The notes below the pieces were generated by a model. The model saw nothing but the letters and a program-made list of their open reading frames with translations. It had not been told where the DNA came from and searched no databases. DNA of 45,816 nt from NCBI GenBank assembly GCA_014860585.1, contig JACZJL010000046.1, positions 1 through 45,816 of the forward strand. Direction: 5' to 3'. The stretch comes from Bacteroidales bacterium. Its GTDB lineage: Bacteria; Bacteroidota; Bacteroidia; Bacteroidales; 4484-276. Of the stretch, positions 1-45,816 are shown one piece after another (position 1 is the first letter of the stretch; each line of letters starts with the position of its first letter). The position numbers and the translations under genes were made by a program.

Positions 1-82
1 TAAACTGCCCCTCTTCTAACATCTTTACCTTTTCGATTTTGAAAGCTTCACTGAAATGCCTGATCTTTTTTTGCTCTTTCAT
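1..82 (-). CDS. IS3-type transposase OrfA, N-terminal fragment cut by the window edge
   Basis: Reading the minus strand from an ATG at 82-80 gives 27 codons beginning MKEQKKIRHFSEAFKIEKVK and continuing off the window. The pattern of basic residues, then F-S-x-x-F-K-x-E-K-V and an x-E-E-G turn, is the start of the helix-turn-helix OrfA protein of IS3-like elements, which binds the ends of the element and is normally followed by OrfB, the DDE transposase. Only the first helix is visible, so the family is inferred from a short match. No inverted repeat of the element can be defined in positions 83-240, although that stretch contains a degenerate repeat of atctgtg/atccgtg words near 161-200. Confidence 0.6.
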   Translation of the reverse strand, partial: MKEQKKIRHFSEAFKIEKVKMLEEGQF

Positions 83-242
83 GATGTTGACAATTTAATT
101 ATTAACATAACTTTGCGTCAACCTATTTCATGATAGGACAGTTCGTTGTGTGGGGTATTTAATCTGTGGTTATCCGTTGCATCTGTGCCATCCGTGTTCA
201 AAATATATAGGTTGAAGGGTTGAGGTTAGGGTATGGTACTTC

Positions 243-1496
243 TTATTCACGCCAGACGGTTCGTTTGATGTAATCGGTGTAACTGAGGATGATTCTTACA
301 ACTTTGTTGCTTACATTTGGCATACTGTAATCCCCGACCGGCCGGAAGTTTCTTTCATCACCTGTTTTTTGGTATTGAAGTTGAAATAATCCCTGCAGTA
401 TTCTCTCGGGATTCAACCCTACCATCATTACGCTGGCTTCTTCCATAGCTTCGGGGCGTTCGTGGGCTTCGCGGATGTTGAGCGCGCGGAAGTTGAGGAT
501 GGAGGATTCTTCGTTGATTGTTCCACTATCCGAAAGTACTGCAAAAGCATTAATTTGTAAAGCATTGTAGTCGGAAAATCCGAGGGGTTTGTGGAAGCGG
601 ATGAGAGAGTTGAGGGGTTGAGGAGTTAAGGGGTTTAAAAGTTTAGAAGTTGAGAGGTTGAGTGGGTCAGGCTGCTTCGCTTCGCTCGCAGGGTCAGGTT
701 GCTTCGCTTCGCTCGCAGGGGCATGACTTTGGATGTCATGTGTAAGTTGTTCGAGTTTTTTGCGGGTTCGGGGGTGTGTGCTGACGATGATTGGATAATT
801 GTACTTCTCAGCAATTTGGTTCAATGCATCGATCAACCCATTGAAATTCTTTTGGCTGTTGATGTTTTCTTCGCGGTGTGCTGAGACGACGAAGTATTTT
901 TCTTTTTCAAGCCCCAGGCGTGAGAGGACATCTGAGGACTGGATTTTTGGCAAATAGTGGTTCAGCACCTCAAACATTGGACTGCCAGTTTTGATGATGC
1001 GGTCGGGGGGCAGGCCTTCACGGAGGAGGTATTCGCGTGCGATGTCGCTGTAAGTGAGGTTGATATCTGATATATGGTCAACAATTTTCCGGTTGGTCTC
1101 TTCAGGTACGCGTTGGTCGAAGCAACGGTTTCCGGCTTCCATGTGGAAGATGGGGATGTGGCGCTTCTTGGCGGGTATGGCGCAGAGACATGAGTTGGTG
1201 TCGCCAAGAACCAGGAAGGCATCGGGTTTTTCTTTTTCGAGGATGGAGTCAATGTTGATGATGACCTGTCCGATGGTTTCTGCAGCGTTGGCGCCGGCGG
1301 CATTGAGGAAATAGTCCGGTTTACGGATTCCCAGATCTTCATAGAAGATTTCGTTGAGCTCGTAATCGTAGTTCTGGCCGGTGTGGACGGTGATGTGATC
1401 TATCGCTTCTGATTCATCGAGTTTCGCCATTACCCTGCTTAATCTTATGATCTCGGGGCGGGTGCCTACAACTGTTAAGACTTTGAGTTTTTTCAT
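243..1496 (-). CDS. capG: Non-hydrolysing UDP-sugar 2-epimerase, CapG/FnlC type (UDP-L-FucNAc synthesis), with an in-frame repeat insertion
   Basis: The enzyme inverts C2 of the UDP-sugar made by CapE and CapF, giving UDP-N-acetyl-L-fucosamine for capsule or O-antigen. Visible family motifs are GTRPE near the N-terminus, GDTNS, HMEAGNRCFDQRVPEETNR, SAHREEN, STHPRTRK and DSGTINEESS. The ending NIREAHERPEAMEEA is that of the CapG/WbjD branch rather than WecB. At 417 residues it is about 40 longer than usual: residues 254-297, between the STHPRT and FHKPLGFSDYN blocks, are low-complexity sequence encoded by a tandem repeat (separate entry). The frame is kept, so it may still work. CapF and CapE lie upstream on the same strand, with a four-helix-bundle gene in between. 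Confidence 0.9.
   Translation of the reverse strand: MKKLKVLTVVGTRPEIIRLSRVMAKLDESEAIDHITVHTGQNYDYELNEIFYEDLGIRKPDYFLNAAGANAAETIGQVIINIDSILEKEKPDAFLVLGDTNSCLCAIPAKKRHIPIFHMEAGNRCFDQRVPEETNRKIVDHISDINLTYSDIAREYLLREGLPPDRIIKTGSPMFEVLNHYLPKIQSSDVLSRLGLEKEKYFVVSAHREENINSQKNFNGLIDALNQIAEKYNYPIIVSTHPRTRKKLEQLTHDIQSHAPASEAKQPDPASEAKQPDPLNLSTSKLLNPLTPQPLNSLIRFHKPLGFSDYNALQINAFAVLSDSGTINEESSILNFRALNIREAHERPEAMEEASVMMVGLNPERILQGLFQLQYQKTGDERNFRPVGDYSMPNVSNKVVRIILSYTDYIKRTVWRE
604..735. repeat. Octamer array plus 27-bp duplicated unit inside capG
   Basis: Positions 604-667 are eight consecutive 8-nt words, mostly of the form NNNNNGTT (GAGGGGTT, GAGGAGTT, AAGGGGTT, TAAAAGTT, TAGAAGTT, GAGAGGTT among them). 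Positions 664-690 and 691-717 are two copies of a 27-bp unit with one difference, which encode ASEAKQPDP twice. The same kinds of word occur in intergenic DNA of this window (for example 3303-3350, and ttcgcttcgctc at 4531-4542). Here they sit within an enzyme gene in frame, so they look like inserted or expanded intergenic-type sequence. Confidence 0.85.
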
Positions 1497-1508
1497 GTAT
1501 TGTTAAAT

Positions 1509-1571
1509 AAGAGCCAAGGAAAAAGGAAAAAGGCAAAAGTGAAAAGGCAATAGTAAAAAGGAAAAAGGGGA
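1509..1571. repeat. Heptamer array, 9 units (AAGGAAA-type)
   Basis: Nine consecutive 7-nt words in strict phase: AAGAGCC, AAGGAAA, AAGGAAA, AAGGCAA, AAGTGAA, AAGGCAA, TAGTAAA, AAGGAAA, AAGGGGA. It lies between capG and the four-helix-bundle gene. It is the reverse-complement family of the GGCTCTT array on the other side of that gene. Confidence 0.85.
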
Positions 1572-1592
1572 AAATTCCTTTGACTTGACTGA

Positions 1593-1940
1593 TTATTGGT
1601 TTAATTTATTGATAATACTGGCTAAAATATTTTTAATTTCTATACTTTCTTTTACCAGAAAATCCAACTCATCACCTGGATTATCTTCAAGTGCATTTAA
1701 AACTCTTAGCCAATAATTGGATTCACGAGCTTCTTTCAGTGCTATCCTGACTTTATTTTTAAAATCTGCTTTTGAAGAACCAGCCTGGGATTCTTCATAA
1801 TTAGCACCGACTGAGGTTGAAGATTTACCCAGTTGATATTTAATGATTGAATATTCGGAAGTATTGGGATAGGTTTTCAAATGCTTTAAGCATCGCACAC
1901 CAAAGTTAAAAGTCCTATCCAGTAAATCATTCTCTTTCAT
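1593..1940 (-). CDS. Four-helix bundle protein (S23/avd-like family)
   Basis: A small, mostly helical protein of about 115 residues. The blocks SSTSVGANYEESQAGSSKADFKNK and IALKEARESNYWLRVL match the family first found as 23S rRNA intervening-sequence proteins; the related Avd protein binds RNA in diversity-generating retroelements. The function of stand-alone members is unknown. I start it at the ATG at 1940 (MKENDLLDRTFNFG), because the 11 residues upstream are unlike the family. It interrupts the usually adjacent capF and capG genes and has heptamer arrays of the same family in opposite orientation on both sides (1509-1571 and 2003-2156). That suggests a mobile or repeatedly inserted cassette rather than a pathway gene. 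Confidence 0.85.
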   Translation of the reverse strand: MKENDLLDRTFNFGVRCLKHLKTYPNTSEYSIIKYQLGKSSTSVGANYEESQAGSSKADFKNKVRIALKEARESNYWLRVLNALEDNPGDELDFLVKESIEIKNILASIINKLNQ

Positions 1941-2002
1941 AGAAATAAGAATTTTTCTCTTTACCCTTATCACCTGTTTCTTCCTTCTTCTGCTTTGTTC
2001 TT

Positions 2003-2156
2003 CCCACTTTTACCCTGACTCTTTTACCACGACTCTTTTTACTTGGCTCTTTTAATTTGGCTCTTTCTACTTGGCTCTTTCTACTTGGCTCTTTTTACTT
2101 GGCTCTTTTTACTTGGCTCTTAAAACTTTTGCCCTGGCTCTTTTTCCCCGGCTCTT
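2003..2156. repeat. Heptamer array, 22 units (GGCTCTT alternating with TTTACTT-type)
   Basis: The stretch divides exactly into 22 words of 7 nt. GGCTCTT (or GACTCTT) largely alternates with a variable word such as TTTACTT, TCTACTT, TTAATTT, AAAACTT or TTTCCCC, so parts look like a 14-bp repeat. The final word overlaps the capF stop codon (2157-2155). It lies between capF and the four-helix-bundle gene and is inverted relative to the array at 1509-1571. Confidence 0.9.
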
Positions 2157-3291
2157 AAACCTTTTCAAAATAAGTGTCGGGATCGTCAGGGTTGAAGTGT
2201 TCATTAATCCAGAAGATGGTATAGAGTTCCTCTTCTCCGATGTTGGTGATATTGTGGGTGTACCAGACGGGCATGTCCACAAATGAGGGCTGGCTTCCGT
2301 CGAGGTTGAAGGTGATCACTTTATCTGTTCCGATCCTCCGGAGTTCAATCCGGGCTTTTCCTTTGATGACGGCAAAGCGTTCTGCTTTGCGTGTGTGGAA
2401 ATGGTTGCCGCGGGTGATTCCGGGCTTAGTGGTGGAGAAGGAGACCTGTCCGCCGCTGTTCAGTTTCATCGTTTCGACAAAACTACCCCTGCTGTCAGTG
2501 TTGAGCTTCAGGTGGAATGGGAAGAAGTTGCTGTGATCGAGATAGCAAAGGAAAGTGTTCCATAGGTTTCGGTCGAAGGAATTGTTGAGGTCCGGGATCA
2601 TTCCGTTTTTGAAGTAGTTGGTTTTGTATTGTTCAAGTTTTGAGAGCAGGGAGGATACTTTGATGGTGGCGCTGTGATCTACAAATACGGTATCGGCAAT
2701 GGCAGTATCTTCCTCCTCACTCATCATTTCGATGTGATCTATGATTTCACTGACAAGTTCTCCGACAAAGATCAGTTTGATTTCGCCGTCCACATCAATT
2801 TTTGGGGTTTCATTGTGTGTGAGTTGGTGGCAGAAGGTAGCCACCACAGAGTTATAATATGGATGTCCGAAAGGGCCAAAAACATTAGGTATGACAAATC
2901 CGGTAAATGGAGCGTTGTTGTTTAGCACCCATTGTTCGAATAGCTCACGCCCCTCTTTCTTGGATTTTCCGTACAGGTTGTCGCGGTCTTCCTGGGTTGA
3001 GGAGGAGAAGAGGATGTGGGGTGTTGATTTTGTTTCTTCGCAGGCAGCAAGGAGTTGTCTAACGAGTCCAATGTTGGTGTTGTAGATGACTTCGGGGTTG
3101 TTGTGCCGGTTCATTGCGGCGAGGTGGACGATGGTGTCGCATTGTTTAACGAATTCCCGTAGCCATGATGCTTCCTTGAAATACTCGTCACGGAAAGGAA
3201 TGCGTTGGAATTTATCGGGAAATAACCCTAACGTGTTAAACAAATGTGTTCCTATAAAACCTGCCTGGCCGGTAATTCCTACTTTTAGCAT
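2155..3291 (-). CDS. capF: CapF: SDR reductase fused to a C-terminal cupin (UDP-L-FucNAc pathway)
   Basis: A bifunctional enzyme of UDP-N-acetyl-L-fucosamine synthesis: the N-terminal short-chain dehydrogenase domain reduces the 4-keto sugar, and the C-terminal cupin acts in epimerisation. Residues 1-250 carry the Rossmann start GITGQAGFIGTHL and VHLAAMNRHNNP. Residues 265-378 are the cupin, with GNHFHTRKAERFAVIKGKA and the typical ending NEHFNPDDPDTYFEKV. The length of 378 is normal for CapF. It is downstream of capE (57-bp gap), and the order capE-capF-capG follows the reaction order. The gap to capE holds a ggttgagg-rich short repeat. Confidence 0.93.
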   Translation of the reverse strand: MLKVGITGQAGFIGTHLFNTLGLFPDKFQRIPFRDEYFKEASWLREFVKQCDTIVHLAAMNRHNNPEVIYNTNIGLVRQLLAACEETKSTPHILFSSSTQEDRDNLYGKSKKEGRELFEQWVLNNNAPFTGFVIPNVFGPFGHPYYNSVVATFCHQLTHNETPKIDVDGEIKLIFVGELVSEIIDHIEMMSEEEDTAIADTVFVDHSATIKVSSLLSKLEQYKTNYFKNGMIPDLNNSFDRNLWNTFLCYLDHSNFFPFHLKLNTDSRGSFVETMKLNSGGQVSFSTTKPGITRGNHFHTRKAERFAVIKGKARIELRRIGTDKVITFNLDGSQPSFVDMPVWYTHNITNIGEEELYTIFWINEHFNPDDPDTYFEKV

Positions 3292-3295
3292 CTGA

Positions 3296-3350
3296 TGAAA
3301 AGGTTGAGGAGGTTGAAGGGTAAAGGTTGAGGTTGAGGTTAAAGGGTTTA
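3296..3350. repeat. GGTTGAGG-rich minisatellite between capF and capE
   Basis: A G/T-rich stretch of overlapping ggttgag and ggtttag words on the plus strand, directly between the capF start and the capE stop and running into the capE 3' end. It contains several runs of two or three G separated by short TTA or TTGA spacers, like telomeric DNA. No gene or terminator is visible in it. Confidence 0.7.
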
Positions 3351-4388
3351 GGGTTCGTAGATGTGGGTGATGTCCTGGCCGAGGATGTCTTTTCGGATGA
3401 TGGGGAGCTTCATGAGGAGTTCTTTCATTGCTTCCACATCAATCCTTTCGGTGTTATGGGATGTGTAGTCCTGCACTTCCGAGACCCTGGCCTCGCCTTC
3501 GGTAAAATATTTTCCATAGTTGAGGTCGCGGTTGTCGGCAGGGATGCGGTAATATTGTCCCATGTCAACAGCTTTAGCCATTTCTTCCCTGTTGACCAGG
3601 GTTTCAAATAGTTTTTCGCCGTGGCGGGTACCGATAATATTGATCGGGTTGCCTGCATTGTAAAGATCCTTTAATGCAAGCGCCAGCACTTCAACGGTTG
3701 CGGCAGGTGCTTTTTGTACAAACATATCTCCATTAGCTGCATTGTTGAAGGCAAACCACACGAGCTCCACTGCATCATCGAGGGTCATCATAAAGCGGGT
3801 CATCTCAGGATCGGTAATGGTTACCGGCCTTCCAGCTTTTATTTGTTCGATGAAAAGCGGTATTACCGAGCCTCTGGATGCCATAACATTTCCATATCTC
3901 GTTCCGGAAAAAATTGTCCCGGTTCCATTTAACCCACGGCTTTTGGCCACCATGAGTTTTTCGCTTAACGCCTTGCTCATTCCCATTGCATTGATGGGGT
4001 AAACAGCCTTATCAGTGCTGAGTACCACCACATTTTTTACCTGATGCTGTATTGCGCTGTCAAGGACGTTTTCTGCTCCCATCACGTTTGTCCTGACGGC
4101 CTCCATGGGGAAGAACTCACAGGATGGTACCTGCTTGAGTGCAGCAGCCTGAAAGACATAGTCTACCCCAGCCATGGCTGTGTCAACCGAGCGTCTGTCG
4201 CGGGTATCTCCGATGTAGTATTTAATTTTGTTGTTGTGGTAAAACTGCCGCATGTCGTCCTGCTTTTTTTCGTCGCGGCTGAGTATTCTGATCTCGCTGA
4301 AAGTGTCGTCAGCAAGAAATCTTCTTAAAACAGCATTCCCGAAGGAGCCGGTTCCGCCGGTGATGAGAAGGGTGGTGTGGTTTGACAT
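3348..4388 (-). CDS. capE: CapE: UDP-GlcNAc inverting 4,6-dehydratase/epimerase
   Basis: First enzyme of the UDP-L-FucNAc branch, converting UDP-GlcNAc to a 4-keto-6-deoxy sugar with epimerisation. The N-terminus has the NAD(P)-binding motif GGTGSFG. The central STDKAVYPINAMGMSKALSEKLM block is that of the FlaA1/CapE/WbjB inverting dehydratases, where Met stands in the place of the usual SDR Tyr before xxxK. GTRYGNVMASRGSVIPLF and DPEMTRFMMTLDDAVELV follow. At 346 residues it is full length. Its upstream region (4391-4482) carries a leader-like repeat also found ahead of other minus-strand genes here. Confidence 0.93.
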   Translation of the reverse strand: MSNHTTLLITGGTGSFGNAVLRRFLADDTFSEIRILSRDEKKQDDMRQFYHNNKIKYYIGDTRDRRSVDTAMAGVDYVFQAAALKQVPSCEFFPMEAVRTNVMGAENVLDSAIQHQVKNVVVLSTDKAVYPINAMGMSKALSEKLMVAKSRGLNGTGTIFSGTRYGNVMASRGSVIPLFIEQIKAGRPVTITDPEMTRFMMTLDDAVELVWFAFNNAANGDMFVQKAPAATVEVLALALKDLYNAGNPINIIGTRHGEKLFETLVNREEMAKAVDMGQYYRIPADNRDLNYGKYFTEGEARVSEVQDYTSHNTERIDVEAMKELLMKLPIIRKDILGQDITHIYEP

Positions 4389-4390
4389 TG

Positions 4391-4482
4391 AGAATTGTTT
4401 AAGGTTGAAAAGTTTAAAGAAGATTTACAGATTGTAGAGTGCGGGTTTGTATTTTTTCAGGTTTTGTGTTTGGTGTTCAGTG
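4391..4482. repeat. Dispersed leader repeat, copy A, with three heptamers
   Basis: This stretch lies just upstream of capE. It resembles 6815-6870, 8358-8417 and 10405-10468: a tacaaattgtaaag-like core, then cgggtttt, then ttttcaggtt. It ends in the in-phase heptamers TTTTGTG, TTTGGTG and TTCAGTG (4462-4482). Further heptamers (TTGTTGG three times, then GCGATGG) fill 4549-4576. Confidence 0.7.
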
Positions 4483-4619
4483 TCCCGAATCGCTTTCCTT
4501 CCTGCTTGCCGCAGTCAGGGCTCTCGGGATTTCGCTTCGCTCAATTTGTTGTTGGTTGTTGGTTGTTGGGCGATGGTTTCGTTGCATCCGGCGAGGGCGG
4601 GGAAACCATGGGAGATGTC

Positions 4620-5981
4620 TTATTCTTTTTGCTTGTCAATTATTTGCCAGTGGCCGCCTTTAGCGGGGCCGATGCGTTTGAGAATGCCCATTTCTTTCAG
4701 CTTAGCCATATTTTCCTGCACCTTACGGTGTGAAATACCAATTTCTTTGGCAATCACGAAAGCAGTAATATACATATCTCTCCTAACTAATTCAATGATT
4801 TGCTTTTGGTTTTCGGAGAGGTTTTCTACGACCTTTTCTACGACCTTTTCTACGACCATATTGGTTGCTGATGCGGGAGTGGATTTATACAAGGTAACCA
4901 TCAAGCCATTCCCTAACTCTTCGAAAAGCGGATTGGGTTTTCCTGCATTAAGAAAACCTTGTTTGATTTTATCAATGCCCCTTCCCCATGCTTCAATATA
5001 GCCTGCTTTAAAAAAAATGTCAGCTATATACCTGTTTCTGGGTATGGATGGATGCTTCTGAAAAAGTTTATCAATGGGTATTTCATCCGGCAACCTTCCG
5101 GGATTCCATAAGACGATTTTTTCATCATAGACGCTTAACTGTATGTGGACACCAGTGTAATCTTTGTGGATGATTGCGTTAAGAATGGCCTCCCTTAAAG
5201 CTTCTTCCGGATATTCCAGTTCTTCGATCCGTTGAAGACCTTCGTATCTGATAGGTGAAATCAGGTATTTTGCACGGAGGGTTTCGATGACTTTGTCAGG
5301 CATTTCAAAAATATTGCCTTCGATAACATCCTAAAACCTAAGATCATGATCATTAGCACCAAAACGTCCAATTCTGAAACTTACCGAATTGAAAAAACGG
5401 AGAGGGTCTTTGCCGAAAAGAAGTATTGCAGCATTTTTAAGCTCCCCATTATCGTTAATTAGCCTTAGGTTTGAAAGAATATTTTGCAGATTATCAGTAT
5501 CTGATTCGGTTGCCAGGCGGTTGGCTGTGATGGCTTTTCGAAGAAATTTCCTGATTGGTTTTATGTCAATATCAACAGTACTGGTACCTGGTACTGATAA
5601 ATCATCAAATGTGCGCCCCATTTTTTTCAGGATGAATTCCTGTAGTGCTGCACCTTTAAGTTCCTGTGTGGTACTGCCACTTCTTACATAATAGACTCCT
5701 TTTAGGGAGATGGGCACAGTGTTTGACTGCACTTTTATTTCAAGGTATTCAAGTTCGTCATTCTTATGCAAAACCAAATCGACATAAACTCCAAGTGAAT
5801 GAAGGGTTTTATTGGGGATTTCCTCTAGCAACCTTTTACTATCATTTATACCAGCAACGCTTGCATCGTCCTTAACACCAACAAATAAACTACCACCCTG
5901 TGAATTGGCAAATGCACAAATATGCTTTAAGTACTCATCCTTCTAGATGAGCTTAAATTCTGTTTTTTGAGATTCCTTCAC
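4620..5981 (-). pseudogene. AlbA_2/HTH regulator (Schlafen-like DNA/RNA-binding family) broken by two in-frame TAG codons
   Basis: One reading frame runs from about 5981 to 4620 with only two stops, both TAG, at 5945-5943 and 5333-5331. Read through, it gives KESQKTEFKLI*KDEYLKHICAF and then ANSQGGSLFVGVKDD, the AlbA_2 signature. The central part has EALREAILNAIIHKDYTG and AWGRGIDKIKQGF, and a winged helix ends with LKRIGPAKGGHWQIIDKQKE. Relatives have Trp at the first stop (TGG to TAG) and probably Gln at the second (CAG to TAG). No clear ATG is seen; GTG at 5981 fits. Three copies of a 12-nt unit encode a VVEK linker. The intact relative is at 6980-8332. Probably recently inactivated. Confidence 0.8.
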
Positions 5982-6182
5982 TTTTTACTGATTATTGCGG
6001 TTTTTTTATTTTATCAGGCTTCATGTGTTTATTCAGAGAGTTGTAGTGTAATTTAATCTGTATTACATTGTGCTACTTCACTCATTCCAGATGGTTCGTT
6101 CATTGTTTTGACGGAACTAATTCAAAGGATTTTCCACAAATTTTCACAAATGGGGGACACGAATTATCTCAAATTATTGAAG

Positions 6183-6569
6183 TCAAAGAATAACACGCTT
6201 ATACTGAAGACTTCGGTTCCCAAAATTGATTAGCAAACCGATTTTTTTATTACAGGCCTTCAGGTAATTCAATACCTGTGCGATGTGCTCAGGATTTAAT
6301 CCATCCATAGCTTTAAGTTCAACAATAACTTCGTTAAAGCAAAGAAAATCTGCAACATATTTTTTTTGAAGCATCTTTCCTTTATACCAAACATCAAGTA
6401 TTTTTTCTTTAACAAAGGGTATCCCCGCCTCTTCAAATTCATTTGTAAGCGCTTCCTGATATACAGCTTCAAGAAATCCAGGACCAAGAGATTTATGTAC
6501 CTCCATGCAACTCCCGATTATTTGATAACACTCGTATTTAAAAGGAAATTCTTCCATCGCGATTTTCAA
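6183..6569 (-). CDS. GxxExxY family protein (PDDEXK-like)
   Basis: A 128-residue protein with the family signature GPGFLEAVYQEAL (G-x-x-E-x-x-Y), the C-terminal ADFLCFNEVIVELKAMDGLNPEHIAQVLNYLK block containing the acidic D...E-x-K arrangement of PDDEXK nuclease folds, and the GLLINFGN ending. The family is common in Bacteroidota and its role is unproven. AATTTGTG-type short repeats flank it in inverted orientation (left 6128-6160, right 6575-6625), and a deleted copy of its two ends lies immediately to the right (6630-6745). A second member is at 37341-37721. Confidence 0.9.
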   Translation of the reverse strand: MKIAMEEFPFKYECYQIIGSCMEVHKSLGPGFLEAVYQEALTNEFEEAGIPFVKEKILDVWYKGKMLQKKYVADFLCFNEVIVELKAMDGLNPEHIAQVLNYLKACNKKIGLLINFGNRSLQYKRVIL

Positions 6570-6629
6570 GGCTTAATTTGCGCAAATTTGTGTTTAATTC
6601 GTGCGAATTTGTGGACCAAAATATCCCCT

Positions 6630-6745
6630 ACGGAACTAACTGTAAGGATTTTCCACAAATTTTTGCAAATGGAGGACACGAATTATCTCAAATTAATGAA
6701 GTCAAAGGATAACTTTCATTTTTAAAAGGAAACTCTTTCATCCTG
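6630..6745 (-). pseudogene. Internally deleted duplicate of the GxxExxY gene and its flanks
   Basis: Positions 6630-6710 repeat 6111-6190 (the 3' flank and last codons of the intact gene) at high identity, and 6715-6820 repeats 6535-6625 (its first codons and 5' flank). In this copy the start region, reading on the minus strand as ATGAAAGAGTTTCC and so on, is joined almost directly to the tail, so roughly 350 bp of coding sequence are missing. What remains is a short, non-coding, two-ended remnant. Confidence 0.8.
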
Positions 6746-6814
6746 ATTTTCAAGGCTTAACTTGTGCCAATTTGTGTTTAATTTGTGTGAATTTGTGGAC
6801 AACATATCCCCTTA

Positions 6815-6932
6815 CAAATTGTAAAGTTCGGGGTTTGTTATTTTCAGGTTTTGTGTTTGGTGTTCAGGGTTCGGTGTTTGGTGTTTGGCGTTTGGCGCTG
6901 GGCATTGGACGTTTGGCGTTGGGCGTTGGGCG
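6815..6932. repeat. Dispersed leader repeat, copy B, followed by a 12-unit heptamer array
   Basis: Positions 6815-6848 match the leader repeat (acaaattgtaaag, then cggggttt). Positions 6849-6932 then divide into twelve 7-nt words in one phase: TTTTGTG, TTTGGTG, TTCAGGG, TTCGGTG, TTTGGTG, TTTGGCG, TTTGGCG, CTGGGCA, TTGGACG, TTTGGCG, TTGGGCG, TTGGGCG. Positions 6926-6979 are nearly identical to 4564-4619 below the broken AlbA_2 gene. Confidence 0.85.
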
Positions 6933-6979
6933 ATGGTTTTGTTGCATCCGGCGAGGGCGGGGAATCCGCGGGATGCGTG

Positions 6980-8332
6980 TTATTCCTTTTGCCTGTCAAT
7001 TACTTGCCAGTGGCCGCCTTTAGCGGGGCCGATGCGTTTGAGAATACCGTTTTTTTTCAGCTTGTTGATATTGTCTAACACTTTTCGTTTTGATATACCA
7101 ATATTCTCAGCCATTTCCGACATTGAAACGGTTTTGTTTTGTGCAACAAGTTTCAAGATCTTTTGTTGGTTTTCTGTCAGATTATCGGGGACCTTATCGG
7201 GGACCTTATCGGGGACCTTATTGCTGGCATTTTCATTTGAATGCATGGTTATCCAAAAGGCATCTGTAAAGCGAAAGTCAACTTTGTTTCCATTATCGGC
7301 ACAGGCATCTTTAACTCGTTTAACACCAGTTCCTGCTTTCTCCATAAAATCGGTTCTTGCTAATAAATCAACGAGTAGTCGGTTTCTGGCCTCGCTTCGT
7401 TTTCCAAAATCTGATTCTGGGAAAAGAAGTTCGCCTTTGTTATTGATGATAATTTTACTTTTTAATTTCTCGATGGCAATAGTGTCGCCTAAAAAGTAGT
7501 CAAAATGGATAATAGCATTGACAATTGCTTCCCTGTAAGCCTCAACTGGATATTCAGGGAACTCTTTTCGTTTGATGTCCTTAATTTCATATCGAACAGG
7601 TATCAGCTCTCTAAGATAGTTTATCGCAAACTCTATGTTTCCAATGATGCCTCTGTCTACCTCTTTTTTATCAAGTATATCAATCCGTTCATCATCATTA
7701 AAATGTATGCATCTGATTTTAGAGCTGATCACATATTTGTATGGTTGTTTTGCAAAATAGAGTACACCGGCATTGGTCATGCCATCATTAGTCAGCACCC
7801 GCAGGTTTTGCAAAATTTCTTCTTTCGGCAGGTTGAATGAAATTCCGGCCAGTTTCAGGTAGTATGTAAATTTTTCATCATCAAAGTCTTTCCAGTCAAA
7901 ATTGGGACAGATTTGTTCGTCGAATCTTACTTTTCCTGATTTGATAGCAAGGGATAAAATCTCATTCCTTGTCATTTTCTGGGAATTGGCGCCCATGCGC
8001 ATGAAGAAGCCACTTGAGCAAGAATAGGGTTTGTTTTTGCCTTCGGGAACTTCGACTACCAGGATTTGATCTTTTTCAATCAGGTTAATGATTATTGACG
8101 GATCGCAATTGTAAGCAATGTCTTGTATTTGTGATTTTAACCTGTTCGAAATATCAAGCCCTTTGAGCATTCCTTTGTCAGTAATGCCCAAGTAAATAGC
8201 GCCTCCGGAAGCATTGGCAAAAGCAACAATTTCTTTTTGGAGACTTTTATCGAACGACTCTTTGAATTCGATGAATTGCCCTTCACCCAGTTCGGCGATT
8301 TTTTCTATGTTATGTAGGTTAAAGTCAGGCAT
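6980..8332 (-). CDS. AlbA_2-domain, ATP-binding-like, winged-helix regulator (intact)
   Basis: A 450-residue protein of the Schlafen AlbA_2 / divergent AAA_4 family, proposed to bind nucleic acid and act as a regulator. Residues 14-60 carry GEGQFIEFKESF and IVAFANASGGAIYLGITDKG, the AlbA_2 core. The central part has YPVEAYREAIVNAIIHFDYF and AGTGVKRVKDAC, resembling a GHKL-like fold. A linker KVPDKVPDKVPDN, encoded by three 12-nt repeats (7193-7227 region), leads into a C-terminal winged helix with SMSEMAENIGISKRKVLDNINKLKKNGILKRIG. Its last codons and about 50 bp beyond are almost identical to those of the broken relative at 4620-5981. Confidence 0.88.
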   Translation of the reverse strand: MPDFNLHNIEKIAELGEGQFIEFKESFDKSLQKEIVAFANASGGAIYLGITDKGMLKGLDISNRLKSQIQDIAYNCDPSIIINLIEKDQILVVEVPEGKNKPYSCSSGFFMRMGANSQKMTRNEILSLAIKSGKVRFDEQICPNFDWKDFDDEKFTYYLKLAGISFNLPKEEILQNLRVLTNDGMTNAGVLYFAKQPYKYVISSKIRCIHFNDDERIDILDKKEVDRGIIGNIEFAINYLRELIPVRYEIKDIKRKEFPEYPVEAYREAIVNAIIHFDYFLGDTIAIEKLKSKIIINNKGELLFPESDFGKRSEARNRLLVDLLARTDFMEKAGTGVKRVKDACADNGNKVDFRFTDAFWITMHSNENASNKVPDKVPDKVPDNLTENQQKILKLVAQNKTVSMSEMAENIGISKRKVLDNINKLKKNGILKRIGPAKGGHWQVIDRQKE

Positions 8333-8357
8333 ATTTGGCTGAAAGGGTTGAGAGGTT

Positions 8358-8452
8358 TAGAGGAGATATACAATTTGTAAAGGCCGGGTTTTGCTTTTTC
8401 AGGGTTTCAGTTTTGAGTTGGACGTTGGGCGTTTGGCGTTGGACGTTTGGCG
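8358..8452. repeat. Dispersed leader repeat, copy C, followed by 5 heptamers
   Basis: Positions 8358-8417, just upstream of the AlbA_2 gene, match 10405-10468 nearly base for base (tacaatttgtaaag, ccgggttttgctttttcag, ggtttcagttttgag). Positions 8418-8452 are five in-phase heptamers: TTGGACG, TTGGGCG, TTTGGCG, TTGGACG, TTTGGCG. The array ends exactly at the stop codon (8455-8453) of the interrupted four-helix-bundle gene. Confidence 0.85.
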
Positions 8453-8649
8453 TTAATCGCTGAATCTTGGTCCTTTTAGGTTTGATTTTTTGAGGTATTG
8501 TATGAAGTTGCTGATTTTCTTTGAAATTTTATCGGTTTGCTCGAGTAGCTCATTCAGTTTATCATGGTTTATGTAATTGAAATCGAAAACTCTGTAAGAT
8601 TGTGATCTTACCTCGTCATTTGAGCCTTTTGCAATGGAAAGAAAATTGA

Positions 8650-8707
8650 TTCACCCTGTGAAATAATGCTTCGCATTAAAATCTCTGATTTTATTTTACA
8701 GGGTGAA
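8650..8707. repeat. 58-nt sequence folding as a complete three-way junction
   Basis: The block divides with no base left over into an outer 15-bp stem (ttcaccctgtgaaat at 8650-8664 with attttacagggtgaa at 8693-8707, one G-T wobble), a hairpin aatgc-ttc-gcatt (8665-8677) and a hairpin aaaatc-tct-gatttt (8678-8692). The outer stem extends by at least one more pair (8649/8708). It could form in single-stranded DNA or RNA. It marks one junction of the insertion in the four-helix-bundle gene. Confidence 0.85.
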
Positions 8708-8740
8708 TTCCCGATTACCCCCTCTGCCAAAACCCTCGGT

Positions 8741-9004
8741 CTAACCTGTAAAATACGATTTGAGACGGTTTTTTAGAAACATTTTTCCATAATGAGTTTT
8801 GAAATATTTCTCTCTTTTTAAAGCGTCTGCCTGCGATAGGCATGCTTCAAAGTAAATAAGTTTAAGTGGTCTTCTATCTTTTGTTGATTCTACTAATCCT
8901 TTAACATGCTGCTCAAATCGTAAATTCAAATCTTTTGTATAGCCAGTATACTTGTTACCATCTTTTTCGCTTTCGAGAATGTATGTGAAATAAAAACTTT
9001 CCAT
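8741..9004 (-). CDS. GIY-YIG nuclease superfamily protein (UvrC N-terminal domain-like)
   Basis: An 87-residue single-domain protein. FYFTYILESEKDGNKYTGYTKDL is the signature, with Y-x-Y/I-L and Y-T-G-Y in place of GIY...YIG. It is followed by LRFEQHVKGLVESTKDRRPLKLIYFEAC and DALKREKYFKTHYGKMFLKNRLKSYF, matching the YhbQ-like branch. I start it at the ATG at 9004, because the longer frame (9031) only adds repeat-derived residues. Its last codons (Y-F-T-G) are encoded by the inverted repeat 8744-8755, and the mate repeat (9017-9028) is 12 bp ahead of the start. Members usually cut DNA, with catalytic Tyr, Arg and Glu; the substrate here is unknown. Confidence 0.88.
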   Translation of the reverse strand: MESFYFTYILESEKDGNKYTGYTKDLNLRFEQHVKGLVESTKDRRPLKLIYFEACLSQADALKREKYFKTHYGKMFLKNRLKSYFTG

Positions 9005-9215
9005 AAGATTTGAATTTATTTTACAGGTCAAGTGTTGTCCATCACTGAGCCTGCTGCATCTCTTATCTGATCTCTAAATTTGTAATCTTTTGAAAATGGT
9101 TCAATACTCGTAATTTCATAAACCATTTTGGACAATGCCCTTGTTTCCTGCCAAATTTCCAACTCCTCAAATTTTTTGATCTTCATTCCACTTTCTCTGT
9201 TAATTCAATCCTTCT

Positions 9216-9250
9216 GAGCCAAAACATCTAACGCCCAACGTCAAACATTA
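9216..9250. repeat. Heptamer array, 5 units (AACGCCC-type)
   Basis: Five words in phase: GAGCCAA, AACATCT, AACGCCC, AACGTCA, AACATTA. As reverse complement these are TGACGTT/GGGCGTT words, the same family as 8418-8452 but inverted. The array overlaps the last codons and stop of the LegB-like remnant (9241-9243). Confidence 0.7.
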
Positions 9251-9430
9251 TATAAATCTGATTTGTAATTCTTTAGGTTTCCGGGTTTGGTGAACCAACC
9301 GATGGTTTCTTTTCATCTATGATGAAAGGTGTATCCAGGTGTCCAACCCGTTAATTCGTGTACCAGGGTCTTATCTCCTTTTAGGCGGAGTACTTCTGAG
9401 TCTTTTGGTCGGGATCTTTGGCCAATCAAA
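9241..9430 (-). pseudogene. C-terminal remnant of a LegB-like NAD-dependent sugar 4,6-dehydratase
   Basis: One minus-strand frame reads LIGQRSRPKDSEVLRLKGDK, then TLVHELTGWTPGYTFHHR*KETIGWF, and ends TKPGNLKNYKSDLYNV before TGA (9243-9241). Extended-SDR sugar-nucleotide dehydratases of the LegB type have this tail: R-x-RP-x-x-SEV-x-RL, ELTGW-x-P, EGL-K-x-TI-x-WF, and an ending like YK-x-D-x-YN. An in-frame TGA replaces an expected Leu codon, and everything upstream is missing, cut near the AbiEii-like gene. It shows that the polysaccharide locus once held another sugar-modifying gene. Confidence 0.7.
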
Positions 9431-9431
9431 A

Positions 9432-10109
9432 TTATTCTTTTAATGAATTCGTCTTACCTGTGATAATATCTCCAATAATGATTGCTAATCTCTCTGAAAT
9501 CCATGCGCTGGCAGGAGGTGAGCCTATCCAGCTGATTTCATCAATTTTACTTATTGGGAATTGCTCCATCATCCGCGCTAATTCGACCTCGTTGGCCCAA
9601 ATATCTTTTTGTTGTGCATCAGCCATGATTTTCTCCCAATAAAACGCATGAATACCACATATATAAATGATGTCGATGAGGTCTTTTGCAGCAGATCTTC
9701 CAAGCGCTGAAATTTTATTTGATAAAATGTTTTCGATATTATCGGTTCTAAGAAACAGATCGGTCGAAACTAAACTTCCACATCGGAAGGTAACATCATT
9801 TACAAAATCAAGTTTTAAAGTGGCAATGCCTTCATTAACCTGTAATCGTGCAAAACCTTCGTCAAGGGTTATCACTGAAAAATTCAATGCTGCATTTTTG
9901 AATCCTTCCAGGATATGATTCATTTGAATTTTAAACTCTTTGGAATCGTTAACAAAAAAATCGAGATCGTCAGAATAGCGATGATGCAGATAAACCCTGC
10001 TTAACACCGTTCCCCCTGTAAGATAAAAATCAACAGGTAAACCTGAAATGACGGATAATACCTTATCCTGGAGTGGATAAAGCGTATTTTGAAAGTAATC
10101 TTTTTGCAT
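9432..10109 (-). CDS. AbiEii/AbiGii-type nucleotidyltransferase toxin
   Basis: A 225-residue nucleotidyltransferase. YLTGGTVLSRVYLHHRYSDDLDFFV holds the GG...S...D-x-D metal- and nucleotide-binding motif of the AbiEii/MenT superfamily, and LKLDFVND supplies the third acidic residue. DNIENILSNKISALGRSAAKDLIDI is the usual helical region. Such proteins are toxins of type IV-like abortive-infection pairs that block growth by modifying RNA or other targets. The partner gene upstream overlaps it by 47 bp, so the two are translated together. The residues for a complete active site are visible. Confidence 0.85.
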   Translation of the reverse strand: MQKDYFQNTLYPLQDKVLSVISGLPVDFYLTGGTVLSRVYLHHRYSDDLDFFVNDSKEFKIQMNHILEGFKNAALNFSVITLDEGFARLQVNEGIATLKLDFVNDVTFRCGSLVSTDLFLRTDNIENILSNKISALGRSAAKDLIDIIYICGIHAFYWEKIMADAQQKDIWANEVELARMMEQFPISKIDEISWIGSPPASAWISERLAIIIGDIITGKTNSLKE

Positions 10110-10389
10110 CGAGATAATATTTTCTTCGCTGTGGTGGAAAGAGTTTATTAATTGTGGTTTCGGTAATCAAATCATTGAGGTTTTGCTTTCCTAATAGATT
10201 AATTAAGTCATACCATGACAAACTGTTCATTGCTTTTAGAAAAAGTTGCTCGTTATTTTTGAATGTAACGAATGGGTTATCAATAATTTCGCGTGCAACA
10301 ATATCTCTTTTTTCGGCAGGCAAATCCCAAAGCATTGCTTTTATTTTTTCATTTCCGGAAAGGGAGTAGGAGGGGTTTACTGGTTGCAT
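10063..10389 (-). CDS. Probable antitoxin partner of the AbiEii-like toxin
   Basis: A 108-residue protein I do not recognise by sequence alone. It starts at 10389 and its last 47 bp overlap the toxin start, the typical arrangement for an antitoxin translated first. It is rich in charged residues and predicted helix (KIKAMLWDLPAEKRDIVAREII, SWYDLINLLGKQNLNDLI) and ends RKYYLDAKRLLSKYA. Its role is inferred only from position and size. Just upstream are the leader repeat copy D and a long heptamer array. Confidence 0.6.
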   Translation of the reverse strand: MQPVNPSYSLSGNEKIKAMLWDLPAEKRDIVAREIIDNPFVTFKNNEQLFLKAMNSLSWYDLINLLGKQNLNDLITETTINKLFPPQRRKYYLDAKRLLSKYALSTPG

Positions 10390-10404
10390 TGATGGATGTT
10401 TAAC

Positions 10405-10559
10405 AGTTTAAAAGAGATGTACAAATTGGAAAGTCCGGGTTTTGCTTTTTCAGGGTTTCAGTTTTGAGTTGGACGTTTGGCGTTGGACGTTGGTCGTTGG
10501 ACGTTTGGCGTTGGACGTTTGACGTTTGGCGTTTGACGTTTGGCGTTGGGCGTTTGACC
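10405..10559. repeat. Dispersed leader repeat, copy D, followed by a 13-unit heptamer array
   Basis: Positions 10405-10468 match copy C upstream of the AlbA_2 gene. Positions 10469-10559 then divide into 13 heptamers without a phase slip: TTGGACG, TTTGGCG, TTGGACG, TTGGTCG, TTGGACG, TTTGGCG, TTGGACG, TTTGACG, TTTGGCG, TTTGACG, TTTGGCG, TTGGGCG, TTTGACC. The consensus is TTKGRCG. Confidence 0.9.
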
Positions 10560-10879
10560 TATCATGATTCCGGTTGAGAAAAAACGCCTTACTTTTATGT
10601 TAACTGATTATAAATCAATTTGTTATTCTACTTCAGTTTATTGAAATTCATGACATCGGTATGGTTTGGGAAGACTAACCGGGGATTCATCCACTTCTCA
10701 TTAACTTTAACTTCAATTAGTGGTGTTTCCTGGTGTCATTTTGGCAGCGATTTTCTGTTGTATCAGCCTGAAAATCAATGAAATGTTGCCTTCCGGCACA
10801 GCACAGCCCCGTCAGTCACAGAGGGTAAACTAACGAGGCGCCTTTACAGTAAAGGCTTTGAAGCGTGTTTAGCCGCTTT
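10560..10879. other. Gene-free stretch with one short inverted repeat
   Basis: I find no coding frame with recognisable content here. The inverted repeat gcctttac-a-gtaaaggc (10840-10856) lies about 25 bp beyond the stop of the gene at 10880-11446 and could act as its terminator, although no T-run follows on the minus strand. Confidence 0.5.
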
Positions 10880-11446
10880 TTATTGAATTTTTTCCCAGAG
10901 CAAAAAAGCTTCGGGACATTCTGTCATATATCCTTCTTTTTCTTCAGGACTTACGATCACATAGCGAATCTTACGCTGGATGAACAGCTCGGCTTTTTCG
11001 ATCAGGTGAAGCAGGTACACGCGGTCAATTCCATTGCCCACCATCAGGATGTCTATCACCGGGCTGTCGATGCCTTTGGCAAAAGCCCCGATGAGATAGG
11101 TCTCGGTCATCCCACCGATCTTGTTCACAATCCGCTCGATCACCTGGTCAATTCCGGTGTGCTTGAGCAACAGTTGGTGTATGTCGCCAAAAAGCGGGTG
11201 ATTGGTGTTGGCACGGTACATCTTTTTGTTGCCCGAAACCATGGATGTCAGCATCCCGGCATCTTCGAGCCGCATTAGTTCGGAGCGGATGGCATTGGTT
11301 GATTCACCAAATTCTGACTCCATGTCGCGAAGCCAGGAAGTGGTGTTGCTGTTTAAGAAAAACTTGAGCAGCAGCCGCAAACGTGTTTTCGATGTAATCA
11401 GTGTTTGAAGCAAAATAGTTAGATATTGAGCACCAAAAGTACTCAT
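10880..11446 (-). CDS. Winged-helix protein with a degenerate nucleotidyltransferase-like domain
   Basis: A 188-residue protein. Residues 18-90 form a winged helix (SKTRLRLLLKFFLNSNTTSWLRDME, STNAIRSELMRLEDAGMLTS, then a GNKKMYRANTNHPLF wing). Residues 95-188 look like a small nucleotidyltransferase fold: ETYLIGAFAKGIDSPVIDILMVG keeps the G-x-F...G-x-D-S-x-x-x-D-x-L pattern, but the strict catalytic D-x-D is not evident. Proteins of this kind are common in Bacteroidota polysaccharide loci and are called transcriptional regulators. It follows cysN on the same strand after 210 bp, which fits a role in the locus. Confidence 0.7.
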   Translation of the reverse strand: MSTFGAQYLTILLQTLITSKTRLRLLLKFFLNSNTTSWLRDMESEFGESTNAIRSELMRLEDAGMLTSMVSGNKKMYRANTNHPLFGDIHQLLLKHTGIDQVIERIVNKIGGMTETYLIGAFAKGIDSPVIDILMVGNGIDRVYLLHLIEKAELFIQRKIRYVIVSPEEKEGYMTECPEAFLLWEKIQ

Positions 11447-11656
11447 TTTTTAAAAAAACAAAGAAAACATGAAAATATTTTAGGTTGGGAGCTGGATGGT
11501 TGTCATGGTTGTCGGGTTGTCATTGCAGGTTAACATAAATATTACGTACTGAAAAAATATTATTTTCGATTGATGACAGCTCAGGCGCAATGAGCAGAAA
11601 ACAACGTCAGGATCTTTCCCGGAGAACCTTACACCATCTTTGCAATACAATTTTTT

Positions 11657-13561
11657 TTACTTCAGAGGGAAAATCTTCTTTTCTCTCAGGAAATTCAATA
11701 TTGTGTCGCAGTTGGCCTCCTGGTCATAGGGTGTGAATATGAAAAGGGGTGATGCAGGGATTTCGTATTTGGCGTCGTATCCGGGGATGTTGAAGATCAG
11801 ACCGGCATCTGCTTTTTCATAGAGGTCGGGGCGGAATTTACGGCTGTATTGGAGGTCAGCATTCATGTAGATGAGATGGAAACGCTCTTCTCCGATGATG
11901 CCGGCAATCTGGTTGCGTATTTGTTCGTCAGGTGAAATGAAAGAACAGATGACGATAATTCCCTGATCGTTGAGTATCCGTGCTACATGTGCTACACGGC
12001 GCAGGTGTTCGGTGCGGTCGGTGTCGGAGTGGTCAAGTTCGCGTGAAAGCCCTGACCTGACTGTGCTTCCGTCGAGAAGGACAACCGTAGCACCATCGTC
12101 GAAAAGCCGTTTCTCGAGGTGATAAGCAAGAACATTTTTGCCGGAACCATGCAGTCCTGTGATCCAGACAGTAACTCCCTTCTGATCGTAAAACTTTTCC
12201 CTGTCCTCCAGTGATATCAGACATTCTCCGCGTTCAATTTTTTTACGATCCAATTCAGTGATTCCGGTTGCGAGGTCTCCTTTTGCCAACTCATCAATGA
12301 TCATCCCAACGGCACTTGTATTATTGGTCATCGGATCGATCAGGACAAAAGCTCCGGTACTGTGATTGCGCTGGTAACGGTCGAAAAACACAGGCTTATT
12401 GGTGGTCATTACAACGCGCCCGATGTCGTTCAGTGAAAACCGCTCGATGGATGATTTTTCGAGCGTGTTCACGTCAATCCTGTATCGGATATTGTCAATC
12501 CTGGCTTTTGTTGTGTTGGTGTTGATCTTAATGTAATATTGTGTCTCCGGCTTCATTGGCTTTTCGTCCATCCACACCAGCATGGCTTCGAAATGACGGT
12601 CGATTTTTGGCAGGTTATCCGGATGTACAAGCATATCTCCCCTCGAGATATCAATCTCATCCTCGAGTGTAATTGTAACAGATTGTGGTGGAAAGGCCAG
12701 GTCTTTTTCTCCGTAACTGGTGATGATCGAAGCAACTTTACTTTGCTGTCCCGAAGGTAACACTTTAATAACATCACCCTTACGTACGATTCCGGAGGCG
12801 ATTCTTGCAGAGAACCCTCTGAAATCGAGTGAAGGCCTTAACACATATTGCACCGGGAAACGGAAATCGCTGAAATTGTGGTCGCTGCTTACATGCACAT
12901 CTTCGAGAAATTCAAGCAGACTCTGACCGTGATACCATGGCATTTTATCGCTGATCCCGACGACATTATCTCCTTTGAGGGCTGAAAGTGGGATGAAATT
13001 CACATCCGGAATGTCAAGCCCTGTGATGAATTTCTTGTAATCGCTGCAGATGCGGTCAAATACCTCTTCGCTGTAACCCATCAGGTCCATCTTGTTCACG
13101 GCCAGCACCACATGCTTAATACCGAGGAGTGACACAATAAAAGTATGCCGTTTTGTTTGGGTGATGACCCCTTTACGGGCGTCAATAAGAATAATGGCGA
13201 GGTTGGCTGTGGATGCACCGGTGACCATGTTACGCGTGTATTGTTCATGACCGGGTGTGTCGGCGATAATGAATTTCCGCTTGTTGGTCGAAAAGTAGCG
13301 GTAAGCCACGTCGATGGTGATCCCCTGTTCACGTTCGGCTTTCAGCCCGTCGAGCAAAAGGGCGTAATCAATGCCATCGCCGGCGTGTCCGACACGCTTG
13401 CTGTCGCGTTCGAGGGCCTGTAAATGGTCTTCGTACAGCTTCTTGCTATCGAAGAGCAACCTTCCGATAAGTGTTGACTTGCCATCATCCACCGATCCTG
13501 CTGTGAGTAGGCGGAGGAGGTCTTTGTTTTGGTCCTGGTCGAGGAAAGATTTAATATCCAT
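11657..13561 (-). CDS. cysN: Sulfate adenylyltransferase large subunit (CysN) fused to a degenerate APS-kinase domain
   Basis: The GTPase subunit that drives ATP sulfurylase (with CysD) to make adenosine 5'-phosphosulfate. Residues 20-240 are the GTPase: [10 protein letters not shown]-loop, [15 protein letters not shown]-Tu-like beta-barrels run to about residue 450. The last 170 residues resemble APS kinase, but the P-loop reads GLHGSGKN, so the Walker A Ser/Thr is replaced by Asn (about residue 478), and the usual DGDN is DGST. This tail is probably inactive as a kinase, in keeping with the separate intact CysC. CysD, normally adjacent, is 1.17 kb upstream, separated by a repeat block and a four-helix-bundle gene. 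Confidence 0.93.
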
Positions 13562-13579
13562 AGGTTTAGTTTAAATAAC

Positions 13580-14252
13580 AAAATTCAAAAAACAAAAAAC
13601 AAACAAATCCGAAAGTTAAAAATTCAATGATCGAAACGGATAAATGAGTTAAAGAAAGCTTCTTTAATGCATTAATTGACAAAATTCAAAAAACAAATAA
13701 CAAACAAATCCGAAAGTTAAAAATTCAATGATCGAAACGGATAAATGAGTTAAAGAAAGCTTCTTTAATGCATTAATTGATAAAATTCAAAAAACAAAAA
13801 ACAAACAAATCCGAAAGTCAAAAATTCAATGATCGAAACGGATAAATGAGTTAAAGAAAGCTTCTTTAATGTATTAATTGGCAAAATTCAAAAAACAAAG
13901 AACAAACAAATCTGAAAGTCAAAAATTCAATGATCGAAACGGATAAACGAGTTAAAGAAGGCTTCTTTAATGTATTAATTGGCAAAATTCAAAAAACAAA
14001 AAACAAACAAATCCGAAAGTCAAAAATTCAATGATCGAAACGGATAAATGAGTTAAAGAAAGCTTCTTTAATGTATTAATTGGCAAAATTCAAAAAACAA
14101 AAAACAAACAAATCTGAAAGTCAAAAATTCAATGATCGAAACGGATAAATGAGTTAAAGAAAGCTTCTTTTATGCATTAATTAACAAAATTCAAAAAACA
14201 AAAAACAAACAAATCCGAAAGTCAAAAATTCAATGATCGAAACGGATAAATG
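13580..14252. repeat. 101-bp tandem repeat, 6 full units and a partial seventh
   Basis: Units start at 13580, 13681, 13782, 13883, 13984, 14085 and 14186 (partial, about 67 bp), exactly 101 bp apart, with only scattered substitutions. Each begins with A-rich heptamer-like words (CAAAATT, CAAAAAA, CAAAAAA, CAAACAA) and contains a hairpin ttaaagaa-agc-ttctttaa plus a nearby ttaatgcattaa palindrome. The variant unit starting at 13883 changes only the hairpin loop (ggc). It fills the gap between cysN and a four-helix-bundle gene. There are no variable spacers, so it is not a CRISPR array. Confidence 0.97.
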
Positions 14253-14274
14253 ACTAAGTGAGACTGATATCGCT

Positions 14275-14643
14275 TTATTTTGATTTTTCAATAATAGCGG
14301 AGAAGATTTTTTTCAACTCAACGGCCTCTCTCAACAATCTTTTAACTTCCTGATCATTTTCCAATTGATTGGTTTCATCAATGAGCCTCAACCAATAAGA
14401 TGATTCTTTAATTTCTTTTCTGCTGATTTTAACCCTAACAAGAAAATCTTTCTTGCTCAGCGATTCATTGGCTTCGATATAATTAGCACCTGCTGATCCG
14501 GATGATTTCACCAACTGTTTGATATCCTCAATGTTTGCTATTGTCTTAGGCAATGTTTTAATCATTAACCTCACGGCTTTTGCAAATTGAAATGTACGTT
14601 CTTCAAGATCGTAAACCGGTTTTTTACTTTCAGTACTTTCCAT
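14275..14643 (-). CDS. Four-helix bundle protein (S23/avd-like family)
   Basis: A 122-residue helical protein. SSGSAGANYIEANESLSKKDFLVRV and ISRKEIKESSYWLRLI are the family blocks; it resembles the copy at 1593-1940 in architecture. It separates cysD (14732) from cysN (13561), genes that normally overlap or adjoin. The 101-bp repeat lies downstream. Upstream (14668-14731) are T-rich words such as GTGTTTT, GTACTTT and GTGTTCT, and an inverted copy of aaaattcaaaa (14668-14678, against each 101-bp unit). It is not expected to take part in sulfate activation. Confidence 0.87.
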   Translation of the reverse strand: MESTESKKPVYDLEERTFQFAKAVRLMIKTLPKTIANIEDIKQLVKSSGSAGANYIEANESLSKKDFLVRVKISRKEIKESSYWLRLIDETNQLENDQEVKRLLREAVELKKIFSAIIEKSK

Positions 14644-14731
14644 AGATTTTCATTACTGTTTCTAAAGTTTTGAATTTTAAGTATTTGTCATTTGGAAATT
14701 ATTTGCTTTTTGTGTTTTGTACTTTGTGTTC

Positions 14732-15640
14732 TTAAAAATACCCTTCCCTCTTCTTCTGCTCCATGCTGCCGTCCTGGTCGAAATCAATGACACGGGTAGT
14801 GCGTTCAGATTTGGTGGCGGTCATCATCTCTTCCACGATTTTTTCGATGGTGTCGGCTTCGGATTCGATGGCGCCTGTGAGGGGGTAGCAGCCGAGTGTG
14901 CGGAATCTTACTTTTTTCATCACGGTTGTTTCGGCCAGTTCCGGAGGCATACGATCGTCGTCAACAAGGATCATGGCGCCGTTATATTCGACAATGGGAC
15001 GTTCTTTGGCGAAGTAGAGAGGCACTATCGGGATGTTTTCGAGCCGGATATACTGCCAGATATCGAGTTCGGTCCAGTTGGAAAGCGGAAAGACCCTGAT
15101 TGATTCCCCTTTGTGTACGCGGGCATTGTAGATGTTCCAGAGCTCGGGGCGCTGGTTTTTCGGGTCCCACTGGTGAAAGCGGTCGCGGAAGGAAAAGATG
15201 CGTTCTTTTGCCCTTGACTTTTCTTCGTCGCGCCGGGCGCCGCCAAAAGCAGCATCGAAACCATATCTGGTTAATCCTTCGAGCAGTGCCTGTGTTTTCA
15301 TGATGTCGGTATGTACCTTGCTGCCATGCGTGAAAGGGCCAACGCCGCTCTCGAATCCTTCTTTGTTGTAATGTACGATGAGGTCCCAGCCTTTTTCTTT
15401 CGCATAGTTGTCGCGAAACTCCACCATTTCCCTGAATTTCCATTTGGAATCGATGTGCATCAGGGGGAAGGGCACTTTTCCGGGGTAGAAAGCTTTTTCG
15501 GCGAGACGCACCATCACGGAGGAGTCTTTCCCGATGGAGTAAAGCATTACCGGGTTTTCAAATTCGGCTGCCACCTCGCGGATGACGTGTATGGCTTCGG
15601 CTTCGAGTTCCTGCAGGTTGGTCAGATTGTATCCATTCAT
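14732..15640 (-). CDS. cysD: Sulfate adenylyltransferase small subunit (CysD)
   Basis: The catalytic subunit of ATP sulfurylase, a PP-loop enzyme that forms adenosine 5'-phosphosulfate from ATP and sulfate with CysN. The motif [10 protein letters not shown] is the PP-loop; [14 protein letters not shown] and [22 protein letters not shown] are highly conserved, as is the ending LDIWQYI...[12 protein letters not shown]...[12 protein letters not shown] start it at the ATG at 15640, whose ATGA overlaps the cysC stop, giving 302 residues; the longer frame overlaps cysC. It is translationally coupled to cysC. Confidence 0.95.
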
Positions 15641-16242
15641 ACCCAATAAGTTATTTTTGGTAAAACGATGTTTAAAATTTTGTCGATACACGAACTGATG
15701 CTTAATATTGAAGTATCTACTTCCACATCGGCATTTTTCGGAGGTTCGAAAGGTGAATCAAGGCCGGTAAAGTTAGTGATTGTACCTTCACGGGCTTTTT
15801 TATATAATCCTTTTGTGTCACGCTGCTCGCACACTTCAAAAGGTGTGCTGACATAGACTTCGATAAAATTGTCACTTCCGATGATATCCATGGCCATTTG
15901 CCTGATTTCATCCGTAGGGCTGATAAATGCGTTAATAGTGATTACTCCGCTATTGATTAATAACTTGGTGACTTCGGCAATACGCCGGATGTTTTCTTTG
16001 CGGTCTTCGTTGGTGAAACTCAGGTTGTTGTTGATGCCGCTTCGAATGTTGTCGCCGTCGAGCACCTGGGTAAGATACCCGTTTCTGTTCAACCTGAGCT
16101 CCAGTTCGCGGCCTAAAGTAGTTTTTCCTGAACCTGAAAGCCCGGTGAACCAGATTACTTTTGATCGCTGTCGCAACAGCCTTTCTTTATCCTCGCGGGT
16201 GAGGATCTGATCGAAAACGGGGTAAATGTTGTGTTGTTCCAT
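15637..16242 (-). CDS. cysC: Adenylylsulfate kinase (CysC)
   Basis: Phosphorylates adenosine 5'-phosphosulfate at the 3' position to give PAPS, the sulfate donor. It has the intact P-loop [35 protein letters not shown] (substrate binding), [11 protein letters not shown], and the C-terminal [22 protein letters not shown] block. Length 201 is normal. It lies between the SLC13 permease and cysD in one direction, with a 4-bp overlap to cysD. Because the CysN-linked kinase domain is degenerate, this is the likely functional APS kinase. Confidence 0.95.
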
Positions 16243-16302
16243 TTAAGAGCTGACTTTATGCTGATGAATGATGTATGTATTGTTTATTGAATGAGTAACA
16301 AA

Positions 16303-18123
16303 TTATTTAAATCCGGGGTAAATGGCCGGTAGTCCTGAGAATTGAAAGAAAAACATAAAATACATGATCAGGACCGCAACGAACATATAAATGACGGTAA
16401 GCGGGAGGCCAATCTTCAGAAAATCCCTGAAAGTGTACCCTCCGGGACCATAAACCATCAGGTTGGTTTGATAGCCAACCGGGGTCATAAAACTCGTTGC
16501 AGCACCAAAAGTCATGACCATAACCAGCGGGAACGGGTTGACTCCAAGTTTGGCCGCGATGCTCAAAACGATGGGGAAGAGCACGGCAACCACGGCTGCG
16601 TTGGTGATGAAAGAGGTAAGGACTGCGGCTACTATAAAAAGGCCGAATAAGAAGGTCAATGAACCCAGTGGCAGCAGCAGGTTAATGAACGCGCTCCCGA
16701 TGTGTTCGGCTACTCCCGATTTGATCATCGCCAAACCTAAGGCGAGGGACATGGCAAGGATGATGGCCAGGTTAAAATCAACACTTTTCACCAGATCTTT
16801 TGGGTTCATCAGTTTAAGCAGCAGTGCTACGGTGACCAGGATGGCCAGTGAAGTGAACAAGGGAACAATTTTGAAACCTGCCAGGAAAATGGCAAGGATC
16901 AACCCGCCAATCACCAGGTAGGGTTCATAGAACTTTGGTTTTCGAAAGTCTTTGATGCGCGATATCAAATAAAAGTCCTGGGTATTTTTGCTCAGGTTGT
17001 TGAAATCCCTTCCGGTGATGACCAGTAAAACATCACCCGGTTTCAGCCTTACGTCCCCTATCTTTCCCGAAAGGCGCTCCCCGTTGCGGTGCACAGCAAT
17101 TACTGCAGCATCAAATTTGCTCCGAAACATGGATTCTTTTACAGTTTGTCCTACAATTGATGCGTTGTAGGAGATCACAATTTCGATGGCTTCGGTGTAT
17201 GACTTCCGGCTGTACATGCCAATTTCGGACAGTTCGAGCCCGGTATTGGAATTGACCAGGTCGGTGATCGTATTTGTTTCACCTGCAAAGACGAGGATGT
17301 CGTCGGAGTGCAATATTTCGTGAGGACTGACAGGGCGTATCTGATCTTGTCCGCGGATAATTTCAGCCAGGAAGAGCCCTTTGAGGTTTCTCAGGCTGGC
17401 ATCCTTCACCGTCATTCCGGCAAGGGAAGAATTAGAACGGATGCGGGTCTGAACAAGATAACTCCGTGTATTCTGCACAAAATCCTTGTAAACATCCTGA
17501 CGGTCGGGCAACAGCCGTTGAGCAAAGAAATACATGTAAAAGAATCCGATAAAGATCATCGGAACACCAATGTAAGCAAAATCAAACAGGTGAAAGGGTT
17601 TGAAATCCGGAATTACCGTTTGTGCCTGGATAAGTCCATTCACAATAAGGTTGGTCGATGTCCCTATCAATGTGGCACTGCCGCCGATGATAGCGGCATA
17701 GGAGAGGGGAATCAGCAGTTTTGACGGGCTGACATTGTTGCGCTTGGACCAGGCACTGACATAGGGCATCATCACTGCAACGAGTGGTGTGTTATTCAGC
17801 ATCGAGGAGAGTAGTGAGATACTGATATATACCCGGCCAAGAAAGTTCTTATAGGTTGTGCTTCCCCGGAACACCCTGTTGAGGAAACCTTCCAGTACCC
17901 CTGTATTTCGGATCATCTGCCCTATGAGCAGCAGGAGGATGATGACCATGATCTGCTCGTTGGCGAAACCGCTTAAAATTTCATTGGGCGTTAATACACC
18001 CAGGATACCCAGCACCAGTATGCCTATGATGAAGGTAAACGCCGGTCCAATCAAATCAGCATACAGTGAAATGATGATGAACAGGATAACTACAAGAACT
18101 ATGATACTGTCGTAATTGAGCAT
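16303..18123 (-). CDS. SLC13-family anion permease with two RCK_C (TrkA-C) domains, probable sulfate importer
   Basis: A 606-residue inner-membrane transporter. About six hydrophobic segments occupy residues 1-200, then two soluble TrkA-C-like domains (about 225-300 and 310-385, the second ending GDVRLKPGDVLLVITG), then about six more membrane segments. GGSATLIGTSTNLIVNG and FGAATSFMTPVGYQTNLMVYGPG are the paired re-entrant SLC13 signature loops. Sodium-coupled uptake of sulfate is inferred from its place directly ahead of cysC-cysD. The gap to the upstream UpxY gene is 11 bp. Confidence 0.9.
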   Translation of the reverse strand: MLNYDSIIVLVVILFIIISLYADLIGPAFTFIIGILVLGILGVLTPNEILSGFANEQIMVIILLLLIGQMIRNTGVLEGFLNRVFRGSTTYKNFLGRVYISISLLSSMLNNTPLVAVMMPYVSAWSKRNNVSPSKLLIPLSYAAIIGGSATLIGTSTNLIVNGLIQAQTVIPDFKPFHLFDFAYIGVPMIFIGFFYMYFFAQRLLPDRQDVYKDFVQNTRSYLVQTRIRSNSSLAGMTVKDASLRNLKGLFLAEIIRGQDQIRPVSPHEILHSDDILVFAGETNTITDLVNSNTGLELSEIGMYSRKSYTEAIEIVISYNASIVGQTVKESMFRSKFDAAVIAVHRNGERLSGKIGDVRLKPGDVLLVITGRDFNNLSKNTQDFYLISRIKDFRKPKFYEPYLVIGGLILAIFLAGFKIVPLFTSLAILVTVALLLKLMNPKDLVKSVDFNLAIILAMSLALGLAMIKSGVAEHIGSAFINLLLPLGSLTFLFGLFIVAAVLTSFITNAAVVAVLFPIVLSIAAKLGVNPFPLVMVMTFGAATSFMTPVGYQTNLMVYGPGGYTFRDFLKIGLPLTVIYMFVAVLIMYFMFFFQFSGLPAIYPGFK

Positions 18124-18134
18124 AATGTTAACTG

Positions 18135-18665
18135 TTATACCTGCAGCAAAGGTTTCTGTAACTGGCTTCTTGGTACTGTAGCCACAACCGATAACCCGAT
18201 CTGTTCGATCCGGATCATCACCTTATTCTTATTCACCCTGATTACCTCCCCGCTCACCCCATTAAGCATTCCGGAAGAAACCTGCACTTTATCTCCTTTT
18301 TGAACCTTGATCCGGTAGCCTTGTGTTTGACGTAAAAACTCCCTGATGTTGTCAATCTCCCGCTGGCGCACGATAGCTGGTTGTTTGAGGTAATACACGA
18401 ACCTCACCACACCGGCAACCCTGAGCACCGATGATAACTCTGTTTCTTTTAACCTGACAAAAATATAAGAATTAAACAAAGGTACTTCAACCATTTTTCG
18501 CCTGTCGCTCCACTGACGTTCGGTAACATAGGTTGGCATGTAACTCTCAATCAGCTCATCCAGCAAGCGGTCATAAACCTTCTTTTCCGAGCGTGGAGCT
18601 GTGTAAATCACATACCACTGGTATTCGGGTTTAACTATTTTGATTTCATCGAGCTGATTTTCCAT
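18135..18665 (-). CDS. UpxY/LoaP-like NusG paralogue (transcription antiterminator)
   Basis: A 176-residue NusG-like protein: an N-terminal NGN domain (QWYVIYTAPRSEKKVYDRLLDE, VPLFNSYIFVRL) and a C-terminal KOW domain (KGDKVQVSSGMLNGVSGEVIRV). Specialised paralogues of this type in Bacteroidota capsule operons bind RNA polymerase near the operon start and prevent premature termination across the long unit. It stands at the head of the SLC13-cysC-cysD group and downstream of wlbA, so it probably controls the genes after it. Confidence 0.88.
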   Translation of the reverse strand: MENQLDEIKIVKPEYQWYVIYTAPRSEKKVYDRLLDELIESYMPTYVTERQWSDRRKMVEVPLFNSYIFVRLKETELSSVLRVAGVVRFVYYLKQPAIVRQREIDNIREFLRQTQGYRIKVQKGDKVQVSSGMLNGVSGEVIRVNKNKVMIRIEQIGLSVVATVPRSQLQKPLLQV

Positions 18666-18715
18666 TCCTGATTCAGGTTTTTAAAGATCACTGATCTAAC
18701 GATGGCAGTGAGGAA

Positions 18716-19630
18716 CTATTTAGTGAAGTTACGGATTTTGTGTACGATCTCAATACCGTGTCTTGCTTCTTCCAATCCGTAACCTTCGCCACTCAGGATT
18801 TTTTGATAAGTGACCGTGTGCAGATCATTGAACCCATCGCTGAATTCGATCTCTTCCCCTTCGATTTTAACCGAGCGGTAGGTTCGCTGACCACGCAGCA
18901 GCACTTCGGCAGGAATATCAGCCATATCAAGACTGAGCTGCCATCTTACCTTTGCCCGCTCCAACTCGAGGTAGCCGCTGGCTTTATCAGGTTGTGAAAG
19001 GGTGACCTGCAAATCTTTAATGCTTCCGAAAATCCATGTGAGCATGTCGAAGAAATGGACACCGATGTTAGTGGCCACCCCCCCTGATTTCTGCATGTCC
19101 CCTTTCCAGGAGATGTGATACCAGCGTCCCCGTGAGGTTAAATATGTCAGATCAATGTCATAGATTTTATCTATTGGTCCTTCTTCCACCCTTTTTTTAA
19201 GCGCCACGATCGAAGGGTGATAACGGAGTTGGAGGACGGTGTAGATTTTTTTTCCGCTCTCTTTTTCAATTTCCTGTAAAGCGTCCACATTCCATGGATT
19301 CAGTACGATCGGCTTTTCACAAATGGCGTGAGCTTCATTGCGCAGCGCAAGACGGATGTGGGCATCGTGAAGGTAGTTTGGTGAACAAATACTCACATAA
19401 TGCACCTGCTCGCCGGTATTTTTCCTCCTCAATTTATCCAGGTGCCTGTCGAAACGCTCCGGTTCGGTAAAGAAATTACACTCAGGAAAGTAACTGTCGA
19501 GGATTCCGACGCTGTCGAACGGATCGAGCGCCGCAACCAGGTTGTTCCCGGTGTCGCGGATGGCTTTCAGATGACGCGGGGCGATGTATCCGGCAGCACC
19601 AATAAGTGCGAAATTGTATTTTTTATCCAT
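18716..19630 (-). CDS. wlbA: Gfo/Idh/MocA oxidoreductase, WlbA/WbpB type (UDP-GlcNAcA 3-dehydrogenase)
   Basis: A 304-residue NAD-dependent oxidoreductase. The N-terminal nucleotide fold begins FALIGAAGYIAPRHLKAI; CEKPIVLNPWNVDALQEIE is the WlbA-type version of the catalytic EKP motif; WKGDMQKSGGVATNIGVHFFDML follows in the substrate domain. WlbA oxidises C3 of UDP-N-acetylglucosaminuronic acid on the way to UDP-diacetamido-mannuronic acid. No transaminase or acetyltransferase partner is in the window; partners may be further along the locus. It precedes the UpxY gene by 51 bp. Confidence 0.85.
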   Translation of the reverse strand: MDKKYNFALIGAAGYIAPRHLKAIRDTGNNLVAALDPFDSVGILDSYFPECNFFTEPERFDRHLDKLRRKNTGEQVHYVSICSPNYLHDAHIRLALRNEAHAICEKPIVLNPWNVDALQEIEKESGKKIYTVLQLRYHPSIVALKKRVEEGPIDKIYDIDLTYLTSRGRWYHISWKGDMQKSGGVATNIGVHFFDMLTWIFGSIKDLQVTLSQPDKASGYLELERAKVRWQLSLDMADIPAEVLLRGQRTYRSVKIEGEEIEFSDGFNDLHTVTYQKILSGEGYGLEEARHGIEIVHKIRNFTK

Positions 19631-19634
19631 TTGG

Positions 19635-19810
19635 TTTTGTGTTCAGTGTTTAGAGTTTAGTGTTCGGTGTTTTTTGTTAATTGTTTGACGTTTGGCGTTT
19701 GATGTTTGGCGTTTGACGTTTGGGGTTTGGGGTTCATTACATCTCAAACTCTGAACTATTAAACCTCCAACCTCGAACCTCGAACCTCGAACCTCGAACC
19801 TCCAACCTCC
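19635..19810. repeat. Two opposed heptamer arrays between wlbA and the LutA-like gene
   Basis: Positions 19635-19732 are fourteen in-phase heptamers (TTTTGTG, TTCAGTG, TTTAGAG, TTTAGTG, then TTTGACG, TTTGGCG, TTTGATG and TTTGGGG types). Positions 19762-19810 are seven more, AACCTCC or AACCTCG, so on the opposite strand they read GGAGGTT/CGAGGTT. AACTTTTT octamers follow to 19835. The two arrays face each other with no gene between them. Confidence 0.9.
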
Positions 19811-19816
19811 AACTTT

Positions 19817-20563
19817 TTAACTTTTTAACTTTTCAACTTCCAATCCCATCCCTTTTGCCAGTAAATCAATGATATGTATGGTTTTAATGTTCAGCTTCTG
19901 CTGTGCGATGTAGGATGAAAGATGTAACAGACAGGACTGATCGGTGGAGACAATGTATTGAGCACCGGTTTCGAGTGCATTTTCCACTTTTTGCTGCGCC
20001 ATGGCTGTGGAAATCGGTTCATGCTTAATGGCAAATGTTCCTCCAAATCCGCAACAGGTTTCGGTGTCAGCCATTTCGACCAGTTCGAGTCCTTTAACTT
20101 TGCTCAGCAAAAGTCTTGGCTCATCTTTCAATCTGTATTCCCGCAAGGCTGCGCAGGAGTCATGATAAGTGACTTTGGCTTCGAACGTTGCACCCAGGTC
20201 ATCCTTCTTTAACACATTGACCAGAAAATCGGTAATTTCAAAAAGGTTTGCCCGCAATTTCCTGTTTTCGAGATGCCATGGTGAATTGTAAAACAGTTTT
20301 TCGAAGTAATTCTGCACATATCCAAGGCAGGAAGCCGACAGTCCGACCACAGGTCTGCCAGTGTTGAAATCCTGGATGAATTTCACCCCCAGTTCACGTG
20401 CTTCATCCCAGAACCCGCTGTTAAAAGCCATTTGCCCGCAACAGGTCTGGTTGGGGTTGTAATGTACTTTCACACCGAGTTTTTCCAATACTTTAACCAT
20501 GTTAAACCCCGTCTCAGGGTAGAGCTGATCAATAAAGCAGGGAATAAAGATGTCCACTTCCAT
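19817..20563 (-). CDS. lutA: CCG-domain Fe-S protein, LutA/YkgE family
   Basis: A 248-residue protein with two cysteine-rich CCG domains: an N-terminal PCF...TCCGQMAFNSG and a C-terminal TCCGFGGTFAIKHEPIS, plus STDQSCLLHL. LutA works with LutB and LutC to oxidise L-lactate, passing electrons through Fe-S centres. No LutB or LutC is seen in this window, so the assignment is to the family rather than a proven lactate role. It is the first gene of the minus-strand run here, with a TAnnTTTG promoter 26 bp upstream. Confidence 0.8.
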   Translation of the reverse strand: MEVDIFIPCFIDQLYPETGFNMVKVLEKLGVKVHYNPNQTCCGQMAFNSGFWDEARELGVKFIQDFNTGRPVVGLSASCLGYVQNYFEKLFYNSPWHLENRKLRANLFEITDFLVNVLKKDDLGATFEAKVTYHDSCAALREYRLKDEPRLLLSKVKGLELVEMADTETCCGFGGTFAIKHEPISTAMAQQKVENALETGAQYIVSTDQSCLLHLSSYIAQQKLNIKTIHIIDLLAKGMGLEVEKLKS

Positions 20564-20588
20564 CAGGTCAGGCGTTTTAAATTTCGGG

Positions 20589-20596
20589 CAAAAGTA
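20589..20596 (-). promoter_or_regulatory. Bacteroidota -7 element TACTTTTG ahead of lutA
   Basis: On the minus strand this reads TACTTTTG, matching the TAnnTTTG consensus, about 26 nt ahead of the ATG at 20563. I see no clear TTTG -33 element. Confidence 0.55.
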
Positions 20597-20639
20597 AGGT
20601 TTTTTCGCTGTTGACCTGCAGGGTAACTGTTAATAGTTG

Positions 20640-21115
20640 GTGAACGCAAGAAAACTATTCATGTTGATCACTTCTTTCCTGAGAATGTCGGGAAGGACGG
20701 GGCACTCCTGATTTCCAACGGTTCTGGGTAAATCCAGACTTTTGGGTCAGCTTCATCTCAAAATTCATTGATTAAGAATATTTTCAATTTTAGTCGGACA
20801 ATTTTGATTTCAAAACCTGTCTGATATTGCATCTTTTCTGATGAATGATGAGCCAGCAAGGGTGATGAAATTTATGTGTAAGAATTGGCTGACCGGTAAA
20901 AAATTCAAATTTAACACCCGGCCTTCAGGTTAAAAATTATTAATTTCATGGTTTTCCTGTCCTGGTTTTTTACTCATATGTCAAAAATCAGTAATGGAAT
21001 ATCCGGTTTCTTACATCCCAAAACAACCATACATTGAATAGATTACGATGATGGTGGTTTAAAAACCGGCTTTCTATTTAAATTGAATACAAATTAGGAG
21101 TTAAAAAACTATTTT
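20640..21115. other. Gene-free stretch upstream of the giant gene
   Basis: No coding frame of recognisable content is visible between the lutA promoter and the plus-strand promoter at 21116. The sequence is AT-rich and I see no clear repeats or structured RNA. Confidence 0.5.
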
Positions 21116-21144
21116 TTTGGTAAAGGAAAAAAAATTTATATTTG
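21116..21144 (+). promoter_or_regulatory. Bacteroidota promoter for the giant secreted protein operon
   Basis: TTTG at 21116-21119 and TATATTTG at 21137-21144 match the -33 and -7 consensus (TTTG / TAnnTTTG) with 17 nt between them. Transcription would start near 21150, ahead of the small ORF at 21176. Confidence 0.75.
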
Positions 21145-21175
21145 CGGTATCAGAAAATTTAAAAAAAGGAGGCCG

Positions 21176-21292
21176 ATGAACATTAGTTACAAACCATTTC
21201 CCACCAGACTATTTTCCTCCGGGCTTAAGCATTTTTCAGAGGCTTACTGCTACCAGAGGGTTTATTCATTTATCAATCAAGAAATTAGTTAA
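21176..21292 (+). CDS. Small ORF (38 codons) with a perfect Shine-Dalgarno
   Basis: ATG at 21176 is preceded by AAAAAGGAGGCCG, an unusually strong ribosome binding site for a Bacteroidota genome. The frame gives MNISYKPFPTRLFSSGLKHF and ends QEIS before TAA at 21290-21292. It is basic and aromatic, with no match I recognise. It lies between the promoter and the giant gene (21330), so it may be a leader peptide that shapes expression, or chance. Confidence 0.5.
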   Translation: MNISYKPFPTRLFSSGLKHFSEAYCYQRVYSFINQEIS

Positions 21293-21329
21293 ATTCAATT
21301 TTTTATTTATTAATTTAAACCTAACGTTT

Positions 21330-24300
21330 ATGAGAAAAGTTACAAGTTTACTTTTATTGATGCTAATCGCCATTGCGATGAGCGTCAGTGGACAGCTAAG
21401 CGTGTATGAGTTCAGCCAGTCTTCTGGGACTTACACCCCTATCACTGGCGGAGCAGTACATGCAACAGACACATGGGATGACGCGATGATTCCCAGTATT
21501 GCGCTCGGTTTTACCTTTAATTATCTAGGTGTGGATTACACCCAGGTAACCATTTCCCCCAATGGTTATGTAATTTTTGGAGGAACTGCAACATTGGGGT
21601 ATTCTCCTATTTCTTCCACTACTGCTGCTCCAGGATGTGCTGCGGCCATTGGTCGCGATCTGCAGGGGCGCACAGGAAGTGAAATCCGTTCTGAAACCAT
21701 TGGCTCAGCCGGTGATTACATTTATGTAGTTCAGTGGACTGATGCCAAACGTTATGGTACGAGCTATCCAGACGAGTACCTGGATTTTCAGATCAGGTTA
21801 TATGAGAATGGCAATAAGATCGAATTTGTTTATGGAGATTTTATTGGCTCAGCCTATGCCACTCCGGTTCATCCAGAAGTTGGACTCAGGGGTGCTACAA
21901 ATGCCGATTACAAAAATCGTACTACTGCAACCGATTGGTTAGCTACCACATCAGGTGCTATCAACACCGCAACTTGTGCTATCACCAGCACTGTTATCCC
22001 TCCAGCCGGGTTGAGTTTTCTTTATTCACTTGCAAGCTGTCCGGCGCCTAACACTTTAGTTGCTAGTAATCTCACAACAACTACTGCTGATTTAGGATGG
22101 ACACCTTTTGGCACTGAGGCATTATGGAATCTGGAATGGGGATCTGCTGGGTTTATCCCCGGAGCTGGTACGCTTGTACAAGGACTGACCTCCCCGTCCT
22201 ACCAGTTAACAAATCTTACTCCGGTAACCAACTACGAATTTTATGTTCAGGCAGACTGCGGAACTGACGAAGTGAGTGAATGGGCTGGTCCCTATTCATT
22301 CTGGACAACAGCAGATCCTCTCTCCGGAAGCTACACGATCAACAGCACACTGCCTACGGGTGGAACCAATTTCAACAACTTTACCGATTTTGCCACTGCC
22401 ATCAATCTTGGCGGGTTTGCAGGTCCAGTAATTGTTGATGTAGTTGCAGGAACAGGGCCATATACTGAGCAAATTATTCTTGGTCAGTTACCAAACAGTA
22501 GTGATGTTAACACACTTACGATCAATGGTAACGGAGAAACACTTCAGTATCTTTCTACCAATACCAACGAACGCGCAACGTTGAAGATGAACGGAACTGA
22601 TTATGTTACAATTGATAACATGATCTTCAAATCGCTTGGTACTTTAACCACTGAATACGGTTTTACGGTGCAATTGATGAACAATGCCGATTATAACACT
22701 TTCACCAATTGCGAGTTTATCACCGATTTAACCACGACAAGTTCCAACTTTGCTGCTTTTGTCACAAGTAACAGCGCTACGGCAGCTACTTCAGCCGGGC
22801 TGGCAGCCAGTTATCTGACTGTTGATAATTGTACTGCTATTGGTGGTTATTATGGTCTCGTAGTAAATGGACCAACCGCTGCTCCATATTCAATGGACAA
22901 TGTGATTACAAACAATACCATCAAGGATTTCCACCTCTATGGCTTGTACCTGCGTGGACAAAACAATGGTTTGTTTGCGAACAATGAAATCTCAAGACCG
23001 ACAAGAACTACTACAGGAACTCTTTACATGCTCTATCTGACACAAAACATGTCCGGTTCATTGATCGATGGAAATCATGTTTTTGATCTATCACCCTCTG
23101 TTGTTTCAACAAGCACTGCCTATGGCTTTTATGGCACCACTGTATCGGCTGATGCCGGCAATGAATTGTTGATCTCTAACAACATTGTACATGGTTACGG
23201 AAATATGAATAGTATTCAATATGGTATTTACTTTAGCACATTGGCCAGTTCAGGGAATACCAGGATTTACCACAATACAATTGCCCTTGACTACATCAAC
23301 CATAGTGGTTCATCTGTGATCAGGGGAATTTACCATACGGGTGCTACTGCTTTGGGAATTGATATCAAAAACAATATCATATCAATCCTGAGTAATTCAA
23401 CAGGTGCAAAGCATTGTATTTATCTCTTTACAAATACTGCAGTGATTACATCAAATTACAATGTCTTTAACATTGGCGCCACTGCCGGAACCAACTATGT
23501 AGGATATTTTAATGCGATTAACTACAATTTAGCTGATTGGCAAACTGCAGGATATGATGTGAATAGTATTGAAGCAGATCCGCTTTACATTGATCTGTTT
23601 GGAGGCAACCTGATGCCACAGGCCGCAGCCATTGACAACTTTGGTACTGATCTTCTGGCTTTTGTACCCGAAGATTTTTATGGCGTAGCGCGTACAACCA
23701 CTCCTGACCCAGGCGCCATTGAGTTCCTTCCTGCTGATTGTCTTGCACCATCAGGTCTGAACCTTGCCGGTGTAACTGCTGAATCAGCGACTATTGGCTG
23801 GACGGCAAATAATGGAGAAACGATGTGGAACCTCGAATGGGGAGCTGCCGGATACCCGTTCGGCACCGGAACACCGCTGACCGGCATTACTGCCAATCCA
23901 TACCTGATTGAAGGGTTGACACCGGAAACAAGCTATGATGTTTACGTTCAGGCTGATTGCAGCACGGATGAAACTAGCGCATGGGTCGGACCGTTCACCT
24001 TTGCCACTCCTCCTTCCTGTCTGCCTCCGACTGATCTTGGCGTAATTGACCTGACAGCAACCACTGCAACTTTGATCTGGACTGCCGGAGGAGATGAAAC
24101 GTTGTGGAACATTGAGTGGGGCGCAGAAGGTTTTGCACAGGGCTCAGGCACTGTGGTTACAGGTGTGAATGATACTTCATACGATTTAACAGGCCTTACT
24201 GCACAAACAGGTTACGACTTCTACGCGCAGGCTGATTGTGGATCTGAAGCTGTAAGCCCTTGGGCTGGTCCTTTTAACTTTGAAACCCCGTGCGCTGCAT

Positions 24301-27300
24301 TTGAGCTGCCCTATGAGGAAGATTTCACAGGTGTTACTACTGGTACCATCCCGGCTTGCTGGGAGGTTCAGGGTTTAGGTCTCACTAACTGGGGAGCAAC
24401 TGCAACCGCAAATGCAGGTGGTATATCACCCGAAATGAGATTATATTGGAGTCCGAGTTTCACAGGCTTATCCATGCTGGTATCGCCACCCATCAATACT
24501 ACGGGTGAAACTTCGATGCTCATCGAGTTTAAGCATTTCTTTGATTATTATGCAATACCTTATACTATTGGTTTGATGACCACAGGTGATGGTGTAAACT
24601 GGAACACCGTCTGGTCGGTGGTTGACCCGACTGCTAACGTTGGACCGGAAAGCCAGAGTATTGTCGTGACCTCTGCTGAAGGTGTAGGCTCTGCCAACTT
24701 CAGGTTTGCCTTCTTTGGCGATGGGTATAGTTTTAACATTGACAATTGGTACATTGATGATGTAAAAGCTTTTGTTCCTACATTTGGAATTCTAAGCGGT
24801 TACGTAACAGAAGCTACCAGGGGTCCGGTTGAAAATGCAAGGGTTTTCAGCGGAGTATATGAAGGCTTTACAGATGCTACCGGTTTCTATCAGATAGAAA
24901 ATGTACTGACCGGCCTCTATGATTTCACCTGCGAAGCCGAAGGTTACTTCTCTGTTGTAGCCGAAGGAGTTGAAATTCTTACTGATGTGACAACAACCCA
25001 GGACTTCACCTTAGGTTATGCTCAAATTGCTGTTGACCCTGAAATCATTCAGGAAACTTTACAGCCAGGCCAGGTGATGACAACGAACCTTACGATTTCC
25101 AATCCCATGGGAACGGAAACATTGACATGGAGTGCAGGTATCCAGCTATTAAGCGATGGCTTTGCAAGTAACCATAACCCCAAAATGGGTAATGTGAGTA
25201 TGCCTGCATCTTTCAGTCCTGAGCAAGCTGATGTTGCTGAGGTAAATACCCAAACTATGCGCACAATTGAAAATCCGGTTAATCCGGTTACTTTTGTAAC
25301 AGGTGATCCATCACGAGATTTACTCTGGGATAATGGTCCGTTTGTTACAAACCCGGGTGCAGGATCGGGTGGTTCTGACTATAGTAAGCTTCAGGATTTA
25401 AGCCTTGGCATGGCCACTTATGGTTCGGGAGCGCAAATATCAGCCGGTAATTCAATTGCTGACGATTTTGAAGTTACAGGAAATTGGACTGTGGAGACAA
25501 TGTCATTCTTTACATACCAAACTGGATCTACAACGACTTCAACCATTAACGATGTGAGGGTTAAGATTTATAATGGAAACCCAATGAGTGGTGGAACACT
25601 TATTTTTGGTGACTTCACTACCAACAGGTTACTTTCGACACAATGGACAAATTGCTGGCGTGTACTGGAATCTGCTCCGGCTGAAAACAGACCGATTATG
25701 AAGGTAGTTGCAGATATGTCTGGATTATCACTTACATCTGGTATATATTGGGTAGAGGTAAGCATGGGTGGTACTTTAGCTTCTGGCCCCTGGATTCCTC
25801 CGATCACAATTTTAGGCCAGACAACTACCGGTAATTCAATCCAATATCAAACTGCCACATCAGCCTGGGCTGCACTTGTTGATATTGGACCACAAGGTAT
25901 GCCTTTCCAGATCAATGGTACCGCGAGTGGTTTATGGATATCACTGGGTACTACTTCAGGTGTTGTAGGCCCCGGCGAATCGCAGGTGGTGGATGTTAAC
26001 CTGGACGCAACAGGACTTACCGACACTACTTACTACGCCAACATCAACATCAACCACAACGGACAGGTAGCCGGAAAAGCTACACTTACCGTTCCGGTTG
26101 AGATGACTGTAGCTTCTACCTTACCGCCGGTTGCCGCTACATTGGTGTCACCACCAAACAATGCAACCCTTGTATCGTTACAGCCCTACTTCGAATGGGT
26201 TAACGGCGCAGGTACAGCGTTCAACAGGCTGGTAATTACCACCGGTACACCGCCGTTTACACAGTCAGTGTTTACTTCCGACTGGTTCCTTGGCGAATCC
26301 TTCGACCTTGCCACAACAGCACTTGTTCTTGACAAGAAGAAAGCCTACAACTGGCAGGTCAGGTCGAGAAATGCCGCCGGTACTGTGAATAGTCCGCTCT
26401 GGAAATTCACTACCATCGGTGCCGGAACAATCACCGGTTTGGTCACCGATGCCTATACTTTACTTCCAATTGAAGGGGTTACTATTACCGCTGAAGCATC
26501 AAGGTACGAAACTACCACTGCAGCTGATGGAACTTATACATTAAGCGATGTGCTTGAAGGTACGTATGAAGTCATGGCCAGTATCGAAGGGTACATCCCA
26601 CAGTCGCAACCTGCTACGGTAAGCCACGGCGCAAACTACATAGCCAACTTCGAATTGAACATTATTGTTGACCCACCCACAGATTTAGTAGCTGTGGTGG
26701 AAAACTTTGTTAATGTGAACCTGACCTGGAATGAGCCGGGTTATGTTCCTCCCGTTGGTGGTGTTATCTTTGAAGATGATTTCGAAGCCTACACTGCAGG
26801 TCAACAGTTAGCCTGCCAGAACCCGACGGATTGGACTACCTGGTCAATTCTTCCGTGCAATGCGGTTGAAGACCCATATATTTCAAATCTTCAGGCGCAC
26901 AGCGGAGCTAATTCAGTAGTGATCGTTCAAAATAATGACCTGGTCAAAGATTTTGGCGATCAAATTACTACCGGTAAATACAGCATCAGTTTCTATGCTT
27001 ACATACCAACTGGAAAAACAGGATACTTCAATACTTTACAAGAGTTTACCGGCGGAACCTACGTATGGGGCATTGAAGTTTATTTCAACGCTGGCGGAGC
27101 TGGAAGTGTCAATCCAAACGGACCGCCAACAACCATTGGAACTTTTACCTGGCCTGTTGGTACCTGGTTTAAGGTTGAAAATATCGTCGACCTTGATCAG
27201 GATTTAACTGAACTCTGGGTTAACGGAAATCAGGTGATTACCTATCAATGGAGTCTTGGCGCTTATGCCCAAAATACAGGGCAGAATACACTTGAAGCCA

Positions 27301-30300
27301 ACGACTTCTTTGGTGCGGCCGCTACCGATGAGATGTATGTGGATGATTATGTATTCAGGGATTTAGCCGGTGGAGCAGGAGAACTTTATGAATTGTCCTA
27401 TCACCTCAATAATCCTCAAAATGGATACTATCAGTCATTCGATTATGGTTATGGTGTGGTTTACGATATCAGCGGTTTCACTAATGTAACAGTTGAAAAA
27501 GCTGATTTCCACCACGCATCATGGGGATTGTTGGGAACCTGGGATTACCAGTTGCATGTGGTTGACTGGAACACATTTACGCTGCTTTACTCAACGCCAG
27601 TGTTTCAGACGACCGGTAACGACCAGTGGGAGATTGACATTCCGCTGGGTTCTATCCCTGAAAATGGATTGGTTGGAATTTTCCTTGAACCACTTGGAAA
27701 TATTGCAACGGATGCATACCCGGATTTGAGTTCTGATAATGAACTTACTACAACCAACTCCTATTACGGAGCGCTAAGCAGTTTCTCAGGTATGGGTCTG
27801 AGTACAATCGGTAATTTCCTGATGAATCTCTGGATTATGGCTGATCCGCTGGATGGTGGAGAACGTTTACTTGTACAGGCGCCTATTCTTAATGGAGCAA
27901 CACCTGTTGCTCATACCAGCAGAATGGCCCCGGGAACCGGAACAGGACAGTTTGTTCCTAAAGAATATGTTGGAGCAGGCCGCGATTTACTTAGCTACAA
28001 CATTTACAGGAATGAAGAATTCCTCGCCAATACCGCCGAAACGGAATATGATGACCTTGGCCTTGATGGCGGCACCTATTATTATACGGTTACCGCTGTT
28101 TATGACGAAGGCGAATCAGAACCCGTTGGACCTGCAGGTGTTGTTATTTTGGCGCCTCCGGTATTGCTCAGCGCTGAACCTGATTACTACGGCGTTGAAC
28201 TCGTTTGGGAAGAAGGCTCGACTGTTCCTGAGACTTCTAACCTGACTGCAGGTATATCGGTTTCCGATACAGACCTCGAAGCTGCTGAAAAAATCAGCAA
28301 TAAAGCTTCCTATCAATCATCACTTAACGAAGTAAAATCAATCGAACGACTGGGTGTAGTAACCAACACCTGTGAAACAGCCGCTACTGCATTGGTAGGA
28401 TTGAATTCCGCACCAAACGCAGACTACTGGTATGAGTTCACCCCGACCGAAGATGCTGCCGTAACAATCTCTACATGCATCGATGGCCAGGAAGCTGATA
28501 CCTATGTCGTTGTGTATGATGCCTGTGGTGGGATTGTGGTAGCCGAAAATGATGACCTCAATGCTGCCTGTTCATTTTTCCCCTATGCATCTGCTGTAAC
28601 CTTTAATGCAACAGCAAATGTAAGCTACAAAATCTATTGGGATCCTTTCTGGGAAAGCCTTCCATTTGATTTCACCATCGAACTTGGCGAAATTTGTGTT
28701 GTTGAATGCCCGGTTGGTGGAGAACCCGAAGGGGAAGTTTGCCCTGGGAATGAATATGTGGATACTTTCAACGGCGGATGCAACTCTGATCCAGCCGTTT
28801 TCTCACCAATTACTGTTGATGTGCCGGTTTGCGGTACAGCAAGTAACTACACTTTAGCCGGAACCAGCCGCAGAGATACCGACTGGTATGAATTTGTTAC
28901 CGACGAGCCTGTTGTAGCTACATTTACCGTCAACTCCGAGTTCCCTTCAGTATTTGGGTTCATTCAACAAATAGTACCGGGTGTTCCGGGATGTGCTAAT
29001 ATTTCCGGATCGATTTCACCTTATGCACTAGGCATCCCATGTGAACCAGCTTTCGTTACCGTTAATCTGTTACCGGGAACCTATTACTTCTTTGTAAGCA
29101 TCAATGGTTTTACCGGTTATCCATGCGGAACGGCCAACAACTATGTTGCGACATTGACAACAGTGCCTTATTTTGCTGCATATTACAATGTTTTCCGTGA
29201 TGGAGTGGATATCGCCGATGTTTACACCGGAATGACCTACTATGACGATGACATCGTAAACGGCGAAGAGTATTGCTACACCGTTACTCATGTTGTTGCT
29301 CCCGGCGTCGAAACCGGCGAATCCAATGAACTGTGCGCAATGGTTCCCTACCTCCCGGAAATCAGCACCAACCCGACATCTCTGTTCAAATCATTGTATG
29401 TTGGCGAAACTGGGACTGAGATGCTGAGTGTTATCAATAGCGGATTGGGCGAGGTTGATTTTGAAGTTGCTGTAGTCTTTGCCAAGAATCCGGCAGCTGA
29501 TATCACTCAACCGGATCTTGTAGTTATGGATCCAAACTTTGTTCTGTCACCTGAAGCACGTGATGTTTGTACTGAAGTAGGAACTGTTAATCAGATAAAT
29601 ACTGCAGGATTTACACCACCATCAGACAATAGTAAAGATGAGTTGTACAGTAACGGACCACTCATTACAGGTCAATGCGCAACAACCCTTGCTCCTGAAA
29701 GCATGATCCAGGCTCCGGCAACGCTCTATGGATCCAACTTCAACCAGGTATTGGGCTACAGTGCTGCCGACGACTTTACCATTGCTGAAGGTACATGGAC
29801 CATCGAATCCTTTGATATCTTTGGTTATCAAACCAGTTCGGGTGTTGTACCAACAATAACAGCTGCATATATTCGTATTTGGGATGGCAACCCGATGGCA
29901 GGTGGTACTGTGATTTGGGGAGATATGACCACGAACAGGATGAGTTCAGTGGTATTTTCCGGTATTTTCAGAATTTCAGCAACAGAAACCTGTGGTACAG
30001 CCCGGCCAATAATGAAGATTACTGCTGCTACACCTGGTCTTATGCTTGAAGCTGGTACTTATTGGGTTGAGATGGCTGCAGCCGGAAGTCTTGCTTCTGG
30101 TCCATGGATCCCGCCAGTATCTATCGTTGGTCCACAACCAGTCGGAAATGCTCTCCAGAATACTCCTACCGGCTGGACAATTGTTGAAAGTCCTGCAGGC
30201 TCCGGTAATATTCTGACATGGCCATTTATCATCAATGGTTCTTCAGAAAATCCATGGTTGGTTGTTGAACCGGAATTTGGCAATATCAATGGTGTTGGTC

Positions 30301-33300
30301 AGGTTGATCTGACGGCTACCTTCGATGCTACCAATCTTGCATTTGGAACTTACTATGCCAACATCTTGGTAACCTCCAACGATCCGGTTAATCCTGTATT
30401 GACCGTTCCAGTTGAATTTGAAGTACTCGAAGACCTTGGGATGTTATCAGGTTATGTAACCGATATCATTGCAAAAGGCCCGGTTAGCGGTGTTACCATT
30501 ACTGCAGAAGAGTTGAGATACAGCACCGTTACCAATGAGTTGGGCTATTATGAAATGGCTTTACCTGTTGGTACCTACACTGTTACGGCAGCCAAAACCG
30601 GTTATGTTACCGAAACCGTGGCACCGGTCGAAATCCTGCTCGATCAGACCACCACACTTGACTTCCAGTTGGAGTTTGGTACACCAATTTTACTCTATGC
30701 AAATGGAGGAGTCGGTAGTATCAGCCTTGGATGGGAAGGAAATGCTGCGTACAGTAAAGATTATGCTGGCAGAATTTCTGCATCCAACATGGAAGAAAAA
30801 GGCGCCAGCTTCAATAAAGAGGCTGAATTACACGGTCCTACAGTGATTGTCCCTGAATCTACAGGTAGTCGCGCTGTAGGTGACGATTGCACCGATCCTA
30901 TCATTGTGGGTGCTTTGCCTTACACCGATGTAAATACTACCTGCGGAAGAGGCAATTCGTATAGTGAAACCTGCCTTGGAAGCTATGATGGTGGTGAGGA
31001 TATCATCTATCAAATCACACTTACTGAAGCCAAGACATTGTCAATCGCAATGACTACCACTACAACCTGGACCGGTATGTTGATCAGTGATGCATGTCCT
31101 CCAACTGCAACCTGCATTGCAACTGCAACAAATACGGGAGCAGGTGGGGTTACCATCAACGCTGAACTGGCTGCCGGCACCTATTACATCATGATTGATA
31201 CCTGGCCTTCACCTGATTGTATTCCTGATTTCACACTGACTATCACCGAAACGGTAATTGGTCCTGGTGAAGCCTGCACTACTGCATTCGATTATGGCGA
31301 TGTGGGTGATGACCCTGTAACGGGTTCTATCGTAGCAAACCAGGCTGTATGGTATAGCTTTACTGCCGATCAGAATTACAGCTCAGTTGACGTATCACTG
31401 TGTGGCTCCGATTTTGACACCAAACTGGAAGTTTGGGCAGCATGTGATGCCGGCGGTTATGCTTATTATAATGACGACAGTCCGGTTTGCGATACAAGAG
31501 CACTTCAATCACATATCACTACTGGTCCAATGACCCAGGGTACAACATGGTATGTAAAGGTTTATGGTTATGGATCTGCTTTTGGTAACTACATCCTTGG
31601 TATTACCGGAGCAGCACCTTGTGTTGTAACCTGTCCTCCGGGCGCATTAGCTGAAGGAGAGCCTTGTCCGGGAGATGAATATGTTGACCTGACCAATGGC
31701 GGCTGTAATTCAGATCCTGCAGTATTTACGCAAGTGAACTGCGGTGACGTTGTATGTGGAACTGCAAGTACCTATATGTTTGAAGGAACAAACCGCAGAG
31801 ATACTGACTGGTACGAACTCACGATTACTGAACCAAAAGCTGTAACCTTTACTGTTACCGCCGAGTTTCCTGTAATTGGTGGTTTGATCGAACAAATAGT
31901 ACCTGGTCAACCCGGGTGTGGCAATATCACCGGATATATAGCACCGTTCTTCTCTGGATTAGCTTGTGAAGAGATGATTATTGAAGTTGAACTGATTCCG
32001 GGTACTTATTACTTCTTCGTGGCTCCGGGTGTATTCAGCGGATATCCTTGTGGAATGAGTAACAATTATGTTGCTTCATGGGAATGTGCAGAAACTTTCA
32101 TAACTTACTACAATGTAATTCGCGATGGTGAAACTATTGCACAGACTTATCAAAACACCTATGTCGATACAGAGGTAATGCCTGATGTTGAATACTGCTA
32201 CACAGTAAGTCAGGAGATTATGCCTGGTGTTGTAACAGGAGAATCCAATGAATTGTGTGCTTCAGTGCTGTGCGCTACAGGCTGTGATTACACACTGAAC
32301 TTTACTGACAGCTGGGGCGATGGTTGGAATGGTGCAAGTGTTTCTATCTATCAATCTGGCGCTTTAATCGGTACTTATACATTGGCTGGCGGTTCATTTG
32401 GAACGGCAATGGTTACTCTATGCGATGCAACCTTGACTTCACTGGTTTGGAGTGTTGGCGCCTATGATGAAGAATGCGGATTTGAAATGCTTGATCCTGA
32501 AGGAAACGTTGTAACCAGCTTTGCTGCAGGATTTGCACCTCTGGCTGGTGAATTCTTCAGCTTTACGACTGCTTGTCCGGTCATTCCTACCCAAGATATC
32601 CTATTGCCACAAGGCTGGAGCGCATGGTCATCCTACATCGATCCGATGATGGATGCTGCATTTGCTGATGTAATTGATCCTGTTGTTGACGACATGATCA
32701 TCACGCAGTACTTCACCGATCTGTTCTATCCTGCTTATGGAATCAACACGATGGGTGACTTCAGCAATGCGCACGGTTACATTAGCAAGATGAATGCTGA
32801 AGCCGTGCTGACACTTGTTGGAGCTACTGTATCGCCAACGGTTGATCTTACCGCAGGCTGGAACCTCTTCCCGGTACTCGTACCTTGCAACTTAGATGCT
32901 GATGATGTGTTTGGTCAGATCCCTGGCCTCATTATTGCCTTCGAAGTAGCAGGTAATGGGATTTACTATCCGACAGCAGGTGTTTATACACTCGAAACAG
33001 TAGTACCTGGCAAAGCTTACTGGGTAAAAGTTGCCGGCGCTGCCAGCTTCACCTTCCCGGCTTGTGCCAAAGATGCTTCTTCAGGTTGGATTGCTCCATT
33101 GCGTCACAGCAATACTACCAACTGGAACGAAGTAACCTACACCGGACTGAGCCACATTGTTGCCTTTGACGAAAATGCAACATCAGGCCTCGTCGACGGT
33201 GATGTGATCGGCGCTTTCACCAGCAATGGTGTTTGTGCAGGTCTGACGGTTGTCAACGGAGAAACCGCTTCACTGGCACTCTTTGGTAATGACGTTACCA

Positions 33301-33728
33301 CTGCCGCCAACGACGGTTTCACCGAAGGCGAACCACTAAGCTTCAGGGTATACCGCCAGTCCAACGAGACCGAGTACATCCTCGATGTGACCTACAGCAC
33401 GCAGGCGCCCAACTACGACGGACTTTACGCTGTAAATGGCCTGTCGCTGGTTAAGGATATTGCGATGACTGCTACCGGAATCAGTGCACCTGAACTCAGC
33501 AATCTGACCATCTTCCCGAACCCGTCCACAGGTATCTTTAACGTGGCTGTTGATCATCTTTCAAAGAATATCAGCTACACTGTTACCGATGCCAAAGGAC
33601 AGGCCATCACCGAAGGCAGACTGAACGAGTCGCAGGTCATTGATCTGAGCGACCAACCGAAAGGTGTCTATTTCATCAGGTTTACCGGCGAAAATGTTCT
33701 CCGCGTGGAGAAACTTGTTGTCAGGTAA
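21330..33728 (+). CDS. Giant (4132 residues) T9SS-exported multidomain surface protein
   Basis: A signal peptide (about residues 1-21) is followed by a beta-sandwich region, then a Fibronectin III domain (237-327), a parallel beta-helix (about 331-800), FN3 pairs (about 804-987), a jelly-roll, MAM-like domain (988-1147) and carboxypeptidase-regulatory-like repeats (about 1153-1230, 1698-1778, 3036-3120). Further on come a LamG-like region (1811-2014), PPC-like Cys-rich domains (2347-2454, 3184-3427) and a DSWGDGWNG motif (about 3655). Two modules occur twice: one ending GPWIPP (about 1329-1534 and 2771-2975), and NGGCNSDPAVF...RRDTDWYE (near 2475 and 3455). The C-terminal sorting domain starts near 4054 with LTIFPNPSTGIFNV and ends LRVEKLVVR, directing type IX export. 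An adhesin role is inferred. Confidence 0.92.
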   Translation: MRKVTSLLLLMLIAIAMSVSGQLSVYEFSQSSGTYTPITGGAVHATDTWDDAMIPSIALGFTFNYLGVDYTQVTISPNGYVIFGGTATLGYSPISSTTAAPGCAAAIGRDLQGRTGSEIRSETIGSAGDYIYVVQWTDAKRYGTSYPDEYLDFQIRLYENGNKIEFVYGDFIGSAYATPVHPEVGLRGATNADYKNRTTATDWLATTSGAINTATCAITSTVIPPAGLSFLYSLASCPAPNTLVASNLTTTTADLGWTPFGTEALWNLEWGSAGFIPGAGTLVQGLTSPSYQLTNLTPVTNYEFYVQADCGTDEVSEWAGPYSFWTTADPLSGSYTINSTLPTGGTNFNNFTDFATAINLGGFAGPVIVDVVAGTGPYTEQIILGQLPNSSDVNTLTINGNGETLQYLSTNTNERATLKMNGTDYVTIDNMIFKSLGTLTTEYGFTVQLMNNADYNTFTNCEFITDLTTTSSNFAAFVTSNSATAATSAGLAASYLTVDNCTAIGGYYGLVVNGPTAAPYSMDNVITNNTIKDFHLYGLYLRGQNNGLFANNEISRPTRTTTGTLYMLYLTQNMSGSLIDGNHVFDLSPSVVSTSTAYGFYGTTVSADAGNELLISNNIVHGYGNMNSIQYGIYFSTLASSGNTRIYHNTIALDYINHSGSSVIRGIYHTGATALGIDIKNNIISILSNSTGAKHCIYLFTNTAVITSNYNVFNIGATAGTNYVGYFNAINYNLADWQTAGYDVNSIEADPLYIDLFGGNLMPQAAAIDNFGTDLLAFVPEDFYGVARTTTPDPGAIEFLPADCLAPSGLNLAGVTAESATIGWTANNGETMWNLEWGAAGYPFGTGTPLTGITANPYLIEGLTPETSYDVYVQADCSTDETSAWVGPFTFATPPSCLPPTDLGVIDLTATTATLIWTAGGDETLWNIEWGAEGFAQGSGTVVTGVNDTSYDLTGLTAQTGYDFYAQADCGSEAVSPWAGPFNFETPCAAFELPYEEDFTGVTTGTIPACWEVQGLGLTNWGATATANAGGISPEMRLYWSPSFTGLSMLVSPPINTTGETSMLIEFKHFFDYYAIPYTIGLMTTGDGVNWNTVWSVVDPTANVGPESQSIVVTSAEGVGSANFRFAFFGDGYSFNIDNWYIDDVKAFVPTFGILSGYVTEATRGPVENARVFSGVYEGFTDATGFYQIENVLTGLYDFTCEAEGYFSVVAEGVEILTDVTTTQDFTLGYAQIAVDPEIIQETLQPGQVMTTNLTISNPMGTETLTWSAGIQLLSDGFASNHNPKMGNVSMPASFSPEQADVAEVNTQTMRTIENPVNPVTFVTGDPSRDLLWDNGPFVTNPGAGSGGSDYSKLQDLSLGMATYGSGAQISAGNSIADDFEVTGNWTVETMSFFTYQTGSTTTSTINDVRVKIYNGNPMSGGTLIFGDFTTNRLLSTQWTNCWRVLESAPAENRPIMKVVADMSGLSLTSGIYWVEVSMGGTLASGPWIPPITILGQTTTGNSIQYQTATSAWAALVDIGPQGMPFQINGTASGLWISLGTTSGVVGPGESQVVDVNLDATGLTDTTYYANININHNGQVAGKATLTVPVEMTVASTLPPVAATLVSPPNNATLVSLQPYFEWVNGAGTAFNRLVITTGTPPFTQSVFTSDWFLGESFDLATTALVLDKKKAYNWQVRSRNAAGTVNSPLWKFTTIGAGTITGLVTDAYTLLPIEGVTITAEASRYETTTAADGTYTLSDVLEGTYEVMASIEGYIPQSQPATVSHGANYIANFELNIIVDPPTDLVAVVENFVNVNLTWNEPGYVPPVGGVIFEDDFEAYTAGQQLACQNPTDWTTWSILPCNAVEDPYISNLQAHSGANSVVIVQNNDLVKDFGDQITTGKYSISFYAYIPTGKTGYFNTLQEFTGGTYVWGIEVYFNAGGAGSVNPNGPPTTIGTFTWPVGTWFKVENIVDLDQDLTELWVNGNQVITYQWSLGAYAQNTGQNTLEANDFFGAAATDEMYVDDYVFRDLAGGAGELYELSYHLNNPQNGYYQSFDYGYGVVYDISGFTNVTVEKADFHHASWGLLGTWDYQLHVVDWNTFTLLYSTPVFQTTGNDQWEIDIPLGSIPENGLVGIFLEPLGNIATDAYPDLSSDNELTTTNSYYGALSSFSGMGLSTIGNFLMNLWIMADPLDGGERLLVQAPILNGATPVAHTSRMAPGTGTGQFVPKEYVGAGRDLLSYNIYRNEEFLANTAETEYDDLGLDGGTYYYTVTAVYDEGESEPVGPAGVVILAPPVLLSAEPDYYGVELVWEEGSTVPETSNLTAGISVSDTDLEAAEKISNKASYQSSLNEVKSIERLGVVTNTCETAATALVGLNSAPNADYWYEFTPTEDAAVTISTCIDGQEADTYVVVYDACGGIVVAENDDLNAACSFFPYASAVTFNATANVSYKIYWDPFWESLPFDFTIELGEICVVECPVGGEPEGEVCPGNEYVDTFNGGCNSDPAVFSPITVDVPVCGTASNYTLAGTSRRDTDWYEFVTDEPVVATFTVNSEFPSVFGFIQQIVPGVPGCANISGSISPYALGIPCEPAFVTVNLLPGTYYFFVSINGFTGYPCGTANNYVATLTTVPYFAAYYNVFRDGVDIADVYTGMTYYDDDIVNGEEYCYTVTHVVAPGVETGESNELCAMVPYLPEISTNPTSLFKSLYVGETGTEMLSVINSGLGEVDFEVAVVFAKNPAADITQPDLVVMDPNFVLSPEARDVCTEVGTVNQINTAGFTPPSDNSKDELYSNGPLITGQCATTLAPESMIQAPATLYGSNFNQVLGYSAADDFTIAEGTWTIESFDIFGYQTSSGVVPTITAAYIRIWDGNPMAGGTVIWGDMTTNRMSSVVFSGIFRISATETCGTARPIMKITAATPGLMLEAGTYWVEMAAAGSLASGPWIPPVSIVGPQPVGNALQNTPTGWTIVESPAGSGNILTWPFIINGSSENPWLVVEPEFGNINGVGQVDLTATFDATNLAFGTYYANILVTSNDPVNPVLTVPVEFEVLEDLGMLSGYVTDIIAKGPVSGVTITAEELRYSTVTNELGYYEMALPVGTYTVTAAKTGYVTETVAPVEILLDQTTTLDFQLEFGTPILLYANGGVGSISLGWEGNAAYSKDYAGRISASNMEEKGASFNKEAELHGPTVIVPESTGSRAVGDDCTDPIIVGALPYTDVNTTCGRGNSYSETCLGSYDGGEDIIYQITLTEAKTLSIAMTTTTTWTGMLISDACPPTATCIATATNTGAGGVTINAELAAGTYYIMIDTWPSPDCIPDFTLTITETVIGPGEACTTAFDYGDVGDDPVTGSIVANQAVWYSFTADQNYSSVDVSLCGSDFDTKLEVWAACDAGGYAYYNDDSPVCDTRALQSHITTGPMTQGTTWYVKVYGYGSAFGNYILGITGAAPCVVTCPPGALAEGEPCPGDEYVDLTNGGCNSDPAVFTQVNCGDVVCGTASTYMFEGTNRRDTDWYELTITEPKAVTFTVTAEFPVIGGLIEQIVPGQPGCGNITGYIAPFFSGLACEEMIIEVELIPGTYYFFVAPGVFSGYPCGMSNNYVASWECAETFITYYNVIRDGETIAQTYQNTYVDTEVMPDVEYCYTVSQEIMPGVVTGESNELCASVLCATGCDYTLNFTDSWGDGWNGASVSIYQSGALIGTYTLAGGSFGTAMVTLCDATLTSLVWSVGAYDEECGFEMLDPEGNVVTSFAAGFAPLAGEFFSFTTACPVIPTQDILLPQGWSAWSSYIDPMMDAAFADVIDPVVDDMIITQYFTDLFYPAYGINTMGDFSNAHGYISKMNAEAVLTLVGATVSPTVDLTAGWNLFPVLVPCNLDADDVFGQIPGLIIAFEVAGNGIYYPTAGVYTLETVVPGKAYWVKVAGAASFTFPACAKDASSGWIAPLRHSNTTNWNEVTYTGLSHIVAFDENATSGLVDGDVIGAFTSNGVCAGLTVVNGETASLALFGNDVTTAANDGFTEGEPLSFRVYRQSNETEYILDVTYSTQAPNYDGLYAVNGLSLVKDIAMTATGISAPELSNLTIFPNPSTGIFNVAVDHLSKNISYTVTDAKGQAITEGRLNESQVIDLSDQPKGVYFIRFTGENVLRVEKLVVR

Positions 33729-33750
33729 GCATTGATGAATATCAATACAA

Positions 33751-33787
33751 AAGAGGCTGTCTCAAAACTGAGACAGCCTCTTTTTTT
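33751..33787 (+). terminator. Strong Rho-independent terminator of the giant gene
   Basis: A 14-bp perfect stem (aagaggctgtctca with tgagacagcctctt, 33751-33764 and 33769-33782), a 4-nt loop, and a run of T to 33787. Confidence 0.95.
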
Positions 33788-34714
33788 ATCACTTTGATTC
33801 TGGAACAATTCGGCTGTTTTTCCTGTTTTGTGCGCGAGGTAAACGCTTTAAAAAGTCCCCATTGATATTCAATTGTTTATGATTATTTTTTGACAGATTT
33901 GGGTGCCCCGGTCATCTTTTCAATGTGAATTTACAGGTTAAATGGAGTTATTGCATGTTGGAAATAACTTCTTCTTTTGTCTTGACACAAAAGAAGCAAA
34001 AAGTCAATACTGAAAATTCTTTACGCGCAAAATCTACGGCAACAAACCTCTTGCGCGATCCAAGCCGGCAAGGCAAGCTATTGAATTTATTTTCCTTGCA
34101 GCGTATCTAAGTGCCTTGCCTTCCGGATCGCTCCGCAGGCCTGCGCACATGGTTCATTGCCTTGTTTTGCAGCGAAAAGAATTTAAGGTCGGTCCCAAAA
34201 GCCCACGTCATCAGCTCAGGGGATCGGCCTTATAAAAATTTCATACGTTTTCAAAGTGAGGATTCCAGCCTGGGGCATAGTAAGCAATACAGAAGCATGG
34301 GCAGGATTGTGCGGTGGAGCGGCTTGTATTGCGCGGGGAATCCGATCTGTAGAAAACAAGAAATTTTTATTAAGCCTTGATCTTTTGGTATCCCGCATGT
34401 GCGGGACCAAAAGTACGATTAAAAGGCAAGCATTCACTTTATTCGATGAAATTGAAATATGGGTGCCCCAACGCACAAAACAGGAGACAGCCTCTTTTTT
34501 TCTCTGATTGCTCCCGGAAGAATTCTGCTGTTTTTCACTTTGCCGCTATCTTTGTCGGAATTGTGCAAACATCACTCACTCCCCACCTTTTCATTCTTCA
34601 AAGTTGGGCAAGCCCACCTCCTCCTTCGTCAGATTTGCAAGCACCATTCCATCAATCCAATCCTCCATCAATCCATTCCTCCATCATTCCATGAATCCAC
34701 CACCCCATTCACTT
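33788..34714. repeat. Gene-free 0.9 kb repeat-like stretch with terminator half-copy and inverted ends
   Basis: No convincing gene is present. From 34485 the right half of the giant gene's terminator and about 50 bp beyond it (33770-33825) recur at roughly 80 percent identity. A 13-bp perfect inverted repeat, cctgttttgtgcg (33822-33834) and cgcacaaaacagg (34472-34484), bounds the DNA between, and gggtgcccc occurs near each end (33901-33909, 34461-34469). Inside are the hairpin cttcttttgt-cttgac-acaaaagaag (near 33970) and the palindrome tcccgcatgtgcggga (34391-34406). Positions 34640-34705 are ccatcaatcc/ccatcattcc words. Confidence 0.65.
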
Positions 34715-35269
34715 CTACATCCCCAACTCCTCACTGATCCCGCACATGGCATCAAGACTGATCTGGATGAACTCTTCGAGCGTCAAACCTGCCTGTTCAC
34801 ATTCCAATATATGCTCACGATTGACCGAGGCAGCAAAGGCTTTTTCTTTCATCCGTTTCTGAACGGATTTGGCTTTAACACTGGCCAGCTTTTTATCAGG
34901 ATAAACCAATGCTGTGGCGGTGATCAGCCCTGTGATGGTTTCACCGGCAGCAAGGGTATGGTGAAAAACCGTCGTCCGCTTTTTATCGGTTGCATGTTCG
35001 TTGTGCAGCAGGATGGCTTCGATGATTTCCGGATCGATCCCTTTTCCGGATAAAATCCTGGCCGTCTCCTTGCCATGGATTTCGGGTGCTGCATTCACGA
35101 ATTCAACGTCCAGATCATGAAGCAATCCGGCAAGACCCCATTTGTCCGGATCGTTGCCAAGCCTTTCGGCGAGCGCCCTCATCACCGCTTCTGAGGCATA
35201 ACAATGCTTTCGCAGGTTGGGATTTTTGATATATGTGTGCAATAGTTCCAGCGCTTCTTTTCGTTGCAT
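34715..35269 (-). CDS. HD-domain phosphohydrolase
   Basis: A 184-residue soluble protein. LRKHCYASEAVMRALAE supplies the first metal-ligand His, GLLHDLDVEF is the HD pair, and IIEAILLHNEHATD the later His residues, as in HDIG-type hydrolases acting on nucleotides or phosphorylated metabolites. The substrate is not evident. I start it at the ATG at 35269; the longer frame begins with TTG within a TATTTTTG promoter-like sequence (35282-35289, minus). It is divergent from the next gene. Confidence 0.75.
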   Translation of the reverse strand: MQRKEALELLHTYIKNPNLRKHCYASEAVMRALAERLGNDPDKWGLAGLLHDLDVEFVNAAPEIHGKETARILSGKGIDPEIIEAILLHNEHATDKKRTTVFHHTLAAGETITGLITATALVYPDKKLASVKAKSVQKRMKEKAFAASVNREHILECEQAGLTLEEFIQISLDAMCGISEELGM

Positions 35270-35305
35270 GACTTTTTTTTGCAAAAATAATTAAAGGCAG
35301 TGGAT

Positions 35306-35332
35306 TTTGTAAGGGTAAAAAAACTACTTTTG
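35306..35332 (+). promoter_or_regulatory. Bacteroidota promoter for the membrane protein gene
   Basis: TTTG at 35306-35309 and TACTTTTG at 35325-35332. The spacing of 15 nt is shorter than usual, so the -33 box is weak evidence; the -7 box is good. Confidence 0.55.
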
Positions 35333-35357
35333 ACCAGCGTTCAAAATTAATCTGTTT

Positions 35358-35876
35358 ATGCCCACAATTTATTTCGAAGAAGAGCAAAGATTTACACAGG
35401 GATGGATTTTTCTGCTCCTTATTGTCCCCGTTACAGTCATCGTTTGGGGGGTAATCCAGCAGGTGATCATGGGAATACAGTTTGGGAACAATCCTGCACC
35501 AGACTGGGTATTGATCCTGATTCTTGCATTCATGATGTTATTGGCCGCTTTCCCATTTATTCTGAAATTAAAGACATTGATAAACAAAGAGGGCATCAGC
35601 TACCGGTTTTTTCCGTTTCACCGGAGTTTTAAAACCATCACCTGGGATATGGTGGATAAGGTGTATGTCCGGAAATACAGTCCAATCGGTGAGTTTGGAG
35701 GTTGGGGATTCAGGTACGGTAAAAATGGTAAGGCGTTGAATACTTCCGGTAACAAAGGATTGCAAATCGAGTTCAGGAATGGAACAAAGCTACTGATTGG
35801 AACCCAACGGCCGGATGAGCTTCAGAAAACCCTTTACCAGCTTGGTGTTTCCTCCATTTCAGGGTTTTCAGGCTGA
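35358..35876 (+). CDS. Small membrane protein with a C-terminal PH-like domain
   Basis: A 172-residue protein. Two hydrophobic segments (about 17-38, GWIFLLLIVPVTVIVWGVI, and 49-70, PDWVLILILAFMMLLAAFPF) are followed by a soluble region in which ISYRFFPFHRSFKTITWDMVDKVYVRKY and LQIEFRNGTKLLIGTQRPDEL fit the bacterial PH-like fold common in small membrane proteins. No specific function is known to me. It starts at an ATG 26 bp beyond its likely promoter. Confidence 0.7.
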   Translation: MPTIYFEEEQRFTQGWIFLLLIVPVTVIVWGVIQQVIMGIQFGNNPAPDWVLILILAFMMLLAAFPFILKLKTLINKEGISYRFFPFHRSFKTITWDMVDKVYVRKYSPIGEFGGWGFRYGKNGKALNTSGNKGLQIEFRNGTKLLIGTQRPDELQKTLYQLGVSSISGFSG

Positions 35877-36021
35877 GATGGTATTATACAAGGAGCACTG
35901 CGATGCACGTTTTTTTAGCTTCTTTTTACTTTTTAGAGGTATTGACCCTGGAAGTATCGAAATCAATTGATTTTGAATTGAATTGTCGTTTCATTGTTGT
36001 TTAATCCTAATATTTTACCAC

Positions 36022-37161
36022 ATGATATTTGAATTTACCGAAGAGCAAAAGATGATTCGCCAGGCAGCAGGCGATTTTGCAAAGCGACTTGAGGCCGATG
36101 TGATCCACCGTGATACCCATGCAGAATTTCCGACTGAACATGTCAAAGCGCTTTGCGAACTTGGCTTTTTAGGGATGATCACCAAGCCCGAATATGGAGG
36201 AGGGGGTATGGACACGATTTCTTACCTGCTTGCTATGGAAGAAATTTCTAAGATAGACTCGTCGGTTGCAGTCATCATGTCGGTACACAATTCGCTGGTG
36301 CTGGCAGGCATGGAGAAATTCTGCAATGAAGAACAAAAGCGGAAGTATCTGCCAAAAATGGTCACCGGAGAGCACATCGGCGCCTTCCTGCTGTCGGAAC
36401 CCGAGGCCGGCTCTGACGCCACTTCACAAAAAACCACCGCTGAAGACAAAGGAGAGTATTACCTGGTGAACGGAACAAAAAACTGGATTACCAATGCAGC
36501 TTGTGCTTCTGTTTACATCGTCATCGCACAAACCCATCCCGAGAAGAAACATCATGGCATCAACGCGCTGATTGTCGATGCCAAATCACCCGGCATTTCA
36601 CTTGGCCAGCACGAGGACAAAATGGGCATGCGCAGCAGCGACACCCATTCGGTGATGTTCACCGATGTGATCGTCCCAAAAGAAAACAGGATAGGGGAGG
36701 ACGGGTTCGGATTTAAATTTGCCATGCAGGCACTCGAAGGGGGCAGAATAAGCATTGCCGCCCAGGCCACAGGCATTGCGCAGGGTGCTTTCGAAAGGGC
36801 GTTGAAATACTCGAAAGAACGAAAAGCATTTGGAAAGTTGATCTCACAACACCAGGCCATTGCGTTTAAATTGGCCGACATGGCGCTCAAGATCGAGAAT
36901 GCACGCAACCTTTACCTGAAAGCCGGTTGGCTGAAAGACCACGGAAAACCATTTGCTAAAGAAAGCGCTATGGCGAAACTCTACGCAGCCGATATCGCAA
37001 TGGAAGTGACCACCGAAGCTGTTCAGATCCACGGCGGGTATGGCTATGTGAAAGAATACCATGTTGAACGTCTGATGCGTGAAGCCAAACTTACCCAGAT
37101 TTACGAGGGCACATCCGAAATACAGAAGATCGTCATCTCGCGGTTGCTGCTTCAGGATTAA
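36022..37161 (+). CDS. Acyl-CoA dehydrogenase (short-chain type, probable butyryl-CoA dehydrogenase)
   Basis: A 379-residue flavoenzyme that reduces an enoyl-CoA, or oxidises an acyl-CoA, passing electrons to EtfAB. AFLLSEPEAGSDA and WITNAACASVYIV are FAD and substrate contacts; QIHGGYGYVKEYHVERLMREAKLTQIYEGTSEIQ contains the catalytic Glu at residue 362. I start it at the ATG at 36022 (MIFEFTEEQ) because the upstream extension is unlike the family. EtfB and EtfA follow downstream, after an inserted GxxExxY cassette. Ptb and Buk nearby suggest butyryl-CoA as product. Confidence 0.92.
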   Translation: MIFEFTEEQKMIRQAAGDFAKRLEADVIHRDTHAEFPTEHVKALCELGFLGMITKPEYGGGGMDTISYLLAMEEISKIDSSVAVIMSVHNSLVLAGMEKFCNEEQKRKYLPKMVTGEHIGAFLLSEPEAGSDATSQKTTAEDKGEYYLVNGTKNWITNAACASVYIVIAQTHPEKKHHGINALIVDAKSPGISLGQHEDKMGMRSSDTHSVMFTDVIVPKENRIGEDGFGFKFAMQALEGGRISIAAQATGIAQGAFERALKYSKERKAFGKLISQHQAIAFKLADMALKIENARNLYLKAGWLKDHGKPFAKESAMAKLYAADIAMEVTTEAVQIHGGYGYVKEYHVERLMREAKLTQIYEGTSEIQKIVISRLLLQD

Positions 37162-37774
37162 AGATTTTTCTTAATTTTACCCAAATATTAGTTTGGTGTG
37201 CTGAGGATTTTTCTATGGTTTCTGAAGTCATTATCTCTTGGTGCAACTCTGTGATCCTTTGTGTAACTTTGTGATATAGCTATTGCACAGAGAGCCAACA
37301 AGAAGACACGATCCCGTACGTACGGGACACAAAGAAAAAGATGAATATTATGAACGAAAATGAATTATCAAACAAGATTATTGGATGTGCCATTGAAGTA
37401 CATAAACAATTAGGTCCCGGGTTATTGGAATCTGCATATCAGGAATGTTTGTTTTATGAGATCAAGCAGGCTGGCTTAAAGGTTCAAAAAGAAAAACCTA
37501 TGCCAATTGTTTATAAAGAAGTTAAGCTTGATCACGGTTATAGGATCGATTTGCTAGTCGAAGAAAAGGTAGTAGTAGAAATAAAAACTGTTGAGGCATT
37601 TAGTGATGTGCATACTGCCCAGGTTCTTACTTATTTAAGATTAGGCAATTATAAACTTGGTTTGCTTCTAAATTTTCAGACTACCGTACTTAAAGATGGC
37701 ATTAAAAGAGTCATAAATTAAGAACAGCACATCTTAATAATATTTAGCCTCATCTCGCATGCTGCTTCAGGATT
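37145..37774. repeat. Direct repeats of the acyl-CoA dehydrogenase 3' end around a GxxExxY cassette
   Basis: tgctgcttcaggatt occurs at 37145-37159 (last codons of the dehydrogenase) and again at 37760-37774. Both are preceded by catctcgc with a small indel, and similar T-rich sequence follows. The DNA between, including the GxxExxY gene, is thus bracketed by a copied target. Left of the gene are tttgtgtaactttgtg words and the perfect palindrome tcccgtacgtacggga (37312-37327). Confidence 0.75.
37341..37721 (+). CDS. GxxExxY family protein (PDDEXK-like)
   Basis: A 126-residue protein with GPGLLESAYQECL (G-x-x-E-x-x-Y), RIDLLVEEKVVVEIKTVEAFSDVHTAQVLTYLR (D...E-x-K) and the GLLLNFQTT ending. It is the second family member in this window, distinct in sequence from 6183-6569. 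It interrupts the operon between the acyl-CoA dehydrogenase and etfB. Its function is unknown. Confidence 0.9.
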   Translation: MNIMNENELSNKIIGCAIEVHKQLGPGLLESAYQECLFYEIKQAGLKVQKEKPMPIVYKEVKLDHGYRIDLLVEEKVVVEIKTVEAFSDVHTAQVLTYLRLGNYKLGLLLNFQTTVLKDGIKRVIN

Positions 37775-37786
37775 GATCTTTTTTTC

Positions 37787-37794
37787 TATTTTTG
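37787..37794 (+). promoter_or_regulatory. -7 element TATTTTTG ahead of etfB
   Basis: TATTTTTG matches TAnnTTTG, about 49 nt ahead of the etfB ATG. It may let etfBA be transcribed despite the inserted cassette. Confidence 0.55.
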
Positions 37795-37842
37795 CCTTTC
37801 ATTTTTATTCAGCTCATTTTTGTTAAACATAAACTTCAAAAC

Positions 37843-38592
37843 ATGAAGATATTAATCTGTATCAGCAACGTGCCTGATACCACAACCAAAATCAAACCTA
37901 CTGCCGATCAAAAAGCCATCGACCTGGCCAACGTACAGTGGATCATCAATCCATGGGACGAACTGGCACTAACCCGTGCCCTTGAGTTAAAAGAAGCTTC
38001 AGGTGGTAAAATTGAAAAAATTACGGTACTCACTGTCGGTGATAAGATAGCCGAACCCACCATCCGCAAGGCACTGGCCATTGGCGCTGATGACGCTATC
38101 AGGGTGAATGCAGACCCAAAAGACAATTATTACACTGCCTTCCAGATTGCTGAAGCATTGAAAAACAATCATTACGACATCATCATTTGTGGCATTGAAT
38201 CATCTGACTACAACGGCTCAGCTTTGGGTGGAATGTTGGCTGAGTTTATGGACATGCCTGGCGTTTCATCGGTGTCAAAGCTTGACATTGAAGGCGATAC
38301 GGTAAAGGTTAACCGCGAAATCCCCGGAGGATTTGAAGTGGTGGAAGTAGAAACCCCTTTTGTGGCAGTAGTGCAGAAGGGAATCGCTAAAGAACCGCGT
38401 ATCCCCTCAATGCGTGGTATCATGATGGCACGCAGCAAGCCGCTTACAGTTGTCGAACCGGTCGCCGCAGAACCATTGACAACTTTCACGTCTTACAATA
38501 CACCAAAGCCCAAAGCTGCATGCAGGATGGTGGATGCCGAACAGGTGGAGGAACTGGTGAGCCTGCTTCACAACGAAGCCAAAATAATTTGA
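37843..38592 (+). CDS. etfB: Electron transfer flavoprotein, beta subunit
   Basis: A 249-residue protein starting MKILICISNVPDTT at the ATG at 37843 (the upstream frame is not family-like). INPWDELALTRALELKE, IRKALAIGADDAIRV and CGIESSDYNGSALGGMLAEFM are beta-subunit signatures (nucleotide binding). It forms a heterodimer with EtfA and shuttles electrons between the acyl-CoA dehydrogenase and its partners. EtfA follows after 26 bp. Confidence 0.95.
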   Translation: MKILICISNVPDTTTKIKPTADQKAIDLANVQWIINPWDELALTRALELKEASGGKIEKITVLTVGDKIAEPTIRKALAIGADDAIRVNADPKDNYYTAFQIAEALKNNHYDIIICGIESSDYNGSALGGMLAEFMDMPGVSSVSKLDIEGDTVKVNREIPGGFEVVEVETPFVAVVQKGIAKEPRIPSMRGIMMARSKPLTVVEPVAAEPLTTFTSYNTPKPKAACRMVDAEQVEELVSLLHNEAKII

Positions 38593-38618
38593 TTTGGTAA
38601 CTTTTAAAACAAGACAAC

Positions 38619-39596
38619 ATGAATAAAGTAATCATATTCGCAGAGAATTTTGACGGAAAATTTAAAAAAGCCACTTTTGAAGCTGTTTCTTATGGAGCTG
38701 AGATTGCGGGGCAAATGGGTGGAGAAGCTATTGCCATTTCGATCGGCGATGTTGCCGCCGAAGAGCTGGCAATATTAGGTAATTACGGCGCTTCAAAGGT
38801 TTTGTCACTAAAAAATGAAGCATTGAAAACCCTTGATGCAAGAGCCTATGCAAGAGCCATTGCACAGGCAGTGGAGAAAGAAGCAGCCAGTGTGCTGATC
38901 TTTACCGGGTCCAATGCTTCAAAAGCCATTGCACCGCGCGTTGCCGTCAGACTGAAAGCCGGAATGGTGTTTGGCGCCAATGGCCTTCCCACAAGCCTGA
39001 GCCCTTTCACGGTCCCAAAAAAAGTGTTTCACGGGAAAGCCTTCGCTGATGTGGCTTTTAATTCCGACATCAAAGTAATCAGTTTAGCGCAAAACTCTTA
39101 CGGTGTGATTGAAAATAAAAAGGCAGTTGCAATCGAGCATCTGGATGCTACTTTTGATGCTTCGATCATCAAAACTAAAGTAACCAGTGTGGAGAAGAGC
39201 ACCGGCAAAATCCTGCTCAACGATGCAGAAGTCATTGTCTCTGGTGGTCGCGGCATGAAAAACCCCGATAACTGGAAACCGCTCGAAGAACTGGCCGACA
39301 TCCTTGGGGCTGCGCTGGCCTGCTCACGTCCTGTTTCTGACGAAGGATGGAGGTCACACTCGGAACACGTTGGGCAAACCGGTAAAATCGTGGCGCCAAA
39401 CCTCTACTTTGCATTTGGAATATCCGGCGCTATCCAGCATTTGGCCGGCGTCAGCTCTTCAAAAGTGATTGTAGCGGTGAATACAGATAAAGAGGCGCCG
39501 ATTTTCTCGGCTGCCGACTACGGTATCATCGGCGATGTGCATGCTGTACTCCCCAGGCTAAATGCCGCATTGAAGAAGTTTAAGGCTGAGAATTAG
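38619..39596 (+). CDS. etfA: Electron transfer flavoprotein, alpha subunit
   Basis: A 325-residue subunit. The C-terminal FAD-binding part has [63 protein letters not shown] and [17 protein letters not shown]. It has no N-terminal ferredoxin extension. With EtfB it supplies the acyl-CoA dehydrogenase; whether it bifurcates electrons cannot be told from sequence alone. A terminator follows at 39633-39672. Confidence 0.95.
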
Positions 39597-39632
39597 TGAC
39601 ATTCAGTTTAAAAAAATTCGATGATGATTTTC

Positions 39633-39672
39633 TCCCCTGGCTGATAAATGATACCTGCCGGGGGATTTTTTT
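39633..39672 (+). terminator. Terminator after etfA
   Basis: A stem tcccctggc (39633-39641) with gccggggga (39657-39665), one T-G wobble, and seven T at 39666-39672. Confidence 0.85.
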
Positions 39673-39742
39673 GTGATCGTTTAACGGCATAATCCTTTTA
39701 TGTTTAACTTCGCAAGGACTTATTTAGCAAAACTATTTTACC

Positions 39743-41866
39743 TTGAAAAAGCTTACGAAAGGTTATCTCGTCCGGATATTAATTCACCCGCTGCTGGTTG
39801 CTTTGCCATTGACAATCATCGCTATCTTCATTTTTTCTGATCATTTCGCCAGGTACAAAGCTGAACGTATTGATGCAAAGGCAGTTTCTTATAAAAATGC
39901 TGTTGTTTGTTACGCAGACCTGGATGGAGATGGAAACAGCGACGAGGTCATTTTTTTCGAAAACTCAAAAAGGAAAGCTGCTGCTACAGCCATCCTTGGC
40001 AATGGAAAAGTTGTGGATCAATGGAGTATGAATGGGCAGTTCCTCACGATGAAAAGTGGAGAAACTGCTGATATTGATAAAGATGGCAAGGCAGAAATCA
40101 TCATGCTTTACTTCAGGAATGACTCGGCGTTTCTCAGTGTTTTCAAACCTATGGATTTGCTAAAACCTGACCAGCAGGATATTTTTATTGACACCGCCAA
40201 TTTTTCAGGATTTCCTGATGATTTTGCCTTTTCTCCGTTTATCCTCAACGATATCAATGGTGATTCTTTTCCTGAGATACTTTTTGCCATATCAGCAGGA
40301 TTCGGCCTGTATCCAAGAAATCTTTACGCTTACGATGTTCAACATGATACTGTTTATCGGTCGCCTTACCTGGCAGTCCAGATTTCATTAACGGATAACC
40401 CTATTGTTGATGATCTTGATAATGATGGACAGATAGAAATTTTGGTTAATCACTTTGCTCCGGGGAATATGAAATCAACAGATCATGTGCCGGTTCATGA
40501 CAATTCCTCGTGGATATTAATCCTCGATCATAACCTTCAATTCTGGATCCCGCCTGTCGAGTTCAAAGCCACTCCTTCTACAATCAATCATCAAATTATT
40601 AGTGTGAATGGAGAAAAGAAAGTATTGTTCCTGTTCAGCAACAATTCCAACATAGGAGAGCCCTCGACTATAGCGCTCTTTGACCCAATCGAAAGACAAG
40701 TAACCGGTAAGCTTTTTCTGGACAACATTACTCCCAAACAGTTTCTCCAGGCAAAATCAACGGATCAATCACTGGCCTTTGCGGATAACACTGGTAAAAT
40801 CTATAGCGTTGATGCCGATCTCCAGATTGCATCTTCAGGCGCCCTCAGCAATTTTGTCGTAAAAAGTTCGGTCAGGGAAATGGACCTAGACGGATGCGGA
40901 CAAAAAGAGATGTTGATGATCGATAGAGACTACCTTGGTGTGTATGTTTTTCGTAACGATAATAGTACTCCGGTTCATTTATCAATTACCGATGAACCTT
41001 TTCAGAAACTTAATAAAATAATGGTTTTGCTCAAAGATGGCATGCACGAAGGGTTTGCGTTGCACGTTAACGACTTTGTCTATCATTATTCATATACCAA
41101 AAACTCCTTGTATTTTCTGCAATGGCCTTTTTATTTTTTTATATTTTTCTTCCTTGCAGGTATTTATGATCTGATAATGAAGTTTTACACCAAACAGCTC
41201 CGGAAAATTTATCAAAAAGACCAACAAATCGCTGAATTAAAGCTAAAAGGTATCCGAAATCAACTTGACCCTCATTTTACCTTTAATGCCATCAATGCAG
41301 TATCTTCGGCACTTTACAATGAAGGCAACAAAACTGCCTATACTTATTTTACGAAATTCGCGAAACTGATCAGGTCTTCATTGCTCTATTCTGATCGAGT
41401 TACACGTTTGTTAAAAGATGAGCTGGACTATACTGTGCAATACCTTGAAATTGAAAAATTCAGGTTTGGTGACAAGTTTGACTATGAATTGTTGGTTGAT
41501 GAAGATGTAGTGCTCACCACAGAGGTTCCGAGAACAATCATTCAAGCTTATGCTGAATCTGCAGTTTCGAACGGATTAATGCACAGAGATGTTGGGGGAA
41601 TGCTGACAATTACTGTAAAAGAGCAGAACAACTATCTCGAAATACGAGTAATTGATAACGGTTGCGGTATGGAGAAATCTAAGCAGTTTAACAAGGATAA
41701 GGCCTTCAAAACAATCAAGATAATGGATGAATTTATCGGGTTAATCAATGATATGAACATCACTAAAATAGATGTCGAGACGTCTGATTTGAAAAAAAAT
41801 GATGCTGTCGCAGGCACTCAATCGCTGATAAAAATCCCACTTAATCTCCGTTACCGGTTGTCCTGA
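39743..41866 (+). CDS. Membrane sensor histidine kinase (LytS/YehU-type His_kinase) with FG-GAP-like extracytoplasmic repeats
   Basis: A 707-residue protein with TTG as start (no near ATG is available). A membrane segment at about 14-31 and a second at about 461-482 bracket a periplasmic region with Asp-rich FG-GAP/VCBS-like repeats: ADLDGDGNSDE, ADIDKDGKAE, NDINGDSFPE, DDLDNDGQIE, MDLDGCGQKE. After a coiled segment, RNQLDPHFTFNAINA holds the phospho-acceptor His (511), and YAESAVSNGLMHR and VIDNGCGM form the N and G boxes. Usually paired with a LytTR response regulator, but none is in this window. Confidence 0.85.
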   Translation: MKKLTKGYLVRILIHPLLVALPLTIIAIFIFSDHFARYKAERIDAKAVSYKNAVVCYADLDGDGNSDEVIFFENSKRKAAATAILGNGKVVDQWSMNGQFLTMKSGETADIDKDGKAEIIMLYFRNDSAFLSVFKPMDLLKPDQQDIFIDTANFSGFPDDFAFSPFILNDINGDSFPEILFAISAGFGLYPRNLYAYDVQHDTVYRSPYLAVQISLTDNPIVDDLDNDGQIEILVNHFAPGNMKSTDHVPVHDNSSWILILDHNLQFWIPPVEFKATPSTINHQIISVNGEKKVLFLFSNNSNIGEPSTIALFDPIERQVTGKLFLDNITPKQFLQAKSTDQSLAFADNTGKIYSVDADLQIASSGALSNFVVKSSVREMDLDGCGQKEMLMIDRDYLGVYVFRNDNSTPVHLSITDEPFQKLNKIMVLLKDGMHEGFALHVNDFVYHYSYTKNSLYFLQWPFYFFIFFFLAGIYDLIMKFYTKQLRKIYQKDQQIAELKLKGIRNQLDPHFTFNAINAVSSALYNEGNKTAYTYFTKFAKLIRSSLLYSDRVTRLLKDELDYTVQYLEIEKFRFGDKFDYELLVDEDVVLTTEVPRTIIQAYAESAVSNGLMHRDVGGMLTITVKEQNNYLEIRVIDNGCGMEKSKQFNKDKAFKTIKIMDEFIGLINDMNITKIDVETSDLKKNDAVAGTQSLIKIPLNLRYRLS

Positions 41867-41901
41867 TGTTGGCGTTGAATAGACAGGAAATATACTAAAT
41901 T

Positions 41902-42978
41902 CTAAGTGTAAATCTTGGCCTCTGTTTCTCCTGACAATACCCTCATTCCATTAAATGCCAGTGCTTTCATCTCGTCTTCACCGGGATAAACATGAACTGG
42001 GGCAATCCTGTGCACCCGTTCAATAATCTGATTTACGAACCATTTTGAATGGGCTACACCACCGGTGATGAGAATGCCATCCACCTGGCCTTTTAAGACC
42101 ACACTCATAGCACCAATATCTTTAGCCACCTGGTAAGCCATGGCTTCATAAATCAACCCTGCTTTTTGATCGCCCTGAGCCATCATTTGCTCAACATCGT
42201 AAGCACTGTTGGTTCCTAAGTACCCGACAAGTCCTCCTTCACCCTTGATCATTTTCATGATTTCTTTCTGCGTGTATTTACCGGAAAAACACAGTCGCAC
42301 GAGGTCGCCAATCGGTAAGGTTCCTGATCGCTCTGGAGAAAAAGGACCTTCTCCGTCGAGGCCATTGTTAACATCAACCACCCTGCCCATCTTATGCGCG
42401 CCAACAGTGATTCCACCACCTAGATGTGCCACAATGAGGTTCATTTCCTCATACTTACGCATCACTGCTTTGGCATGTGAACGGGCAACGGCTTTTTGAT
42501 TTAGTGCGTGGAAAATAGATTTCCGGACAAAATTGGGATTACCGCTGATTCGGGCAATGTCGTCGAGTTCATCCACAACCACCGGATTGGCAATATATGC
42601 GTTTACTCCTTTCAGCTGTTGGGCAAAGGCATCGGCAATGAGTCCGCCAAGATTAGAGGCATGCTCACCCATGGGGCTGTTGCGCAAATCCTCCTTCATG
42701 CGCTCATTAACGAGATAAACGCCGGACTCTATGGGTTTAAGCAATCCGCCACGACCAACAATTGCTTTTACAATTTCCTCGGGTACGTTGGCATTGTTGA
42801 GTTGTCCGGCAATGATGTCTTTTCGGTACTGGAACTGGTCGGTGATTTTTTCAAACCTGGAGAGTTCCTGTGGATCATGTTGAATGTTCTTCAAAAAAAT
42901 TGGATTCAGGTTCACAAACACCCCTATTTTTGTGGATGTTGAACCCGGATTGATCGCTAAAATTCCAATTTCATCCAT
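41902..42978 (-). CDS. buk: Butyrate kinase
   Basis: A 358-residue ASKHA-fold kinase that transfers phosphate from butyryl-phosphate to ADP, yielding ATP and butyrate. LAINPGSTSTKIGVF is the first phosphate loop, IVAHLGGGITVGAHKMGR the second, DGEGPFSPERSGTLP and DGILITGGVAHS complete the signature. It lies 137 bp downstream of ptb in the same direction. Branched-chain or related short acids are also possible substrates in this family. Confidence 0.93.
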   Translation of the reverse strand: MDEIGILAINPGSTSTKIGVFVNLNPIFLKNIQHDPQELSRFEKITDQFQYRKDIIAGQLNNANVPEEIVKAIVGRGGLLKPIESGVYLVNERMKEDLRNSPMGEHASNLGGLIADAFAQQLKGVNAYIANPVVVDELDDIARISGNPNFVRKSIFHALNQKAVARSHAKAVMRKYEEMNLIVAHLGGGITVGAHKMGRVVDVNNGLDGEGPFSPERSGTLPIGDLVRLCFSGKYTQKEIMKMIKGEGGLVGYLGTNSAYDVEQMMAQGDQKAGLIYEAMAYQVAKDIGAMSVVLKGQVDGILITGGVAHSKWFVNQIIERVHRIAPVHVYPGEDEMKALAFNGMRVLSGETEAKIYT

Positions 42979-43115
42979 TCAACTTTTACTTTTTATTCTT
43001 CACGGAAACAATAAGATTAATGACATTTTGCCGAATACATGCTGATCATCCTTTTGTAAGGTTGACCGTTTTTCTTTACTTCACCTGATGGCTCGTGGTC
43101 AATACCCTATACAAA

Positions 43116-44012
43116 CTATCCAATATTGGCTGCAAGTGCAATCGAAAGGAATTTGCTCTTATCGCTGTCACTGCGGGAGGTCAGTACTATCGGGGCTTTT
43201 GCACCCATGATCACAGCACCGGCTACAGCGCCGCCAAGGAAATTCAGGGTCTTGTAAAGTATGTTGGCTCCGTCAATGTTGGGCGCCATAATGATATCTG
43301 TATCTCCGGCTACTTCGCTGGTAATATTTTTCAGCTCGGCAGATTTTTTTGAGATGGCATTGTCAATGGCCAGCGGACCATCAATTACGCACCCGGTAAT
43401 CTGTTTGCGGTAGTTCATCATCGAAATGGTAGCGGCGTGCATTGTTGCCTCCATCCTTGGGTTTACTGTTTCAACCGACCCAACAATGGCAACTTTTGGT
43501 GTATGGACACCCAGTTTATGAAATACCTCAATGGCATTTAAAATGATCGCAATTTTTGTTTCCAGGTCAGGATTTACGTTCATTGCGGCATCGGTAACCC
43601 CGAGCAATTTGTGATAGTATGGCGATTCAAACACTGCCACATGACTCAGTGTGTCTCCTTTGCGAAGCCCCAATTCTTTGTCCAGTACAGCTTTCATCAT
43701 GGTTCCCGTTCCAACTGCACCTTTCATCAGGATTTCAGCTTTTCCATCGCGGATCAGCTCAACTGCCTTCCGCGAAGCCAGGTATTTGTCCTCCTCGTGG
43801 TAGCTTTCATATCCGCTGATATCGAAATTTATGTTTTTTGCTATGATGTTAATGTTCAGCATATTGCCGACTAAAATTGGCTCAATAATGCCGTGGTTTA
43901 CAGCATTTTTCACGGCCAGCAAAGCATCTTCATCACCAGCTGCAGCTACCACCAGTTTTCTTGTTCTTTTTTGTTTTGCTGCTTCCACCAGATCAATCAA
44001 ATGTCGGATCAT
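43116..44012 (-). CDS. ptb: Phosphate butyryltransferase
   Basis: A 298-residue enzyme of the phosphate acetyl/butyryltransferase family, converting butyryl-CoA and phosphate to butyryl-phosphate. KLVVAAAGDEDALLAVKNAV, VGTGTMMKAVLDKELGLR, GVTDAAMNVNPDLETKIAI and DIIMAPNIDGANILYK are characteristic. Together with buk, and with the acyl-CoA dehydrogenase and EtfAB upstream, it fits the last steps of butyrate formation. A TATTTTTG promoter element is at 44072-44065 on the minus strand. Confidence 0.93.
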   Translation of the reverse strand: MIRHLIDLVEAAKQKRTRKLVVAAAGDEDALLAVKNAVNHGIIEPILVGNMLNINIIAKNINFDISGYESYHEEDKYLASRKAVELIRDGKAEILMKGAVGTGTMMKAVLDKELGLRKGDTLSHVAVFESPYYHKLLGVTDAAMNVNPDLETKIAIILNAIEVFHKLGVHTPKVAIVGSVETVNPRMEATMHAATISMMNYRKQITGCVIDGPLAIDNAISKKSAELKNITSEVAGDTDIIMAPNIDGANILYKTLNFLGGAVAGAVIMGAKAPIVLTSRSDSDKSKFLSIALAANIG

Positions 44013-44064
44013 TGTTTAAATTTTTAAGAAAATAAATCTTGTTTGTTATTCAATTAACAGGCTG

Positions 44065-44072
44065 CAAAAATA
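44065..44072 (-). promoter_or_regulatory. -7 element TATTTTTG ahead of ptb-buk
   Basis: On the minus strand TATTTTTG, about 53 nt upstream of the ptb start. No clear -33 TTTG at the expected distance. Confidence 0.5.
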
Positions 44073-44130
44073 ATTATTTAAGCAGGACTGGCACTAATAA
44101 CCTGAGAGTTTGTAAGAAAATATTTTGAGA

Positions 44131-45408
44131 CTATTCCGAGTAGAAGTCGATCATTTGCTGGATGGCCTTATTACAAGGAGCGCAAAAGACATTTCCTTTA
44201 AAGGTATGCATCAGGCAGTCTATCGAAGGGCGATAAATACCTTTTGCAGCATATCCGCCTCCCTCATACACACCTGTAACGTTCATATATTCTTCAATTG
44301 CAGGAGTTGGGATGGGTGTTCCGGGGTCAATCATGTGTTTCCATTTACTGTCGAAGTCAACAAGGGTAGTGATGTTTGGTTCCCAGGGTTCTACATCGAG
44401 TGGGTAAAAGTCGCTGTATGCCACTTCACTGTCGTAATATTCATCGCCGAGCCCTGCAAAGCCATGTCCGAGCTCGTGAATAAAGATTTTTGCTGCCTGG
44501 CTGTTGCTGTTCACTGAAAGTGAATAATAGTTATAAATAGCGCCACCTCCATATTTTTCATGATTTACCAGGATGTAAATCTGGTCGTAGGGGGCGTTGG
44601 CAGCCATATCTCGAACACTTTTATTATCCGGAGTCATACAATACCGCTCACTGTCGAATGTATAAAAACTTGCATTGAGTAAAGTTTTGCGCCAGATCGT
44701 ATCAGCCGGAATGTCGCAACCGGACTCCGGTGAAGGAGCCGATACACCGCGAATATTAAATTTGTTACTGTTTTCTGAGTAAGGCTCAAAACTAAAAAGA
44801 TGCGCGGCAAAATCAAAGCAATCTTTTTTAAACAGATCCATTTCATCTTTTGTGTAGCCTTCGGGTAAAATCAGAACATCCACCATTTTTGCCGGATCGC
44901 CCGAAATGTGCACGTCAAATGAGGGATATTCAAGCCTGCGCTCTTTCCTGATGAAATAGCTGTCTATATCCACATTGTAAACAAACCGCTTCTCAAACTC
45001 ACCTTTGGAATCCCGGCCGAAAAAATCAACCCTTACATCTTGTTTCGGAAAGGGGAAAACAACGGTCTCAGTAAAGGACTTCGTGGTTTTTTTTGCTTCT
45101 TCAGTGGTTTGCCATTCGCTGAAAAGTGAACCATACCCTCTGGAGTAGATCACCGAATCCGTCGCTAAATCAACCACTTCAAAAAAGTACTCACCATACT
45201 TTAGTGTATCAATCAGGTTTACCTTTGAGCCTCCCCAGTATGGCTCTTCGAGCAGCTCATCAAAATAATAGTCATCTGTTTCATGATTGCCGGCATGAAC
45301 ATAGTCAATCCGTAAGGTGCGGTCATGAAAGAAGCGGTCGAATTGAGCAGAGAGAGAATTCCAAATGAAAATGAAAACCAGCAAGGAAAAGATTTTTTTA
45401 TTGTTCAT
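44131..45408 (-). CDS. M64 (IgA-peptidase-like) zinc metallopeptidase, secreted
   Basis: A 425-residue protein with a signal peptide (NKKIFSLLVFIFIWNSLSAQ). Residues 311-324 read HELGHGFAGLGDEY, the HExxHxxxGLxDE motif of M64 peptidases, and VDVLILPEGYTKDEMDLFKKDCFDFAAHLFS is the typical start of the catalytic domain. The C-terminal CLMHTFKGNVFCAPCNKAIQQMI is also a family block. No type IX sorting domain is visible, so it may stay in the periplasm or outer membrane. IgA cleavage itself is known only for one member. Confidence 0.9.
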   Translation of the reverse strand: MNNKKIFSLLVFIFIWNSLSAQFDRFFHDRTLRIDYVHAGNHETDDYYFDELLEEPYWGGSKVNLIDTLKYGEYFFEVVDLATDSVIYSRGYGSLFSEWQTTEEAKKTTKSFTETVVFPFPKQDVRVDFFGRDSKGEFEKRFVYNVDIDSYFIRKERRLEYPSFDVHISGDPAKMVDVLILPEGYTKDEMDLFKKDCFDFAAHLFSFEPYSENSNKFNIRGVSAPSPESGCDIPADTIWRKTLLNASFYTFDSERYCMTPDNKSVRDMAANAPYDQIYILVNHEKYGGGAIYNYYSLSVNSNSQAAKIFIHELGHGFAGLGDEYYDSEVAYSDFYPLDVEPWEPNITTLVDFDSKWKHMIDPGTPIPTPAIEEYMNVTGVYEGGGYAAKGIYRPSIDCLMHTFKGNVFCAPCNKAIQQMIDFYSE

Positions 45409-45463
45409 ATTTTTAGATTTGGATTTTTTAAATTTTGAATTTTTAGCCTTCTTTATTCATAAA

Positions 45464-45559
45464 CTTAGTGAATCTTTGTGTCTTTGAGCCTTTGTGGCAA
45501 CTTTTTCTTTTTGCCACTCACAAAGTGATGCCTGTGGCACAAGACACCAAGACTCTAAG
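45464..45559. repeat. Inverted degenerate short-repeat pair with no gene between the arms
   Basis: The left arm has CTTAGTG, CTTTGTGT, CTTTGAGC and CTTTGTGG words (45464-45498). The right arm, read on the other strand, gives CTTAGAG, GTGTCTT and CTTTGTG words (45509-45559). The centre gtggcaa (45494-45500) and ttgccac pair perfectly around a short T-rich loop. It lies in the M64 leader region, between its start and the -7 element TACTTTTG at 45628-45621. Confidence 0.7.
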
Positions 45560-45620
45560 AATCAAAAAATTAAAGAATTTCATAAATTTTCCAGGTTAGA
45601 TCAGGTGCTTTAATTTGCTG

Positions 45621-45628
45621 CAAAAGTA
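45621..45628 (-). promoter_or_regulatory. -7 element TACTTTTG upstream of the M64 gene
   Basis: On the minus strand TACTTTTG matches TAnnTTTG. It is 213 bp ahead of the gene, so the leader would be long and would include the inverted repeat pair at 45464-45559. Confidence 0.5.
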
Positions 45629-45677
45629 AGCAGGAAAATTTTAGGAGGGATTTAATTTACGGTATTTTTCAAACGAA

Positions 45678-45727
45678 AAAACCAGGAAGAAAGCCTTTAC
45701 TATTTATTTGGCTAATTCCCTGGTTTT
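45678..45727 (-). terminator. Terminator of the tmRNA gene
   Basis: On the minus strand aaaaccagg (45727-45719) and cctggtttt (45686-45678) form a 9-bp stem followed by T. It lies about 10 bp beyond the tmRNA 3' end. Confidence 0.8.
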
Positions 45728-45737
45728 ATTGACGTTG

Positions 45738-45816
45738 TGGAGATGCCGGGAGTCGAACCCGGGTCCAAACAAGCAGCACTAATGCTTTCTACATGTTTAG
45801 TTCTTCATTGATTTTT
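45738..45816 (-). ncRNA. ssrA: tmRNA, 3' part (cut by the window edge)
   Basis: The minus strand ends ...GGACCCGGGTTCGACTCCCG and GCATCTCCA, the T-arm and acceptor of tmRNA, preceded by AACTAAACATGTAGAAAGC, a block conserved in bacterial tmRNAs. tmRNA rescues stalled ribosomes and tags their products for degradation. The tag-coding region and 5' end lie beyond 45816. CCA does not appear to be encoded after the discriminator A. Confidence 0.93.

Follow-up and report, generated by a model that had tools for sequence, protein, structure and literature searches.

GIY-YIG nuclease genes with hairpin-forming ends, together with enzyme-less copies of the same kind, look like a previously undescribed type of small mobile DNA. 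They probably make up a family of very small mobile elements with two forms, an autonomous GIY-YIG gene unit and a gene-less hairpin unit, whose spread would be partly enzyme-driven and partly by homing. The evidence consists of the anatomy of the units, the covariation of their ends, their copy number, recurrent insertion sites, a near-uniform orientation, spare 5′ copies of the target genes and purifying selection on the nuclease; movement, the role of the enzyme and the steps of cutting and pasting are what we infer from it. To our knowledge, no transposable element of this size has a GIY-YIG enzyme as its only protein.

Results

Two insertions in a four-helix-bundle gene

The DNA analyzed, hereafter called the window, comprises 45,816 nt from a Bacteroidales bacterium (assembly GCA_014860585.1, contig JACZJL010000046.1, positions 1–45,816, forward strand). 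A four-helix-bundle gene (PF05635) runs on its minus strand from 9186 to 8453 and is interrupted twice, first by a 293-bp GIY-YIG element (8740–9032) and then by a 54-nt palindrome (within 8649–8708). The features are as follows:

9033–9186, minus strand: N-terminal half of the four-helix-bundle gene (PF05635 positions 1–45, E = 5e-10)
8740–9032, minus strand: GIY-YIG element of 293 bp, including the outer CTTG and TAGA (homologous layout at loci L017, L019, L021, L026 and L027)
9017–9032, minus strand: upstream terminal repeat, CTTG-ACCTGTAAAATA (inverted-repeat search and comparison of relatives' ends)
8741–9004, minus strand: GIY-YIG nuclease coding sequence, 87 aa from ATG (PF01541, E = 2.1e-16)
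8740–8755, minus strand: downstream terminal repeat, TATTTTACAGGT-TAGA, coding YFTG and the stop (inverted-repeat search and relatives' ends)
8453–8739, minus strand: C-terminal half of the four-helix-bundle gene, interrupted by the palindrome (PF05635 positions 61–105, E = 3.1e-9)
8649–8708, no strand assigned: three-way-junction palindrome with a 16-bp stem and two hairpins with 3-nt loops (fold z −8.2)
8651–8704 (equivalently 8650–8703), no strand assigned: the 54-nt palindromic insert, lying between GAATTC and ATCAATTTT as read on the minus strand (homologues EF[I/V/L/T][Q/N]FL)

An initial annotation, made from the sequence alone, had described a split four-helix-bundle host and a perfect 12-bp inverted repeat reaching into the last codons of the GIY-YIG gene. 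Both were borne out: the two halves match the separate parts of PF05635 listed above, the repeat is present at 8744–8755 and 9017–9028, and its 3′ arm codes YFTG, the last codons of the gene.

Uninterrupted homologues of the host gene occur in relatives. Six were compared, with 45–53% protein identity and an internal stop in one of them, and they read MDN-IA-EGF...[K/R]EF-[I/V/L/T]-[Q/N]FL. By comparison, the GIY-YIG element occupies the position of the expected IA, between the host codons for DN and EG, and since the homologues continue EF-[I/V/L/T]-[Q/N]FL, the palindrome is placed right after the Phe codon (GAATTC/ATCAATTTT). This insertion fits 3′ of TTCA, with no target duplication apparent when judged against homologues of 45–53% identity. 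The empty sites that had been predicted were found only in the form of these homologues of 45–53% identity, which is weak support; neither a near-identical empty allele nor an excision product was seen.

An Rfam scan of the window at the gathering threshold gave a tmRNA as the sole match and no group I or II intron fold, and a group I/II intron was rejected on this basis. The tmRNA gene lies on the minus strand at 45735–45816 and is cut by the window end. Ribosomal bypass of the four-helix-bundle insert, which has its stop right after ACU and a candidate ACN landing codon, was also considered and rejected, because take-off and landing codons mismatch in L017, L030 and L048. Imperfect 24-nt inverted repeats of a word-like type (GTTGGACGTTGGGCGTTTGGCG) flank the host gene at 8417–8440 and 9223–9246, and the four-helix-bundle genes in L017, L019, L030 and L054 have similar word-like repeats to either side.

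The palindrome had been described as a fully paired three-way junction with a 15-bp stem. On the plus strand, all bases are indeed paired except for the two 3-nt loops, but the stem has 16 bp; the hairpins have 5 and 6 bp. The fold energy is −16.5 kcal/mol (z −8.2), and none of 200 shuffles equaled it. The minus strand has one A.C mismatch and folds at −14.9 (z −7.45; 0 of 200 shuffles). The genome of the window holds one palindrome of this design, in the same four-helix-bundle gene as the nuclease copy, and it is alone in holding the strict design among 395 genomes of the phylum; none was found in viral contigs. The same 52-nt design appears at four places in a Cloacimonadota genome, G111, where one palindrome differs from that of the window at 2 of 52 positions.

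The nuclease is taken to start at the ATG (87 aa); an alternative 96-aa open reading frame with a TTG start at the outer edge of the repeat is less likely. A Pfam search matched PF01541 as the sole domain, at residues 14–83 of the 96 aa; NCBIfam gave no match, and no extra DNA-binding domain such as NUMOD was found. The GIY and YIG motifs, central Arg and C-terminal Glu by which the GIY-YIG superfamily is described (PMC1564403) are all present. The nearest solved sequences are the UPF0213 proteins 1zg2 (E = 6.4e-7) and 1ywl (E = 0.0015). The genome has eight PF01541 matches in all, among them one close copy, which is that of the window, and one distant match with 41% identity.

The tttaca/cagg core reported as shared by palindrome and terminal repeats is exact (ATTTTACAGG) at 8693, 8745 and 9018, with ATTTCACAGG at 8655. 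By itself, the shared core is weak evidence because, with up to one mismatch, the window contains 16 matches where 9.35 would be expected, and 2 of 100 shuffles reach 16.

Covarying ends and a conserved nuclease

A scan of genome contigs for relatives of the nuclease, from which the best 80 of 140 were kept, gave loci labeled as Bacteroidota, Cloacimonadota, Elusimicrobiota, Nitrospinota, Fidelibacterota, Myxococcota, Omnitrophota and candidate phyla. Many relatives have inverted repeats near both gene ends, which differ in sequence from one relative to another while staying complementary (CCCTGTG/CACAGGG, CCTATG/CATAGG, CCCTGTC/GACAGGG, CCCAGTG/CACTGGG, CCCTGTT/AACAGGG, CCCCCTG/CAGGGGG). The general end pattern of the nuclease units is mostly YYNR-CCCxGTyzAAT ... 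ATTz′y′ACx′GGG-YNRR. The expectation that GIY-YIG copies would turn up at varying sites was confirmed in several phyla. Their flanks are not unrelated: the terminal repeats covary. Neither the palindrome nor the repeats are unique to this locus.

Across 94 loci, the complementarity of a unit's own two ends averaged 10.8, compared with 8.3 for mismatched pairs of ends and 7.2 for shuffles. Both arms fit the pattern at 42 of 51 loci, the nine without a fitting pair being excluded. Stem position 7 is Watson–Crick in 41 of the 42, with four Watson–Crick pair types (shuffle mean 22.8, maximum 30, 2000 shuffles), a count that is somewhat favored by taking the most complementary pair where several arms fitted and that uses, for L031, a left arm belonging to the adjacent palindrome.

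Covariation of this kind fits RNA as well as DNA. The units might be RNA elements akin to intervening sequences, with paired ends kept for RNase III trimming, as in 23S rRNA, and mobility incidental; GIY-YIG and 23S_rRNA_IVP proteins are both reported from CPR rRNA gene insertions (PMC11270868). We consider this highly improbable, given that, by eye, neither strand of the stems consistently favors G.U over A.C changes and that no rRNA location was recognized among the palindromes looked at.

The nuclease family has kept its catalytic residues and evolves under purifying selection. In an alignment of the window copy with 75 of the 80 loci (five with stops or short matches were omitted), Y19, G21, R29 and E65 are present in 76 of 76 sequences and Y8 in 75, and the median dN/dS is 0.098 (142 usable of 292 pairs). 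Three members (L036, L086, L087) match the N-terminal 30–40 positions of TIGR01453, a group I intron endonuclease model, far under its cut-off. A tree of 84 sequences, from which 10 of the 94 loci were omitted for stops in the translation or location on the other strand, including the window copy L003, shows grouping by target. Its well-supported branches force at least five changes of the epimerase label and at least two of the four-helix-bundle label, in a tree with few columns and many open forks.

Carriage by phages or plasmids was rejected as a general route: viral contigs gave one nuclease relative among four matched stretches, and plasmids gave one record, with 74% coverage and 40% identity. 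At L092, a palindrome (2296–2343) interrupts a GIY-YIG nuclease gene near the conserved EKYxK region.

Gene-less palindromes in other genomes

Palindromes were searched for with a pattern in which CCC, GT and AAT were fixed in the stem and the remainder was free; the reversed pattern served as control. Matches were found in nine of the 39 genomes with the nuclease (G111, 36; G112, 19; G511, 10; G113, 9; G115, 8; G116, 4; G114, 2; G526, 2; G104, 1), the other 30 holding none under the pattern used, while the control matched in one genome of the 39. Fourteen of 98 relatives of the window genome hold palindromes, and none matches the control. Within this set, with the nuclease called at E up to 1e-12, palindromes occur in four of nine genomes with the nuclease and in 10 of 89 without it, a modest association (one-sided Fisher p = 0.022, kinship ignored). 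Gene-less multicopy palindromes had been predicted, and they do exist with the same termini and in up to 36 copies, but in part of the genomes only.

The palindromes were mostly retrieved by the search pattern, and consequently the stem is informative only at the three positions that the pattern leaves free. Among 64 unique palindromes, 62 are paired at position 8 (mean of 2000 shuffles 31.8, maximum 43), position 4 gives a weak signal (37 of 64 paired, 25.8 expected, maximum 36), and position 7 turned out to be uninformative (62 seen, 58.2 expected, maximum 62). When the interiors were folded with RNA energies, 35 had two internal hairpins, 23 had one and six had none. The 19 copies in the Elusimicrobiota genome G112 have very different interiors, and yet 18 of them fold with two internal hairpins, and in 12 of these, by our count, all bases other than those of the loops are paired. 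Palindromes and GIY-YIG elements agree in their commonest outer tetranucleotides, which are TTTA, TTCA or CTTG at the left end and TAAA, TGAA or CAAG at the right end. Stem types can differ within a genome. In G113, three GIY-YIG elements have TCAAAT-type ends, and of seven palindromes found in 674 kb of sequence six have GTTAAAT and one has GTGAAAT, so the stems of enzyme and palindrome need not match.

The presence of palindromes in a genome where the nuclease was not found counts against a role of the enzyme. G011 has 24 palindromes but just two matches to PF01541, the listed one being a 617-aa frame of UvrC size; neither a Y1 match nor a candidate of the window nuclease family was found there. 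G043 has one palindrome, no Y1 match and one PF01541 match, in a 619-aa frame.

Y1 transposases could be the real mobilizer in most genomes, as they were found in 26 of the 30 searched. IS200/IS605 elements insert 3′ of a fixed tetranucleotide with no target duplication, and TnpB cuts empty sites for IS605; the insertions described here, beside a tetranucleotide and with no apparent target duplication, may share that geometry. Y1 transposases of the REP-associated, IS200/IS605-like type might then move all units, with the GIY-YIG protein as a passenger or, like TnpB, a helper that cuts empty sites. Two genomes, G116 and G526, however, hold palindromes and have six and eight PF01541 matches, respectively, but no Y1 match. 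The ends also lack GTAG, the end tag of known REPs (PMC3733652). Moreover, in L034 and, by eye, in L045 and L051 (motif NHFHLLV; the L045 half had no match in Pfam), the gene that the element interrupts or abuts is a Y1 transposase gene. On balance, we think it improbable that Y1 transposases move all units.

Some palindromes in G112 lie between an RBS-like sequence (L194) or a TATAAT-like sequence (L185, L191, L196) and a nearby ATG, which suggests an effect on expression; by eye, the downstream genes include acetate kinase (L194) and topoisomerase I (L196). Another family of repeats occurs in G113, its arms resembling CCC(G/A)CACCAAT ... ATTGGTG(C/T)GGG and lying 55–126 nt apart, often about 85 (L234, L238, L243, L246, L248, L252, L257, L259, L263, L265, L268, L269). 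Some of these repeats adjoin TTTAC- or GGTGAA-type flanks.

Recurrent targets, spare 5′ copies and orientation

The nuclease elements recur at a few conserved gene sites. Four-helix-bundle genes are interrupted at the same position (DN^EG) in the window and in L017, L019, L021, L026, L027, L030, L036, L048 and L054, as called by family models for the window, L021, L026, L027 and L036 and by eye for the others. Epimerase/dehydratase genes are interrupted at GxGF^IG in 13 loci (L020, L024, L031, L032, L035, L039, L052, L056, L060, L061, L062, L068, L080; Pfam was run on L020, L024, L056 and L061). In candidate phyla, 16 loci were classed by eye as tRNA targets; 14 of them have an intact same-strand tRNA within 120 nt downstream of the nuclease, and in 12 of those it is within 50 nt of the nuclease gene end or overlaps it. 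An ORF6N gene (L018) is also interrupted or abutted, as is an FGE-sulfatase-family gene at its 3′ end (L022). Both kinds of unit share one gene in the window and one epimerase site (L024, L031). TTYA fits several of the epimerase sites, while at the four-helix-bundle GIY-YIG site TTG is instead replaced by CTTG...TARA. Much like this last site are tracts in G111, where L166 reads TTCGTG-TTG-TTCGTGGC with no palindrome, and L170 and L164 bear one as TTCGTG-CTTG or CCTG ... TAAA-TTCGTGGC.

A second copy of the 5′ part of the target was found upstream of the element, at a direct-repeat score of 17 or more, in seven of the 13 epimerase loci (L024, L031, L032, L035, L056, L060, L068) and seven of the 16 tRNA loci (L063, L066, L070, L074, L077, L086, L091). 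Further upstream copies were seen by eye or in translation, e.g., in L020. At many epimerase and tRNA sites, the 5′ part of the target is thus present again after the element, where the gene is intact, and a long open frame follows downstream in all 10 epimerase loci checked, of the 13. The epimerase copies are identical at 105 of 106 (L060) or 76 of 78 (L024) positions, down to 54 of 74 (L035). In L063, L066 and L070, both copies of the target 5′ part contain a palindrome. Long target-site duplication is not favored as the source of these second copies, because several of the pairs are far from identical (L035, 54/74; L020, score only 16.6), although that of L024 differs little (76/78).

Among loci with a recognizable target, nuclease and target share a strand in all cases named above; one opposite case was seen, a transposase at L049 recognized by eye.

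Insertion at conserved motifs in this orientation, with spare 5′ copies, is also what would be expected of a free-standing GIY-YIG homing gene spread only by recombination, in which the stems act in RNA, as a terminator or RNase III site, and the palindromes belong to a repeat family that has similar ends but is unrelated. There are signs of repeated insertion in one gene, such as a second GIY-YIG fragment upstream in L020 and direct repeats that include the element's own right end in L056 and L060, and in the nuclease tree, insertion at the epimerase and four-helix-bundle sites is spread over several branches. Homing alone, however, leaves unexplained why gene-less palindromes with the same termini and tetranucleotides occur at unrelated sites, and why both kinds of unit meet in one gene in the window and at one epimerase site. 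Domain searches of the protein, furthermore, gave the catalytic domain alone. We regard homing as the sole process as unlikely.

Discussion

A proposed model for mobility

The constant pairing of the ends and the flanking tetranucleotides, combined with a free interior, indicate recognition of a branched or hairpin structure, and the recurrent conserved sites, near-uniform orientation and spare 5′ copies suggest a homing phase. Slx1, a GIY-YIG enzyme, is described as cutting branched DNA, and with this precedent we propose that the lone enzyme could cut at the base of the stem and paste the unit beside a tetranucleotide. More specifically, though only tentatively, the lone 87-residue nuclease may be a structure-guided transposase that reads its ends by shape and not by sequence, moves itself and its three-way-junction derivatives, and homes to conserved gene sites carrying a replacement gene start.

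In this model, the autonomous form would be a single-domain GIY-YIG gene whose complementary ends pair into one stem around it, and the non-autonomous form would keep the stem, with the gene replaced by short hairpins, often two, to give a three-way junction. The paired ends would form a branch during replication or as extruded DNA, and after cutting at the stem base by the GIY-YIG enzyme, the unit would be pasted beside a short T-rich tetranucleotide of the TTYA or YTTG type, with no target duplication. The enzyme might also cut the uninterrupted site, so that recombination would take an element from a conserved gene to the corresponding site of other strains, with a spare copy of the target's 5′ part carried along. 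A cut recipient gene repaired from the donor allele would keep its own 5′ end upstream and receive the donor 5′ end downstream.

If the enzyme reads structure, the units would represent a natural insertion system of about 290 bp that is guided by shape. They could supply a mobilizer for the palindromic repeats of several uncultured phyla.

Comparison with known systems

Free-standing GIY-YIG homing endonuclease genes include the relatives of I-TevI and the phage Seg genes. The elements described here share with them the catalytic domain, the conserved gene targets and the spread across lineages, but have no second, DNA-binding domain that we could find and have covarying ends, gene-less derivatives and spare 5′ copies. 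The closest solved sequences, the small UPF0213-type GIY-YIG proteins of about 100 aa, are titled hypothetical in the PDB. DDE transposons and MITEs have fixed terminal inverted repeats and a target duplication. The repeats here vary between relatives, and no duplication is apparent at the window palindrome, as far as homologues of 45–53% identity can show.

No description of GIY-YIG genes with such terminal repeats and palindromes was found in the literature searched, which covered no preprints and few subscription journals, in keeping with the annotation, whose author knew of no described system like it. The GIY-YIG genes carried by CPR rRNA gene insertions, reported as not similar to introns, were judged by those authors to lie outside spread by homing (PMC11270868); in a text search of that paper's main text, neither inverted repeats nor palindromes came up. 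Palindromes with no known transposase, some of them inside genes, are also seen in the Rickettsia palindromic elements and the CGTC-tagged REPs (PMC3733652), but no CGTC tag was seen here and a candidate nuclease shares the ends.

The closest likeness drawn at the outset, to REP/REPIN sequences and their RAYT (Y1 HUH) enzymes with a GIY-YIG enzyme in their place, is supported: both have short dispersed palindromes, a single-domain nuclease gene with related ends, and insertion beside a tetranucleotide, a geometry perhaps also common to IS200/IS605. To this analogy we add a homing-endonuclease side, on account of the recurrent target motifs, second 5′ copies and near-uniform orientation. The REP/RAYT enzyme is an HUH nuclease, whereas the gene flanked here is GIY-YIG; the GTAG or CGTC tags are absent, the commonest ends being TTTA, CTTG and TTCA or TAAA and TGAA; and, unlike REPs, the palindromes often form three-way junctions with freely changing hairpins, some copies lying in genes or at their edges. 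Should the enzyme read structure, the REP/RAYT question could also be put to the test in another system, whose enzyme is unrelated.
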